Below, piece by piece: positions 1-64,000 of a DNA stretch of 64,000 nucleotides. Both the position numbers and the translations under genes were made by a program. The notes under the pieces were generated by a model. That model was not told the origin of the DNA. It did no database searches and worked only from the letters and a program-made list of their open reading frames with translations. Within the stretch, counting starts at the first letter, position 1; each line of letters starts with the position of its first letter. The stretch comes from Heterotrichella gracilis (taxonomy: Eukaryota > Sar > Xanthophyceae > Tribonematales > Xanthonemataceae): the NCBI GenBank assembly GCA_032358255.1, contig JAULBX010014203.1:1-64000 (forward strand), in the 5' to 3' direction.

Positions 1-187
1 GGGGCAAAGGGGGTAGGTAAGCCAAGGGCCACATGGGCTGACTTACTCCAGCAGGATCTCAAGTCGCGTGGGATCAAAAAGTGGTTCAAACAGTGCCAGG
101 AAAGAGCTGCGTGGCGCCGCATATGCAAGACCGACTGCTAATCTGCCTGTATTGCTGGAATGCATGTAACTAACTAACTAACTAACT
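1..187 (+). mobile_element. 3' end of a LINE (non-LTR retrotransposon), 5' part outside the window
   Basis: Frame 1 is open from the window edge to a stop at 139-141. It ends with residues GKPRATWADLLQQDLK followed by a W/Q/R-rich stretch (QCQERAAWRR). This matches the usual C-terminal end of LINE ORF2 proteins, where a conserved Trp block and an 'A/Q-x-R-x-x-W-R' block follow the reverse transcriptase. A short 3' UTR leads to a tail of five TAAC units (167-186), the kind of simple-repeat tail LINEs leave. It lies antisense to subtilase A, in the place where that gene's later exons would be expected. The element's 5' end and any target-site duplication are outside the window. Confidence 0.75.
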
Positions 188-189
188 CC

Positions 190-422
190 AGCAGCAGTGC
201 CAGGCCATACAAAGCCGCACGGCACCACGAATGCACAGCTGGCCGCCAATCTGCCCAGTGCATTGGAGGTGCGGAAATGCAGCACATCGCAGTACAATGA
301 CACGCCTGGAGCTGGCTGCACTACACAGCCCATGATTGTGGCTGCACCACCAGAGCCATTCTATGACGACACACCCTCACAAACCCTGGCCAAGGGTTTT
401 AGAGTCCTGCCCCTCCGCGCAC
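190..422. other. stretch between the LINE tail and the last visible exon of subtilase A
   Basis: The right part is the start of the intron after exon 5 of subtilase A (donor at 421-422, minus strand). On the plus strand a reading frame stays open from about 191 to 613 and its first 55 codons have a protein-like composition, but I recognise no family and see no clear splice sites. I do not call it a gene. Confidence 0.3.
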
Positions 423-2757
423 CTGCCATGGTTTGCATAGCTCCCCTTGCCATCCACCCCCAAGGCACTCTGCTGGTTGATAAAAGTGACACTTGTCGAA
501 ACATTGTAGCATGCTGGGTAGACGCGGTACGGCGCCTCCACCACGTCCAGGTTCTGCCCATCATTACCGGCGGAAGCAACAAAAATGCCACCTGTGGCAC
601 GGTACGGTGGTGAGATATGTGTATTGCGTTAATCTTTAGAGAAACAAATTGAAGTAAAGTTGACTTTAATCTGCCACCTGTGGCACAATCCTATGCGGAG
701 GTTACATGGAGCTGCCATCACGTGCATCAACTGCTGCTGCATCGACCTGGTATTTCTTGCTAGGGGTAGGGTTTGGGTACCCCTGTGTACCCCAATGGTT
801 GGGAGCAATGCAAAGTTGTCATGTGCTTTTGCGCACCTGCTGCAGTGAATCCTCTGACGGCCTCGTACTCAATGTCTGAGAAGTTAGGGTCGTCATATGG
901 CGCGGGATCCGTGTTGGGCGAATCACCGTAGGAGGCGTTGATCACACGCGCACCGCGTTTCCTAGAAGGGGGTGGAGGGAAGGGGTGGGGAGGGAAGGAG
1001 CTCATTGGCAGGCAGGGAACCAAGCAGGAGCAGGCATGGCACTGCCACACAGCATCAGCAGATGTGGCAGGCTGGTGCAAGGGGCGAAAGGCTAGGGCCA
1101 ACTACTTTTAACCCTACACCAAGGCTTGAAGGTAATTAATAGGACAAATGTCACCTTCTTTACCCTTGCCCCTAGGTGTACATGCTGCATCAGGTGGCAA
1201 AGCTGAACATCCACTTAAATCACAGTAATTTGTGATAACCTGCACACCTTACATGTTTCTGCAACATCCAATAATATGCATGCAGCTGCATGATGATCAT
1301 GCACAGTCGGGCATCCACTCTCAATTGTCTGCATTACTCAACATTGCAGCAGTGCAACAATGTCCGCCCCAATGGCCATGCCCCATGCCGCACCATCCTA
1401 CCACCTCCCTCCGCCGCCATCCCCATGTCCACGCACCTGCAGTAGTTCATGCACTGCAGCACGTTGGACACATAGCCCCCATCAAAAAACTTGATCCCAT
1501 TGACGTTCACTACCCCCAGGAACCTGCAGGCCACCAGCTCCACTGCCCAGTTCACCCCCGCAATCCCCTTGCCGTTGTTCCCCACGCCACCGATGATGCC
1601 AGAGCAAGACGTCCCGTGGTACCTCCCCTGCCCATCCGTGTTATCCATAGGGTTTGTGGTGTTGGTGAGGGTGTCCCAGCCCGGCTCGCTCTGGTTGAAG
1701 TTTGCTGCAAGGTCCGGGTGGCGGTAGTCTGCACCAGAGTCGATGATGCAAACCTTGATGGCTTTGCTGCCAGTGGTCATGTTCCATGCCTGGGGCACCC
1801 GCATGTTGGTAAGTCCCCATTGGCTATCGAGCTTGGGGTCATTAGACAGGCGCATGGGGTAGCGCCGTCGGTTTGGCTCTGCATAGAGCACGCCTGCAGC
1901 GGCGGGGGTGGGGAAAAGGCGTTGGCGACAATGTGGCATGTGGTGCCAGAGGGTGGGGTACTGTAGTTCCTGATACAGGTGGCACACAGGGGTGCCAACA
2001 ACGATTCCTGTAGCACTTGAGTCCTATAATTTGTCAATTAGTGCAGTTAATTCGTTAGTTCAGGTGCACACAGTGTGGCACAGGCAGTGCAGTGCATGTG
2101 TGGCCACCAAATCGATGCCCATGCAGCAACAACAGGGTGCTCTTGGCAGTCTGCAGTACGCACGTGGGTCCTCCCGCAGTCCCGCCAGCACATCCGGTAG
2201 ACTGCTGTTGTCCCCTGTCACTTGATATGTGTGCACCCTCCCTGCCACTGGTTTCAAGTACTGCACAGGCTCCCACGCATCCCCTCCGTTGTCCGCCAAA
2301 TCTGCCGCAAAGCCCTGAGTGGCTCGGGACCCTGGCACAAACTGGACTAGAATCTCCTGTGTTGGGGCTGCCGAGGGTGCCGGTGCTGGCTCAGAGACCT
2401 ACAGCGAGAGTTTAGGGTTCATACTCAATCCCCACCCACATGGGGGTTGATGACTAGGGACATGAACACCTTCCGATCTCTGAAGCATCTCAACAGACAA
2501 CAAAGATGGATGACGGCTAGGCTGCGGAGAGTATCAAACAGAACCCTCTTAGGCCCTCACCACAGGCAACTAAATAACTGCCAAGCACACCAGAGAGTTG
2601 CTGGCACACAAATACAGCCATGCAACCAGGCTGCACTGTGGAAGGCTACGGATGCAATTGAATGGCGGTGCTGCAGTGTAGTCACCTGGGATAGGGATTG
2701 TTGAAGAGTGGCTACCAGCAGCAGCAGCCGTAACTGCCATGGACCACACAAGGCCAT
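423..2757 (-). CDS. subtilisin-like serine protease A (S8 family), 3' part missing from the window
   Basis: Secreted peptidase_S8 protein. Exons (minus): 2686-2757, 2164-2398, 1437-1893, 837-961, 423-591. Exon 1 is a 24-residue signal peptide (MALCGPWQLRLLLLVATLQQ...). Exon 2 is an inhibitor_I9-like prodomain. Exon 3 carries the catalytic Asp (CIIDSGADYRHPDL, about residue 154) and His (YHGTSCSGIIGG, about 195). Exon 5 carries the oxyanion Asn (ASAGNDG, about 306). Exons 2-5 have exactly the same lengths (235, 457, 125, 169) as in copy B, and the prodomain is nearly identical, so A and B are a recent tandem duplicate. The exon with the catalytic Ser (GTSA block) should follow within about 270 bases, but that space holds unrelated sequence and a LINE end. 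The gene is therefore either broken or has a much enlarged intron that runs out of the window. Family assignment is firm; function is unknown. Confidence 0.85.
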
Positions 2758-5394
2758 CGTTCAGGCTGATGGGTTGATCTGAAATGCCCCTGCCGCCCCA
2801 AAACCCCGTCAACCCATTGACAGTCTCCCAAGGAAGCTATGCTGTCACTCTGTCTGCTCAGGAGTGGCCACTGGCACGGTGTGCTCCCTTCCACTTGGGG
2901 TGCTGCCACAGTCCCTACCAGCCCACTCTGCCTCTCATCTACCTGCCGCTTCTCCCTCCCCAAGGTCGAGGTCTATGCACAATCTGGGTAGACGTGAGGA
3001 AAAATAATCCAAAACCTCGCTGAAAGTGGCTGAAGTGACAGGGCTAATGCCTCAAGACTTGGGGGCCTATCTTGTGACGGCGGGGGCCTGCAGAATGCCG
3101 AAGAGGTTGAGGGCATGCCACACACATGCAGCTGAAGCAAACAAACACCTAGGGCAGACCTCGAAAGACGAAAACAAACCTGTGGCCCACGGCAAATTAT
3201 TTAAAGACAGTTTACACTCTGCAAAAACAGAACGAGGCAAAGCCTTCCACGAATGCAGGTGTACAAATGACTTGCCACGTTGTAGACAGACTCTTAATTC
3301 CAACGATGTTGCATGTCTGACGCCGTCATTCGCACTGTGCTACTGTGAAACTATCACGAAGATAACCCAACGTGGCAAGGCGGTCTCAACTACAGGTCAA
3401 ACAAGTGAAGACAAATACAGTGACTGCAGTGCCTAGCCAAGTTTGCATGCATAGCAACCAGAGCTTGCAGGGAGATGGAGTGGGCAATCGGCAGTTCCAT
3501 CCATCGTTCGACAGCAATTGAGTGCTTTGCTACTGCGCCAAGGAACGCCCAGGGACATGTGTCCCAGATGCATGCAGATGGACACCTGGCAAGTGTGGTG
3601 ATTGACAATGGTTCGAACGATCTGCCGTGTTCATCGAAAGGACAGCGATATTTGCAACACATTGGAACCCTCGCCAACACCTCCACTTACAGGTGAAAGT
3701 GGTACACAAGACCAGCGCTCCTGTTTTCTCCCCAAAGCGGAGTTTGGAGATTTTTGCTGACCGCCGGGTAGCACCAGCACCAGCAACCAGAAGCAATGCT
3801 CAGTTGGACACGTATCGCTTTAGCACTCACACAACAGCCACTGCTTTGGCAACGTTCTTGTTGCTAGGCAAGAATTCCAAAGGGACTTTGGCCAATCTGG
3901 AGTGCTGGCACCACTTGCAGCAGAAGCCAACTCTGCACTCGCTAGGTCAGACTGCCCGCCCACTCAAGTGCCAGGTGGCAAGACTGGGACAGCCAAAACC
4001 GGCCGGGGTTTATCATTATCCGCAGGTTTCAAATTATAAAAAAACCCTCCCAACCCTGGAAAAGTTTTTCGCATGGTGCATCCGGTGAGGCCAACGTGAT
4101 GCCAATGTTACATGCCCAGCAGGAGTTGGTACAGAAGTTTGGGACATGGCCTGACCAGGTTGCAATGGCGCGCATACCCGAGTCAACACTGACAGTGGGC
4201 AACTTGGGGATATGCACTGCAGGTCTCAGGTCACGCCAACTTTCCCTGTCAGTGAGCGGGGCAAACTGTTGGTCTAGCGTTGAAACAGCATGCCTTCTGA
4301 TCAGGGACCACTGGTGACCCTGTGGTAGGTGGTGTGGAGTGCCTCCAATATTCCCAACTTCCCTGCCTTGAACAAAAGGCATGCTGACCTATGATTGCTG
4401 GACGTGGTATGTATCCTATGGTAGTTGCAAGGTACACTTTTAGGGTTCAAAGAATATCATGCTGTCTAGTGACCTGGAAGTCTGCACGATTGATGAGGGT
4501 ATGCTTAGCTGAAAAACTATAAGCAATATATAGGAGTGCCAGCCAGGACAGGGGCTGGTTGGTGCAAGGCATGTAGGACAGACTGCTAATCTGGTTGTAT
4601 CGCTGGAACAATTGTAGGTAATGCAAATAAGTTCGTATGCTGCTCCTTGTGCGCCAGTGCAGGGAAAACACAAAAAATATCTCAAAAATCACTCTTATCA
4701 AACCTCATGAAAAAAATGGACACAGCCAAGAAAGAATTTCCTGACAATGCTCCTATGGGGCTTGGAAAAATGGAAGTGGCATGAAGCAACAGTGCCAGTT
4801 GACTACTTGCGCAAGAATGCAAATACTCATGCTAAGATATAGTTATTTTCTCCAGCCTCACAAAATGGTGGGGATATTTGTTATTCGATTGTTGGTGCTG
4901 ATGCCTTCCGACAATGGCTTGGCAAGCATACGAAGAGCGCTGGGAGGTGGTTTGGACCACGCAGCTGGCGCAAATCCAGATCCCCTAGATGAACCTACCG
5001 CGGGTGCCTGCGGCAGCAAAAGGCGGGGGTGAGGGGGCAGCACATGGGTACCATGCATAGATCACAGTTGTTCATTGTGGATGGCCATGTATTATTTATA
5101 ATTATAGGGTTTGATTGCCACCGATTGTATACCAGAGCACACATTGGGAGCAAAAGATAAACTCATCCTGGCAATATTCCCAAATTCTTATATCCCCGCT
5201 TCTGCGGCCGTGTGCCTCAACTACGTCCTCGGTGAGGTCAAGGATACCTCTGTAATGAGTAAAACATAGGAAGTGTATATACCATACTCGTATTTTAATT
5301 TAAACTAACTTATTGCTTAAATTGGCAGTGATTCTCTCATAACTCATAATTCGCAAACAATACATTTCCCGGCCAAGCTTACTTCCACCATGAT
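2758..5394. other. intergenic, between subtilases A and B
   Basis: This is the upstream region of A and the downstream region of B. Apart from the LINE remnant listed at 4530-4640 I see no exon with supporting splice sites and no RNA gene. Confidence 0.4.
4530..4640 (+). mobile_element. second LINE 3'-end remnant, same family as at 1-187
   Basis: The block around 'agactgctaatctg' and 'gctggaa' aligns with the end of the LINE at 1-187, including the stretch corresponding to the last codons (here readable as QDRGWLVQGM followed by a stop). It is diverged, carries a small insertion and lacks the TAAC tail. It is a short decayed copy. Confidence 0.55.
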
Positions 5395-5650
5395 GTGATG
5401 ATAACCCCACTGATCCAGTGGTACGATCGGACACCCTCGCGGTGGAAGGTCTTAGGTTCGAATCCCATCAGTAGAAATTCTCAGATGCCTTTCGGGGCAC
5501 CCAGATCTGAATTTCAAAGGCTACTGATGAGGCCCCGTGGCGGGGGCCGAAACCGGTATAGCCAGCCATTTTACCTCACACGTCTGATGTACCAAATTTG
5601 GTACCTGGCTTTGTGCCCTGACGCAAAAACACACAAAAACACACAATAAA
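5395..5650 (+). mobile_element. tRNA-related SINE carrying a hammerhead ribozyme core
   Basis: A non-autonomous retroelement of about 255 bp. The head has RNA polymerase III type internal promoter boxes: an A box at 5411-5421 (TGATCCAGTGG, close to consensus) and a canonical B box at 5455-5465 (GGTTCGAATCC), 44 nt apart. The body holds a hammerhead ribozyme core (5519-5563). The 3' part has a 5-bp hairpin with an AAATTT loop (5589-5604) and ends in an A/C-rich tail built on ACACAAAAAC. A second, 5'-truncated copy of the 3' part lies at 16283-16345. Such 5' truncation is typical of LINE-driven copying. The exact 5' boundary and target-site duplications are not clear. The 3' part overlaps the last codons of subtilase B. 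Confidence 0.75.
5519..5563 (+). ncRNA. hammerhead ribozyme, type I, with a palindromic stem III
   Basis: All core elements are visible on the plus strand. Stem I is GGCTA (5519-5523) paired with TAGCC (5559-5563). The core CTGATGA is at 5524-5530. Stem II is GGCCCC/GGGGCC closing a six-base loop (5531-5548). The core GAAA is at 5549-5552. Stem III is ACC/GGT (5552-5557) with no loop, followed by A5558. The predicted self-cleavage site is after A5558. A stem III this short and self-complementary cannot fold well alone. From known examples (newt satellite 2, animal retrozymes, Penelope-like elements) such ribozymes are thought to act as dimers. The core match is exact; activity is inferred. 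Confidence 0.85.
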
Positions 5651-8600
5651 AGATGTCCTCCATATTTGTCACTGACAGATGCTGGCATGCCGTTTGTGGC
5701 GGCGAGGGGGAGTGTGGTTGGCAAGGCGTACCGGGGGGTGGACGCTTGGTGGTGTGCTTGGGAGGGGGTGGGCGAAATGTCTTGCGTGGCGGTGGGGATC
5801 GCTTGGGCGGGGGTTTGCGCACAGGTGGTGGCCGCTTGGCTGTGGACTTGGGTGGTGGCGGCTTGTGTGGCAGTGGGGATTTTCTAGGTGGCGGGTGATG
5901 GGCTGGTGGGGGGTGCTTGGCTTGCGCTTTGGTAGGGGGAGGTTTGCGTGGAGGTGGTGGGCGTTTGAGTGGGGATGTGGTTGGTGGCGGGGATTTGGCT
6001 TTTGGAGAAGGATTGGTGGGGGGCAGAGGTGGAGGCCTTGTGGATGAGGGTGGTGGGGGCCTTCTGGGAGAGGGTGGTGGTGGGCTTGGCGCGGGTGGCA
6101 GCGGTGGGGGCAGCGGTGGGGAGGGTGGATGTGGTGGGGGGGGAATTGGTGGTGGCTTGTTCACCATGTCTGCGATAAACAATGCGCCATGTCAGCATCA
6201 TGACACTGGGTGGTGGCAAGTGGCATCCAACTGTCCTGTCTAGTGACGAACACACATCACAGGCCGCGCACTCACTCCCAACATACAGGCCACCTGGCCA
6301 GCAGCAATGGTGCTGGATGCAGCTACAGTCAGACACGATGCGCAACTTGTCCTATCCTATCCTGCGTGGGACTCTACTGGCACTTTATTCCATACGCTGT
6401 GAGACCCCACGCCCAATGGCCCCTGTGCGACGCACCTTGCACCCGCTTCACTGCAGCCTCAAGGTCCAAGTAGCCCTGCATGCATACCACACACACGGTC
6501 AGCAATAATGTAACACTAATGCGTGTAATGTGCCAAGCTCGTCAGCTTCTGACAGGCTGGAAAGTGTGTACAAGCGCGACGGGACACGTAACCAGCACGC
6601 ATGACGCTTTATTGTAAAATGCACACGGTGAGAGGAGTACTGAGAGTGTAGGAACTTTGACACGCATCAAATGATTTCACTTATTTCACTGCAAATGCCA
6701 TGCATTTGCCTGCATTGTGCACTTCTGTGCACTGTACTCACCCCGCTTCGGCTATTGCTCTGCAGCTGTAGAGTTTGGTTGGCAGTGTCCATCAACACCT
6801 GGCGCACCTGGAACAGCCACAAAGCCACTGAGTGAGCAATCAATACATTGCCAGGATGTGGAGGATGCGATTATAGTTTTGCAACCATCCAAATTCACTA
6901 CATGATACAAATCAGTAAAGAGGGGGAATTCATACTTCATTAAGCTGAGCAGATAGTGGATGCACTAATCAGGCATAGCAGAAGGGGGCATGTACCACAC
7001 AACTAAATTTACAACACGCAAAATGAACATGGAACACATGACAATACATATATATATACATACGACGTATAGGCTGAGTGAAGCTTGGTCACTGATGTGC
7101 ACCTGTAGATGGAATGATCCTCATTGCACCTTTTGCCACATTCCAACAGATGACCCTGCCTCTCCAGCGTAGCGCACCTGAGCTCCGGTTAGCTTCCCCT
7201 GGGATACCGACAGTACCAGCGCCGCTGCCCCTGAAACAAAGGCCGTGGCTGCGCTTGTGCCAGAGAAGTCATAGATGTATCCGCTATATCCGTAGGCAGA
7301 GGCGGTGGTGGTGACAATGTTGTAGCCTGGGGCAGCAACATCCACAATTTTCCTGCAAGGGATGGACCAGACGTGAGACGGAGTGGGAGGGAAGTAATTG
7401 TGGGCAGATTATTGGGGGGCAGTCATGGCAGTTGGTGCATTGATTAGTACATATGTCCTGGCAATTCAAGAGTGTACAGCCCATGGACACACCACGACAA
7501 CCCTGTCCCAAACCCTATAGAGACCCTCCCACCCTCTGGTGATGACTGCAGTACCCGTGTACAACTGGTAATGACACGCCCACAAAAACCCTAGGGTTTA
7601 GTCTTGTTTCTCCCCGCACCTGCCGTGGTTGGCATAGCTTCCATTGCCGTTGATGCCCAGCGCCCCCTGCTGGTTGATGAACGTGACGCTTGTTGAAACG
7701 TTGTAGCATGCTGGGTAGACGCGATACGGCTCCTCCCACGCATCTAGATTCTCCCCATCATTGCCGGCAGAAGCAACAAAAATGCCACCTGTTACATGGT
7801 ACAGTGGTGAACTTATATGCCAATTTTTACAAGAAGGAAATGACATATGCCATGGTGGAAAACGCAGCATGTGCATTGGCGGCAGCTGCACCAACAGGGT
7901 ATTTGCTAGGGTTTGTTTCTGAGGGCCACATTGCTGCATGGTAGGACTGATGGTTAGACTGCAAAAGCGTTTGCGGGAATATTACAGGCAGCGCCAGGAC
8001 AGGGTTGGGAGGGGCAGACATCTCTGGCAAACTGCAAGTCCGGCTGTTCAGTATGAGTGCACGTAGCTGAGTAGATAAGTGCACACCTGCCGCAGTAAAT
8101 CCCTTGATAGCTCCAAATTCAATGTCGGAATAGTCAGGGTCGCTCCATGGCTGGATGTCCATGTTGAGAGCATTGCCGTAGGAGGCATTGATGACGTGCG
8201 CACCTCGTTTCCTGGAAGGGGTAAGAGGGCATGAACATCAGCAGTATTCGGGTACCGGGGAAACACAGGGCAAGGTACTGTAATGCAGAAGCGTATGTGG
8301 CGTGGGTGGTGCATGGGCTCTGAATGCTGATGGCTGGAATTTGCTGGGAACGCTACAGCATGTGGGAAGGCACTCTGATTACGCAATTACCATGGGCATA
8401 CCATAAATTCCCTAATACCAATGTCTGGACATCTGTTGCATACAGTTACTTGCCGGCCAATTGTGGCTTTGGCTGCATTTTCCAACATTGCAGCAATGCA
8501 GTAATGCACGCCATGCATGCTGCAGCATCCTACACCCCTCTCCCTTGACATTCCCACTCGCTTAACCACCAGGCCCCTTCCATTTTCATGTGTTTATTTC

Positions 8601-9929
8601 TTTAAGTATAAACATAAATAAGATATAACTCCTAACTTAAATATTTTGCCCCTCTGCCCATGTCCACGCACCTGCAGTAGCTGATGCACTGGAGCGCGTT
8701 GGACAGCCTGCCCTCGGCATAGTACTTGATCCCGTTGATGGTCACTACCCCCAGGAATCTGCAGGCAATCAGCTCCACTCCCCAATTCACCCCTGCAATC
8801 CCCTTGCCGTTGTTCCCCACACCGCCAATGATGCCTGCAACTGAGGTGCCGTGATATACCCCCACTCCATTGCTGCCGTCCATGGGTTTCGTGGTGTTGG
8901 TGAGGGTGTCCCAGCCCGGCTCGCTCTGGTTGAAGTTTGCTGCAAGGTCTGGGTGGAGGTAGTCTGAGCCAGTGTCTATAATGCAAACCTTGATACCTTT
9001 GCTGCCAGTGGTGATGTTCCAGGCCTGCTGTACCCGCATGTTGGTAAGCCCCCATTGGCTATCAAGCTTGGGATCATTAGACAGGCGCATGGGGTAGCGC
9101 CGCTGGTTCGGCTCTGCATACAGAACGCCTGCATTGGAGGGGGAGAAGAGTGAGCTGTTGGGAGTGGTGGTGTATGGGTAGCGAGTGGTACAGGAGAGCG
9201 ACAGATCCAAGATTAGAGAAAATGACATCCAGGAGCATCGTGGTCACCCAATGCCCATGCAGCATATATATAGGGTATTTTTTTGGCAGTGTGCAGTACT
9301 TACGTGGGTCCTCCCGCAGCCCTGCCAACACATCCGGTAGGCTGCTGTTGTCCCCTGTCACTTGATACGTATGCACCCTCCCTGCCACCGGCTTTAGGTA
9401 CTGCACAGGCTCCCACGCATCCCCGCCATTGTCTGCCAAGTCTGCTGCAAAGCCTTGAGTGGCTCGGGTCCCAGCCACAAACTGGACCAAAATCTCCTCT
9501 GCTGGAGCTGCCAAAGGTGCCGGTGCTGGTGCAGTGGCCTACAGCAGGTGTTCAGGGGTTAGGGTTCTTGTCATGCAGTAGTGGTTTGATTGACGGGTGC
9601 TTCTAAGAAGCTCAAATATGAGTTTGTGGTTGATTTACATGGCGTCACATAGCTGGGGTTGTGGAGAGTATACCGATGCCATTGGCATTACCCCTCCTAG
9701 GTGTTCACTGGGAGTTGCAAAGTTGTCGCCAGCTGACTTGCCATGTCGTGAACATCACTTGGAGACCCAACGGTTGCAGCTTGAAGGGTTGTGCTACGCA
9801 TTGGAGTGTTTTACGGTGGTGCACTGCTGTTACCTGAGAGAGAGCATGCTGCAACGCTGCTACCGCCAGCAGTAGCCGTAACTGCCACGGACCCACTGTA
9901 GTCCCCAGGGCGCTGTATGGTGTTGACAT
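5571..9929 (-). CDS. subtilisin-like serine protease B with Hyp-rich C-terminal tail
   Basis: Complete model, 653 aa. Exons (minus): 9834-9929, 9304-9538, 8672-9128, 8087-8211, 7620-7788, 7178-7352, 6742-6807, 6436-6475, 5571-6169; all junctions keep phase. Signal peptide 1-32; I9-like prodomain about 40-110; S8 domain with Asp162 (CIIDTGSDY), His203 (YHGTSVAGIIGG), Asn314 (ASAGNDG) and Ser394 (SGTSAATAFVSG; the usual Pro after the Ser block is Ala). From about 455 the protein is almost pure Pro, Lys and Arg (PPPRKPPP-like repeats), as in wall-bound algal Hyp-rich proteins. The last residues, after about position 625, are encoded inside a SINE. A related algal subtilase, sporangin/VLE of Chlamydomonas, digests the mother cell wall. 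A wall role here is an inference from the tail and the family. Confidence 0.9.
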
Positions 9930-11816
9930 CAGGCACCTTCAGCCTGTCCCCTTATCCGTTGGCAGTCACTACAGTGATGTTGCTGTGGCTCGCGGTGACT
10001 GCCACTGCCTGTTCCCCTGACACCCTCGCTGATGGGCACCTTTCACTGATGTGTGCCTCTCATCTGTGCTGCCACTGTGCCCCTCCCACCCTGCCTTGGT
10101 GCACTCGCCCTTGCAAATTTTCAAAATCTTGCAGCCAAGGTCTAGTACGACTGCTTCTGCAGGCACGTGGCAAAAACCATCTAGCAGTCCATGCCTGCAA
10201 GGGTGGCAGCAGCCTATGAGTGGGGTTCAAAGCATGCCAACCCATGCTCAAAAGAATCCTGGATGCAACAAAAGAATACCCAGTTGGGCAAACCCCGAGG
10301 GTACGACGCAGCAAGTTGTGGACCTAGGGCAAAGCAACGACAGGTGAATAGCGTGGGCAAAGACTACAAGCTTGGGATTGCCACGTTGTGTTTCTTTGAC
10401 TAGTGGTGTTGCTGTCAAGTACAGTACGCGTGTGGCTGTGATAACACAGGCAACCAAGCGCAAGAAGTTACTGTGCTACCACAAGCAGAAGTGCTTTTCG
10501 TTTGTTTGCCGAATGTATGCATGCAAAATAGCGGGTGCCAGGTTGCATGCATATATGCCGCGGGTTATCAAGAGTGCCGACTAGTTCCTGAACGGACAGC
10601 ACTGCTATAAAATCCCAACCTTGCTGCAACACATACTCCTCTGGGTAGCTGCAAGCTATGCTTGCGGGTAAAGTTGCAAAAGCCAGACAAGGCAGCGCTG
10701 CTCCAGCGCTGTTCCACCTCAACCTTGACACGCTGGGTGCCGGCATTGAAGCCACGAATGCACAAGCAAGAGAGCTGTGTATCAGTGACCAAACAATACA
10801 AACTTCTTGTACAAGAACTGCCTTTGACACGTTTCAACCGGTTGCGAAGTCACGATAGAGGCTGTGCAGGCTAGCCCGCGCGCACCGGTAGCCCGCGCAT
10901 GGGCCGCGGCCAGGTGGCAGTCCTCGATGCCAGGTGGCGCTGTCAGATAAATGGCCAAGTTTTAACCACATATAAAGAACGTTTGCCAGTTTTTAGTTGC
11001 TCAAAATGACTACGTAGAGCACATGGGCGTGGTACATAATACATAGTCGCTCACCAAGTCTTGGTGCACTTAGGTCGCATCAGATGACCGCAGCTGTCGC
11101 GTTCAAGGTGTGACAGACGTTCAAGTTGGTTCAGGTTCAGCATGAAACTGTTACAGAGGAAAGACACGAAATGTATCCTGATGTTGATCCGGAGTATTAT
11201 AAAGGAGTTGTTCTGGGGACTTGGGCACCAATGGTGAGTAACCATCTTGAAATGGGGTGAGGCATGCTCAGCCATGCACACCAGGCTTGAAAATTGGGAA
11301 CTGGAACGCACATAACAGTTATTTTAGTTACTACATCTAATGCAAATAAGTTGCCAAACCACTGAAATGTGGTGGTTTGTCAGATTAACCATAGCAATAG
11401 AACAATTTACGGTAATAAAGGGGCTGGTCAGTTTGCAAAGAATATCCAGTGCCTAAGCTATTTGCCTGTTGCCTCTATACTGTAAACATCAAAATCAGTT
11501 TGCTGGTTTAAATGCTTCTTGAGAAAACTGGGAGCGTATGGGAGTGAAAATAAAAGTCACAAAGATTTCTTTGCCATGGCTGGTAATACCTCTTGTACGG
11601 TGCAATCACTCTAAACAATTGTGATTTTCTCTAATCTCGACCAACTATAAAATAATACAAGCTCTTAGCCTACTTGAAACCAAACCACCAAAATATGATA
11701 AAAATCCAATTCACAATACAGGCTATGGCCATGAAGGTGTGTGGCCCACATTAAGTTGATGCGCCACACGCACGTTGAGATGGCGGGAATGGAAAAAGTG
11801 GCTAATCGAACATATA
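9930..11816. other. intergenic, between subtilases B and C
   Basis: This is the promoter side of B and the 3' side of C. I see no exon with matching splice sites. A short GC-rich patch lies near 10870-10920. Confidence 0.4.
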
Positions 11817-14800
11817 TCACCGCTTTGGGACAGGCGGTGGTGACGTCTTCACCAGCTTCTTTGGTGGTGGCTTGGCAGGCAAACGGAGAGCGCTGGGCGG
11901 CGGTTTGGCAGGTATGTGGAGAGGGCTTAGCGGTGGGTTGGCAGGCATATGGAGAGTGCTGGGCGGTGGTTTGCGTGCACCCTGTAGAGGGCTGGGCGGC
12001 GGCTTGGCAGGCATATGTAGAGTTTTGGGCGGTGGCTTGTGGGCTCTGGGGGGTGGTTTTTTTGGGGTCGAACCCCCTGCTGTAGGGCTTCGGGGTACAG
12101 ATTTGGGTGGGGGTGGACGCTTCCAAGCTTTGGGTGTTGGAGGTTTGGGTGGTGGGTGTGGGGGAGGTAGTCGTGGGAGTGGCTTGGGTGGTGGGTGCGG
12201 AGGTGGACGGGGCAGTATTTTGGGTGGTGGGTGTGGAGGGTGTGGCGGTTTGGGCGGCCTTGGTGGGGGTTTGGGTGGTGGGTGTGGCGGTGGGCGGGGC
12301 GGTGGTTCAAGTGGTGGGTGTGGAGGGGGTGGTCGGGCCGGTGGTTTGGGTGGCCTTGGAGGGGGCGATGGCATCCCGGCAACCATCTCTGCATACAATG
12401 CACAGGCATGTTCACCAGCACATATGACCCCTACATGAACCCTATCATATGACCCCTACATGACCCCTATCATATGAACCCTGCATGAACCCTATCATAT
12501 GAACCCTACGCTGCATCCACTCATGCATCCATCCACAGCAAGGCAACGCGATCAAACTTCTGCAGAACACCCAGTGTCCATTTTTGCGCAATCATGCATC
12601 CAGCGTTCACGCCGAGCCAATGCTTGCCATGAGAGGGGCCAGCTTTGCGCGCGGTGTGTGCGGTGGTATACATCAGGTGTGCCATGCCAAACCACAGCAT
12701 ACAATTCCAAACTTACTGCAAAGTGCCATGGGCAGATACCGTGCCTTACCTTGCACTCGCTTCAGCGCAGCTTCAATGTTCAGAATGCCCTGCAGTACGC
12801 GAGCTTGCATTAGGGCTTTGGCCACACCCATTAGGGTTTTGGCCCCACCCAACTACAGCCACACGAAAGTACACAGGGTGCAAAACCCTCTAGGGCATGA
12901 AACTCGCATAGGGTGCACCCTCTAGGGCATGAAACTCGCATAGGGTGCAAAACCCTCTAGGGCATGAAACCCGCATAGGGTGCAGAACTCTCTAGGGCAT
13001 GAAACTCGCATAGGGTGCAGAACTCTCTAGGGCATGAAACTCGCATAGGGTATGAACTATCTAGGGCATGAGTGCTTCGCCCAATGCACCTAGCTTAGCC
13101 TCATTGAGATCACATGGTGGGCCTCAACGAGTGCTAAGCTAGGTGACCTAGGTCACCTGCAACAGCTAAGCTCCTCAATTTTATTGAAGCTAAGCATCGA
13201 GACTAAGCCTCATGTCAATGAGCAATGCATTTCTCTCTTTGAAGCCATGCCGCGGCAGGGGTGCATTCTTCCTATCCTTCCATTCTTAGAATGCGATGCA
13301 GTGAAACTGCATAGTGCACGTGTATGACGGGCTTGAATGGAGCATCGAGACCAACCATTGCGCGATTGCAACGTGCCAACCCTATCACTCACCCCGCTGA
13401 CGGTTATTGTCTTAAGCTGAGCTGTTTTCGACACAGTCTCCAACATAGCGTGCTGGATCTGTGAAACAAGAAAGACAAAAGGAAAATCATCACCATCATT
13501 TGAAATCGTGTATAAATGTCCACAACAGAAATGTCTTTTCATTCCACCAAAGGCAACCATGGCAGAAACAAAACCACGACCAGTGCCTCGGCTGCCTGCT
13601 CAACCTGCCCCGCACCTGATCCCCACTCAACCTCCCCCGACCTGCCGCCACCAGCAGCGCGGCTGCCCCCCACACATCAATGACAGGCAGCATAGCACCT
13701 TGCGATCTTTTACACTCAGAAATGAACCAGAGGCAAAAATGCAAAGAAAGGGGAAATAAATCCTAGCTTTTAATGTATAATTTGCTCCTGCACCGCACCT
13801 GATTCCCAGTCAGCCTCCCCCACGAGGCTGCAACCAGCAGCGCAGCCGCCCCCGCCACAAATGGCGTCGCTGCACTGCTGCCAACAAAGTCAGTTGTGTA
13901 CGCGCCCTGGCCGGTGGTGGTGGTGATACCCACGCCAGGCGCTGCCAGCTTCACCGTGGTTCTGCAAGGGGGGGAGGGCCAGGGGAGGTGACCAGCGGAG
14001 GGGAGGGTTATCGACATGGTTGACCAACACAACCATTGGGTATAATGATGGACCTGCGTGCCTGACGAGACCGGCCTCTATTGGGGAGAACCGAGGGAGT
14101 AGGAGGGTAGGGAAGTTGGGGAGCGCAATGTGATGGCAGTCCCAACATATATTTGCAAGGCTAATGATGCCAGCAAAATATTTAAAGCAGGGTACATTGT
14201 CTGATATGGGGTTCCTTTTCATTCTTGGGATGATTAGGGTGAAATGCTCGGAGTCAAAGGGTTAAGAGATAAAACACCCTGAACCCTACACCCTGACATG
14301 AAAACAAAAAACGCACTTGCCCACCGACGCCTGCCAGCCATAGCCATCCAGCCCCACCCTGCCATCCTCATTCACATAGGCCACTGAGGTGGACACGTTG
14401 TATGCACCAGGGAAGGTGCGGTACATGGGGGGCACGCTGTCCATGTTCACCCCAAGGGTTTCCCCGCTGTCAAGCTGCACGCCGTTGCCCGCGGCAGCCA
14501 CAAAGATGCCACCTGCACAGTTGCCGATGCATCATCATGACTGTCAGCAGAATGTGGGGTTAAGAGTTTAGGGCTGCCTGTACAGTTGCCATTACATCAT
14601 CGTTATTGTCATTGCTGTGTCGTTACATTGAAGGAAATTCACAGGAGCACGACGGTTTTGATCAGATGTTAGTGCTCAGTGATGTGAGCATGTCATCAGA
14701 TGCACCATGATGTAACCTTTCCGCGGGCATGTTGGAGAGGGAGGAAAGAATTAGACAGCATGCTCAGACAAGAATCATTGCAGTGATCACAGAGTGGCAC

Positions 14801-17800
14801 GATGATCAGCGCCGCCATCAGACAAGTAATCGTACTATTGCGCTGATCATTCCTCAGTGATCACCCCTCTACCCCAACATGATCAGCCAAGTAATCGTAC
14901 TATTGCAGTGATTATTCCTCAGTGTTCACCCCTCTACCCCAACATGATCAGCGCCGCCTCTGTGCACCCAGGCCAACACAAGGGTCAACCATGCCTTATG
15001 TAAACCCTAGACCCTACACCCTACACCCTAAACCCCAAATTATGCTGCCTGGCCATGCATCCTGCATGCTGCACACCTGCAGCTACAAAGTCTCTGATTG
15101 CTGTGTACTCGTAGCTGGAAAAGGTTGGCCAATCGTCCGGTCCCGGGTTGAGGATCGGTTTTCCCCCTATTGACGCGGAAATGATGTGCGCCCCTTGCTT
15201 GCTGCAGCAGACACATGCACACGGAAATCACTCAAGCAGCAAGGCAGGTTATTGGGGAATTTTATATTTAAATTGGGTACTTCTATCGGGACTGTTGTGG
15301 TGCTGTAATCACTGTGATACTCGAAAGTCCTCCTGCTGCGCAGCCCCTTTTGGTAAAAGTAACCTCGTGAGTGCCTCCCCACATGTCCCACCCCCGCTGC
15401 ACACATAGGGCATCAGAACCAGACGTTAGGCACCCCTGCCAAGGGCCTAGATGTCAGTCCAGAGCAACTGACATGGATGGCACAGAAACGCACCTGCAGT
15501 AATCGATGCAGTCCAGCTCATTTGCTAGCGTGCCCCCCTGTTGCGGGGCAGTGGCAGGGTCCCCCACCACCCCGATGAACCTGCAGGCAAGCATGTGAAC
15601 CTGCCACACAGAAAAAGGAACTTAGACGTCAGAGTAAGGTGACTTCTTTAAGCGCCTCCAACAGTATCGCGAGCCCGGGTTGGCTCCCTGAATGTGACTG
15701 TCAAATAAAATCTTGTAAATCTTGCAAATGAGCAATTCTAAAATTTGACCTTTAGGAATCCCATTTTCTGTTTGTTTGTTTGAATGGGCCATTGCCAGAT
15801 AGAGAAGAGCAATGGAAAGGGCAGGTCGGGAGATGTGCCGCGTCCGGACAGGGGAGAGGAATAGTGCGGGTAAGGACGGCGGAATATACGACCAGAGTTT
15901 ACCATATTTTTATCGTCTCTTGGAAAAAAGACAAGACTATATATTACAGTACCAGGAATTATGAGAGAGGTACCCACATTTTACAACTATGCCAAATAAA
16001 TGCAAAACTTTAAATTCTTGTATACCAAAATGCCCTGGGGAATGTTCTGTACTTACCGCCCAGTTCACGCCCGCCACCCCCTGCCTGTTGTTGCCTACCG
16101 CCCCGATGATGCCTGCACATGAGGTGCCGTGGTACACCAGCGCGGGCTTGTTGTTGAACCTCCTGCCATCGGTGTAATCCATGGGATCATTGGCGGACCT
16201 GGCGAGGGTAAACGGAAAGTAATAAAACAGAAAAGATACATAATTACGCAGCCTGCCCTTGAACAGCCGCGCTTATGCAACATGCACGTCCGGATGGACT
16301 AAATTTGGTCCATGGCTTTGTGTCCTGACGCAAAAGCACGCAATGTGGAGGAAGAGGAGTTGGCCAAGAGAAAGGCATTGCCCCTCGCCCCAGAGATACG
16401 CCACACCCTGCCTGCCGCATGCGCATGGCCAACTGGATCTGCTGATCTGACCCTATTGACTGGAACGCAGGTAACGAACCTGAATATGTACATGTTCAAG
16501 TACCGGTAAATGCATTTGTTTTTTGTTGCCCGCTGTTTTCCCTACCTGGCCAGGGTATCAAAGCCCGGCTCGCTCTGGTTGAAGTTTGCTGCAAGGTCTG
16601 GGTGATGGTAGTCTGCACCCGAGTCGATGATGCACACCTGGGGTAGGGGAGAGCTTCGATTTTGTACTACTCCACCTTCAAGACCCCGGGATCAAAGATG
16701 TGGCGTGCATGGTGTTTGCGTGAAGAGCCTTTTTCTAAATGGCAATGTAGGGGAATTGATAAATTCCGAATAAACTTGAAAGGCGATGCCTCCCTCTTTG
16801 CTATGCCGGGTTTCTCCATGCCCAAAGGGCAAGTTCAAACGACAGGCTGCGCAATCCCTTATTTATTTGGTGCACACCTTGACGGTTTTGCTGCCCGTGG
16901 TGATGTTCCAGGCTTGCTGCGCCCGAACCCGCGTCAGGCCCCATTGCTGGTCAAAGTACCTGTCATTTGCCAGGCGCATGGTGTAGCGCGCCTGGTTGGG
17001 CTCAGCATGCGCCACGCCTGCGGGTGGGAGGGGTGGGGTGTGAGCGCATGGCGTGGTGTGTGGGGGAAAGTATGCACATGGCGTGGGGTGCATGTTGGTG
17101 GGATGGGGGGGAGGGGGGAATACATGGTTGGTGGGGGGGCGGGGGGCGCAGGGAGTGGTGCTCCTGGTGGGCTTGTGTGCAGGGCAATCAGGAACCCTAA
17201 ACCCTAAACATATGCACCGAGTACAGTGCAAAGCAGGCAGACATTCAGGAACATATGCTGCAAGGGGGGTCCAGAAAAAATGTTGACTCACGTGGATCGG
17301 ACAGCAAGCCCGCCACCACGTCTGCCATGCTGCCCCCCTCCCCTGTTACCGCATACTGATGAATCCCCCCTGCAACCCGCCGCAGGTACTCCAAGCCTGC
17401 CCATGTGCCCTCCCCACTGCCGGGGAGGCTGGCAGCTATGCTTTTTGTCACACGCAGGGCAGGTTCGAACCGCACTAGGACATCCCGGGGAGGGTGTGGG
17501 GCGTATGCTGGGGATGGGGCGGGTGCCTGAAGTGGCAAGGAGGAAAAGGATGATCAGGCGGCATGGTACTCAAAATGCCTTCCAAGGTGCAAACGTGTGT
17601 TAATGAAATGCTCCCAGCAGCTGCGCTATGGAAGCATACCCATGTGACAGCGCTATCACTGCGCCGTGGTATTCAACAGTGCTTTAGACGGTGCAAATTA
17701 GTGCCAACGGGGAGTGCTTGCTCCACTGTAGACACTTGGGGGGCATTAGGGTTCCCCTAGGGATTGGTGAGGGTGCCACACGCATACCTGCTGAGCACGC

Positions 17801-17880
17801 GTTGAGCCCAGTGTCGCCAACAACACCAGCACCAGCTGCCCCCATCGGACACTGTTGCAACCTCGCCAAGCACATAGCAT
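11817..17880 (-). CDS. subtilisin-like serine protease C with Hyp-rich C-terminal tail
   Basis: Complete model, 656 aa. Exons (minus): 17788-17880, 17292-17526, 16878-17017, 16546-16637, 16057-16198, 15494-15600, 15077-15201, 14317-14512, 13799-13961, 13393-13458, 12750-12789, 11817-12388. Signal peptide about 1-31 (WGQLVLVLLATLGSTRA); I9-like prodomain; catalytic Asp161 (CIIDSGADYHH), His210 (YHGTSCAGIIGA), Asn321 (AAAGNG), Ser406 (VGSSAATPFVAG). The tail from about 467 is Pro-rich with repeats such as HMPAKPPPS. The core exon that is single in A and B is split into four here, while the 235-, 125-, 66- and 40-nt exons are identical in length. C is thus an older paralogue in the same array. 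Its introns hold a truncated SINE, a decayed exon copy, a minisatellite and a long hairpin. Family assignment is firm; substrate is unknown. Confidence 0.9.
12420..12510. repeat. tandem repeat, about 30-bp unit, intron of subtilase C
   Basis: Three to four imperfect copies of a unit containing CATATGA and CCCTACATGA, in the intron just before the Pro-rich exon of subtilase C. Confidence 0.7.
12876..13072. repeat. minisatellite, about 36-bp unit, six copies
   Basis: A near-perfect tandem array whose unit contains TAGGGTGCA, a short variable segment (AAACCCTC, GAACTCTC) and TAGGGCATGAAACTCGCA. It lies in the intron between exons 10 and 11 of subtilase C, directly before a long inverted repeat. 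Confidence 0.85.
13087..13145. repeat. imperfect inverted repeat (about 21-nt arms)
   Basis: The arm CACCTAGCTTAGC... at 13087-13107 pairs with ...GCTAAGCTAGGTG at 13124-13145 with one bulge and two mismatches, leaving a loop of about 16 nt. The sequence up to 13210 repeats the CTAAGC/GCTTAG motif several more times. Confidence 0.6.
13602..13660 (-). pseudogene. decayed copy of the 3' end of subtilase C exon 9
   Basis: The reverse complement reads AAALLVAAGRGRLSGDQ followed by a GTGCGG donor. It mirrors the end of exon 9 (AAALLVAASWGRLTGNQ, donor GTGCGG) 183 bp away. No in-frame acceptor is present, so it is an intronic duplicate and not an alternative exon. Confidence 0.7.
14824..14953. repeat. 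two tandem copies of a 65-bp unit
   Basis: The unit begins AAGTAATCGTACTATTGC and ends CCCCAACATGATCAGCC. Copies lie at 14824-14888 and 14889-14953, with partial flanking matches. It lies in the intron between exons 7 and 8 of subtilase C. Confidence 0.85.
16283..16345 (+). mobile_element. 5'-truncated second copy of the hammerhead SINE (3' end only)
   Basis: Aligns with 5577-5640 (shared core AAATTTGGT, then GGCTTTGTG, CCTGACGCAAAA). It keeps the 3' hairpin: stem GGACT/GGTCC around the same AAATTT loop at 16296-16311. The head and the ribozyme are absent. It lies in an intron of subtilase C. Confidence 0.7.
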
Positions 17881-19010
17881 GCTGGGCCCACTGCCCCCCT
17901 TACAGGCCAGGGTCAGCACCGCCAGGAGCTCCTACCCATCACGCGCCTGCCAGCCGGCCTCAACCCGACACAGCCTTAGGTACAGGAGGGGCAGGGCCTA
18001 GAGGGGCTTTTGACTTGGCCGCCTGTAGGCGGATGCTTACTGCAAGCTGTGGTGGTGGTGTGTTGCAGTCAACTTTGTTGGCGCCTCAGCTCCGCTTGGT
18101 GCCTGGGCAAGACATGGCAACAGGTGCAGCGGTGGGAAACACAAGCCAGCAAGCAAGAATGAAGGCAATATGCCAGCACTAAGTGTACCCATGGTTGCTA
18201 AGCGAAACATGGGCTAGGGGTAGGAGCATGCATTGGCCAAGTTTGGTGAGGCTGCTTTAGCTAGCCATGCATTCAACCTCTTGGCAGTCGATGATAGGTG
18301 CCTGGCATTTGAGAGGGCGGTGCTGATAGCTTGTACCTCTTCTGAATCAAATACCCTTTTAGTACTCGTCCACTTGGCTAGGGTTACAAGTGGTGCAGTG
18401 GTGCATGGTGCATAGGGCATGTCTCAAGCTAGGTGGGTCGCCTTACCTGTTATTTTGGCCACCGTGGTTGCAGAGGGGGGCCAATGCAACCAGCGTTTGA
18501 GGAGCTTTCTGATACGAGCTTCCTCCTGCAAGTGGCGGTGCACTCGAGTGCTATTCTGGGACCACAATCCGTTGCGAAACCACCCAGGTCAAGGGGTTCA
18601 CTTTGCAACCTTGCAGTACCACAATATAGACAGCTGTCGCGGTGAGAAGTCATAAGCATAGCCAGTTCGAAGTGGGTTTAGAGATAGGTCTGCGCTTGCG
18701 AAGCAGAGCGTTTATTGGTACAGGCGCTTTGTCGCAATAGTCGCCAGCTGTTGACCGGCGTCCACCTTTTTACTGACTGCCAAATGACACGTGGAGACAA
18801 CTGCCTTGTGCGTATAGCTAGATTGTTGCACCAAGCTATATCTGGTTGCCAACTACTTTCAGCGGGATATATAATACTTGGGTTCCTAACAAACTTGACG
18901 TTCCAAGCACCCTGTACCCAGTGCAACCCATTGAGTTATGAAGTGTGTCGTGTCAAAAGTGTCGTCGTCGTGCTTTTAAGCTTTACGCCTTGTGCAATGT
19001 TGAACTGAGA
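17881..19010. other. intergenic, shared upstream region of subtilase C and the knottin-like gene
   Basis: The two genes point away from each other, so this 1.1 kb should contain both promoters. I see no exon or clear promoter element. Confidence 0.4.
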
Positions 19011-20182
19011 ATGGCTTTATTCAAACAGGCAGCTTTCCTGGTGCTGATATCAAGCTGCATGCTGCTACGGAGCGCTGTGGATGCTAGGTACTGTTTCGCC
19101 TGGCCTTGTTAAAGTGCATATGCATGCATGCCAATAGATGTCTTCACGCAACGCCCAATTGACCATCGCAGGGTAGATGGTTCAGATGGAATACAAGAGA
19201 ACAACAGCAAAGAAATTCTGGAAGCGCACCCGTTGTCTCAGGTGGGCACTCCCAGCCAGCTGCTTTCACGGAGCAGCAATAGATGCATGCATGTGTTGCA
19301 CGTTCACAGCATAGAGGGGTAAGCCCTGTCATGGTACCCTCACAAACCCTAGTGGCAGGTGTTGCAGCTTGCGGTTTGGACAACGCACACTAACTCAAAC
19401 CCTAAAGCAGTTGCAACCCATCACTCCCCTCACTCCACTTGGGTCCCTTCCCTTGGGTGCTTTGGGTGCACTGTGACTTCTACTAGAGGTTCTAGCGTCT
19501 TACGGAGTTTGCTGGCAGGCATGTCGTTAGCAGCCCCCCGTCACCCTGTACGTACCAGTGATATCCCAGCTTGCTGGAACCATAAACCCTAGCTTAGGGT
19601 AACAGCATGCCAGGCCCTATCAGTGACCTGCCAGCTGGGAGGCATCAGGCACACAGCAAGGTGTGGCCACATGCCGGCACTAGCCCTTGGCAGGCCCCCA
19701 TTTGCCCTTATAGCAGCAACTAGGCTAGTGCACTCCCCTATTGATGCGCCGTAAGGTGCCGTTGCCAGCACCGACCTGAGCAACCCTATATCATTGCACC
19801 CAGCCCACGTATCAGGGCCATTTTTGCCCTAAACGTGATCATTCACCTGTGTACAACACCTGGGTAGCCACTCCCACAGGCGAGGAGAACCCTGCTAGGG
19901 GGTTCCACCACCCCGCTGCCCATCAAGACCATCGTCAAGCCCCGCCAGCCACCGGTGTACAAGCGCCCCGTGTCCCGCTCCAAGCCCACACTCCCCAACC
20001 GCAAACGCTCACCACCTCCAAAGCGCAACCCCCGCCGCCGGCCCCCACCCCCCAAGCCTACCTGCCCAACGTATGCAGACACGCGGGGCAAATGCCCAAC
20101 TGGGTGCAGGACCTGCTGCGGAATGCCTTTCAGGGAGTGCAGGTGCTTTGTGCAGGGCAAGTTTGGATGCCCTATAGGGTAA
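19011..20182 (+). CDS. small secreted polybasic, cysteine-knot-like protein (agouti-like layout)
   Basis: Complete model, 149 aa. Exons: 19011-19087, 19172-19241, 19880-20182; donors, acceptors and phases agree. Residues 1-25 are a signal peptide (MALFKQAAFLVLISSCMLLR...). Residues 26-49 are polar and acidic. Residues 50-110 are basic and Pro-rich with multibasic clusters (ARR, NRKR, KRNPRRR) that resemble processing sites. The last 39 residues hold eight Cys spaced C-x9-C-x3-C-x2-CC-x6-C-x-C-x7-C. This order (signal, basic/Pro linker, C-terminal 'CC...CxC' knot) is that of agouti/AgRP-type and other inhibitor-cystine-knot proteins. The fold is an inference from Cys spacing; sequence similarity outside the Cys is weak. 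It could instead be a wall protein with a disulfide-rich head. No neighbour suggests a pathway. Confidence 0.75.
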
Positions 20183-21667
20183 CGCGGTGCGTGCTTGCAG
20201 CACCCTTCAGCAAAAACTGGTAGACAAGGTTATTGGCCATGTTGGCAAGAGGCAATACATGGCAGCCCTTGAGCTAAGTGTGTTGTGCCACTGCAGCTCC
20301 AATTGCAAGTTGTTGCATTGAGTGGCCTTGCATGAGAGAATCCGGCATGTGCAATTTGTTATTGAGCACAATAACTATGCGCACATGCGCCGCTACCATC
20401 TATTTTTTTTTCCGTTTCATGCGCAGCGCGAAGCTAAGCCATCCACCGCAGGCTGTTGGTTTTAAACAACTGAATAGATATAGACAGCCCATCATGCCCC
20501 TCATGTTTCTGAGCTCACAATAAACAGAATGTGTAGAACAGTACTTGAGTACATACAAGACGATGTTCAATAAATATCACCTCAAGAGTAACCAGCGCCT
20601 ACCCACAGCACAGGATGCTGTTGCTCAAGAATACAATAGCAGGCAAAATCAAGTACTGCTATGTTATCTAATATATGTGCTTATCTAGACAATGCAACCA
20701 CGCTTTGAAATCTTACAATAAAACCCTTGCTCATGCGGCATGCCATGATGCCTGTGCGCATATTGGCAAGGCACTGTGTCTCAAAGGCACAGCCTGCATT
20801 TAATGTATATGCTTTCCAGCCAAACAACAACATATATCTTTGTCGTTGCATGCGGCGCACCTCAAGGTTTGCACAATTGTCCCTACTCATAGTATCTGCC
20901 GTATGACATCTTCAGCTGGGTGCATGCTGGGTGAACCATGCAACTGCGGGAACCCCCACCTGCACAAAGCAGCCAGCTGTAGGCAGTTCATACATCGGAG
21001 CCACAAAGTTCCTATGTGATTCGGGTATTCACTTCGGCCGCAGGGGCGCGTAGTATTTCCCGCGCATATCCCCAGCTACAAGTAGGGTATTACTAACTCT
21101 AAGGGTTCGCCTGGTGTGGTGTGCGGGCAGGCTCTGCAAGTTGTCTTACCTGCAGACAGTGTACTTATTACTGGCACCACCCGTAAATTCAACGCATGTG
21201 TACAAGGGTGTGACGGGTTCTGGCTACAGGCCCTGTTGGGTCCTAAATTCCCTTCCATTCAGCCATGGCGCCGTGCATGGCGCCATGCACGTGTGGTGAA
21301 AACGTGTGATACAGGGGATGCGCCCGGCAGGAGCCGGATGTGTGCCACCTACCACCTCGATTGTCTTCTACCAGGTTCTTTATCACATTCAAAAGTACAG
21401 GGAGGCGTTGAGGTCACGGTGGCGTACGCAAGTTGAACATATAAAATATGCATGCATTGTGCCCACATGTGTACATGCCCATCGTTGACTGCACGCCGAC
21501 TTGCTTCCGGCGTGGATACTGCGCATCTCGCCGAAACAAATGGCCAAGGTCATGCCTGCACTTGTCACGCGGACGGCAGGCCAACGCATCACGCGGAATG
21601 GAAGCGCACTTTCGCACTTCCGATGCGATGCCCAAGGGTTGCCCGAAGCGATGCCCAAGAATTGCCG

Positions 21668-21731
21668 TTGGGCGCTTAGGTACAGAACGTTTGCCAAGCA
21701 GCGGGCAACCACTGTGTACCCACGCGCCCAA
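21668..21731. repeat. hairpin element 1 (possible structured RNA)
   Basis: Outer arms TTGGGCGC/GCGCCCAA, then GGTACA/TGTACC, then an apical stem TTGCC/GGCAA with loop AAGCAGCG. It is related to element 2 at 21841-21896 by the apical stem and loop only. Confidence 0.6.
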
Positions 21732-21840
21732 AGCTGCAACCTGCGAGCTGCAAGTCGATGCAGCACGTCGTGGAGAGTGCACCAGCCAGCCTGTTTATAA
21801 ACAGACTGTGTAGTTACACAAACACGGTTGCAGCGCTGAG

Positions 21841-21896
21841 AGCGCGTAGTACAGTAAATTGCCGAGCAGCGGGCAGACTTTACTGTACTACACGCT
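21841..21896. repeat. hairpin element 2 (possible structured RNA)
   Basis: Outer arms AGCG/CGCT, then a perfect 12-bp stem TAGTACAGTAAA/TTTACTGTACTA, then an apical stem TTGCC/GGCAG with loop GAGCAGCG. The apical part matches element 1 while the lower stem is different in sequence yet fully paired. Confidence 0.65.
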
Positions 21897-22626
21897 TCAA
21901 CTCCGCAGCAGCAGCAGGTTGTAAGTGCACTTAAGTGTGACAGGGGGACCCCAAGCGGTACTGATACAGGGGCTTCCGGTAACCAGTGGCGCCCAGTGCA
22001 GCCACACTCCACTTCCACGCTCCACCTGCACTTCCACACCCCTAGCACAACCAGGGAAAGCATCCCTGTTGAGCGACAAGCACCATGACCGGGTGAACAG
22101 TGCACAGAACACAGCAGCGCTTCGACCAGCCTTCAAGACAGGCAAGGAGGGCACCGCTGGGTGGTCTGACAGGGCTGTTTCCAGTCACTAACATGCATAC
22201 TCTTTTTGGGTTAGACACAGCTGTGCAATTGCAACGTTTGGCGCTGACCGTCCGACCGATTTGCAATGGCATGGCCAGTCTTTAAACGTTTTCAAGCCCC
22301 AGATGGTCAACACGAGGCACACTGTTTCACACCACGTGTGCATGCAGCCAAAAACACGCTGCAACCCACTCAGTTCCTGACTCATGATTACCAAACGCTG
22401 CATTGTGTTAGTTGTCATCAATAACCAGTTATCTCGAGCAGTGCAATCAAATGCTACGTTGACTGGTTCAGTTGTCCTGAAACGGTGTGACACCAATGAT
22501 GGATGCATTCATGTCATGACATATGCATACTCTAGTCATCCCAGGACTGGTTCAAGATGCCATGAGCCACGGTACAAATAAACAAACAAACAAAAGGCGT
22601 ACCAAACAGTCATCGGCTTATTGCCT

Positions 22627-22649
22627 TGTGTGCCCTTGAAGGGCACACA
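22627..22649. repeat. perfect 11-bp inverted repeat
   Basis: TGTGTGCCCTT, a single G, then AAGGGCACACA. It stands alone, away from any gene end that I can place. Confidence 0.6.
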
Positions 22650-23114
22650 TGAGCCATGGTACCGTAACCTGTCAGTGTGTAGAAAAGAATAGAAAACAAA
22701 CGCCAAAGGCGTGCATAAGGCGGCCCAGCAATTACGTGTGTACTGTAGTTGAGATCATCAACTCATCAACTCATACTTCTTGAAGTTCAACGTCAGTTGC
22801 CAAAGCAGTTATCGCTGCTGCAGTTGCAACCACACTTATAACAATGGTTGCCAATAGCTGCTGCAATTGCAATCGTATTACTGCATTTTTTAAATATTGA
22901 TCAATTGAAGATAACTTGTTCAATGCAATCAAAGCTACTGTCCATCAGTGTTACTTAACTGCACCCAGGTTGCCCAAGGCACCTAACGTTAAGTTTAATC
23001 GACAGGATGACCAGTAGATTGCGTCTATTCGATTTGCAAAGCTGAGCACATGTGTACAGGTCCCAAACCCGGCAGTGGGGACCTTCCAAGAAGCACACGT
23101 GTACAGCGCCCTCC

Positions 23115-23270
23115 TCAAAGCACCAGAAGGGCAGCCAAGACTGTTGCCAGTGCCGCCGCAACCATGAGCATGAAAGGCGGCCACCCATGCGCCCCGCCTG
23201 CAGCCGCATCCCCGTAGGACATGAACTCCACGGTTGGCTGGCTTTTGAGCACACGCCACGTGGCAAGCGC
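23115..23270 (-). pseudogene. tandem copy of the terminal part of the Hyp-rich gene (GPI-signal segment)
   Basis: Encodes QPTVEFMSYGDAAAGG, then a hydrophobic run (MLMVAAALATVLAALLVL) and a stop at 23115-23117. It mirrors the end of the gene at 23329-24603 with an offset of 214 bp. Flanking 3' sequence is duplicated too. It has no exon of its own upstream and is either a fossil or a possible alternative 3' exon. Confidence 0.7.
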
Positions 23271-23328
23271 ACAACACCGGTCCCAAACCCTGTAGTGGGG
23301 AGCTTTCAAGAAGCACACAGCGCCCCCC

Positions 23329-26300
23329 TCACAGAACCAGGATGGCAGCCAAGACTGCAGCCAGCGCCGCCGCAACCATGATCATGAAAGGCGGCCACCC
23401 ATGCGCCCCGCCCGCAGCCGCGTTCCCATACGGCATGAACTGCAGGTTGTTTGGCATTTGTGAACCAACCACCAGCTGCTTCTTCTGTGTTGGGGTCAGC
23501 CGGTCATAGATGCTGGATAGCCAACCAGCCACGCGTGATGATGGTGGTGGTGGGGAGGTGGCGGGTGGGGTGAGCGGTGGGGGAGGAGGGGGGGTGGGTG
23601 TTGCCGATGCGCCACCCTGCACTGGCGGCGGTGGTGGGGAGGAGGTGGAGGGTGGGGATGGTGGTGGGGGCGACGAGGTGGTTGCGGGTGGGGAAGGTGG
23701 TGGCTGAGTGGTGGGGATGGAGGGCGCGGGTGGTGGCGACTGACTGGTGGTGGTTGAGGGTGAAGATGATGGTGGTGGTGGTGGGGATGGTGGTTCATTG
23801 AACGAGGGCGCTGCTGCTGGGGGTGATGTTGTTGACGGTAGACCAGGCCCAGGTGCTGGTGTTGATGATGGTGGGGAAGAGGATGGTGGTGGGGTTGAGC
23901 CAGGGGCAGGTGTGGGTGATGTTGATGGTGGGGAGGAAGTTGGGGTGGGGGATGGGCCAGGGCTGAATGTGGGGGGTGATGGTGATGGGGAAGAGGAGGG
24001 GATGGATGGGGTGCCAGGGGTAGGTGTGGGTGATGTTGATGGGGTGGGGGGTGTCCCAGGGACAGGCGGTGGTGATGTTGATGGTGGTGGGGAAAGGGAT
24101 GGGGTGGATGGGGTGCTGGGGGTAGGTGTGGGTGATGTTGATGGGTTGGGGGGTGTCCCAGGGGCAGGCGGTGGCGATGTTGATGGTGGGGATGAGGATG
24201 GGGTGGCGGGTGTCCCAGGGGTAGGTGTGGGTGATGATGGTGGTGGGGAAGTTGATGGGGTGGGGGCTGAGCCAGGGGTAGTTGGGGACGATGATGATGA
24301 TGTTGGGGATGGGGATGGGGATGGGGTGGGGGGTGAGCCAGGGGCAGGCGTTGGTCCCATTGAGCCTGGAGGGGGTGGTGCGACTGAAGAAACTGGGGAA
24401 GGAACTGACGATGGTGTGTTGGAGGGTGGTGGGGGTGGTGGGGTTGCTGCTTGTGGCAGGGGGGGCGATGGCTGTCCAGATGAAAGGGACTGGGAGGGGG
24501 ATGGTTGCGTGAAAGGTGGTGGTGGTGGGGACGACATTGGTGGCAAGGGGGGGATGAGGAGTCTGTCGCTTCCTGGTGGGGCTGGTAGGGGCTGGCTAGG
24601 GGCCTGTAGGGAGGGCAGCATGTGTCACATGCAGGGTCAACTAGTTGCAGTACTGCATGCTTCTACAAGTAATATACAATAAGTCAAATGCAGGGTAAAC
24701 TACATGGTCGCTACAAGTCACCGTCTGCAACAGCCTGCCATTTGGGATGCATTACAAGATTTACAAGATTTATTAATAATATCCGAAGAAGGCAATTTAT
24801 GATATCCGGAGAAGGCAATTTCAGTATGCAACGGGAACACAGGCGGTGCACCAACATACAAGACATCCAGAGATGAGCCTCTCAGTTGGCTTTGCACTGC
24901 ATGATGCTGAGCAACTGATGAGGCTGGAAATGACTGTGTGCACTGCAAACAGCAAACCCATGGCACACACTACAGTAGGGCATGCCAGGCGCCACCACTT
25001 GAAATGGTAAATATTTTAAGTGGTGGCACTTGGCATGCGCTTGTGACCATGGGAGTGGCACAATTGAAACTAGGATTCAATGGCATGTATGTGACTGGTG
25101 AATGGTATTGAATTATTCAATACATTATACCAATGTATTGGCTCCAGTACATGGATCCCAGACCCCCCAAAATAAGTGCGCACATCCAGCAGGAGGATTA
25201 TGTACATTTCACTTATTATTAATATTATTTTTATTGCTGCTCACCGTTGTTGGTGTGACGGGCGAAGTGGGGCTTGGCACATCGGAGGGGGGTGAGCCAA
25301 TCGGTGAAAACGGAAGGGGAGGATATCCTGTGGTGGGCGTTGGGACACCTGGGCTGCTAATGGCAGGTCCTGGTGGTGGTGGTAGTTTTGCAGATGTGGG
25401 TGGTGGTAGTGGTGGTAGTGGTGCGGATGTGGGTGGCGGTGGTGGTGGTAGTGGTGCCGATGTGGGTGGCGGCGGTGGTGCAGACGTGGATGGTAAGGGG
25501 CCGGGAATGGGCGCAGGGGGTGGCAAGGGGAGCACGGATGGTGGGCTGTATGTTGGAGGAGCCACTGCGCGGGAAGTATTGCGTTAGAAGGTTTTCTTGC
25601 GATTGTACATTGGACGATTGTACCGTGATCACATGTGCATCACTGCAAGGTGCTACTGGGAACTTGCCATGGCTCAGTCTGGGGTTAACTTGAGGCATAA
25701 AATGCACCACGGCTATCACTTCTACGGATTCAGCATGACAGCTGGGCTTTGTTGCCTTAGGTGTCTGAAACCAACTGTAAAAGCCATATTTCATTTAAGT
25801 TTAGTCATTTGCAAAATCATAAGACAACGGCCGTGTGACACACTGTGCACACTCTACTATGGTGACAATGCGATGCTGCGCACCTGTGAATGTCCTGCAC
25901 AGGAATCGAATTGCCGCCATGCCATCCGCCACCTCCACACCAGACACCTGGAAGCCAGCCACCGCCATGCCCCCCTCACATTCCACATTTTGAGGCACCC
26001 CCTCTGTCCCCGCGGCGTCGAACAGGCCATCCACCACATCTCCTGCAAGCCCCGAGTAATACGCCAACACAGATGTGAAGTGGCCAGATAGATTCGTGAC
26101 GTTGCTGGGGGGCATGGTGTTGCAATACAGCACTTGTGGCCCCTCGATATAAGTCCCCGAGGTGGCATTTGAGCAGATTGCGTCCACCCCCGTGACCACT
26201 GCACATGGGCTGTCCCCGCAGTATTCCTCCAAAAATATTGGGCCCTGCTGGTAACGCAGGCTGTCGAGACACACACCAGGGGTGATGGTGAATGTGGAAA

Positions 26301-28356
26301 TGAACGACCCCTGGGGGCAGTTGTATGTAGCCACGTCGCTAAGTTCTGGGATCCCAATCCAGCGGGTATATTCTGCAGACAAAATTGAAAACACAAAATA
26401 AATAAATCAATATGATAAAAATAAAAATAAACGCAGCATGACACTGAACTTAAGCGCCTTGTTTCATTAAGGACGGGTAGTCAGCAAAACAAAACTTACT
26501 CCTTGAGTACCGACTACTACAGATAAATACCTGGATTGACTGCTAAGAATAACTGCCTAGCTGGGCCCTTACTTCGATGCTGCAGGGTGTAGGGGCCAGG
26601 AGCATTCCACCACCACTACTGTGATGCCTTCCCCAGCAGGTGCATATTGCTTTTGCGCTGACTTGTGTACAGGGACGCCGTCTAGACCATGCGCACGTCC
26701 GTTTCAAAATGTTATCACATGCACATGATTTGCCGTGTTTGGCGGTCTCTGTACAGCTACGCATACCGTTTCTGTCCACTGGAGGTGAAGGGGGAGGGAG
26801 GGAGACACGAGGCGATGGAGGAGGACTCCAGTACAGCATTGGAGGGGGGCTGGAGTATGAGAATGGCGGTGGTGGGGAGTATTGCCCTGGTGTGAAACCA
26901 TACGGTGGGGGAGGGGGGCTGAAGTAGGATGCGCGAGGTGGTGGTGGGGAGTATTCGCCAGGGGTAAAACCATATGGTGGAGGGGGCGGGCTGAAGTAGG
27001 AGGCGCGAGGTGGTGGGGAGTACTCACCAGGGGTGAAACCATATGGTGGTGGAGGGGAGTGCATGCCTGGGGACGGCGCAGAAGCTGCACACACAAGCGC
27101 GCCACATGGTATGCGTTCACACAAATATGATGTCCAGTAGCATTGGAGGCGCTGCAACGTTGGCATGTGGGGTTCCCTTTGCACAACGGTCACAGCACTA
27201 ATGGATGATAAACAGTTAAAAAAATCTATAAAGAAATAAACTGGCACTTTTGCATGGTGTGCATAAGCTTCTAGAACCGGTAATCGCTGTATGCGAGAGC
27301 AAGGCATCGGGGAAGCATATGCACATGGTTACGAGCACCATGCACATGTGACCTTTTTTATATTTGATGTGTATTCATATGGAGGGAATGGCCCGGCCTA
27401 CATGCAGTCGAATTTATAACATTATGCACCCACATATTCCCGTCATTGCCATGGACGATTACTCACCTGGCTCAGGTGCTGGGCCATTTGCAGGGCTCTC
27501 CTCCAGAAAACTGCACCCAAATGTGGCATATCCCTCGGGGGTCAAGACAATGATGGGCCCACAGCTGCCTGGGTCTGGGTTGATGCCAATGTACGTGACT
27601 TCGCCTGCGTGCACCCCACACCTCCAAGAATGTACACTGTATGAAACTAAGAATGCACAGGAGGATGCAGAAACAGCATTGCTTCAAAACAAAAAAGTAC
27701 TGAACAACATAGAATCACTCATTATGTGGCATGCATGCCCTGGCAAATGGAGCTTCAGCAATGGCAAGTCGATCTCTTCGACGTCAAGTCCATTCTGGGC
27801 TACATATTGGAAAGGAAGTCTGGCAGTGCACAGCTACCATGATGGCTGCAGGTCTTCACATGGCAATAGCTGCATTTTTTCAGTGCAATTGGCCACCCAT
27901 TGCTCCCGTGTATACTTGTGGCAACTTGCTGATCAACCCTCAATATCTGCATGACCAACTGCACCAATCGCCAACCAAATACGCCTAGCAGATCGCACCT
28001 ATGTTCAGGTCTGAAGGAAAAGCAGCCATGTCACTGCTGAGCGCTGCTGTGGAAGTGGGATCGAAACCTGGCAAGGGCGCCATGTCACTCTCCAGCATGC
28101 TGCGCCCAGCGTGCGACCATGCTGGGGTGCTCCAAGCGCTTTGGCTCAAACCCTTCACCGCCCAGGCCTCTGCGGCACTCATCAGGGCATGCTGGGCTGC
28201 TGACTGGGAGAAATGCGGGTGCATATGCGTGCCAAAGGCACCCACGGCGGGAAGCAAGGGGAGCATCATGCCAAAGCATGTGACGAGCAGCAGGGTGAGT
28301 CGGTTGCTGGTGGCTTGGAGGTGGAATGGCGACAGCTGCCGTGGGTCCCTCGCCAT
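23329..28356 (-). CDS. modular Hyp-rich cell-wall glycoprotein with GPI-type C-terminus
   Basis: Complete model, 965 aa. Exons (minus): 27999-28356, 27467-27604, 26767-27084, 25884-26372, 25245-25564, 23329-24603, all in phase. N-terminal signal or anchor about 15-40 (LTLLLVTCFGMMLPLLPAVG). A small Cys-containing domain lies at about 120-165. The first Pro-rich block (166-268) has three PPPYGFTPGEYSPPP repeats. A 165-residue globular domain with several Cys (about 270-434; CPQGSFISTFTITPGVCLDSL, GGMAVAGFQVSG) vaguely recalls jacalin-like or other algal extracellular beta domains, but I cannot name it. Two more Pro-rich blocks follow (435-541; 542-about 895 with SPTPTPGTP-type repeats). The end (GNAAAGGAHG plus an 18-residue hydrophobic run) looks like a GPI-anchor signal. 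Domain order resembles pherophorin-type wall proteins. The start could be five codons upstream (28371). Confidence 0.85.
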
Positions 28357-30482
28357 GGTGTGTGTTGACATGAACTGGTGCCAGTAGTGGTGATGATGCA
28401 CAAGCGCTGCCGCCGGCTGATGCGCGCAATGGTGCAAAAATCCCAGACTTTGTGATGAATGAATGCCTGGGTACTATTGGTTGGACAGTTCCTGCTGCAC
28501 AGGCCTAGGATGTGGAGTTGGGTTGCCACCTGTTTCAGTGGCTGTGCTTCAGTTGCTGAAGGTTGCCTTTCAGTATGGGTCGACAGCAGTTCTGGTAGCA
28601 ATGTTGAGGTCTGAAAGGAATGCCTTTGATAAGTGCCCTGCAGCAACAAGTGTGGTTTTGCAACATACAGCCAGCAACTTGGTACCAGCAACGTGGGCAG
28701 GGACACACAGGTGCACCACTCACACACTATGAACACGCTTGCGTGTACATCTCAACAAGAGAAAACAAAAGAATATATATCCTTGTATCATTCTGTTAGC
28801 CTTATGTTGCAACAAAGGTTGTATTGTAACAGGTGCCTGTCAAGCATATGCACGCATGCGTGACGGGGCACTGCAGATGCGCAAATGCCGCACCAATTAA
28901 GCACCTGGTCACCCACATTCGCCTCTGTACAATTCATGGACTATGTTGAATATCTGTAACATCTGAGTGCTTCTGTTTACCTGCAACCGCTTCCCTCGTG
29001 TGTTCCAAGGAGCAGCTAGCTAGGGTGCCTTTTCACAGCAGTACTGGTGCCACTGCCCACGCCCATTGGAAACACCCACTAACGTACACATACTGGCGCT
29101 ATGCTCAATTGCGCACGTACAAGGCTGGTATCAATAGCACTTTGTTGCCTAATGTTCATACAAAGTACTGCTGCGATGGCTCGGGCGCTGCCACAGGATT
29201 GCGCTAGCTAGGTCAACGCTGCGACGGCATGCAGAGATGGTGTCAATCAAGAAGCAGCGCTGGTGAGGTAGGGCACTAAAAGCACGCAGGAAGCACAACC
29301 TGGCTCTCTTTGACGTGTAGCCTACCTGCGTGACGATGGCTAGGCGTCAGCCAAGCAGCACTTTCCGCCTATCTACAGCGGGAGGGAAAAGCGCCTGTTG
29401 GGTGGGACGGGGCAAGGGCACTGCACCCCCTGATGGGTGTGACGGGGTGTTCTAACAATGGCCAAGCCTTCCCAAGCTGGCGACCTTCGCGCTGGTACGA
29501 CCAATTCAGTCATAGGCTGCTCAAAAGACAACCATTCAATGACGACGTACCAACATCTGCTGCCAATACTGGCCCATCGGATACATTGAAAATCACTCCA
29601 CCCCAAGGGCCTGTACCTCCGGCTAGGCAAAGCTTTTACAGGCTGCTGGCCAACACTGCACGGCAAGGAATGCATGCCAGTTGCAGCTGGCTAGAATTTC
29701 CAGTTACAGTTTCCACCACTCTAGGCCTCTGCGCAACTTTGTCTATAGTAATAAACAGACGCCGTGACGGGAGCCTAAAATTCTAAAGCAACACATATGT
29801 TGCCGAGCAGGACGCACAGCCATCTCTGTGGCAAAAGTCTTGTCCGCATCAGAATCCCCAACAACTTATCCAGAAACGTACAAGTGTTTCCGGACGTCCT
29901 GGTTATCAACGTATGATACATGTGGCAGGGCTATGCAGCCCAACTATGCTACTTGGCAGAGGCAAACTGATAAATACAAAATTGGTGGATGTCCCGCATT
30001 CGAAAGGCATATGCGGCAACCCCAAACACACTACAAAAAATCAACATGCCACCCTGTGTGAATAGGGTGTTCAAAATCGTGAAGCAGCACAAACACTGTG
30101 CAATACGAGCACATCTTGGCATACCTCGGCAAAGCAACTCAATCCCACTTACAAAAAACCCCTTGCTTATACTTCGAATGCTGCATGGCCTATCCACTGG
30201 CCATTGCACCCAGCTCACACTTGCAAACACGATAAGCAGTGCTCCCATCAACCCAGGATTCATGCCTAAAATCCCTTAGAGCATGAAACCTTCCCCTCCC
30301 AAAATATCCCTTCCATCTTGCCTCTGTGCGACCATGCTGAACGGGTTATCACATGCAGCTACACAAAGATACTCGAAAATGCACAGCCTGCCTCTGCAGC
30401 CACAAAAGCTTGGAACCCGCGATAGGTCTTGCTCAAGCTAGCTGACATTGTAGCAGGATTGAGCATTCCCCGTCACCCGCGG
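28357..30482. other. intergenic, upstream of the Hyp-rich gene and downstream of the lipase
   Basis: I see no exon with supporting splice sites and no RNA gene. A plus-strand frame at 29433-29786 is open but has no recognisable features. Confidence 0.35.
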
Positions 30483-32937
30483 TTAGCACCCCTCCCTGTA
30501 GAAGGGCACCCCCAGGTACACCAGGTGGTCCGCCAGCGAGGTGCACAGCCCAAAGTAGCACACGCTGTTGTGGCACTGCGGGTCCTCCCCCGTCTCGTCG
30601 CACAGGCCCAGCACAATGTGGCCGTCGAAAGACACCTCCCACACCTCGCGCGGCACGTGGTGGAAGCCCATGTACTGCAGCGGGACGGAGGGCACGATGT
30701 CGCGGTTGTGCGTCAGGCGCCAGCTCTCCTGCGGGGGTAGAGTGGGTGGGCTGGTTAATTAGATGCGCTTCAGCTGTACACTTGAAAATTGACAGTCACC
30801 CTTGCACTCTTTGCACACCCAGGTCTGTCCACCAATTTTAACCTTGAAATGCTTGAAGGCTTGCAGAGCCAAGCTGGTTGTGCTATGGCTATGAGATGCA
30901 TGCTAGCAGTGACTAACAGTGCATGCTAGCAATGACCCATGATGCACAACAAGCCTGTGTTGCAGACACCGCTCATGTCCAGATATCATGGCAAGCCATG
31001 TCTGACATTGCATCCCTCAAGACCGCATGCAAGCTGCGTATCCCAGCAGTGGCACGCCCATGTCCAAGAGGCTGCTCACCTGGACATGCTTCATAAAGAA
31101 GGCTTCAAAGGCCAAGTTGCCCACACGCGGGGAGCCAAAAGTGACGACCCCCACATGCTTCTCACCCAAGTTGAACGCCATGTCCAGAGCACACACCTGC
31201 ACGTTAGGATTGCACGCACATGAGCTGTGTAATGTGCAAACAGAGACTCGCCCGCTGGAAAGATCCCTTCCTCACACGCACATCGATGTCTGAGAAAACT
31301 GGCGCAAAATATGTAGGGGTGACTGCCAACCTTGCACTATAGCTGCTGTAGATGTACCATCGGGCGCCAATCATATGCGCCGATAATCACTGCACACCAT
31401 GCACCCCTTCACAAGTACCAGGGGCCTCCCCATGTCAACCCGGGCAATGGCATTGGGCATGATTTTCACCCTGATGGAATGCATGTAACTAAGTCCTACT
31501 GATTTTCACCCGCACCTGTGCCAGCGCCCCGCCCAACGAGTGCCCAAGTACATAAGTGGATGAGTCGGGGTACCGCTTCTGCAGCCGCGTAACTGCTGCA
31601 GTGATGTTGGGCCGCAGCGCGCTGTTGTTGTAGGACAAAAAGAAGCCTGCAACGCACAGCGGTGTGTGTGAGGACTAAAAAACACACAATCAACACACTG
31701 ACACCCTGCGTCAGTAGCTGCTGGCTAACTAGCTGCTGGTCCTGTTCCATAAAAAATTAGCGCTTTAACAAAAACCACAAGCCACCCCTCCTTCTACCTG
31801 TATGTACCAGGCTCCCATTTGCGCCAGGGTACGGCACGCTGAAGTCTGTCCGCCAATATCGCATGTTCTCCACCCAGTTGTAGATGCTGTGGCTGTCCGT
31901 GCCGCGGAAGGCTATCACCTTGGCATTCAGCTTGGGTGAGTACCCGACGTAGGCCTGGAGATCCCACCCAAGGTCGTAGACAACCGTCTCGGGTGCAAAA
32001 TCCCCTGCAAGCTTGCACCTGCAAGTGTCCAATGCAAAGAGGTAGTTGAAGAGAGTGTATCGTTGCCAGATAGATGTGTAAGGTTGCAAGGCGATTGAAA
32101 GTGGAGGTGTGAAATTCAGTACTATGCTTTCTTTCCTGTGAGGATATTGTGATGTGAGGGTAGGTGGGTACAGCCAGTGCAAGTGGTACCTTGTGCAGTT
32201 CCAGGCATCTATCCACGCCGGTGTGCAATAAGCCGCAGAGACGTGGTCTGCCAGCACCAACATCTTGTCGATGTCAAAGTGGGCTGTCGAGTTCCAGTTG
32301 TCCCCGTGCTGCCTCCACTGGTCTATCAGCCAGGCTATGTTCTTCGGTAGCAACCTGGTGAGCTCAGTGACATTGAAGTCATGGAAAGGCAGCACCCAGG
32401 GCGTGACGCCAGGTATCAGCCTTTTGTCCCCTGGGTGGGTGGAGTTCTGTGTATACTGCCGGTGTAGAGCAGACACAGTAGCCCTCCACTGCCGCTGCTC
32501 CTCAACATTCCTGAAGGCCGCGGGCCGCGTCAAATAGGGTGCCCACTTGTATCCCACTTGTCCTCCCTGCTCCAGCCACGCACTGCTGTCTGGAAGTAGG
32601 CTCTTATCCTCAAATTCAAGAGGTCTTGAACCTGCGAAAGCCCAACGTAGTGTGTCAGCAACTCCCAATATGGTTTGCAAACACTGAAGTGCCACCCAAG
32701 TCCCATATCAAGTAGTGCGGCAAAGACTGCTGCAGACACACACAACAGACAGCTTAACCAGGTGTAGCAGGCCTCAGCAGGCCCAGAAGGGGCATCAAGT
32801 GCAACAAATCCCCGTGTGTTGAGTGTACCTGCTGTTTGGAGCACGCCTAGCAGAGCAACGGCCTGTAACAAAACTGTTGATCTGAGCAGGGACCTTGTAA
32901 GTTTTCTCTGCTGTGCTGTACTCCTGTTGCTGCCCAT
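30483..32937 (-). CDS. class 3 lipase (alpha/beta hydrolase), membrane-anchored or secreted
   Basis: Complete model, 421 aa. Exons (minus): 32829-32937, 32190-32631, 31798-32018, 31516-31646, 31080-31196, 30483-30728. A hydrophobic stretch near residues 20-36 (LLRSTVLLQAVALLGVLQTA) suggests a signal anchor. The lipase_3 core has the oxyanion-side strand KVIAFRGTDS, the nucleophile elbow GHSLGG (Ser294), the strand TFGSPRVGN, and the remaining triad candidates Asp350 (NRDIVP) and His408 (ADHLVYLG). Several NxS/T sites in the N-terminal half fit passage through the secretory pathway. Family members hydrolyse tri- or monoacylglycerols or galactolipids; the substrate cannot be told. An in-frame upstream Met (32997) would add 20 residues and weaken the N-terminal signal. 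Confidence 0.9.
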
Positions 32938-33870
32938 AGTAGAAGAACAGAAGCCACGGCAAAACTGAGAGGCAACTGAATCACTTTTCAAGGTCACTGG
33001 TAAGGAACCCTGGGCACCTCAGCTGTGCTTGTGCAGCAACTCGACCTAGAACACCCTCCACACCATCACGAAAGGGTGAATACAAGTACAAAGAGTTGGT
33101 ACAGGCAACAGGGTCAGCCACACGGCAGCTTCACAAGCCTCACGTAACACCGTTTTGCACAAGACAGACAAACCCCCGAGGTTTCACAGGGCCACAGCAA
33201 CGCCCACGTTTGCACAAACAGGCAACTCCAATACGTGGAAAGCTACCCACTGAAGGGTTGCGTGACAGTCACTGCTCGAACCACACGAACTCTATGAATA
33301 CATCTGTCGGAAGGTCTGAAGCACGTCAGCTTATATAGGCTCAGTTCAGTGTAGGATAATATGCTTCAAACGGGGAGGTGATGGTGCATGCATTGCAATC
33401 ATTGCTTGATAAGCACACTAGTTTGCAGCCCTTGAGCCTCAAGTTGAGGCCCTGATAGTGGCCCTGGTTGAACAAGTACTCCTTTGGTACTTTGATCATG
33501 CGGGGAGGCGTACAGTGTGCCTCTGTATCACACTAGGTAGTCTGTAGCACTGGGCAATCAAATGCATGCATGAAGTGTCCGGCAGATTGTAAGGTATTTT
33601 TCACACCTTTGGTTGTAATTATCAGCTATGCGAGTACGTATAGACCCAGCCCATTATCTTGATACCCCTAGTCAATAATTTTTCGTTGCTACCCATTGCA
33701 TGCGGCGGCAGGCATGCTTCCTGAAATGCACTCAGCAGTGTGACACAACTGTATAGGTATCATTTTTTTCTGCTCAGCTAGCGGGAATACAGTTGCGGCA
33801 GGAGAGGCTGGCAGAAAGCCAACTCCTCAAGCGGTTTTGGAGTAGCTTGCCAGCCACCCCCTAGCCAACC
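32938..33870. other. divergent promoter region between lipase and SET gene
   Basis: The lipase (minus) and SET gene (plus) start at either end. I see no exon. The stretch contains TATATAGG near 33331, which may be a TATA-like element, but its distance to both starts is large. Confidence 0.35.
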
Positions 33871-36800
33871 ATGGCGGCAGTGCCCACACCTTCCCGCCCG
33901 CAGCACCTCCTCGATTTTGAGCGGTGGCTGCATACCATGGACATCACATGGGACACCAGCCTCATCGAGATGCGCAGCTATGCTCTGGGATGCAGCGGGG
34001 ATGCGTTTGGCGTCTTTGCCCTGTGTGATGTCGAGGAGTCAAGTGTACTGTGCACAATACCCAAGAGATCAATCTTGTCTTTACGCACCACCTCCATTGC
34101 GGATATAATTGTAAAGGAGCAGCTTGGCGGGGGTCTTGGGCTGATACTGGCTGTCATGCATGAGGTATCGCTGGGAGTGGAGTCGCCATGGTAAGGACAA
34201 ATTGGATTCACCTGGTTATCATCAGTAATTGCTCCCAAGCCAGCATGATAATGCAGCATGATGTTGCAGCAACCTGAATGATCCTCAATGATGCACTTCA
34301 GGCGCAGACTAGGCAGCATCTTGTTGCTGTGCGGTTGCCCATTGCCCATGGTGCATTGCCCCTGTTGCTCTCGCTGCTGCCACATTGCAAAATGATTTGC
34401 TCTGGCATAAACCAACGATTGCCTGCATTCAAGCCCAGCCATGTTTGCTTGTCCCTCTAGTCTCATTCTGCCACATCCATCAGGCAATCGCTGTCATCGC
34501 CATTTAACCACACATCAACCTGCCCACTCATACTTTGTACATCACACGCACATATTTGTTTGGTTGGTGTTAACCGTCACAATTGCACAGGTCTCATTTG
34601 GCATTGTACATCCGTGGTTGACATTGTGGCTGGCTCCCAGGCACGGCTACTTCCAGATCCTGCCCCCGCGCGAGTACCTGCCCATCTTCTGGAGTGAGGA
34701 CGAGATCAAGTTGCTGCAGGGGACAGACAATGCTAGTAAGGCGCAAAAGGACAGGTGGGTGGGGTGCTGTCACGGATGCTGCTGTGTGCTGGCAAGGAGG
34801 ATACCAATTGGGTGTTATTTGGGATAAACCCGGTGTAAAAATCTGCGTCCTTGGCTGGGTGTACACATGCCATGTCTTCCCCTGCCATGCCCTTGATAAA
34901 ATTGTGCAGGGGCCAGTATTTTTTCTCGCTGGTCCTTCAAGTTTTGCCAAGCACATGATACTTTCTTGACGGTACGCAAGCATGGTTTGGATCTGCAGAC
35001 TGCAAGGGGCTTTGTGATGGGGCAGCAAGATGACACCCACGGTTAATGGTTATTGTGCATAAATTTCATAGCATGCCACGCATTGAACTTCGCTCTGTAC
35101 ATGCACAGGCAAGCCATGCGTGAAGACTACGAAGAGAATGTGGCACCGCTGCTGGCCCGCTACCCCTCGCGCCTGCGGGCAGAGGCCCTCACTATGGATG
35201 CCTTCTTCACAGCTGCCTCATGGACGGTGTCCCGCTCCTTCACAGTGGATCAATACCATGGTGCGGGGGAGATAGGTTCCATAATGAATGCACTGGGAGG
35301 CAAGGGGCACCGTGGCCGGGTGGAGTTGGGTCAGGCAATGCCTTGCGTGGTGGTGGCTGCCCAGGTGGTGGTGTCCACCTGGGATCTTGCCATGCTATAT
35401 GTGCTTGGGGTTATGCGCATGCGCACAGAGGAGTATTACTGTGCACGCGCTGGCGCTTGCCACTTACATGCATCGAGTGGCAAACAAAGCTTTTGTCAGG
35501 TTTGCATATGCATATGCACGCAGTGCACATGATTGCAATAGGAAGCACAGACTCATCAAGTGCAACCCCCTTCCAGCTGATGCTCACATGTATAGCCCTA
35601 GCAAACAGCAACACCCCACTGGGCTCCGTTAATTAGGTTAGTTTAGTTGCACGCATTCCAACTCCATTGTGGCATGCCATGCATATAACGTCGCTGCCTG
35701 TCGTCCATACATGCAGGTGAGTCCATGGTGCCTCTGGCAGATATCTTCAACCACAAGGCAGCGGTGCTCGACATTCAAGGGTGAGCATTTTCATGATTCA
35801 ATCAGCAGCGGGGTTTGGGCTCAGCACGGGGAGAGGGTCACATACTATAAGGCAGTTGTGAGCAAGGACCGTCAGCAAATGGTTTACACTCACCAGTGGT
35901 ATTGTCAATGTTGTGGGGCATTAGCGTGGTGGGGGAATGCTTCTGGGGAATTTCGCAGGAATTGGAGGTGATTTGCAGAGGCTTGGGTACAAGAACCTTG
36001 TGCTGCTGCAGGTATTTGGTTGAAGGTGCTGGCGATACTGATGATGATGACGAGGAGGAGGAGGAGGATGGCACGTCTGCATCAGACTCTGATGATGAGG
36101 ATCAGGGGTCGGCAGGCAGCGGCTCTGGTGATGACAGCGACAATCAGCCACAGCCATCAGATGAGGGGAGTGACCCACCGCCACTGGTCCCTTTGACAGC
36201 CGGGGCTTTGCATGGAGCTGGCACAAATGGCGTAACGGGGAGCGGGAAACGAGGCTACGCTGGTACTACTCAACCCAATGCCAGGGCTACCAGAGCCAAG
36301 CTGAACGATCCTTCGGTCGCCAGGCAGGGCCACACACATGGGCATGGTTCTCCACACTCTGAGGAGGATGTCGATGAAGAGCAAGGGGAGGAAAGTGAAG
36401 ATGTTAGCGGGGAGGATGGCAGTAATGCTGATGACAGCGGGGGCTCTGACCAGGTGAATGGATGGGTTGCACCTGTGCATATACATGCATGTTGCTCTTG
36501 CATGCCACTCTGGCAGAATTGCGTATGGTCTAGTAAGGACTGTACAGGTGTTCACCACTGTACTTGTCTCCTGCTCTGTCAGGTGAAGCGGCGCCTGCTT
36601 GGATCATCTGCTGTGCATCCGTTTGCAGAGGAGGGCGTGAGTTTGCGGCTGGAGATTGGGATCCTTGGGGTGGAGAAGGGGGAGGAGGCACTGGAGGTAT
36701 GTGTGGGGAGGATCTACTGTGGTGAGCAGGGCTGTGCAGTGTTTTTGACGGTGCATCATATGCGCCGTGATTTGTGAGACAACGGCTGTTGGTGTCTGCA

Positions 36801-38258
36801 CGCTATTTCATGATAAATCTCTTTGAGCAAGTAATTGAGGCCACACAGGAAAAAGATTGCACTGCCCCCGGCCAGGGTGTCTTGTACTGCATTACATCTA
36901 TGTGTTGCCTCCCCATTGCAGATCGTTGCTGCTTCCCCCCTGATGGCTGGCCAGGAGGTGCACAACACATATGGCGAGCTGGGCAACGCAGACCTGGTGG
37001 ACAAGTACTGCTTTGCCCTGCCAACCAACCCCTTCAACGCCATTGTATTGGACAAGGCGGCTGTGCTGGCAGCTGCTGAGGCACTCATGGAAGACAGCCC
37101 ATCTGCGGTCGCTGCCAGGCGGCAGTTTTTGGAGGATACAAGGTGCGCCTGTGCATGTGTAGGAAATATTTTGCTGTGCATTATATGTAGCTAGGTGAAC
37201 AGGGATCTGTGTGGAGCAGCTGCCACTGCGTTTGCAGTCACTGGTTACAATTCCCTCTAACCAAACCCAGCCCGTGCAACCCCCTGAGCAGATGCCCCTT
37301 TCCCTGATTACCATTACAATTATGATTACATGAATGTTGCAGCGAGGTGCTAAATGAGGACGAGGAGCCTTTTGTGGTGCTGCCACGTGGCACCCTAGGG
37401 CCCGCGCTGCTGATGGCCTTGTGGGTCCTGTTTGCACCCCAGCAGCGCTTTGCCGCCTGGCAGACCATTGGCGATGCGGTACAAGACGTGGCAACGCAAG
37501 TAGCCAGTGAGGGCTCGGCGCGGCCGCAGCCAGCCAATGGGGGAGAGGCAGGCAGTGGAGGTGGCGAAGTGGGGTCACATGGGGATGGGGAGGAGGGTGA
37601 CGAAGGAGAAGAAGGGGAGGAGGAGGAGGGGTTGTCGAGCATGGCCATTGCTGACGTGGCACATGTGCTGGGCCCACTGGCGTGCGAGGGACTGAAGCAG
37701 GTGCTTCAGGTGAGGACAACAGATCAGGTCTCCTTTGCATACCAGTATCACCAGTGATACCATCTAGGCCGTTCCCGCTGCCTGGCAATGCACTCTTAGC
37801 CCCTTGCAACACCTCTCAAGCCTATGCCACCCGGGCCTTCAACACACCTGAGGTGTGCAGGGTTTCCTATCATACTTTACAGCATGCCCATGCCACCCAG
37901 CTGCCATCAACACTTAACACATACCGCATTGGCGTTGCCTACATTAACTTGCAAATCATCACTGGCCCTCAGCTTTTACCAATCACCCTACCCCACCCTC
38001 ACCCTTTACTCAATTCCCCCCTTTTTTGCCCACCTCCTCCAGGCCCGCCTGAGTGGCTACCCCACCACCAGCCTGGCTGCTGACCTGGAGCTCTTGGCGG
38101 AGGCTCGGGGCTGGCAGCCGAGTGAGCACCGTAGCGCTGTGCTGGCGGCGGTGCAGCTGCGGGCGGGGGAGAGGGTGCTGGTGGAGACTGCATTGGGCGC
38201 ACTGGCGCAGGTGGCTGGCGCTGCTGGTGTTGCTGGTGATCCCCAGGCCGCCACGTGA
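33871..38258 (+). CDS. SET-domain protein lysine methyltransferase (SETD6 / Rubisco LSMT-like)
   Basis: Complete model, 669 aa. Exons: 33871-34190, 34641-34754, 35109-35260, 35717-35780, 36012-36453, 36583-36696, 36922-37142, 37343-37709, 38043-38258. N-terminal half-SET with SPWHGYFQILPPREYLPIFW and the DIFNHK motif (about 204-209); the second half carries the AdoMet/catalytic motif QEVHNTYGELGN (Tyr about 419). A C-terminal helical part of Rubisco-LSMT-substrate-binding type would lie beyond 440. Two acidic insertions interrupt the conserved parts: about residues 220-364 (runs of D and E, encoded by one exon inside the SET domain) and about 545-575 (Gly/Glu-rich). Such proteins methylate lysines of nuclear or plastid proteins. 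No clear transit peptide is visible, so a cytosolic or nuclear site is likelier. A TGTAA motif, the algal poly(A) signal, lies about 60 nt after the stop. Confidence 0.9.
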
Positions 38259-38782
38259 CAGGGTGCCTGTAGGAGTGGAAATGATGGGCGTTGATGCACC
38301 AGGGCGGGATACATAACTTGTAATGATTACATCTTGAAGTACCGTAACCACTTGTTATTAATCAGGTCTGACGCCAACAGCTGTGTCGACCACAGCTGGC
38401 CATGCACGGGTGATCCATGTTTGCATGTTGCGCAAAGCAAGCATATAGCGTTCAACCACTGCTACGATCAAGAAGTTTCAGGCAATAGCTGAAATTTGCC
38501 TTTGTCATTTTTTTGTTGGGCAGGCTGCAAGTCGCAGTGCATGCATGGGCACTGACGCCGTCCAGCCTGGACATCCAGGCCCTTGCCCAGGGTTTTGGCC
38601 AGGGGCCCTCGCCAGTCCGTCATCACGTAGTACTTCAGGCGGACCTGAACGCACGGTCACACATATATGAAGCAAACGTCCCCTTTAATTTGCTGGGACA
38701 ACCTTGCACGTTCAAGCCTACAGCAGCAAAACCAGTTCCTTGCTGCCTAGTTGGATTGCTGCTCGTCCCAAAACGCAGTACC

Positions 38783-41075
38783 ATGGCGGAGCTCACTGCC
38801 GCAGAGGCAGCGGTGTACGACCGGCAGTTGAGGGTCTGGGGAGTAGAAACCCAGAAAAAGTGCGTAACCCACTGCTCTTGGTGTACTTCAGCTACTGGGT
38901 TGCATTGAGCGGCATCTTGATCTGTTGGTTTGAACCCGTGGTGCAGGCTGAGCGCATCCAAGATCCTTATTGCTGGATGTACAGGGCTTAGCGCGGAGGT
39001 GAGTAGCAACCATGTTTTTGACGCACTCTAGCTTCAGCACTTGCTTTTCATATGCATGCATTCGTATGCTTGTACTGAACGATGCATGCATGCCACATCA
39101 ATGTGTGATGTATATGCATGCACTGCACATTATAACCCCCCACGGTGCTCCATCGCATCTAGTGTTCTCCACTATGTATATTATGCCTGAACCATCCATT
39201 GCTTGCAAGCATGCACGCATATGCTCTTGCGGGCTTCGCGCAACATCCCCTTGTTGGGTCCACTAGGTCGCCAAGAATGTGGTCCTGGCTGGTATCGGTT
39301 CGGTGCTGCTCATGGATGACACCCCGTGCAGCTCAGCACCTCCAACCAACTTCCTGGTGGCAGCCGATACACCTGGTGACATGACGTACGACAAACCCCA
39401 CCAAACCCTCACCTCCCAAGTGTGAAAACCCTGCCGTGGCATGCCCGTAATACTACCATGCCCGCAATACTACCGTGCTGGCTTGCAACTTGGCAGCGGT
39501 TGATTTGCTTTTTGGGTGCAACAGAGTGCAAAAGCGTTTCCCCACAAGCCAGCATGGTGGCACTGCACGTGCAGGGTTGCTGAGGCAAGCGTGGCGACCC
39601 TCCAAGAAATGAACCCGCTGGTCAAGGTGCAGGCCCTTCCAGGATCACTGGGGGCGATGACGGACCTAGGGTTTCTGGAGGGTTTGTCCCTTTTGCTGGT
39701 GGTGGGTGCGGCGCAGCCCCTGGTGGAGAAATACGATGCGCTGTGTCGGGAGAGGGGCATCAAGTTCTACAGCGCCACCAGCCGAGGGAGCACAAGCTAC
39801 TTTTTTGCAGACCTCGGCGACCATGCGTACCATATAGAGGTGAGGGGGGTGGCATGTGGATGGGAAATTTGCAACTAACTCCGAGGGAGAGGACCCACGA
39901 AGGCCCTTCACTTTGCTAGTGTTCCACAAACGTTATTGCAGACCACAGGACTGGCATGCGTGGGTGTACAGTGCTTGTAGTCTTAGTAAGCTGCGCTGAT
40001 GTGGTGGATATGGCACTTCTTTGCTGACCTCGGCGGGCATTCGTACCATATAGAGGTGGGGGAGATTACAAATACTAAACCTAAACGTTCATGGGCGTGG
40101 GATAACTAAATTGTTGGGTTAACGGGGGGTGGAGGAGGGTAGGTGACGGCACCTTTCCTGTTGATTATGTTGCAGGCCCCAGGACTGGCATGCAAAGAAG
40201 CATGTAGTCCTAGTAAGCTGCGCTGAAGTGGTGGATGTGGCTACTTAGACTTTCATGCACCATCCCCGTAGTTGCACGGGCTCCATTTGCACGCAATGGT
40301 TGCGTATCCCTGGCTCATGCACCCAAAATCTGGCACCACCACCTCCCCAGATCCTTAAAGCTGCCCCCTATGGTTCATTTGCCAGGAGAAAGTGGAGGAC
40401 AAAGCCACCGGCCTAGAGAAGAAGGTGCTGAAGCCCGCCAAGGCTGAGTTTGTCCCCCTACCGCAAGCCCTGTTGGCTCCCATCAAGTCCATGAACCTGC
40501 GCCGCACGCACAAGCTGTACTTTGGAGTAAGAGGTGCGACCCAGCAAGCAGGAACAAAGCATATGCAAAGTTCAAGGGGCGATAAAGGGAGTAGAGATTA
40601 GTGAGGCGATTGCCGGTGCTGCCTGTGCTGGAGATGATGATTAAACCAGTTCACACAATCGTCGTCATTAATAGAAAACAAAATCGAGGAAGTAGCGCCA
40701 GGATGCAGGCTACCAATTGCCTATGTACAAATGCACGTCATTAACCCACGCCTCCCCATTTCATTCGCAGTATGTGCTGACCTGGAGCGCCAAACCGGCA
40801 AGCCAGTCCAGCCCTCCGACCTGCCTGCCCTCTCCTCATCGCTCTCCGCTCTTGCCGAAAGTTCCGGCCTCATTCCTATCTTCATTGAGCAATCCCAGGA
40901 TCTTCTGCGGCAATACGTAACCGCCCCACAGGAGTTTGCACCGATCAACGCAGTGCTGGGGGGGGTGCTGGCCAATGAGGTGCTCAAGGCCATTTCCTTC
41001 AAGGGGGAGCCGCTCAACAACATGTTCTTCTTCTGCCTGCAAGACTCCATTGGCCAGGTGGAGCGGATGGCCTGA
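38783..41075 (+). CDS. SAE1: SUMO-activating enzyme E1 subunit 1 (SAE1/AOS1)
   Basis: Complete model, 321 aa. Exons: 38783-38859, 38947-38998, 39267-39385, 39575-39839, 40386-40533, 40771-41075. The ThiF/E1-like half begins with AAVYDRQLRVWGVETQKKL, the classic E1 start. It continues with the Rossmann strands KILIAGCTGLSAEVAKNVVL and SVLLMDD, then LLLVVGAAQPLVEKYDALCR. It ends with the conserved dimer segment APINAVLGGVLANEVLKAIS. Length fits the family (about 320-350). With the UBA2 subunit it adenylates SUMO and starts conjugation, mainly in the nucleus. The donor of exon 5 is the GTGCGA after GTAAGAG; using the earlier GTAAGA breaks frame. The intron after exon 4 holds a duplicate of that exon's 3' end. 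Confidence 0.92.
40015..40060 (+). pseudogene. decayed copy of SAE1 exon 4 3' end inside the next intron
   Basis: The sequence from 'acttctttgctgacc' to 'catatagaggtggg' copies the exon 4 end and donor (39799-39845) with several changes. Intron sequence is copied as well (39937-40012 versus 40172-40245). The duplicated unit is about 215-235 bp. Confidence 0.75.
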
Positions 41076-41796
41076 TGATGGTATATACCCAATGAGCACT
41101 TCCGAGCTGTTAATGATTATGACTGGATTCACAAGGAAACCCGAAGTATTACGGTAGATGTGTTCCCCTGTGCAGCCAGTGTATATGCCTTATGAAGGCG
41201 ACAGTCATAACAGCGTAACAGTTACATACTGCAGTTATTGACAATATTTGGCAAATAGGATTGCAGATGAACGTGGTAAACAGCTCAAACATTGACCAAA
41301 ATTGGACCAATGCATTGTTCTACAGTAAACATACTGTATGCAGCATACACATCTTTTTTCAAAACTTGACCTAAGCAGTGCTTAGCAGTGCTGACAAGCA
41401 ATGTGTCACTGGTTGGTAGTGCTTGACAAATAATTTGCACTATCATGATATGCATACAGGGAGTCTGAAATTCCAAAAATGTCATACCCACTGGATAACT
41501 GATAAATCCCAGTTGTGAAATAAATGTGCAGCGTCTGACTCGCTACAGGATGCATGATTGGTGACGAGTGACAGGCGACCATTGCGGCTACGCTGCAGGG
41601 TGCACGCACCAACCAGCGCGCAAACGCTGTACAGTGTCACTCTTAACACTGCCTCGGCTGGCCTCAGGAGCCTCCAGTTGGAATGCCTCAGTGTGCTGAC
41701 TTCTACATTCTAGAGAAAGGAAACCACTGCTGGGTTGTGGCCCGTCATGGACCATTGCATTGCCTTGACTACGTAGCATGGCCCGCACACCCTGCG
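41076..41796. other. intergenic, tail to tail between SAE1 and the coiled-coil gene
   Basis: The two genes converge here, so the stretch should hold two 3' UTRs. I see nothing else. Confidence 0.35.
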
Positions 41797-42601
41797 TCAC
41801 TGCTGCGCCCTCCCCTCCGGCAGCTTGTCCAGCAGCGCATCCATGTGGTCCAGGCTGGTGCGCACGCCCTTCACACGCTCAGCCAGGCGGTCCACCCCCC
41901 GCAGGCTGCGATTTAGGGACAGGCAAGCGGCGATGAGCGCCTCGCCCTGCTGGCTCATGTCACTCGCCATGGCCTGCAGCGCAGTGGTGTGCGTCTCTAA
42001 CCACCACTTTCACAGGGGTGTGACCAGATTCCACGCTGCAAGACCTAATCTCATACAGCGCAGATGTTGGCTAGCAACTTGGTGTATGCACTGCGGCGGT
42101 GCACAAACCCGCTGTGTGTACCCCAGCCAGTGTAACATGCAAGTCAATGCCCACCACTGATGCAGCACTACTGCCTGCATTTTCATGCTTTGGGGCAACC
42201 ACAGCCATGCTTGGTAGCACTCCTGCGAGGCATACCTGCAAAGTCTCAGCCGTAGCGTCATATGCAAGCAGGTGGTCCAGGGTGGAGTCTGTTGCATCCA
42301 GCAGCGATCCTTTCAGTGCTGTTTGCAGCTCCTGGACGCTGGCGCCCACCACTGTGCCCAGCTGGTGAACATCATGAAGCAGCTCGAGGGGGGAGGGGAT
42401 GTCCTGTATCGGCAGGAGCCAGTCGGCGGTGCAGCTAGGCAAAACTAAGGGGGTGCAACACAACCCACCCAAGTTGGTGCTACAACGGTTGAATGGCATG
42501 CTTTTTTTGCTAACGCAGTGTGGGAGAAGTTGATATTAAGAGTGACTCACTGGACGTGTCTCCCCGGTTCCTGCCTGTTCCTGCGGTGCCTGCTGTTCCA
42601 T
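41797..42601 (-). CDS. small coiled-coil protein, possibly BORC/BLOC-1-related
   Basis: Model of 138 aa. Exons (minus): 42551-42601, 42236-42403, 41797-41994. After a Gln-rich start (MEQQAPQEQAGTGETRP) nearly the whole protein is predicted helix with heptad-like spacing: LELLHDVHQLGTVV, VQELQTALKGSLLDATDSTL, then LNRSLRGVDRLAERVKG and LDHMDALLDKL. Size and helix pattern recall small subunits of BORC or BLOC-1, especially the C-terminal helices of BORCS6, which act in lysosome or endosome positioning. That match rests on pattern only. The acceptor of exon 3 has two AGs in a row (TTAGAG); only the second keeps frame. Identity is uncertain, the gene itself is likely. Confidence 0.6.
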
Positions 42602-43471
42602 AGGTGTTGTGAGGCTCAGCCCAGGGCCATGCCAGCCGAGCAGCCCTGGGTTTGCACCTAGGAGGACCCACCAGTCACATGGTAAGCTGTAAGGTTATCA
42701 TGCACATTAATAAGCACTGAACTGAGCGTGAACTTAAGAAGCGTGCACAGCGCTCTTGAACGACCTGGGCGATTGCTCCCAAACGTGGTCAACAGGAGCA
42801 GTTTCACAGCAGTGGAATGCCGTCACAGGCAAATTTAAGGGTATAAATACGGTGTAAACGAAATTGCAGGTAGGAAAACGGTACACGTTGGTGTCCGTTT
42901 GCAACACTGTGCCCAATGCAGATGCATGCATTTCGTATATGCAAGTTTTTTAACCCCAGGAATTTGACGGGGAGGAAATCAGCCACATTGGGTTGATCAC
43001 AAACTGGGCATCACTGCAGTGCTTGCAACTGTGGTGCTGTGTAGCATTCAGTGCACGTCCTGTTGAATCACTGCGGTTAGGGTGGTCACGCCCGCGCACA
43101 TCTACATGCCAAATGCCATGCCTGATGAGCCTTCCGGAGCTGCGGAAAGAAATTTTGGGTCCCTTTCTTTTGCAGAGGACAGTAGACGTTGCCACAGTGA
43201 ATTCTGGAGGGTATCTGGTTACAGTGTAACTTTCGAATGACGGTTCAGAAAGAACCTGGCACCTTGCTGCACGAGCATTTTATTTTGCAGCACCGCCAAG
43301 CAGGGAGTGTATGCAGTGTGACATCTATTCCAGTGTGGCTGTTCTATGCGGTGACCACAGGCACTGTTTGCTCTGTGGCACGACCAGGAAACTCGTTGCC
43401 GCACACGGCTCATAAACCAGAGAGGAAGGTGGGGGAAGGCAGGTTCATTGGATTCACGGTAGTTTGCTGCT
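42602..43471. other. intergenic
   Basis: Lies upstream of the coiled-coil gene and downstream of the mitochondrial gene. No exon seen. Confidence 0.35.
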
Positions 43472-44045
43472 TCAGCTCTCAGGGGCTTTCTCTTCCTTCT
43501 TGCCTCCAAAGAACGACCTGGCAGCAGAAATGCCCGCTATCCAGCCACCCAGCACAACAAACACGATCTGCAAAGCCAAACGGAGCACAGTGAGACAGAT
43601 GCATTGGGCGAGATAGGTACATGGGGCATGGGCCCCATGTCTTGTCCTTGACAGAGCCTGGTAAGGAAAATTGCGCTGGTAAGGAAAATTGCGCTAAAAT
43701 GACAGCTTTCAACACGGTCTGCAAGTCGCAGTGGGGAAGCAGCAGTGCCGCCACCCAACAATATGCATGCATATCCAGCATTGTTTGTAACTTACGTGCT
43801 CCTCCTTCCACTTGGCGACCTGGGTGGGTGCCTCCCAGCAGTTCACTTTGGCCTCCTCGCCAGGCGCTGCGTGATATGAGAAAGGTGTCAAGATAGTCCT
43901 TAAGAAGGGGCCTGGGGATGTGCAAGTTATGATAAGCCACAGCTGCAACATGCTTCCTCTCACCTGCTGCAAAGCCCCTCCTTTGCACCGTCTGGAACCC
44001 TAGCCGCCTGCTAATTGGGAGCGAGCTTTGGAGCAGCCTGTTCAT
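43472..44045 (-). CDS. small mitochondrial single-pass membrane protein
   Basis: Complete model, 82 aa. Exons (minus): 43964-44045, 43796-43866, 43472-43567. Residues 1-27 (MNRLLQSSLPISRRLGFQTV...) form an Arg/Ser-rich amphipathic mitochondrial targeting peptide ending near RRGFAA. A conserved-looking soluble segment follows (KVNCWEAPTQVAKWKEEH), then one transmembrane helix (IVFVVLGGWIAGISAARSFF) and a charged tail (GGKKEEKAPES). Layout and size fit an accessory subunit of a respiratory complex (complex I or ATP synthase), but I cannot name it. It shares a 328-bp upstream region with RPL11, which points the other way. Confidence 0.75.
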
Positions 44046-44373
44046 CGTAGCTACGCTCTGATGGGCGCAGGTATGCTGCTAGGGAAGATGCCCACGCCAG
44101 TGGCAAGCACCAGACTTGCAAACTGCTTCCGTTCACAATAAGAAGCAACCAGACAGGGGACTAAAGCTAACCGTTCTGTCCTTGGAAGGTGGGCCTATTC
44201 TTCTAAAGACCTCACCCAAGAAGGCATGCATGCAGGGGAGGTGCTGATATATTTATAATGCGATTCCCCCCTTGGGCACGAGTTCAGTAACGAAACTTTA
44301 CAAGACGCCGCCAGCCCCAGTCGACTGCCTCTTTCGCCTGCGTGGTATTCGGGGAAGCGCAGGATCAGCCAAG
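44046..44373. promoter_or_regulatory. bidirectional promoter of the mitochondrial gene and RPL11
   Basis: The start codons are 328 bp apart, head to head. A TATA-like run (ATATATTTATAATG, near 44246-44260) lies about 115 nt upstream of the RPL11 start. Assignment to either gene is an inference. Confidence 0.4.
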
Positions 44374-47237
44374 ATGGTGGTACGTGCAGCCGCCCTCCCG
44401 CCCTCCGCTGCGTGCTTGCATCCGCGCCGTGTGCTGGGAAAACGGCGGCAGCAGCCGGACTGGAATGCATTCCATCCATCCAACCCTGCGTTGCCAGCAC
44501 TGGTCATATCATTGGGTAGCTGTAGGAGCTTGTTATGCAGCGTCCGTGCACAAAACGGGTAGTTACCTTGCCACAAGTGGGTTTGCGTGTGCATGCAAAG
44601 GGCCTATGGTTGCCATGGTGAAGACGATGGGTGAGAGGTGTTTGCCTTGTTGCAGAACGAGAAGAAGGCAACCAACCCCATGCGGGACATCCGCGTGTCG
44701 AAGCTGGTCCTGAACATCTGCGTGGGCGAGTCTGGAGATCGCCTGCAGAAGGCAGCCAGGGTAGGGACACTGGAAACTTCTCCTGGCATTGTCAACTTCA
44801 CCTGGGACCTTTCACTCAAAAGCGTTACCTGGGAGGGGGTTCCCGGGCAGCCTGATGGTAGCACTAGCAACAACCATACCAGCAATGATGCGGCACAGGG
44901 GGGGATTTGCCGTGAATACAGCGAGTGTGTGTGTTTTGTGGGGGTCTACAGTCATTCACGGTCTTCATGCACATGCGTATGGACTTCGCACAGACTGGCA
45001 ACCTTCCTGTGATGGTCAAATTGGTACTGTCCAGCCTTTGGTGTGTCAGGAATTTTTGATGTCAGCCTCTTCAGAGCAGCCTGTGCACAGTGCCTAATAT
45101 ACACAAAGCAGTCACAATACTGTGCAGATATATAAGCGGCTGGCCTGACCCAACTATATAAAAAGCATCCTGTGCACAGCATTCAATATTCAGCTGACCC
45201 ACCTGTGCCTTCCCTCTGCTTGCCAGGTGCTTGAGCAGCTGACTGGCCAGACACCAGTGTTCGGCAAGGCCAGGTACACCGTGCGTACCTTTGCCATCAG
45301 GCGTAACGAGAAGATCTCCTGCTTCGTGACCGTGCGTGGCGAGAAGGCCATGCAGCTGCTGGTGCGTGCCGCGAAGCATGAAACCTCCACCACTGTGCTG
45401 CTATTTTTAACTGGCACTTTTGAGGGACGCGAAGTGCAACTGAAGTCCCACAGTTTTGACACTTCAGCTCGAGCTGCATATGCAGCATGACAACAGCTTG
45501 CAATTATGATTGTTGCCAACCCTTTCGGCTATGGCAGTACATCAATCCCACCCATGCATTGACTCTACCTTCTGCATGCCTGCATTTCATGCGCCTGGCA
45601 TCATGGTTCATTGCGGCTGCTTACCAGTCGGGCCTTCCTCGTCGTTGACTGGCATGGAGTGTGCATACTGCGTCCCAGCCCACATGCCGCGTCCCAACCC
45701 ACATACCGCGTCCCAACCCGCCCTTGCCCGCTGCAGGACGCTGGCCTCAAGGTGCGGGAGTACGAGCTTCTGAGGAGGAACTTCTCAGAGTCCGGCAACT
45801 TCGGGTTCGGTATCCAGGAGCACATCGACCTGGGCATCAAGTATGACCCCTCCACCGGAATCTATGGTACGCGGGAACCCTAAACATTCGGCGCTGTTGA
45901 GCATTTAGCCGCCCAGTCGGAAGCGGTCTGGTGGAATGTACAGTATCTGCCCTGGGGCGGGTGGGCTGCTGCGGAGTGGCGGCAACTTTGCTTTGGCACC
46001 CACATTGAAGAAGCGTGCTTTGCACTGTACCATGGGGATCACTGTACCACTAGCATGAAGAGCGCTGTTATTGCCCTTGTGGGCATGGGCGGATTGCGAC
46101 ATACCACAGAAAAGCTGTTTGGGTCAGCGAGTGTGGATTTCAATCTAGTGGCATTTTTTGCACCCAATATACTGATTACAGATCGCCTCGATTTACCACA
46201 GCGAGACTGTATGAGCTGGGTTCTACATGATTGGCCAGCGCAGTGCAGTGTCGCGCCTGTGCGCCTGCGGTGCTGTGCAGGGCGTTTGCCCTGTGCGTGC
46301 TGTGGGAAACTGGTACATCTGCTGCCACAGCAACATAGCATCTGTTAGGGTGGTGGGTGCAGAAGGTGTGGGTTGGATGGAAGGTGAAAGGGAGCAAAAG
46401 CAAACAGGTAGCATCGCGTTCACCACTAATCGTTGTGGGTGCATTACACTTGTGCAACCGCGGCACTCAGAGCAACAACACCCTGCTCAGCATTGCGTGT
46501 GCTGCCCCTGCACTGTTCAACAGCCCAAAGAAGTGAAATCATGCAGCGGCGCATGCATGATGTTTGCACGTCCTGTCCTTCGGCACAGCGTCAATGACCC
46601 CCGTGTGTGATGTGTTGTCACAGGCATGGACTTCTACGTCGTGCTTGAGAGGCCAGGCTACCGGGTAGCTCGCCGCCGCTCCCGCAAGGCAGCAGTGGGT
46701 GTGCAGCACAAAGTGACCAAGGATGATGCCACCAAGTGGTGCGCAGCCACCCTTTGCAAACCCTAGAACCCTAAGACCATGAACCCTTGCAAACCCTAGG
46801 GCTGTCCAAATATGCTCATGGCAGTGGTCTGTCTTGCGCTTGTGCTGCTTTGGCTGGGACTCGACTCATCGCATTGCATATGGGCAGGTTGTTGTACTGT
46901 TGTACTTTGTTGTTGCACTGTGGGTTTGACATCACAATGGCACACGGCTGTATCATACGGCTAGTGTGCAACCTGCGAGCTTGGAGTGGGTTGTATTTTA
47001 TTGACTATTGTGTGAATATTCTGACTTGACTTGGGGGCTATGCGTAGTTGCTATGCCGCCTTATTTACGCCTTTGGCGTCTGTTTTCTTTTCTTTTCTTG
47101 TGCGCATCTTTTGGAAAATTCTTTTGGTGCACGTGGTGTGTGTGGCTGGCTTGTGTGCTCATGTACTTGCTGTGTGTATGTGCAGGTTCCAGACCAAGTT
47201 TGAGGGTGTGGTGCTCAACAAGTCATCATACAACTAG
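44374..47237 (+). CDS. RPL11: 60S ribosomal protein L11 (uL5)
   Basis: Complete model, 180 aa. Exons: 44374-44379, 44656-44760, 45227-45361, 45737-45866, 46624-46738, 47186-47237. Strong family sequence throughout: [89 protein letters not shown]. It binds 5S rRNA and forms part of the central protuberance of the large subunit. The first exon holds only ATG GTG, a micro-exon common in ribosomal protein genes. A TGTAA motif lies 23 nt after the stop. Length matches the family (about 175-180). Confidence 0.96.
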
Positions 47238-48112
47238 GCTGCTGTTCACGTGAGACCTCTGTAACATAGATCCCGCAACAAAGATGTGACGCTTTCGAGC
47301 CTGTGAACTGTGTGGCCTGTTGTGTGGCAGCCTATGGTGGCTGTCAGGAACGGACCTCTGGCTTCCATTACACATCATTGCCTTCCCCGTGCATTTTCAC
47401 AGTCAAATTAAAGTTATGGGTTCCAATGGTGCCTATTTAATGTTAAGTGCACAGGATGCATCACATATGTGCACCGCACTACCGTACTTTGCTCAAGAAG
47501 TTACGGGCCGCTGGTGGAGGCTGCAAAGCTTGCTGTGGCTGTTGATTGGCTTGCACAGCGTGATTGGCTAGCACTGCTCTGTTGTGCCTTCAGGTGCCTG
47601 TGCTTGTTCACAACGGTCTAGCCACTGTGCAGTGCATGCGTGCCATTGGGTGGTGCTACCGAGCATATATTCACTGAATGTATAATCTGTGGTGAGATAG
47701 GCAACCACTGAGATTCGGTGCACATCCTGGGTGGGTGGGTGTATGCTGACACCCAGGCCCTCGGTCAGGGTCTGGGGTGTAGCTGCTACACTGTAGCAGG
47801 GGGAGAAGAACAGTCAAGGGGACCGTCGCAGATAAATGCATGCATGCAAGTGGAAAACAAAACGGGGCAGTTGGAAACCTGTTGCGTTGGAACGAGCCAC
47901 AAGTGCACACGGCTGTGCATTTATAAGCGGTGGAAAGGCACCGTGCAGTGCTGCCCAAGGCTCTTACGTGACAATAATTGCTTCACTGGACTGCAACTGC
48001 AACGCATGCCGTACGGGGCAACTGGCCACATATTCAAACGCAATGCGTACACACTGCCAACCCATAGAAAACCGTGCTGGCCTTTGCCGTAGACTGCTGT
48101 CCTAGACTGAAC
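47238..48112. other. intergenic, between RPL11 and the plastid protein gene
   Basis: It holds the RPL11 3' UTR and the promoter of the next gene. No exon seen. Confidence 0.35.
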
Positions 48113-49186
48113 ATGGCGTCCTCTGTGCTGTCCATGTCAATATCAACGAAGGTGGCGAACGTGAGGTGGGTTGGGCCTCTTGCAAATTCTGTACACAAAC
48201 CACTGTGGTTTTGTTACTTGAGGAGCCTGCTTGCAGTGTCGCGTGGTTTTGGACTGAATCCTGCACGCCTTGCAAATAGGGGGTTGGGGCTGGGTGGGGC
48301 TTGCTGGTCCACTGTCACCACTGCACACCCTTTTCATGCTGCGCAGATTGATGTGTCAACACACCCTGGCTGCAGTGCGCTTCAACGTAATGTATACACG
48401 GCCTTCTTTAGGGAGCGTCTATTCAACGCAACCCACCTATCCAACCCATACCATCCCATCCAACTGTGCACACACACCCTATGCATTTGTGGAGGTTTCA
48501 GCTTGCTAGATGCTACCATGGGGTGGTCTGCAGGGTGGCTACAAACAAGCGAGGCACGATGGTTAGGTGCGCTCCAGCACGCAACCACAACAGCACCAAC
48601 AACAACCACGACAGCACCAACAACAACCACGACTATGACAGCACCTCCTCTCAGCTTTCCCCCTTTGCCTGTATGATGTCCGAGAATACCTCGTATACTA
48701 CCGCTGAGGAGTGGAGTCGGGCAGCGAGTACCTGTGACTTCAAAGTCAACTTCGACGGCGGGGCTGGTGACCACTCCAACTACCCCGACTTCTTCTTCGA
48801 GTTCCGGCGGGAGCGAGCCCTCATGCCCCGCGAGGAGCGTGCGGACATGCTGCGCAAGAAGGGCTTTTCAGAAGAGTACATTGCGACAATGTAAGCTTCT
48901 GCACACTGCCCAAGTGCCTTGAAAGTTCTTGCCCTCGCCACCGCTGCCTGCCTGTTTGCGTGCGTTGAAGACCTGCCCCTGTTGCTATTTGGGGAGAAGC
49001 CACCTTTACTCACAGGTGGTGTGTTCCTGCTGTGGCTGCTTCCCTATACAACGCCCTGGTTGCAGAGGCCATAGGTTGTAGGGTATGCTTTTGAGGTGCT
49101 TTTCCTTTGCCTACAGGGACAAGATCTACGAGGACTTTCTGGCGAGAGACAATCCACGCAACGCCGAGTATATTGGCGGTGATTAG
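48113..49186 (+). CDS. predicted chloroplast protein of unknown function
   Basis: Model of 159 aa. Exons: 48113-48165, 48534-48890, 49117-49186. The start (MASSVLSMSISTKVANVR, then KRGTMVRCAP) is rich in Ser, Thr, Val and Arg and ends in the VRC-A motif typical of green-algal transit peptides. Next comes a low-complexity Asn/His/Thr stretch from a 21-bp DNA repeat. The mature part is compact and charged: AEEWSRAASTCDFKVNFDGG, NYPDFFFEFRRERALMPREE, then LRKKGFSEEYIATMDKIYED and RDNPRNAEYIGGD at the end. I do not recognise the family. The low-complexity stretch has no stop and no better splice choice, so I keep it in the exon. Confidence 0.7.
48585..48632. repeat. coding 21-bp tandem repeat (Asn/His/Thr)
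   Basis: Two full copies and a part of CACGACAGCACCAACAACAA C, read in frame as NHNSTNNNHDSTNNNHD just after the transit peptide. Confidence 0.75.
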
Positions 49187-50586
49187 AGTGCTGCGCAAAA
49201 GCTTTGCAGACTCTAGACATTGTTTGAAGCTTAAGTGGAAGTGAGGAGGGGGCAAAGGGGGGTTGAAGGTTGTGCTGCGGACGTTGCCAGGGTGGACAAC
49301 AAGGTTGCCAGCCTGGCTTGCAGCTGGTTTAGGGTTTAGGGTTTACGGTTTAGGAACAGTGCAGGCTTGAGTGCCGCTGGCACGTGCACGGCACAGCTTC
49401 CCAGCCATGGGAGGGATTTGCACTAAATTGACAGAGAGATATAACTGTTATTGGTTAATTGCTTTACCCATTTGTGGTGGTAAGCGTTGCAGGAACAGGG
49501 CTGTGGCCAGCATGTCGATGATCGACCAGGTGACACTGCATAGGCTCTCAGCTGTGATGAAGTTTCTTGAAGGATAAGCACTGGAAACTGATAGTAGTAA
49601 ATTGTTTTTGGAGCCGCCTTTGATAGAAGTTGTTTGCATAAAGACACTCTCTGGGCGGTCCTGGGCCATGGACGGATGGGGAGTAGAATAACAGAATAAT
49701 GATGAAAGCCCGCTGCAACGCCCTGGGTTGCCCTGGGGTGGTTGGTGTAAGCTAAGGACACCCAGCCTGGGCCATGGAGGAATGGGGAGTAGAAAGTACA
49801 ACTAATGGTTGTACAGCTGAGGTTGTGTCCTCCCCGCTGCGTTTTCTGAGAGCACTCCCCTTTGGAAGACATCCAGCGTCTTTGAAAACCCCGGCAGTTG
49901 TTGCCGTTGCACAAGGCTGCAGCACACAGAGTGCTTTCTAGTTTGTGTTTTTACGTTTCCTGAGCTGGCCAAGCCCCACTTATTCAACCACTGGCGGTGC
50001 CGTTATAATCCCGACACCGCGACAGCTACATATGCATGCACCAGACGATACCAGCCTTGTTCTTGCTGCAAGCGGTGCAAGATACCCTCTTTTGACACTC
50101 AGTAGTCGTTGCGGTGTATTTGGCGCGCAGTTTCTCTCCTGGGACCAAAAAGGGGCGCAGCAATGGGTGCAAACACCCGTTGTGCAGGAGGGCTAACAAC
50201 TGCACGCCATATCAAAAGTAAGTCAGCACCCGGCAGCTCACGCCCGCCCCGAACCTTGACTGCATCGAAACCGTCGCCTTTTTCCAAGGACTCACACACG
50301 CTGCTTGACCCATAGCGCACCGACATCTGAAAATGTTGTCATATAATGCCGTGCAATAGTCAGCTGGGGTTCCGGGAACCTTGGCCAAAACCTCACGACC
50401 ACTGAACCACAGACGCCCTGCACACCCTCTCCTCTCATCCTCTCACACACCCTTTTCCTAACCTGACCCCTCATCGCCACTTCCTCCTGATGCACACCCA
50501 CTGTCCCCATCCTACAGCAGGCACTCCCTTTGCACCACACTGCCTAGAGGCCTGACCTCTCCACCCCCAACGGGGCCCCTTCCACC
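49187..50586. other. intergenic, upstream of the kinase gene
   Basis: It contains a telomere-like run at 49326-49354 and a good plus-strand donor (GTAAGTCAG near 50219), which might close a 5' UTR exon of the kinase gene. No coding exon is supported. Confidence 0.35.
49326..49354 (+). repeat. telomere-like TTTAGGG run
   Basis: Four units of TTTAGGG, one with a changed base (TTTACGG). Shorter runs of CCCTAAA occur at 17192-17209, 15001-15037 and 50931-50944. Confidence 0.8.
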
Positions 50587-53500
50587 ATGCCCCTACCCAC
50601 ACCACCCATGGACCTAGAGGCCAGCCAGGATACCGACGTCACCCCCAGTGCCACCGAGCGCACGGGGCTGTTCAGGCGCCTGGCCGCGGATGCCAAGCGG
50701 CTGTCGCTGGTGCGGCGCTCGGAGGCGGCACTGGAGACAATCAAGGTGGGTGGTGGTGGCCGCAGGGTGCTGGTGGCTGATGGGTGGCGGTTGTCACTGG
50801 AGACAACCGAGGGTGTGTTCTTAATCCCCAAAACAGGCATCGACACAGCGCAATTAAGGCGGGTGGTGGGTCTGTCAGGGTGCTGCAGGGTGGTGTGCTG
50901 CCTGGGCACGTGCGGGGTTGGTGCCTACCCCAGACCCTAAACCCTTGCCCCGTGGGTGGGTGACTGTGTTGTTGTCTATTTGATGGTGTCGGCTGGGGGG
51001 CTGCAAGTGGCTATAATGTCTGGGGCAGGGTAAGGGTTTCGGGTTTGGGATTTGGTTCCACTTCAGCTGTGTGACGTAGAGGTGGCAAATGCATGACGCT
51101 TGAATAGGGTGGGTTTATGCGTCGCTCTGAACTGCAAAAGGGATTTTCTTTCCTTGTGGAAGGTAGTGCTGACCCTGTCAAGATTGGGGTTCATTTATGT
51201 CACTGTGGCGGGCGATTTGCGCACTGCTGTGTCCTCACAAGGGGAGGTAGCGCAGCGTGGCAGGAAGGTGGAACCCTCCCCAGCCCGATAATAGACTAGT
51301 AAAACCTTAGTATCCCGTCTCGTACTGCACATCTCCCGCACCCTGACCCAGCAGTCTGCAGAATCCCCACAAAGGCTTACTTTGCCACTGCCGCCACATT
51401 CCCATCGCCTCCTCCTCCCCCCTTGCAGGACCCCCTTGAAGACTTCCCCGCGCTGTGGGAGTCCCTTCCCAAGGTCTCGCGTGCCCTCCTGGTGGTGTCC
51501 ATCGTGGATTCGCTGCTCCTGGTGATCTACGCCATCTACATGATCGCCAACCAGTCATACCGCGAGGAGCTGCACATTGGGCTGGCCATCGTGGTGTGTT
51601 GCTAGGGATTTTGGGGTGGTAATTGTACAAGGGTTTGGGAGCACAATGTATGCATGGCTTTGGTGGTTCCCAAACTAGGGCTCTGGCCAGGGTTTGAAGT
51701 GTGGTTTGTTGGGGTTGCAGAAAGATGGTAGGCCATGGTCAGGGTGTAGCTGAGGGCATGAGTCTTGTGTGGAGGCGTTGTAAATGGTGTTCCAAATTGA
51801 AAGCACCAGTAAACACATATTATGAGGAAGCAGCCTCGCACACCCCCCGCATGGCGAAACAATAATCCCACTTGGTCTATTCAGTGAGGTACTTGTGCGC
51901 CCCACATGGGATGCACCAGTGTGCACGCCTCTCAAGCAATCCACAACCAGCATCGCCTTTCCTTGCCCAGCTCACATGCCGCTCCCCCTCCCCACAGGTG
52001 GCCGCCGTGTTTTTCGCCTTTTTCGTGTGGGAGTCCATCTTCAAAGAGAACGCCATGTCGCTGCTGGCCTCCATGCTCATGTCCCTAGTCATCACCTTCC
52101 GCATCCTGTACTACCTGTGGGCGCATGGGGACAACGCCACGGGCGAGAAGGGGCCGCAGGGGAGGGAGGCCATCAGCTCAATCACCGCGCTGGTGCAGGT
52201 GGCAACCCTGGTGCGTATCCAGGGGGCAGAAACCCTGAGCTGAACCCTCTAAACCCTATACAACTCAGGTGGCCATATGAGCAAAAGATCTCCCTCTCCC
52301 CATCTTTCGTTCAACACCTTGCGCCACTCGGGGGTGGGGAAGGGAGGAGAAGCGATGTCTGTCATGAACAGGCCATGCTTTGATCATTGCTTCATAAGGA
52401 GGCTTTAGGGTGCCCCCCTCTTGATACAACCGGCATTGTCAAAGCGTGCAGAGCTCTGTGCAGTGGGCCTTGCCAGTCCGCTTGTGACCACCCCACACCA
52501 ACTGCCTTCTTAAAATGCCCACTTCCCCTGCCCCCACCAGGTGCTTGCGGGGCTGTCCTACCGCCAGTTTGGTTGGCGCATGCACAGCAAGCTAGCTGTG
52601 GACTACCGCAAGCGCGACGCAGACACGCGCAGGGCGCTGTTCCTGCGAGCCAACCTGTTCAGGACTATCTTCACATTGGACCTGCAATTCCTGGTGCGTG
52701 GGTGGGCAGGGGGGGTGTACTGGGTGCTGGGGAATGGCAGGGATGTTTTTTAGGGGGGTGGCATCGGGGTTTGGGCACGAATGGGGATCATGGCGGGCAT
52801 TTTTGAGGGTGTGATCCACAATGGCTGGGACTATTGCAAGCGCGGCGTAGAGAAGCACAGAGGACTCCTCCTCCTAGCCAACCTGTTCATGACTTAAATC
52901 ACATTGGACCTGCAGTTCCTGGTGCGTGGGCAAGGGTGATAAGATGATTCTAGGACTTTTATTACCCTTGGTGTGGGTGGGCAGGAGGGGTGTAGTCAGT
53001 GCTGGGGATGGGCAGAGGTGTCTTAGAAGGAAGTTGCATTGGATGGGGGTGGGCACGAATGGGGATCATGCTCAGTACAGACTGCAGACTGGTTTCAATC
53101 ATTCAACCTTTGTGTTTTATAAATTTTAGATTTCAGAGGACTAATTCCTCCCTGTTTGCCTGCAGATCATCCAGAGCATCGTGGGCCTGGTGGCCGCCAC
53201 GCAGGGCCCGGGCGTGTACACCCCCATGCTGCAGGCGGTGCTCATGGGATTCCCGCTGGCGCTGTGCGTGGGACTGGCCACGCGGCATGCCATGCGACAT
53301 GCCTTGCACAGGTGGGCAGAGCATTAGTACGGAGGCATATGAACTGCATGCAGGCTGAAGTACTCATGGGTGTGAATGCAAGCAATGGGTTGCACATGTA
53401 CGATGGTGGCTGCACGCGTGCATGGGTGCACTTGGGTGCGTGCATGTATGTATGTATGTATGTATATCATATCCAGGTGGGGGTTTTCCCACTTCTCAGG

Positions 53501-56500
53501 ATCATGCTACAAACCCAAACCCCACCTCTTCACCAACCTTCCCACCATGCCTACCTCCCTTGGTGCAGCTCCATGCGCCTGCTGGACTTCCTCATCCCCC
53601 TGTCATACATGGAGCCCATCACCCTCATCGTCATCGCATGCACACACGAGCCATACTCCAGCGCCAAGCCCTCGCTGGTGGGCTCCTGCGTGCTGTTCAT
53701 GGCCATGCGCACGGTGGTGTGGGGACTGGCGCACGCGGTGCTGTCCCTGGTCACGCAGCTCAACGCATCCCAGGGACAGGACCCCCTCAAGGTGGATGAC
53801 CTGGAAGGTGAGGAGGAAATGCACTGTACCACATTAAATGCCTTTGTCACCAAAAGTTGCCTATGCCTTTTACGGAGTGCGGCCGACTCTTCATCATTAT
53901 TATATGATGGGGTCGTAAAGGATGCAGGTGAGGAGAATTGCGCCTTCATCTCTCTTTTGAAGCACACCATGCCAGAGCACACTAAAATGCTTACAGTCAC
54001 AGGCATGCACTCGTTGTGAGACAGGCAAGTTTGGCCTGGGGGCCCCATCACACTCTGACCCCCCCTGCCCCCCCGCCCCAGGCGTGCACCCCGCGCTGCG
54101 CCCCCTCATGCGCGGCGCCTGGCTGGGCAAGCCCTCCCCCTCCTCCCCCAGCAAGCGCCGCTTCTTCCAGCTGTCCAAGGACGGGTCAACGCTGCGCTGG
54201 TCCTGGAACCGCTACGTGCGCATGTTCTACTGCGAGGAGATCAGCTACAATGATGAGGACAGGTGGGTGGTCGTGGTTGGAAGTGGAACTGGAGTCGTGG
54301 TCGAAAATGTAGTTGGTAACTACCTCACTGATCAGCTCAAGAACTAAGACTGGTGTGTGGGCATGCGGGTCATGCTTACCCCCTTCGAAAAATTGTACTA
54401 CAGTTTCTAAATTGTAAGTTGGGTAGTTGACATGTTCTTGTGTTAGAAATCTGGAGATTGCGACCGTCATTGTGATGGTGATCGTGATTGGAATTGAAAT
54501 TAAATTGTAGTTGTAACTAACTCACTGGCTATCACTCTATCCCGCAGGCTGGTGACCCTGCTGCTTACGCTGGAGCCTGATCTGACCCTCCAGTTCCCCG
54601 ACAGCCAGACCTACGAGCAGTGGAAGGCAGGCTTCGAGCAGCTGCTGGTGGTGCTGCTGGCGCCGGGCACGGGGGGGAAAGGTGGGGTGCCTGCACTGCT
54701 GAACAGCCTGACATGGAAATGCACTCGTCCAGGAGGCCTTTCTATTTACTGTATTGTCGTAAAATGATGGAGTCCTCCTGCTTGGTGTGTTATACATATA
54801 CTCACATGTTTGGTATAATTTTCCGTGAACACTTGCAAAACCGATATGTGTTTTGCATCCTGTATATAATTTAATAAAAATGAAGATTTATTGGTTTTTT
54901 GCTGCAGCAACATAATGGCACCTACTTGTCGTAAGGAAGTGCACCTGGCCCTCCACCTTCATGCGCTAATTTCTCCCCTTTGCTGGCGCAGGCGCTGAGG
55001 AGATGCGGCTTGTGTCGATGCGTCCCACCTCCCCGTTCATGATCAGCGCCGCCGCACCCCCTGCCACCCGCAAGACCTCCACCATCCCCACCATCAGCCT
55101 CAAGGGGGGAAAGGCAAAGAAGAAGGGGTCGGGTTCGGGGGGGGGGCTGCTGGATGGCCAGCCATCAAGTGAGTCACATGTGCACCTATTTAGGGCATGA
55201 TTGATTTTGACCAGTCATATGTATCACATTCCAATTCTGTGTTGTGCCAGCATTCTGATAGCTATAGATAGAACATTCTTAGGTTAAAACTTGTGTGTTT
55301 TTCCTACACACCTGACACTCACCTCCTCCCCTTGTAGGCACCGATCCCAACCAATGGATGATGGACTGCGACGACGACTCCCCCAAAGCCAGCCTCACCT
55401 CCCCATTCGACTTCACATCTGAATCCCCCGCCTCTGATGCCACATCGGCCCCCCTTGCCCCTTCCCCCCCTCTGCCTTCACCTGGCGACGACCACCTGAC
55501 CCCCTCCCAGCGCCAGAAGCGGCACCAGATGGAGCAGCTGCTCAGGGAGCTGGCCACGCGGCAGTGGCAGGAGCAGGCAAACAACCCAGAGTGGCGACAC
55601 CAGACGCAGGTGAATAAAAATAAATCATACTAAATCGATATAATAGCAATACAAATCATTGCGCTAAACTTGTTCAAGTACCAGACGCAGGTATGTGGTC
55701 AGGTCAGGTATTGGTAGTGCCCATCTGCTGCATGCCCTGTTCTTACCTCACATTTGCACCACTTGAGTGAGAGGCTTATGTGATTAGATTGCAAGGTGTG
55801 CTGTTGACCAAGACAATGGGCCAGATACGGCCTCCCTTCCTTGCATAACTTGACACCCCTGCTCACAGGCGCGCTTTGAGATTCTGCAGCAGCTGCGCAA
55901 CCCCGCCGGGCGCCAGAACCTGCCCAACATGCCCCACGCGCGCTTGAAACCCTCCCTCGCAACCACGGCCAGCATATGGAAGCTGGCGGGGAGCAAGGGG
56001 AAAAGCACCGGGGGTGGTAGCACAGGCGCACAGTCCCCAAACAGGGGTGGCGAGGCGGGGTTGCCCAAGGGGAATGCTGTGGCAGGGTCGCGGCGGGGGA
56101 CGCGGTCGGCCAGTTTCAGCAGATCCCCAGACAGGGGCCCAGCATCCCCGCCGGTGCCCCAGCATTTCGACACCGCGCTGGCGAATTTCCAGCGGCTGGG
56201 TCCCAAGCAGCGGTCCCCGGGGCAGCAGCCGGTGTCGGAGACCGCCCCCTTCAACCCCTTTGAAGCTGCGCTGGACCCCTCCTCGCCAGAGGGCGAGCTT
56301 GCTGCACGGGTGAACTCGCACGCGGGGGCGGAGCCCTCGCACCCTATCAGCATCAGGACTTCCTTTGTGCTCACATCGGAGCCTTCCCTGGCCCAAGTGC
56401 TGGACGCGCTGCCCAGCGTCGTACCCTCGCCGCCAGGACCCGCTGGGCAGCAGCAGCACGCAGACTCCACCACCATCGACATCCGCCCCGGTGCCGCAGC

Positions 56501-59091
56501 CGGGTCGGGGCGGGACTCCGCCGTGGTGACGCCCCTGGCGCCGTCACCGCCGCGCGCCGCCGCGCCGCCTGACAGCGCCACCACATCCTCGCTCGGCAGC
56601 CCGCCCGCGGTCCCCGCCCTGCTGCCCAATGGGACGCGGCATGGCACCACCGCCGCCACACCCGACACGCCCGCGCCCTCACCGCCGCACCCCGGGGCGC
56701 AGCCGCCGTCGCCGCAGTTCTACGGCGGCATCCGACCGGGGCTGCCCACCAACGGCAGCGGGGGTGCCCTCTCCCAAATGGGGTTGTCCCAACCGCACCT
56801 CCAGCACCAGGCATCCAACCTGAGTGCGTGGAGCCAGGCCACCCCCCGCAGCGGCTACCCCTACGCGCCCTTTGCCATCACGGTGGACGTCATTGACTTT
56901 GACATGCTGCAGTTTGGCAGGCTGCTGGGGGCTGGGTCTGAGGGGGAGGTGTTTGCGGCCTGGTACCAGGTGCGGGTTGCTGCCATGGTGTGGGTTGTGC
57001 ATGGCGTAGGCTGTACCATATCTGCTTTTTTCTTGTGGAGCACCTGCACCCACATGCTGCATATGCTGCCGCTGGATGCAATCCATGTGTGCTGTTGAGC
57101 CATTGCTCGACAGATGCATGATTCCCTCCTCCTCCTCTTCAGCCACTGTCCCTCACAACCTCCATGTCTTCCCGCTGCAGGAGTCGCCTGTTGCCGTCAA
57201 GAAGTTCAACAACGTGGTTGACTCCCTGCACGAGGTGCACATGCACCTCAGCGTGGGGTCGCATGATAACGTGGTTGCACTGAGGGGGCTGTGCCAGCAT
57301 GGGGAGGCGATGTACCTGGTGCTGGAGTATTGCCCTAGGTAGGTGGACTTGCTCTGGGGGTCTCGTACCTCCAGCTACCTCATACCTATGTGCATCTGCT
57401 GGAGTATTGACCTGCAAGGGGCAGAGAGGGCTGGAGTGTTGCCTTAGTTGAGGGTTGTGGGGGTCCATAAGTGCTAGGTTTGGCCTGCGCAATGTACAGA
57501 AGTGGATGCTAATCAGTCTCATCCTTGGGTCAGGGAGTACCATTTCAACTTGGGCCATGCATTTCAGGGCTGCCGGATTGTTTGCTACAGCATGTATGCT
57601 GTATGGAAGAAGTATCGGAGCACCTTGCTGATCGATCATGCTGTCTAGCTGCTGGGGTTGGTGGCTGCCCACCTCATGCAAGCCCTTTTGCTGCTGGTGG
57701 ACCATCCCATATGCTACCTCAATGCCCATTGCAACCTCATACCACAGCTACCCACATGTACCCAATCGTGCTCCCTGCACCCACCTTGACCTCCATCAAA
57801 CCCCATTTCCCGGCCCACTTCCCTGAATAATATCTATCAACATCCACTTTCATGCCGTTCTCCAGGGGCACCCTGGACGTGATGCTCCACCACACCGCCC
57901 CTTCCAAATGGGACCCCAACCGCCTGCTACCCATAGTGCGCAGCATAGCGCGCGGCATGCACCACCTGCACTCGCGCAAGCCCCCCATCATGCACCGCGA
58001 CATCAAGCCCTCCAACATCTTCATTTCGCACGGGCTCATGATGAAGATTGGGGACTTTGGCATGTCGAGGTTTGTGGGGATGACGGAGGCAGCCATTTCT
58101 GGTGACGAGCCAGGTGCGCACCTGTACTACGATAATTTCACTAGATTTACAATTTGAAATTCATTGCTGTCATATGTTATACCCTATATAATACAATGCC
58201 CCACATCACTTTGGAAATACCACCCCCCTACTCCACACTCCAAACTGTGCCATTAACGTCCGCCCTTGTTGCCCAACCCTGCTATTGGTGCAGACCCCCA
58301 CATCTCAGCACATCGCATCAATTCCCTCCCCTTGTTGCCCACCCCATCCACCCCTCCCCTTGGTCACAGACCTGCGCCGCACTCTCACCCCCGGCGTCAT
58401 CGGCACTGCGCACTATGCTGCCCCTGAGCTGCTCAACGAGGAGATGCTGGAGGGCCTGCCGGACGACCCCCGCCGTGCGCTCAAGGCGGATGTCTACTCC
58501 TTTGGCGTCTCGCTGTGGGAGATACTGGAGCGGCAGCGGCCGTATGCAGGCATGGACGCCTGGCAATTACAGGTGGGACAGGGTTTGCATGTGGTTGGGA
58601 ACGCGTGCGTATGGCCAATGCATGTTGCACAGGTGACGCAGGATTGCGCACGCCTGTTCTAATAGCCAAATGATCCACGAAGTTAAGGTGCTGTGGCTTA
58701 TTGTCAGCAGACAAATCTAGCAGCTGCCTGCTTGCTACTGATGCAATCATTTGCGTGCACATTTACTCACCACATCATATGACGTGCTGCATGCATCTCT
58801 ACTCCCCCGGAGAGCCAATGCATTGCGCCTTCAGCACCAGCGACCATCGATTGATGTTGCCCCATCACGCCGCAGGGCGCCTGGCTGATGAGCCCTGAAG
58901 ATGTACGGCTGCCCCCTGTACGAGTTCCAGACAATGCGGACGCCCACACCCGCAAAGTCTTGCGTGGGCTGGCTGATCTCACAGTGGAGTGCATGCGCTT
59001 GGACCCTGACGCACGCCCAGATTCCCGGCAAATCATAGCACGCATAAAGGAACTCCAGCCCAGTGCTGTAGGGAGTGGGGACAAGGACTGA
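50587..59091 (+). CDS. multi-pass (about 7 TM) membrane protein with PH-like domain and TKL-type kinase
   Basis: Complete model, 1254 aa. Exons: 50587-50745, 51429-51593, 51998-52210, 52541-52693, 53166-53311, 53569-53807, 54082-54262, 54548-54681, 54992-55168, 55338-55609, 55869-56969, 57181-57338, 57866-58113, 58370-58572, 58876-59091. Residues 70-345 hold six or seven hydrophobic helices (e.g. SRALLVVSIVDSLLLVIYAI, MSLLASMLMSLVITFRILYY, SCVLFMAMRTVVWGLAHAVL). Residues about 370-460 form a PH-like domain (KRRFFQLSKDGSTLRWSW...TLQFPDSQTYEQWKAGFEQL). A long Pro/Ser/Gly linker follows. The kinase has GAGSEG (967-972), Lys987 (VAVKK), HRDIKPSN (1076-1083), DFG (1096-1098) and APE (YAAPEL), so it should be active. 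Kinase features fit the TKL/Raf-like group. Likely a membrane sensor kinase; ligand and substrate are unknown. Met at 50608 is an alternative start. Confidence 0.88.
52829..52925 (+). pseudogene. decayed copy of kinase-gene exon 4 3' end
   Basis: Copies the end of exon 4 (GCCAACCTGTTC...ACATTGGACCTGCA...CTG plus donor GTGCGTGGG) at an offset of 228 bp, followed by duplicated intron sequence (GGGCACGAATGGGGATCATG in both). The reading frame is broken by stops, so it is not an alternative exon. Confidence 0.8.
53442..53465. repeat. microsatellite (ATGT)n
   Basis: About five units of ATGT/TATG in the intron between exons 5 and 6 of the kinase gene. Confidence 0.8.
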
Positions 59092-60845
59092 GATCTGCAG
59101 GTCTCAGCAGCGTGAGGGGGCCATTGTGGGGACTCTGATTGGGCACCTGGGGATAGGTTCTGTAGCTTGATGTGGTCCATTTTGTAGAATCGTGCAGTAA
59201 TTGTGATCATCAAATGCATCACCATCCTCGGTTTGCTGTGAACCTCTTTTAAACAGTGAGAAAGCTTACGTTTTAGCAGGTGAAGCCTCACGTTTACATC
59301 AAGTGCTTTTGCTGATCAATTACCCCATTTTAAGCGTGCGTACAAGTACAGTGTGCTACAGATTGCATGGGCCACATTGAAATCAATCTGTCAAAAGACA
59401 AATAGACAAATGGTCCATAGTACGCAACTTGAAGTCTTCTATTTTTTATTTGAATTACACACACATCTTATGATCACCTCAAAGTTCTGCCAGTTCGGGA
59501 CATGTTGCAACATCCAGTATTCAATCAACGTGCCCAATGGATGAATTCACTGCGCGTGCTACTAGCATAGTACAAAACATACGCCCGAGGCGCCTTGAGA
59601 TGATCAGATGGGTACGCTCAGCAGCCATGATGAGCATCACACTCTAAAATTTCACCTAATTCTGAATCACCAAATTTTGAATTTAACTTCTCAGGCATGC
59701 CGTGTCAGAAACAAAGTTATCATAATAGCATCCTCCCAGTCAAACATCAAACTGTGCAACCATAATCTCCACACGCGCATGTGCACCTAAAATTTCCTTT
59801 CAAAGGTGGACCACGGGTACAACGGGTATCAAAATTGCTGCAGCTTAGCCTACCGTCACAGCATTGCCAATAGTACCGTAGTGCGTAACGCCAGCCTGAG
59901 TAAATATATTGCTTATCAATTGAACGGTGTTCAATTTACGCACCAATCCATGATCAATTGGCAAATTAGCACTGTACACAAAACATTCAGTGTGCAGGTC
60001 TTCGATGATCGCATCATGCTCAAAAAAGTTATTTTGGAAAATCCCTCAGCTATTCACACAGTTTTTTTTGACAAAATACAATGTAAATATCCATTCCTTT
60101 GAGGCTCAGAGTGAATTGTGGAGCAAGCAACAAGTCCAAAAGACAGGGCATAATGTGACTGGCATAAAGAGCCCCCCTCTTACTAAGATGATGATGCCTG
60201 TCGTACGCTGGGCTTTGGGAAGCAACCTGCCCCCTTGCATATGCACTGCGAGTGCCATGGCGGTGATACCTTAGGTGTTCCACAATATGGCAGAGATGTA
60301 TGAGAGTACGTTGTAGTGAATGGAGCCACTGTGCTTGATTGCAACCTGTTCTCTTGAAGGCATCCAGAGCATGCTGAGTGGTGCGCCACTGGCAACATCA
60401 TCTGCTACGAAATGTCCCGTTTCTTCCAACTGTTGTTATCCCGGCAGTGCCATAATTTTGCTTTGGACAGCACCCGCCTAATCTCCTGGCACGTTCAGGC
60501 GGAGGGCTGACCCGTCAAAGGATATCAGGGTTTCAAACTGGCAGATGTGACCAGCACCAGATGTCTCAGGTCATATTTTTAAGCTCTTGCAGCCTTGCGG
60601 CGCCTTGTGACAGGCACACCTCCCCCTACATGGCACAGGTCCATTTGAGGATGTATGTATATATTCGTGAAGGCGATAGTTCATGCACTGTTTCCGACAG
60701 TGCAGGATGGTAGCTCAAATTGATAGCGCATGCCGCAAATTATTATTTAAAACAATAATTTGCACATGGCAGGTATCAGCATTCTTCATCAGTACATAGA
60801 GAAGCAGAAATTATCACAATGCTATGGCATGATTGAATTATTAAC
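59092..60845. other. intergenic, tail to tail between kinase gene and the tail-anchored gene
   Basis: AT-richer than its surroundings. It contains a 10-bp inverted repeat at 60735-60763 (GCAAATTATT / AATAATTTGC). No exon or RNA gene seen. Confidence 0.35.
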
Positions 60846-62083
60846 TCACTCACCTGCCAGAGTAGCAAATGCCATTGCTGCAAAAGCCGCTACTCCAACA
60901 GCAACTCGTGCTATGCCATGCCCCTTGTGAGGGCGGCCCTTTGCTGTAGGAATGGCAACAGCCTGTGACTTTGGAGGGGCGGTGTCTATGTACAGCTGGG
61001 AGTCTTCATCTATGATGCAAACCTGCACCTGGGATCCCAACAGCACAAACCACAAACCACAAAATGGAAATGGGGTAGTGGGTGGGGGGTGGGGGGCAAT
61101 TGTTACAGGTGCGCATGAGGTGGGTGGGTAGTGCATCTTTAGCTACCCATGCCAGGGAAACGCACAGTCCCTAAACCAAATAGTCACTTAATTATTGGAC
61201 ACCAACCTCTGGCATCATGCTGACTCCCTCATCCTCAGCCAGGAAGGCAGATTTGGCAAACGATGGCTTGCTGGCGTGGTCCACCATGCCCTCTTGAGCT
61301 ACAGCAGCGCTGAATGCTGACACCTCGCTAGTCTCGTGGTGCAGCCCAGGGTCAGGGGTGGCTGCATACAGGCTGTCCTCATCTGGCGACAGCAGCTGCT
61401 TGGCTGAGATGGACATTGCTGCGGGCAGATCATTGGCGAAATGCATCTCTCCCACAGCTGCGCTGCTGTTTGAGCTGCTGTTGAAGCCTGCGCGTGCATC
61501 CAAGCTGTCCTCTGTGCCCATTGGCGTGGTTGGGATGGTGAACTGATCACACTCAGCTGCTTGCGAAGTCTGGTCGATGGTATCCTCCTCAGCAGCATCT
61601 GTGGGCTCAGTGGTGATCTCTGAATTTGCGCGTGCTGGAGGGGCGGGAAGAGCAGGGAGCCCAGAGCTTGGCATGTCTGAAGACCCAGGACCGCTGAAGG
61701 CGCGCTGCAGCCCTTTCTTCATGCTCTTGACAGGCTTGTACAAGCCTTTCTTCAGGCTCTTCATGCGCAGCATCCTGCACACCGCACACCGCATCACTTG
61801 CTGACGTGCTTGGAAGGTAACCAAGGCTGTGTTGCATGAACCTCAATTCGACTTGTCACACACACAGTCACAAACATAGTCATGTAATGGAAAAGGAACC
61901 ATGAAAAGGGGCGTACTTTGGCAGCTTGAAGTCTGTTGAAGGCTTGCGGTCAAGTGCAGTGCTTCCCACAACAGCAAGTGGAGTCACTTCATTACTCTCA
62001 CTGCTTGGCGTGCGCTCCACAATATCTTCGTTGGACACAGTCTTGCTTGAGCGCCTCGAAAAGCTGAATGTCTTCAAACCCAT
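60846..62083 (-). CDS. unrecognised protein with a C-terminal membrane anchor
   Basis: Model of 305 aa. Exons (minus): 61917-62083, 61207-61774, 60846-61028. The start is basic and Ser-rich (MGLKTFSFSRRSSKTVSNED). A Lys-rich repeat follows (RMKSLKKGLYKPVKSMKKGL), then a long acidic, Ser/Ala-rich and probably disordered middle. The end is one hydrophobic helix (GIARVAVGVAAFAAMAFATL) two residues before the stop, as in tail-anchored proteins. No enzymatic motif is visible and I do not recognise the family. The start codon follows an AG acceptor 9 nt upstream (62093), so a 5' UTR intron is likely; a non-coding exon may lie near 62340-62385. The last intron has two possible acceptors that differ by two codons. 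Confidence 0.65.
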
Positions 62084-63212
62084 GGCTTCAGGCTGCACAG
62101 ACAGTGGCACAAGACTGTTACAGTTGACTTGGGGTGGAGAACAATGAGGGCCCAATGTCCACAAATTATCACGAAGGTAAAACCGTCACTGTGCAACCGC
62201 TACTGGCGACAAGTTCACGATCAGACGTACCCTCGAGTAACCCACAGGGACACTTGAAAACTCCTCGAGTGGTTTGTAAGGGACTGGTGGTCCACTGCAG
62301 AACCTGGTGACCCAAACGGTCTGACCTGCAGCACAGCACACGACTTTGAAGGTAGCCTTGAAGCCGCTTGACCACCGCGGATGCCATGTTTCGGCCGGTT
62401 CAAAACTGGCCTGCATTCAGATCAAGAAACCCATTCAGGACTTACCTCCTGGAGCAGCAAAGTCTCAGTCTTGAACCGTGAAGTGCAATTGGTGGCCAAC
62501 TGATTGGGTCACTTGTCAACTTGTCAATATTACAGGACGCAACGTACAGTTGACGAGCATCATAAAGCAACAGCAAGGTGCTCAAAAGCCGCTGCAAGTT
62601 GCATTCTTGACGTGCATTTGCAAAGTCTCGAGGTCGAGCCCGCTGCTTGCGTGCATGCAACTCGTATTGTTCTTGCAATCAAGAAGATAAGGACTCTATC
62701 CACATGCGACCACCCTGATTCCCTCTGCCCACATGGCAAACCCTGCTCCGCAAAAAGATGTGGGAATACCCAAACTTGTCTGCAAATCTGAAGCTCCGAG
62801 GAAAGCCACGTTTGGCAGAATGAGATGAAGCTTGCATGTTACATGTACAGTACAGAGAACAGCCTAGTGAAACAGGAACTTTCTGCTCTGCAACCACTGG
62901 TTTGATCCTCCCACAAGGGTTTCTTAGGTAGCCCTCCAAGTCCTCACAGCTTGCAGCACACACAAAATCCCAGTCACTACACCTATCATGCTGTCTATTG
63001 CCACAAGGATGCTATGCCCAATGAAATTCCAGCTACAGTGCATCGCTCCGGGGCCTGAAGTGTGCCTGTTATCCCATGCATATCAAATCATGGCATGCAT
63101 ATCAAACACCCTCATCAGCCAAGCTGCCTGATCACACAGCCAACATGCCAGCACATGCTGTCCAGTTCTGCCAAATTCCATCGCTCCACAAGCACATCCA
63201 TCTCCACCTGGC
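62084..63212. other. intergenic, between the tail-anchored gene and NAD+ synthetase
   Basis: It probably holds the 5' UTR exon of the left gene and the 3' UTR of the right one. I see no coding exon. Confidence 0.35.
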
Positions 63213-63656
63213 TTAGGTCCGTGTCCCGGTGGGGGGCACATGCCCATCTGGCACAGCTGCATCCTCATCCACATGGCCTGAGTAGCCCCTGGCATCAGCC
63301 GCAACATGACCCCCGGACCCTTCAGCCAGACCTTCTGCTGCTGCCATTGCTGCGCCCTCCAGCTCCGCAGACAGCTCATCGATCTTCCTGAACTGCCACG
63401 GCCAGCGCACGTTGTACAGGAACTGCCGGTGGTCAAAGCGGTTGTCCTCAGGGGAGTAATTCTCGGCGTGGTAGGAGGGCGTCAGCACTGTGGTTTTGTG
63501 GCGGTTCATGGCGTAGAACTTGAAGAAATGCTTCACCTTCTCTGCAATCTTGTTGGGACTGTAGCGCTCCCCCCAAATGACAATGAGCTGCCGAAACATT
63601 GATACGGGCCCACATGAGGGGGCGATCTTGCGCAGCCGACCGTAGATGCTCAACTC
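63213..63656 (-). CDS. NADSYN1: glutamine-dependent NAD+ synthetase, last exon (partial gene)
   Basis: The final coding exon, 147 codons; the rest of the gene lies to the right of the window. It carries the conserved C-terminal part of the synthetase domain: [76 protein letters not shown]. The NRHK and [14 protein letters not shown] blocks are diagnostic for the eukaryotic enzyme, which amidates nicotinic acid adenine dinucleotide to NAD+ using glutamine. After the conserved part there is a 45-residue low-conservation Ala/Gly-rich tail. The acceptor is GGCACAG at 63657-63663. Confidence 0.92.
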
Positions 63657-64000
63657 CTGTGCCACCCAAAATTACAAATTAATTTGTGTTGTAAATAAAA
63701 TACATGCGGCCCTGACCGCGTCCATGCCGGTTCGGTGATGTGCTCACCACAGGAATACCAATCACATCCACCCCAAGAAAGCCATGAGCACACAGGTGCA
63801 ACAAAATACAGCAACGCACATATTATCTTGAGACAGCGCATACGCCATGCCTCATGCCAAGGGTGTTGATATATAAACCAGAAATCCTGGTTTATATATT
63901 AAACCCCCCTGCCCATGCCCAACACACAATCCCCCGCCCTCCTCACACGCCATGCCCATGCCAAAGCACCCACAAACCCTGTCCCATACGCACCTCATAC
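63657..64000. other. intron of NAD+ synthetase with a 13-bp inverted repeat
   Basis: No exon found up to the window end. A perfect inverted repeat lies at 63869-63899: ATATATAAACCAG, five bases, CTGGTTTATATAT. Confidence 0.5.

What the first reader, a model, noticed from the sequence alone, without database searches (positions are those of the whole stretch)
5519..5563. Hammerhead ribozyme core inside an algal SINE
All invariant hammerhead positions (CTGATGA, GAAA, cleavage-site A) and two perfect helices (stem I 5 bp, stem II 6 bp) are present, together with RNA polymerase III A and B boxes about 60-110 nt upstream. The combination of pol III promoter and hammerhead is known from Schistosoma Sm-alpha repeats; I am not aware of a description in a green-algal SINE. 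The loop-less palindromic stem III (ACCGGT) predicts activity as a dimer, that is in multimeric or circular RNA, as in retrozymes.
Basis: partly seen in the sequence, partly recalled or inferred. Interest (0 to 1): 0.85.

Follow-up and report, generated by a model that had tools for sequence, protein, structure and literature searches.

The report
Composite algal SINE with hammerhead ribozyme
A short jumping element in a green-alga genome joins a head that resembles signal-recognition-particle RNA, a tRNA-like promoter and a hammerhead self-cutting RNA motif that can probably work only when two copies pair; whether it cuts has not been tested.

Summary
Window 5519-5563 has the invariant hammerhead positions, stem I (5 bp), stem II (6 bp) and a palindromic loop-less stem III. 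The full descriptor occurs once in the window and in 0 of 400 shuffles. It lies in a dispersed SINE-like repeat (29 of the 33 places matched; the other 4 are a second family, B). Of 14 copies spanning the motif, 9 keep core and both stems, 2 keep the core with stem I 4/5, 3 lost the core.

New: copies reaching further 5' begin with about 200 bp whose start matches the Alu domain of plant SRP (7SL) RNA (40.2 and 31.3 bits). And family B, a 4-copy repeat, ends in a type III hammerhead; the SINE motif is its circular permutation, with stem I paired by other letters.

Best reading: a 7SL/tRNA composite SINE with a dimer-type hammerhead, probably inactive as monomer. Retrozyme-like circles are not supported: one motif per locus, no truncation spike at the cleavage site. 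The motif is no better conserved than its flanks, and activity is untested.

The parts
5395..5645 (+). SINE copy in the window, shorter at its 5' end than L002-L005; A/CA-rich 3' end. Its start lies 16 nt before the A-box-like motif, so a short form starting at a pol III start site is an alternative to truncation
5411..5421 (+). A-box-like TGATCCAGTGG
   Evidence: consensus recalled, match imperfect
5455..5465 (+). B box GGTTCGAATCC of a tRNA-like pol III promoter
   Evidence: consensus recalled
5519..5563 (+). Type I hammerhead motif, predicted cleavage 5558/5559
   Evidence: 81.9 bits with a model built from 11 copies that include this one; next hit in the window 15.3 bits
5519..5523 (+). 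Stem I 5' strand GGCTA
   Evidence: pairs with 5559-5563
5524..5530 (+). Catalytic core CTGATGA
5531..5548 (+). Stem II (6 bp) with loop GTGGCG; TGGC 5538-5541 could pair with GCCA 5565-5568
   Evidence: loop-loop pairing is inference
5549..5552 (+). Catalytic core GAAA
5552..5557 (+). Palindromic stem III ACCGGT without loop
   Evidence: as monomer only A-U plus CCGG tetraloop, as dimer 6 bp
5559..5563 (+). Stem I 3' strand TAGCC, first bases after the predicted cleavage site
5564..5568 (+). AGCCA, putative stem I internal loop; GCCAGCCAT is shared with family B
5569..5572 (+). TTTT, possible weak pol III terminator just after the ribozyme
   Evidence: inference
5589..5604 (+). 3' hairpin GTACC-AAATTT-GGTAC; pair 5590-5603 is T-A in 16, G-C in 11 and broken in 1 of 28 copies that hold it
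   Evidence: counted by eye

Best explanation
The locus is a copy of a composite SINE of a green alga, probably 5'-truncated. The full unit is: 7SL (SRP Alu-domain)-like head, spacer, tRNA-like region with A/B boxes, type I hammerhead, conserved 3' hairpin, A/CA-rich end. Shown: this order, dispersed copies, motif integrity in 9 of 14 copies, homology of the motif with a type III hammerhead in another repeat. Inferred: a LINE-type reverse transcriptase copies the RNA from its 3' tail, giving 5' truncation. In a single transcript stem III cannot close properly and the core is mis-paired, so the RNA survives as a template. When two transcripts meet, ACCGGU pairs with ACCGGU, stem I forms between the strands, loop II UGGC can dock on GCCA, and each molecule can cut the other after A5558. 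Cleavage would thus depend on RNA concentration or on multimers; whether it serves the element, limits it or is a passenger trait is open. The motif is circularly permuted relative to the type III one; which form is older is not known.
For: Motif and chance test. Copies: 29 SINE places among 33 matches; 9 of 14 motif-spanning copies intact. Head: Plant_SRP 40.2 bits, E 2.1e-8, and 31.3 bits, E 1.2e-5, in the whole genome; only the host SRP gene (109.9 bits) scores higher. In L005 the aligned helices hold no non-standard pair; 30/38 identity of the L005 head to the host SRP 5' end, 27/35 for L002. Continuity: L002-L005 478 bp at 92.5%, L002-L003 402 bp at 96.8%. Family B: 40-nt block 92.5% identical to the SINE's; the C30b stretch folds without constraint into the type III hammerhead; stem I TAAGCT/AGCTTA in B, TAGCC/GGCTA in the SINE. 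Monomer MFE pairs the core away. Target-site duplications: 14 bp in L012, 10 bp in L015.
Against: No activity data. The motif is no better conserved than its flanks: 26/627 mismatching cells against 30/593 (spacer) and 48/938 (tail), and it holds more gap cells (40 against 8 and 10), mostly from insertions in stem II of L005 and L011. The active dimer (-45.4 kcal/mol, one stem I unscored) is not the predicted best dimer (-52.4). Unconstrained folding gives the hammerhead in 1 of 4 family-B copies; a shorter C30b segment did not give it (z -0.80). Target-site duplications of 10 bp or more in 2 of 29 copies, 7-8 bp matches in 6 others, none found in the rest. Head scores are below Rfam's gathering score of 105 bits, and only 4 places carry head sequence. 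No partner LINE is known; I made no search for reverse transcriptases. TTTT at 5569-5572 might end pol III transcripts before the tail.
Confidence: 0.6

Rival explanations
1. The hammerhead is a passenger: a real ribozyme sequence captured with the RNA from which the SINE was built, without activity or role in the element now.
For: No excess conservation over flanks; the monomer folds otherwise; no truncation spike at the cleavage site; insertions in stem II of two copies.
Against: 9 of 14 copies, including the four that extend into the 7SL-like head, keep core and stem I; stem I letters differ from family B yet pair, which suggests selection at some time; palindromic stem III is a described route to dimer action (PMC3088659 and PMC7229834 passages).
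Confidence: 0.3
2. Retrozyme-like life cycle: multimeric SINE RNA is cut by the hammerhead, circularised and reverse-transcribed.
For: Stem III resembles that of amphibian retrozyme hammerheads (PMC7229834 passages); homologous circular permutations of one ribozyme in the genome would fit an ancestral tandem or circular RNA; L015 aligns from 5555 with a duplication that overlaps it through 5559, so a start at the cleavage site cannot be excluded there.
Against: 12 motif hits in 12 different loci of the 30 scanned, no tandem arrays; common 3' end and varied 5' truncations.
Confidence: 0.07
3. Chance resemblance to a hammerhead.
For: The bare core pattern is near its background in this genome (16 against 12); no Rfam match in the window and none of the SINE in the whole-genome RF00163 search.
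Against: 0 of 400 shuffles hold the full descriptor; 40-nt homology with the type III hammerhead of family B; the same block, but for one base in loop II, sits in hammerheads of two viral contigs.
Confidence: 0.03

Closest known systems
Schistosoma Sm-alpha SINE-like repeats (passages of PMC8490949 and PMC6155905)
   Same: SINE-like repeat with type I hammerhead (pol III promoter recalled, not seen in the passages)
   Different: The Sm-alpha hammerhead is reported as very fast; here stem III is loop-less, and the element has a 7SL-like head and sits in an alga as solitary copies
Amphibian (newt, axolotl) repeats and retrozymes (PMC7229834 and PMC6155905 passages)
   Same: Type I hammerhead with one-pair stem III and palindromic tetraloop that works far better as dimer
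   Different: Axolotl repeats give multimeric and circular RNA; no tandem copies seen here, RNA not tested
SINE1 (7SL-derived) elements: Alu, B1, Tu, hagfish SINE1-1_EBu (PMC7245038 passages)
   Same: Head from the SRP Alu domain; 7SL/tRNA chimeras exist in tree shrews and bushbaby
   Different: In the passages seen reported from Euarchontoglires and hagfish, with a putative marsupial family; no hammerhead is mentioned for them there
Plant LTR retrozymes and Penelope-like elements with hammerheads (PMC6155905 passages)
   Same: Hammerheads in eukaryotic retroelements; type III in plants
   Different: SINE organisation; no LTR or reverse transcriptase seen in the unit
Hammerheads in IMG/VR contigs L081 and L082
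   Same: Core, stem II and loop II identical to family-B copy C30b over 31-32 nt; one base differs from the window SINE
   Different: Closed stem III and viral-contig context; shared descent or convergence not resolved

Membership tests
Hammerhead ribozyme, type I | CUGANGA, GAAA, UH cleavage site in a three-stem junction open at stem I | tested here: met
Hammerhead ribozyme, type I | Stem III able to form in the molecule that cleaves | tested here: inconclusive
   Only as a dimer, which is not the predicted optimum; monomer fold sequesters the core
Hammerhead ribozyme, type I | Rfam RF00163 at gathering score | tested here: not met
Hammerhead ribozyme, type I | Self-cleavage | not testable with these tools
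   needs an assay
SINE | Short, dispersed, pol III boxes, common 3' end, 5' truncation | tested here: met
SINE | Target-site duplications | tested here: inconclusive
   14 bp and 10 bp in 2 of 29 copies; 7-8 bp matches in 6; none found in the others
SINE | 3' tail shared with a LINE | tested here: inconclusive
   28 tail places; no upstream element shared by tail-only copies was seen; no reverse-transcriptase search made
SINE1 (7SL-derived) | Head homologous to SRP RNA Alu domain | tested here: met
   below the gathering score, which is set for the entire RNA
Retrozyme | Hammerheads in tandem units | tested here: not met
   12 motif hits in 12 different loci of 30 scanned
Retrozyme | Circular RNA | not testable with these tools
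   needs RNA data

The most novel reading that the evidence does not exclude
The first 7SL-derived SINE outside vertebrates, and the first SINE to join an SRP-like head to a hammerhead that works only between two transcripts: a built-in copy-number sensor that destroys the element's RNA when it is abundant and leaves single RNAs free to retrotranspose.
Probability: 0.2. Interest if true: 0.85.

Novelty: new variant of a known kind. Interest (0 to 1): 0.62.

Why it matters
In the papers seen, SRP-derived SINE heads are reported only from mammals and hagfish, so an algal case would mean that the Alu domain was recruited far outside animals, which bears on the idea that SRP9/14 docking helps SINEs reach ribosomes. 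A dimer-only hammerhead inside a SINE would offer a simple test of why self-cleaving motifs persist in retroelements. Homologous type I and type III hammerheads in one genome also give a natural case of circular permutation of a ribozyme.

Tried and rejected
Rfam scans of the window and of the SINE gave no hammerhead. Whole-genome searches gave one RF00163 place (E 3.7) and two RF00008 places (E 3.97 and 6.03): L077 and L079 did not look like hammerheads on reading, L078 is family B. Idea that truncated copies start at the cleavage site: not supported, the 23 starts run from about 5422 to 5585, the nearest being L015 (5555, ambiguous through 5559) and L029 (5561). Idea that tail-only copies belong to a LINE: no shared upstream element seen. 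Idea that family B is a mobile element with ends set by the hammerhead: three of four copies stay alike about 12 nt past it and no convincing target-site duplication was found; three of its reading frames gave no Pfam match. RuBisCO large subunit gave no match in the assembly.

Papers: PMC4209133, PMC2941103, PMC3334697 and PMC108972 are not held. Of held papers only search listings and passages were seen. That I know of no description of this combination rests on the ten searches in an open-licence library; the 12 papers listed do not hold the words hammerhead ribozyme, so that search says little. The claim is weak.

Full report
Observation. The sequence at 5519-5563 is as described: GGCTA-CTGATGA-GGCCCC-GTGGCG-GGGGCC-GAA-ACCGGT-A-TAGCC, a type I hammerhead (ends in stem I) with cleavage predicted between A5558 and T5559. 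A descriptor requiring core, stem II of at least 4 bp, stem I 5/5 and at least two stem III pairs, written after seeing the motif, finds one hit in the window and none in 400 dinucleotide shuffles, both strands. The bare core pattern is not remarkable genome-wide: 16 matches against 12 for the reversed control. Of those 16, 8 are SINE copies, 3 are family B (below), and 5 (L031, L036, L039, L043, L046) lie in other sequence as read, L036 in a tandem repeat.

The repeat. The window is part of contig C143 of a 68.5 Mb assembly. The query 5381-5640 matches 33 places: 29 SINE copies (L001-L029) and 4 places of family B that match only the 30-40 nt core block (one fetched as L030). SINE copies not cut by a contig end share the 3' end. 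In its hairpin, T5590-A5603 is T-A in 16, G-C in 11 and broken in 1 of the 28 copies that hold it (counted by eye; possibly one ancestral change). Copies are truncated at many 5' points. A target-site duplication is clear in L012 (14 bp) and likely in L015 (10 bp); 6 others show 7-8 bp matches that may be chance, and 21 of 29 show none of 7 bp or more. Of the 14 copies that span the motif, 9 (L001-L008, L018) keep core, stem II and stem I 5/5, L011 and L020 keep the core with stem I 4/5, and L009, L010, L013 have lost the core. The motif is not more conserved than its flanks: 26/627 mismatching cells against 30/593 in the spacer and 48/938 in the tail, with 40 gap cells against 8 and 10, mostly from insertions in stem II of L005 and L011. 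This gives no support for selection on the copies.

The 7SL-like head. Copies L002-L005 continue upstream of the tRNA-like part in one common sequence; a search with it finds these 4 places: L002 and L005 reach a common 5' boundary, L003 is truncated, L004 is cut by a contig end. Rfam Plant_SRP matches its start at 31.3 bits (L002) and 40.2 bits (L005). In the whole-genome search these are the second and third of 3 matches (E 2.1e-8 and 1.2e-5) after one clear SRP gene on C2 (109.9 bits, over the cut-off). In L005 the helices aligned show no non-standard pair; in L002 there are six marked positions. The head is 30/38 (L005) and 27/35 (L002) identical to the host SRP gene at its 5' end. Both scores lie below the gathering score of 105 bits, set for the entire 305-position RNA, most of which is absent here. 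In passages of PMC7245038 and PMC10886601 such heads (SINE1) are reported from Euarchontoglires and hagfish, with a putative family in marsupials.

Family B. A second repeat of about 2.6-3.1 kb has four places in the genome by its 3' end and the same four by its body. Its 40-nt core block is 92.5% identical to the SINE's. Here the cleavage strand lies upstream: GGTC^TAAGCT-GCCAGCCATG..CATG-CAA-AGCTTA-CTGATGA-stem II-GAAACC, with a stem III of 9 pairs and one bulge in copy C30b. That stretch of C30b folds without constraint into this structure; the other three do not as MFE, and C30a has lost part of the core. A shorter stretch of C30b did not fold so. RF00008 gives 20 bits for C30b, below its gathering score of 48.5. 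Stem I is TAAGCT/AGCTTA in B and TAGCC/GGCTA in the SINE: both pair, with different letters, and GCCAGCCAT follows in both (overlapping stem I in the SINE). Type I and type III forms are circular permutations of each other (PMC10085705 passages), so the SINE motif is best seen as a permuted relative of the B ribozyme. Loop II keeps TGGC in the four B copies and in 8 of the 9 intact SINE copies, L005 being the exception; it can pair with GCCA in the stem I internal loop. Pairing between stems I and II is said to be likely in about 40% of hammerheads (PMC3088659 passage). The pairing is inference here.

Mechanism. As a single molecule the SINE motif folds so that ACTG of stem I and core pairs with CGGT (-23.8 kcal/mol). 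Two strands joined through ACCGGU with one stem I score -45.4 kcal/mol in a nested evaluation that cannot include the second stem I, against -52.4 for the best predicted dimer, so the active dimer is possible but is not the predicted optimum. Palindromic stem III with dimer action is described for amphibian repeats and proposed for others (passages). I therefore expect cleavage only between two RNAs or in multimers. A circular, retrozyme-like cycle is not supported: 12 motif hits in 12 different loci of 30 scanned, and a common 3' end.

Host. One Plant_SRP gene over cut-off, 43 Chloroa_b-bind places, and a protein at L080 whose best PDB chains are 7pi0_S (named CP26), 9is4_S and 6kac_S (7pi0 and 6kac recalled as Dunaliella and Chlamydomonas) indicate a chlorophyte. 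The species is unknown.

Viral matches. The 31-nt pattern CTGATGAGGCCCCRTGGCRGGGGCCGAAACC occurs in two IMG/VR contigs and in none of genome contigs; both are identical to family-B copy C30b over 31-32 nt and differ from the window SINE by one base. A looser pattern with free stem letters finds 7 contigs: 5 fold by MFE as hammerheads with closed stem III, one (L086) can be read as one but folds otherwise, one (L084) looks like chance. Stem GGCCCC/GGGGCC with loops of varied length occurs in 13 contigs. So this stem II is recurrent in viral hammerheads, and the identity to the alga may be convergence or old transfer.

Noticed in passing
L048 (C30:88000-94000), L049 (C148), L054 (C346), L055 (C30): Four-copy, 2.6-3.1 kb gene-like repeat (family B) ending in a type III hammerhead; last 320 bp about 90% alike between pairs of copies that are about 76-79% alike elsewhere; three reading frames gave no Pfam match.
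   Followed up: partly
L081-L083 and L088-L097 (IMG/VR): 13 viral contigs with core plus GGCCCC/GGGGCC stem II; L081 and L082 identical to family-B copy C30b over 31-32 nt. L088-L097 were read, not folded.
   Followed up: partly
L005 and L011: SINE copies whose stem II hairpin has grown by about 20 nt, in L011 as an inverted repeat.
   Followed up: no
L002, L011, L012, L015, L028: A shared repeat of about 70-280 bp lies in these SINE loci, at the contig end in L002, L011 and L012.
   Followed up: no
window 15001-15035, 49326-49354: Telomere-like ACCCTAC / GGTTTAG arrays inside the window; family B also holds CCCTAAA runs.
   Followed up: no
L048 and L055 (C30 copies of family B): A direct repeat of about 120-134 bp, 93-94% alike, some 540 bp apart, inside two of the four family-B copies; could be a nested small element.
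   Followed up: no
window, seven reading frames of 238-389 aa: Seven of the 11 window ORFs of at least 220 aa were scanned and gave no Pfam match.
   Followed up: no
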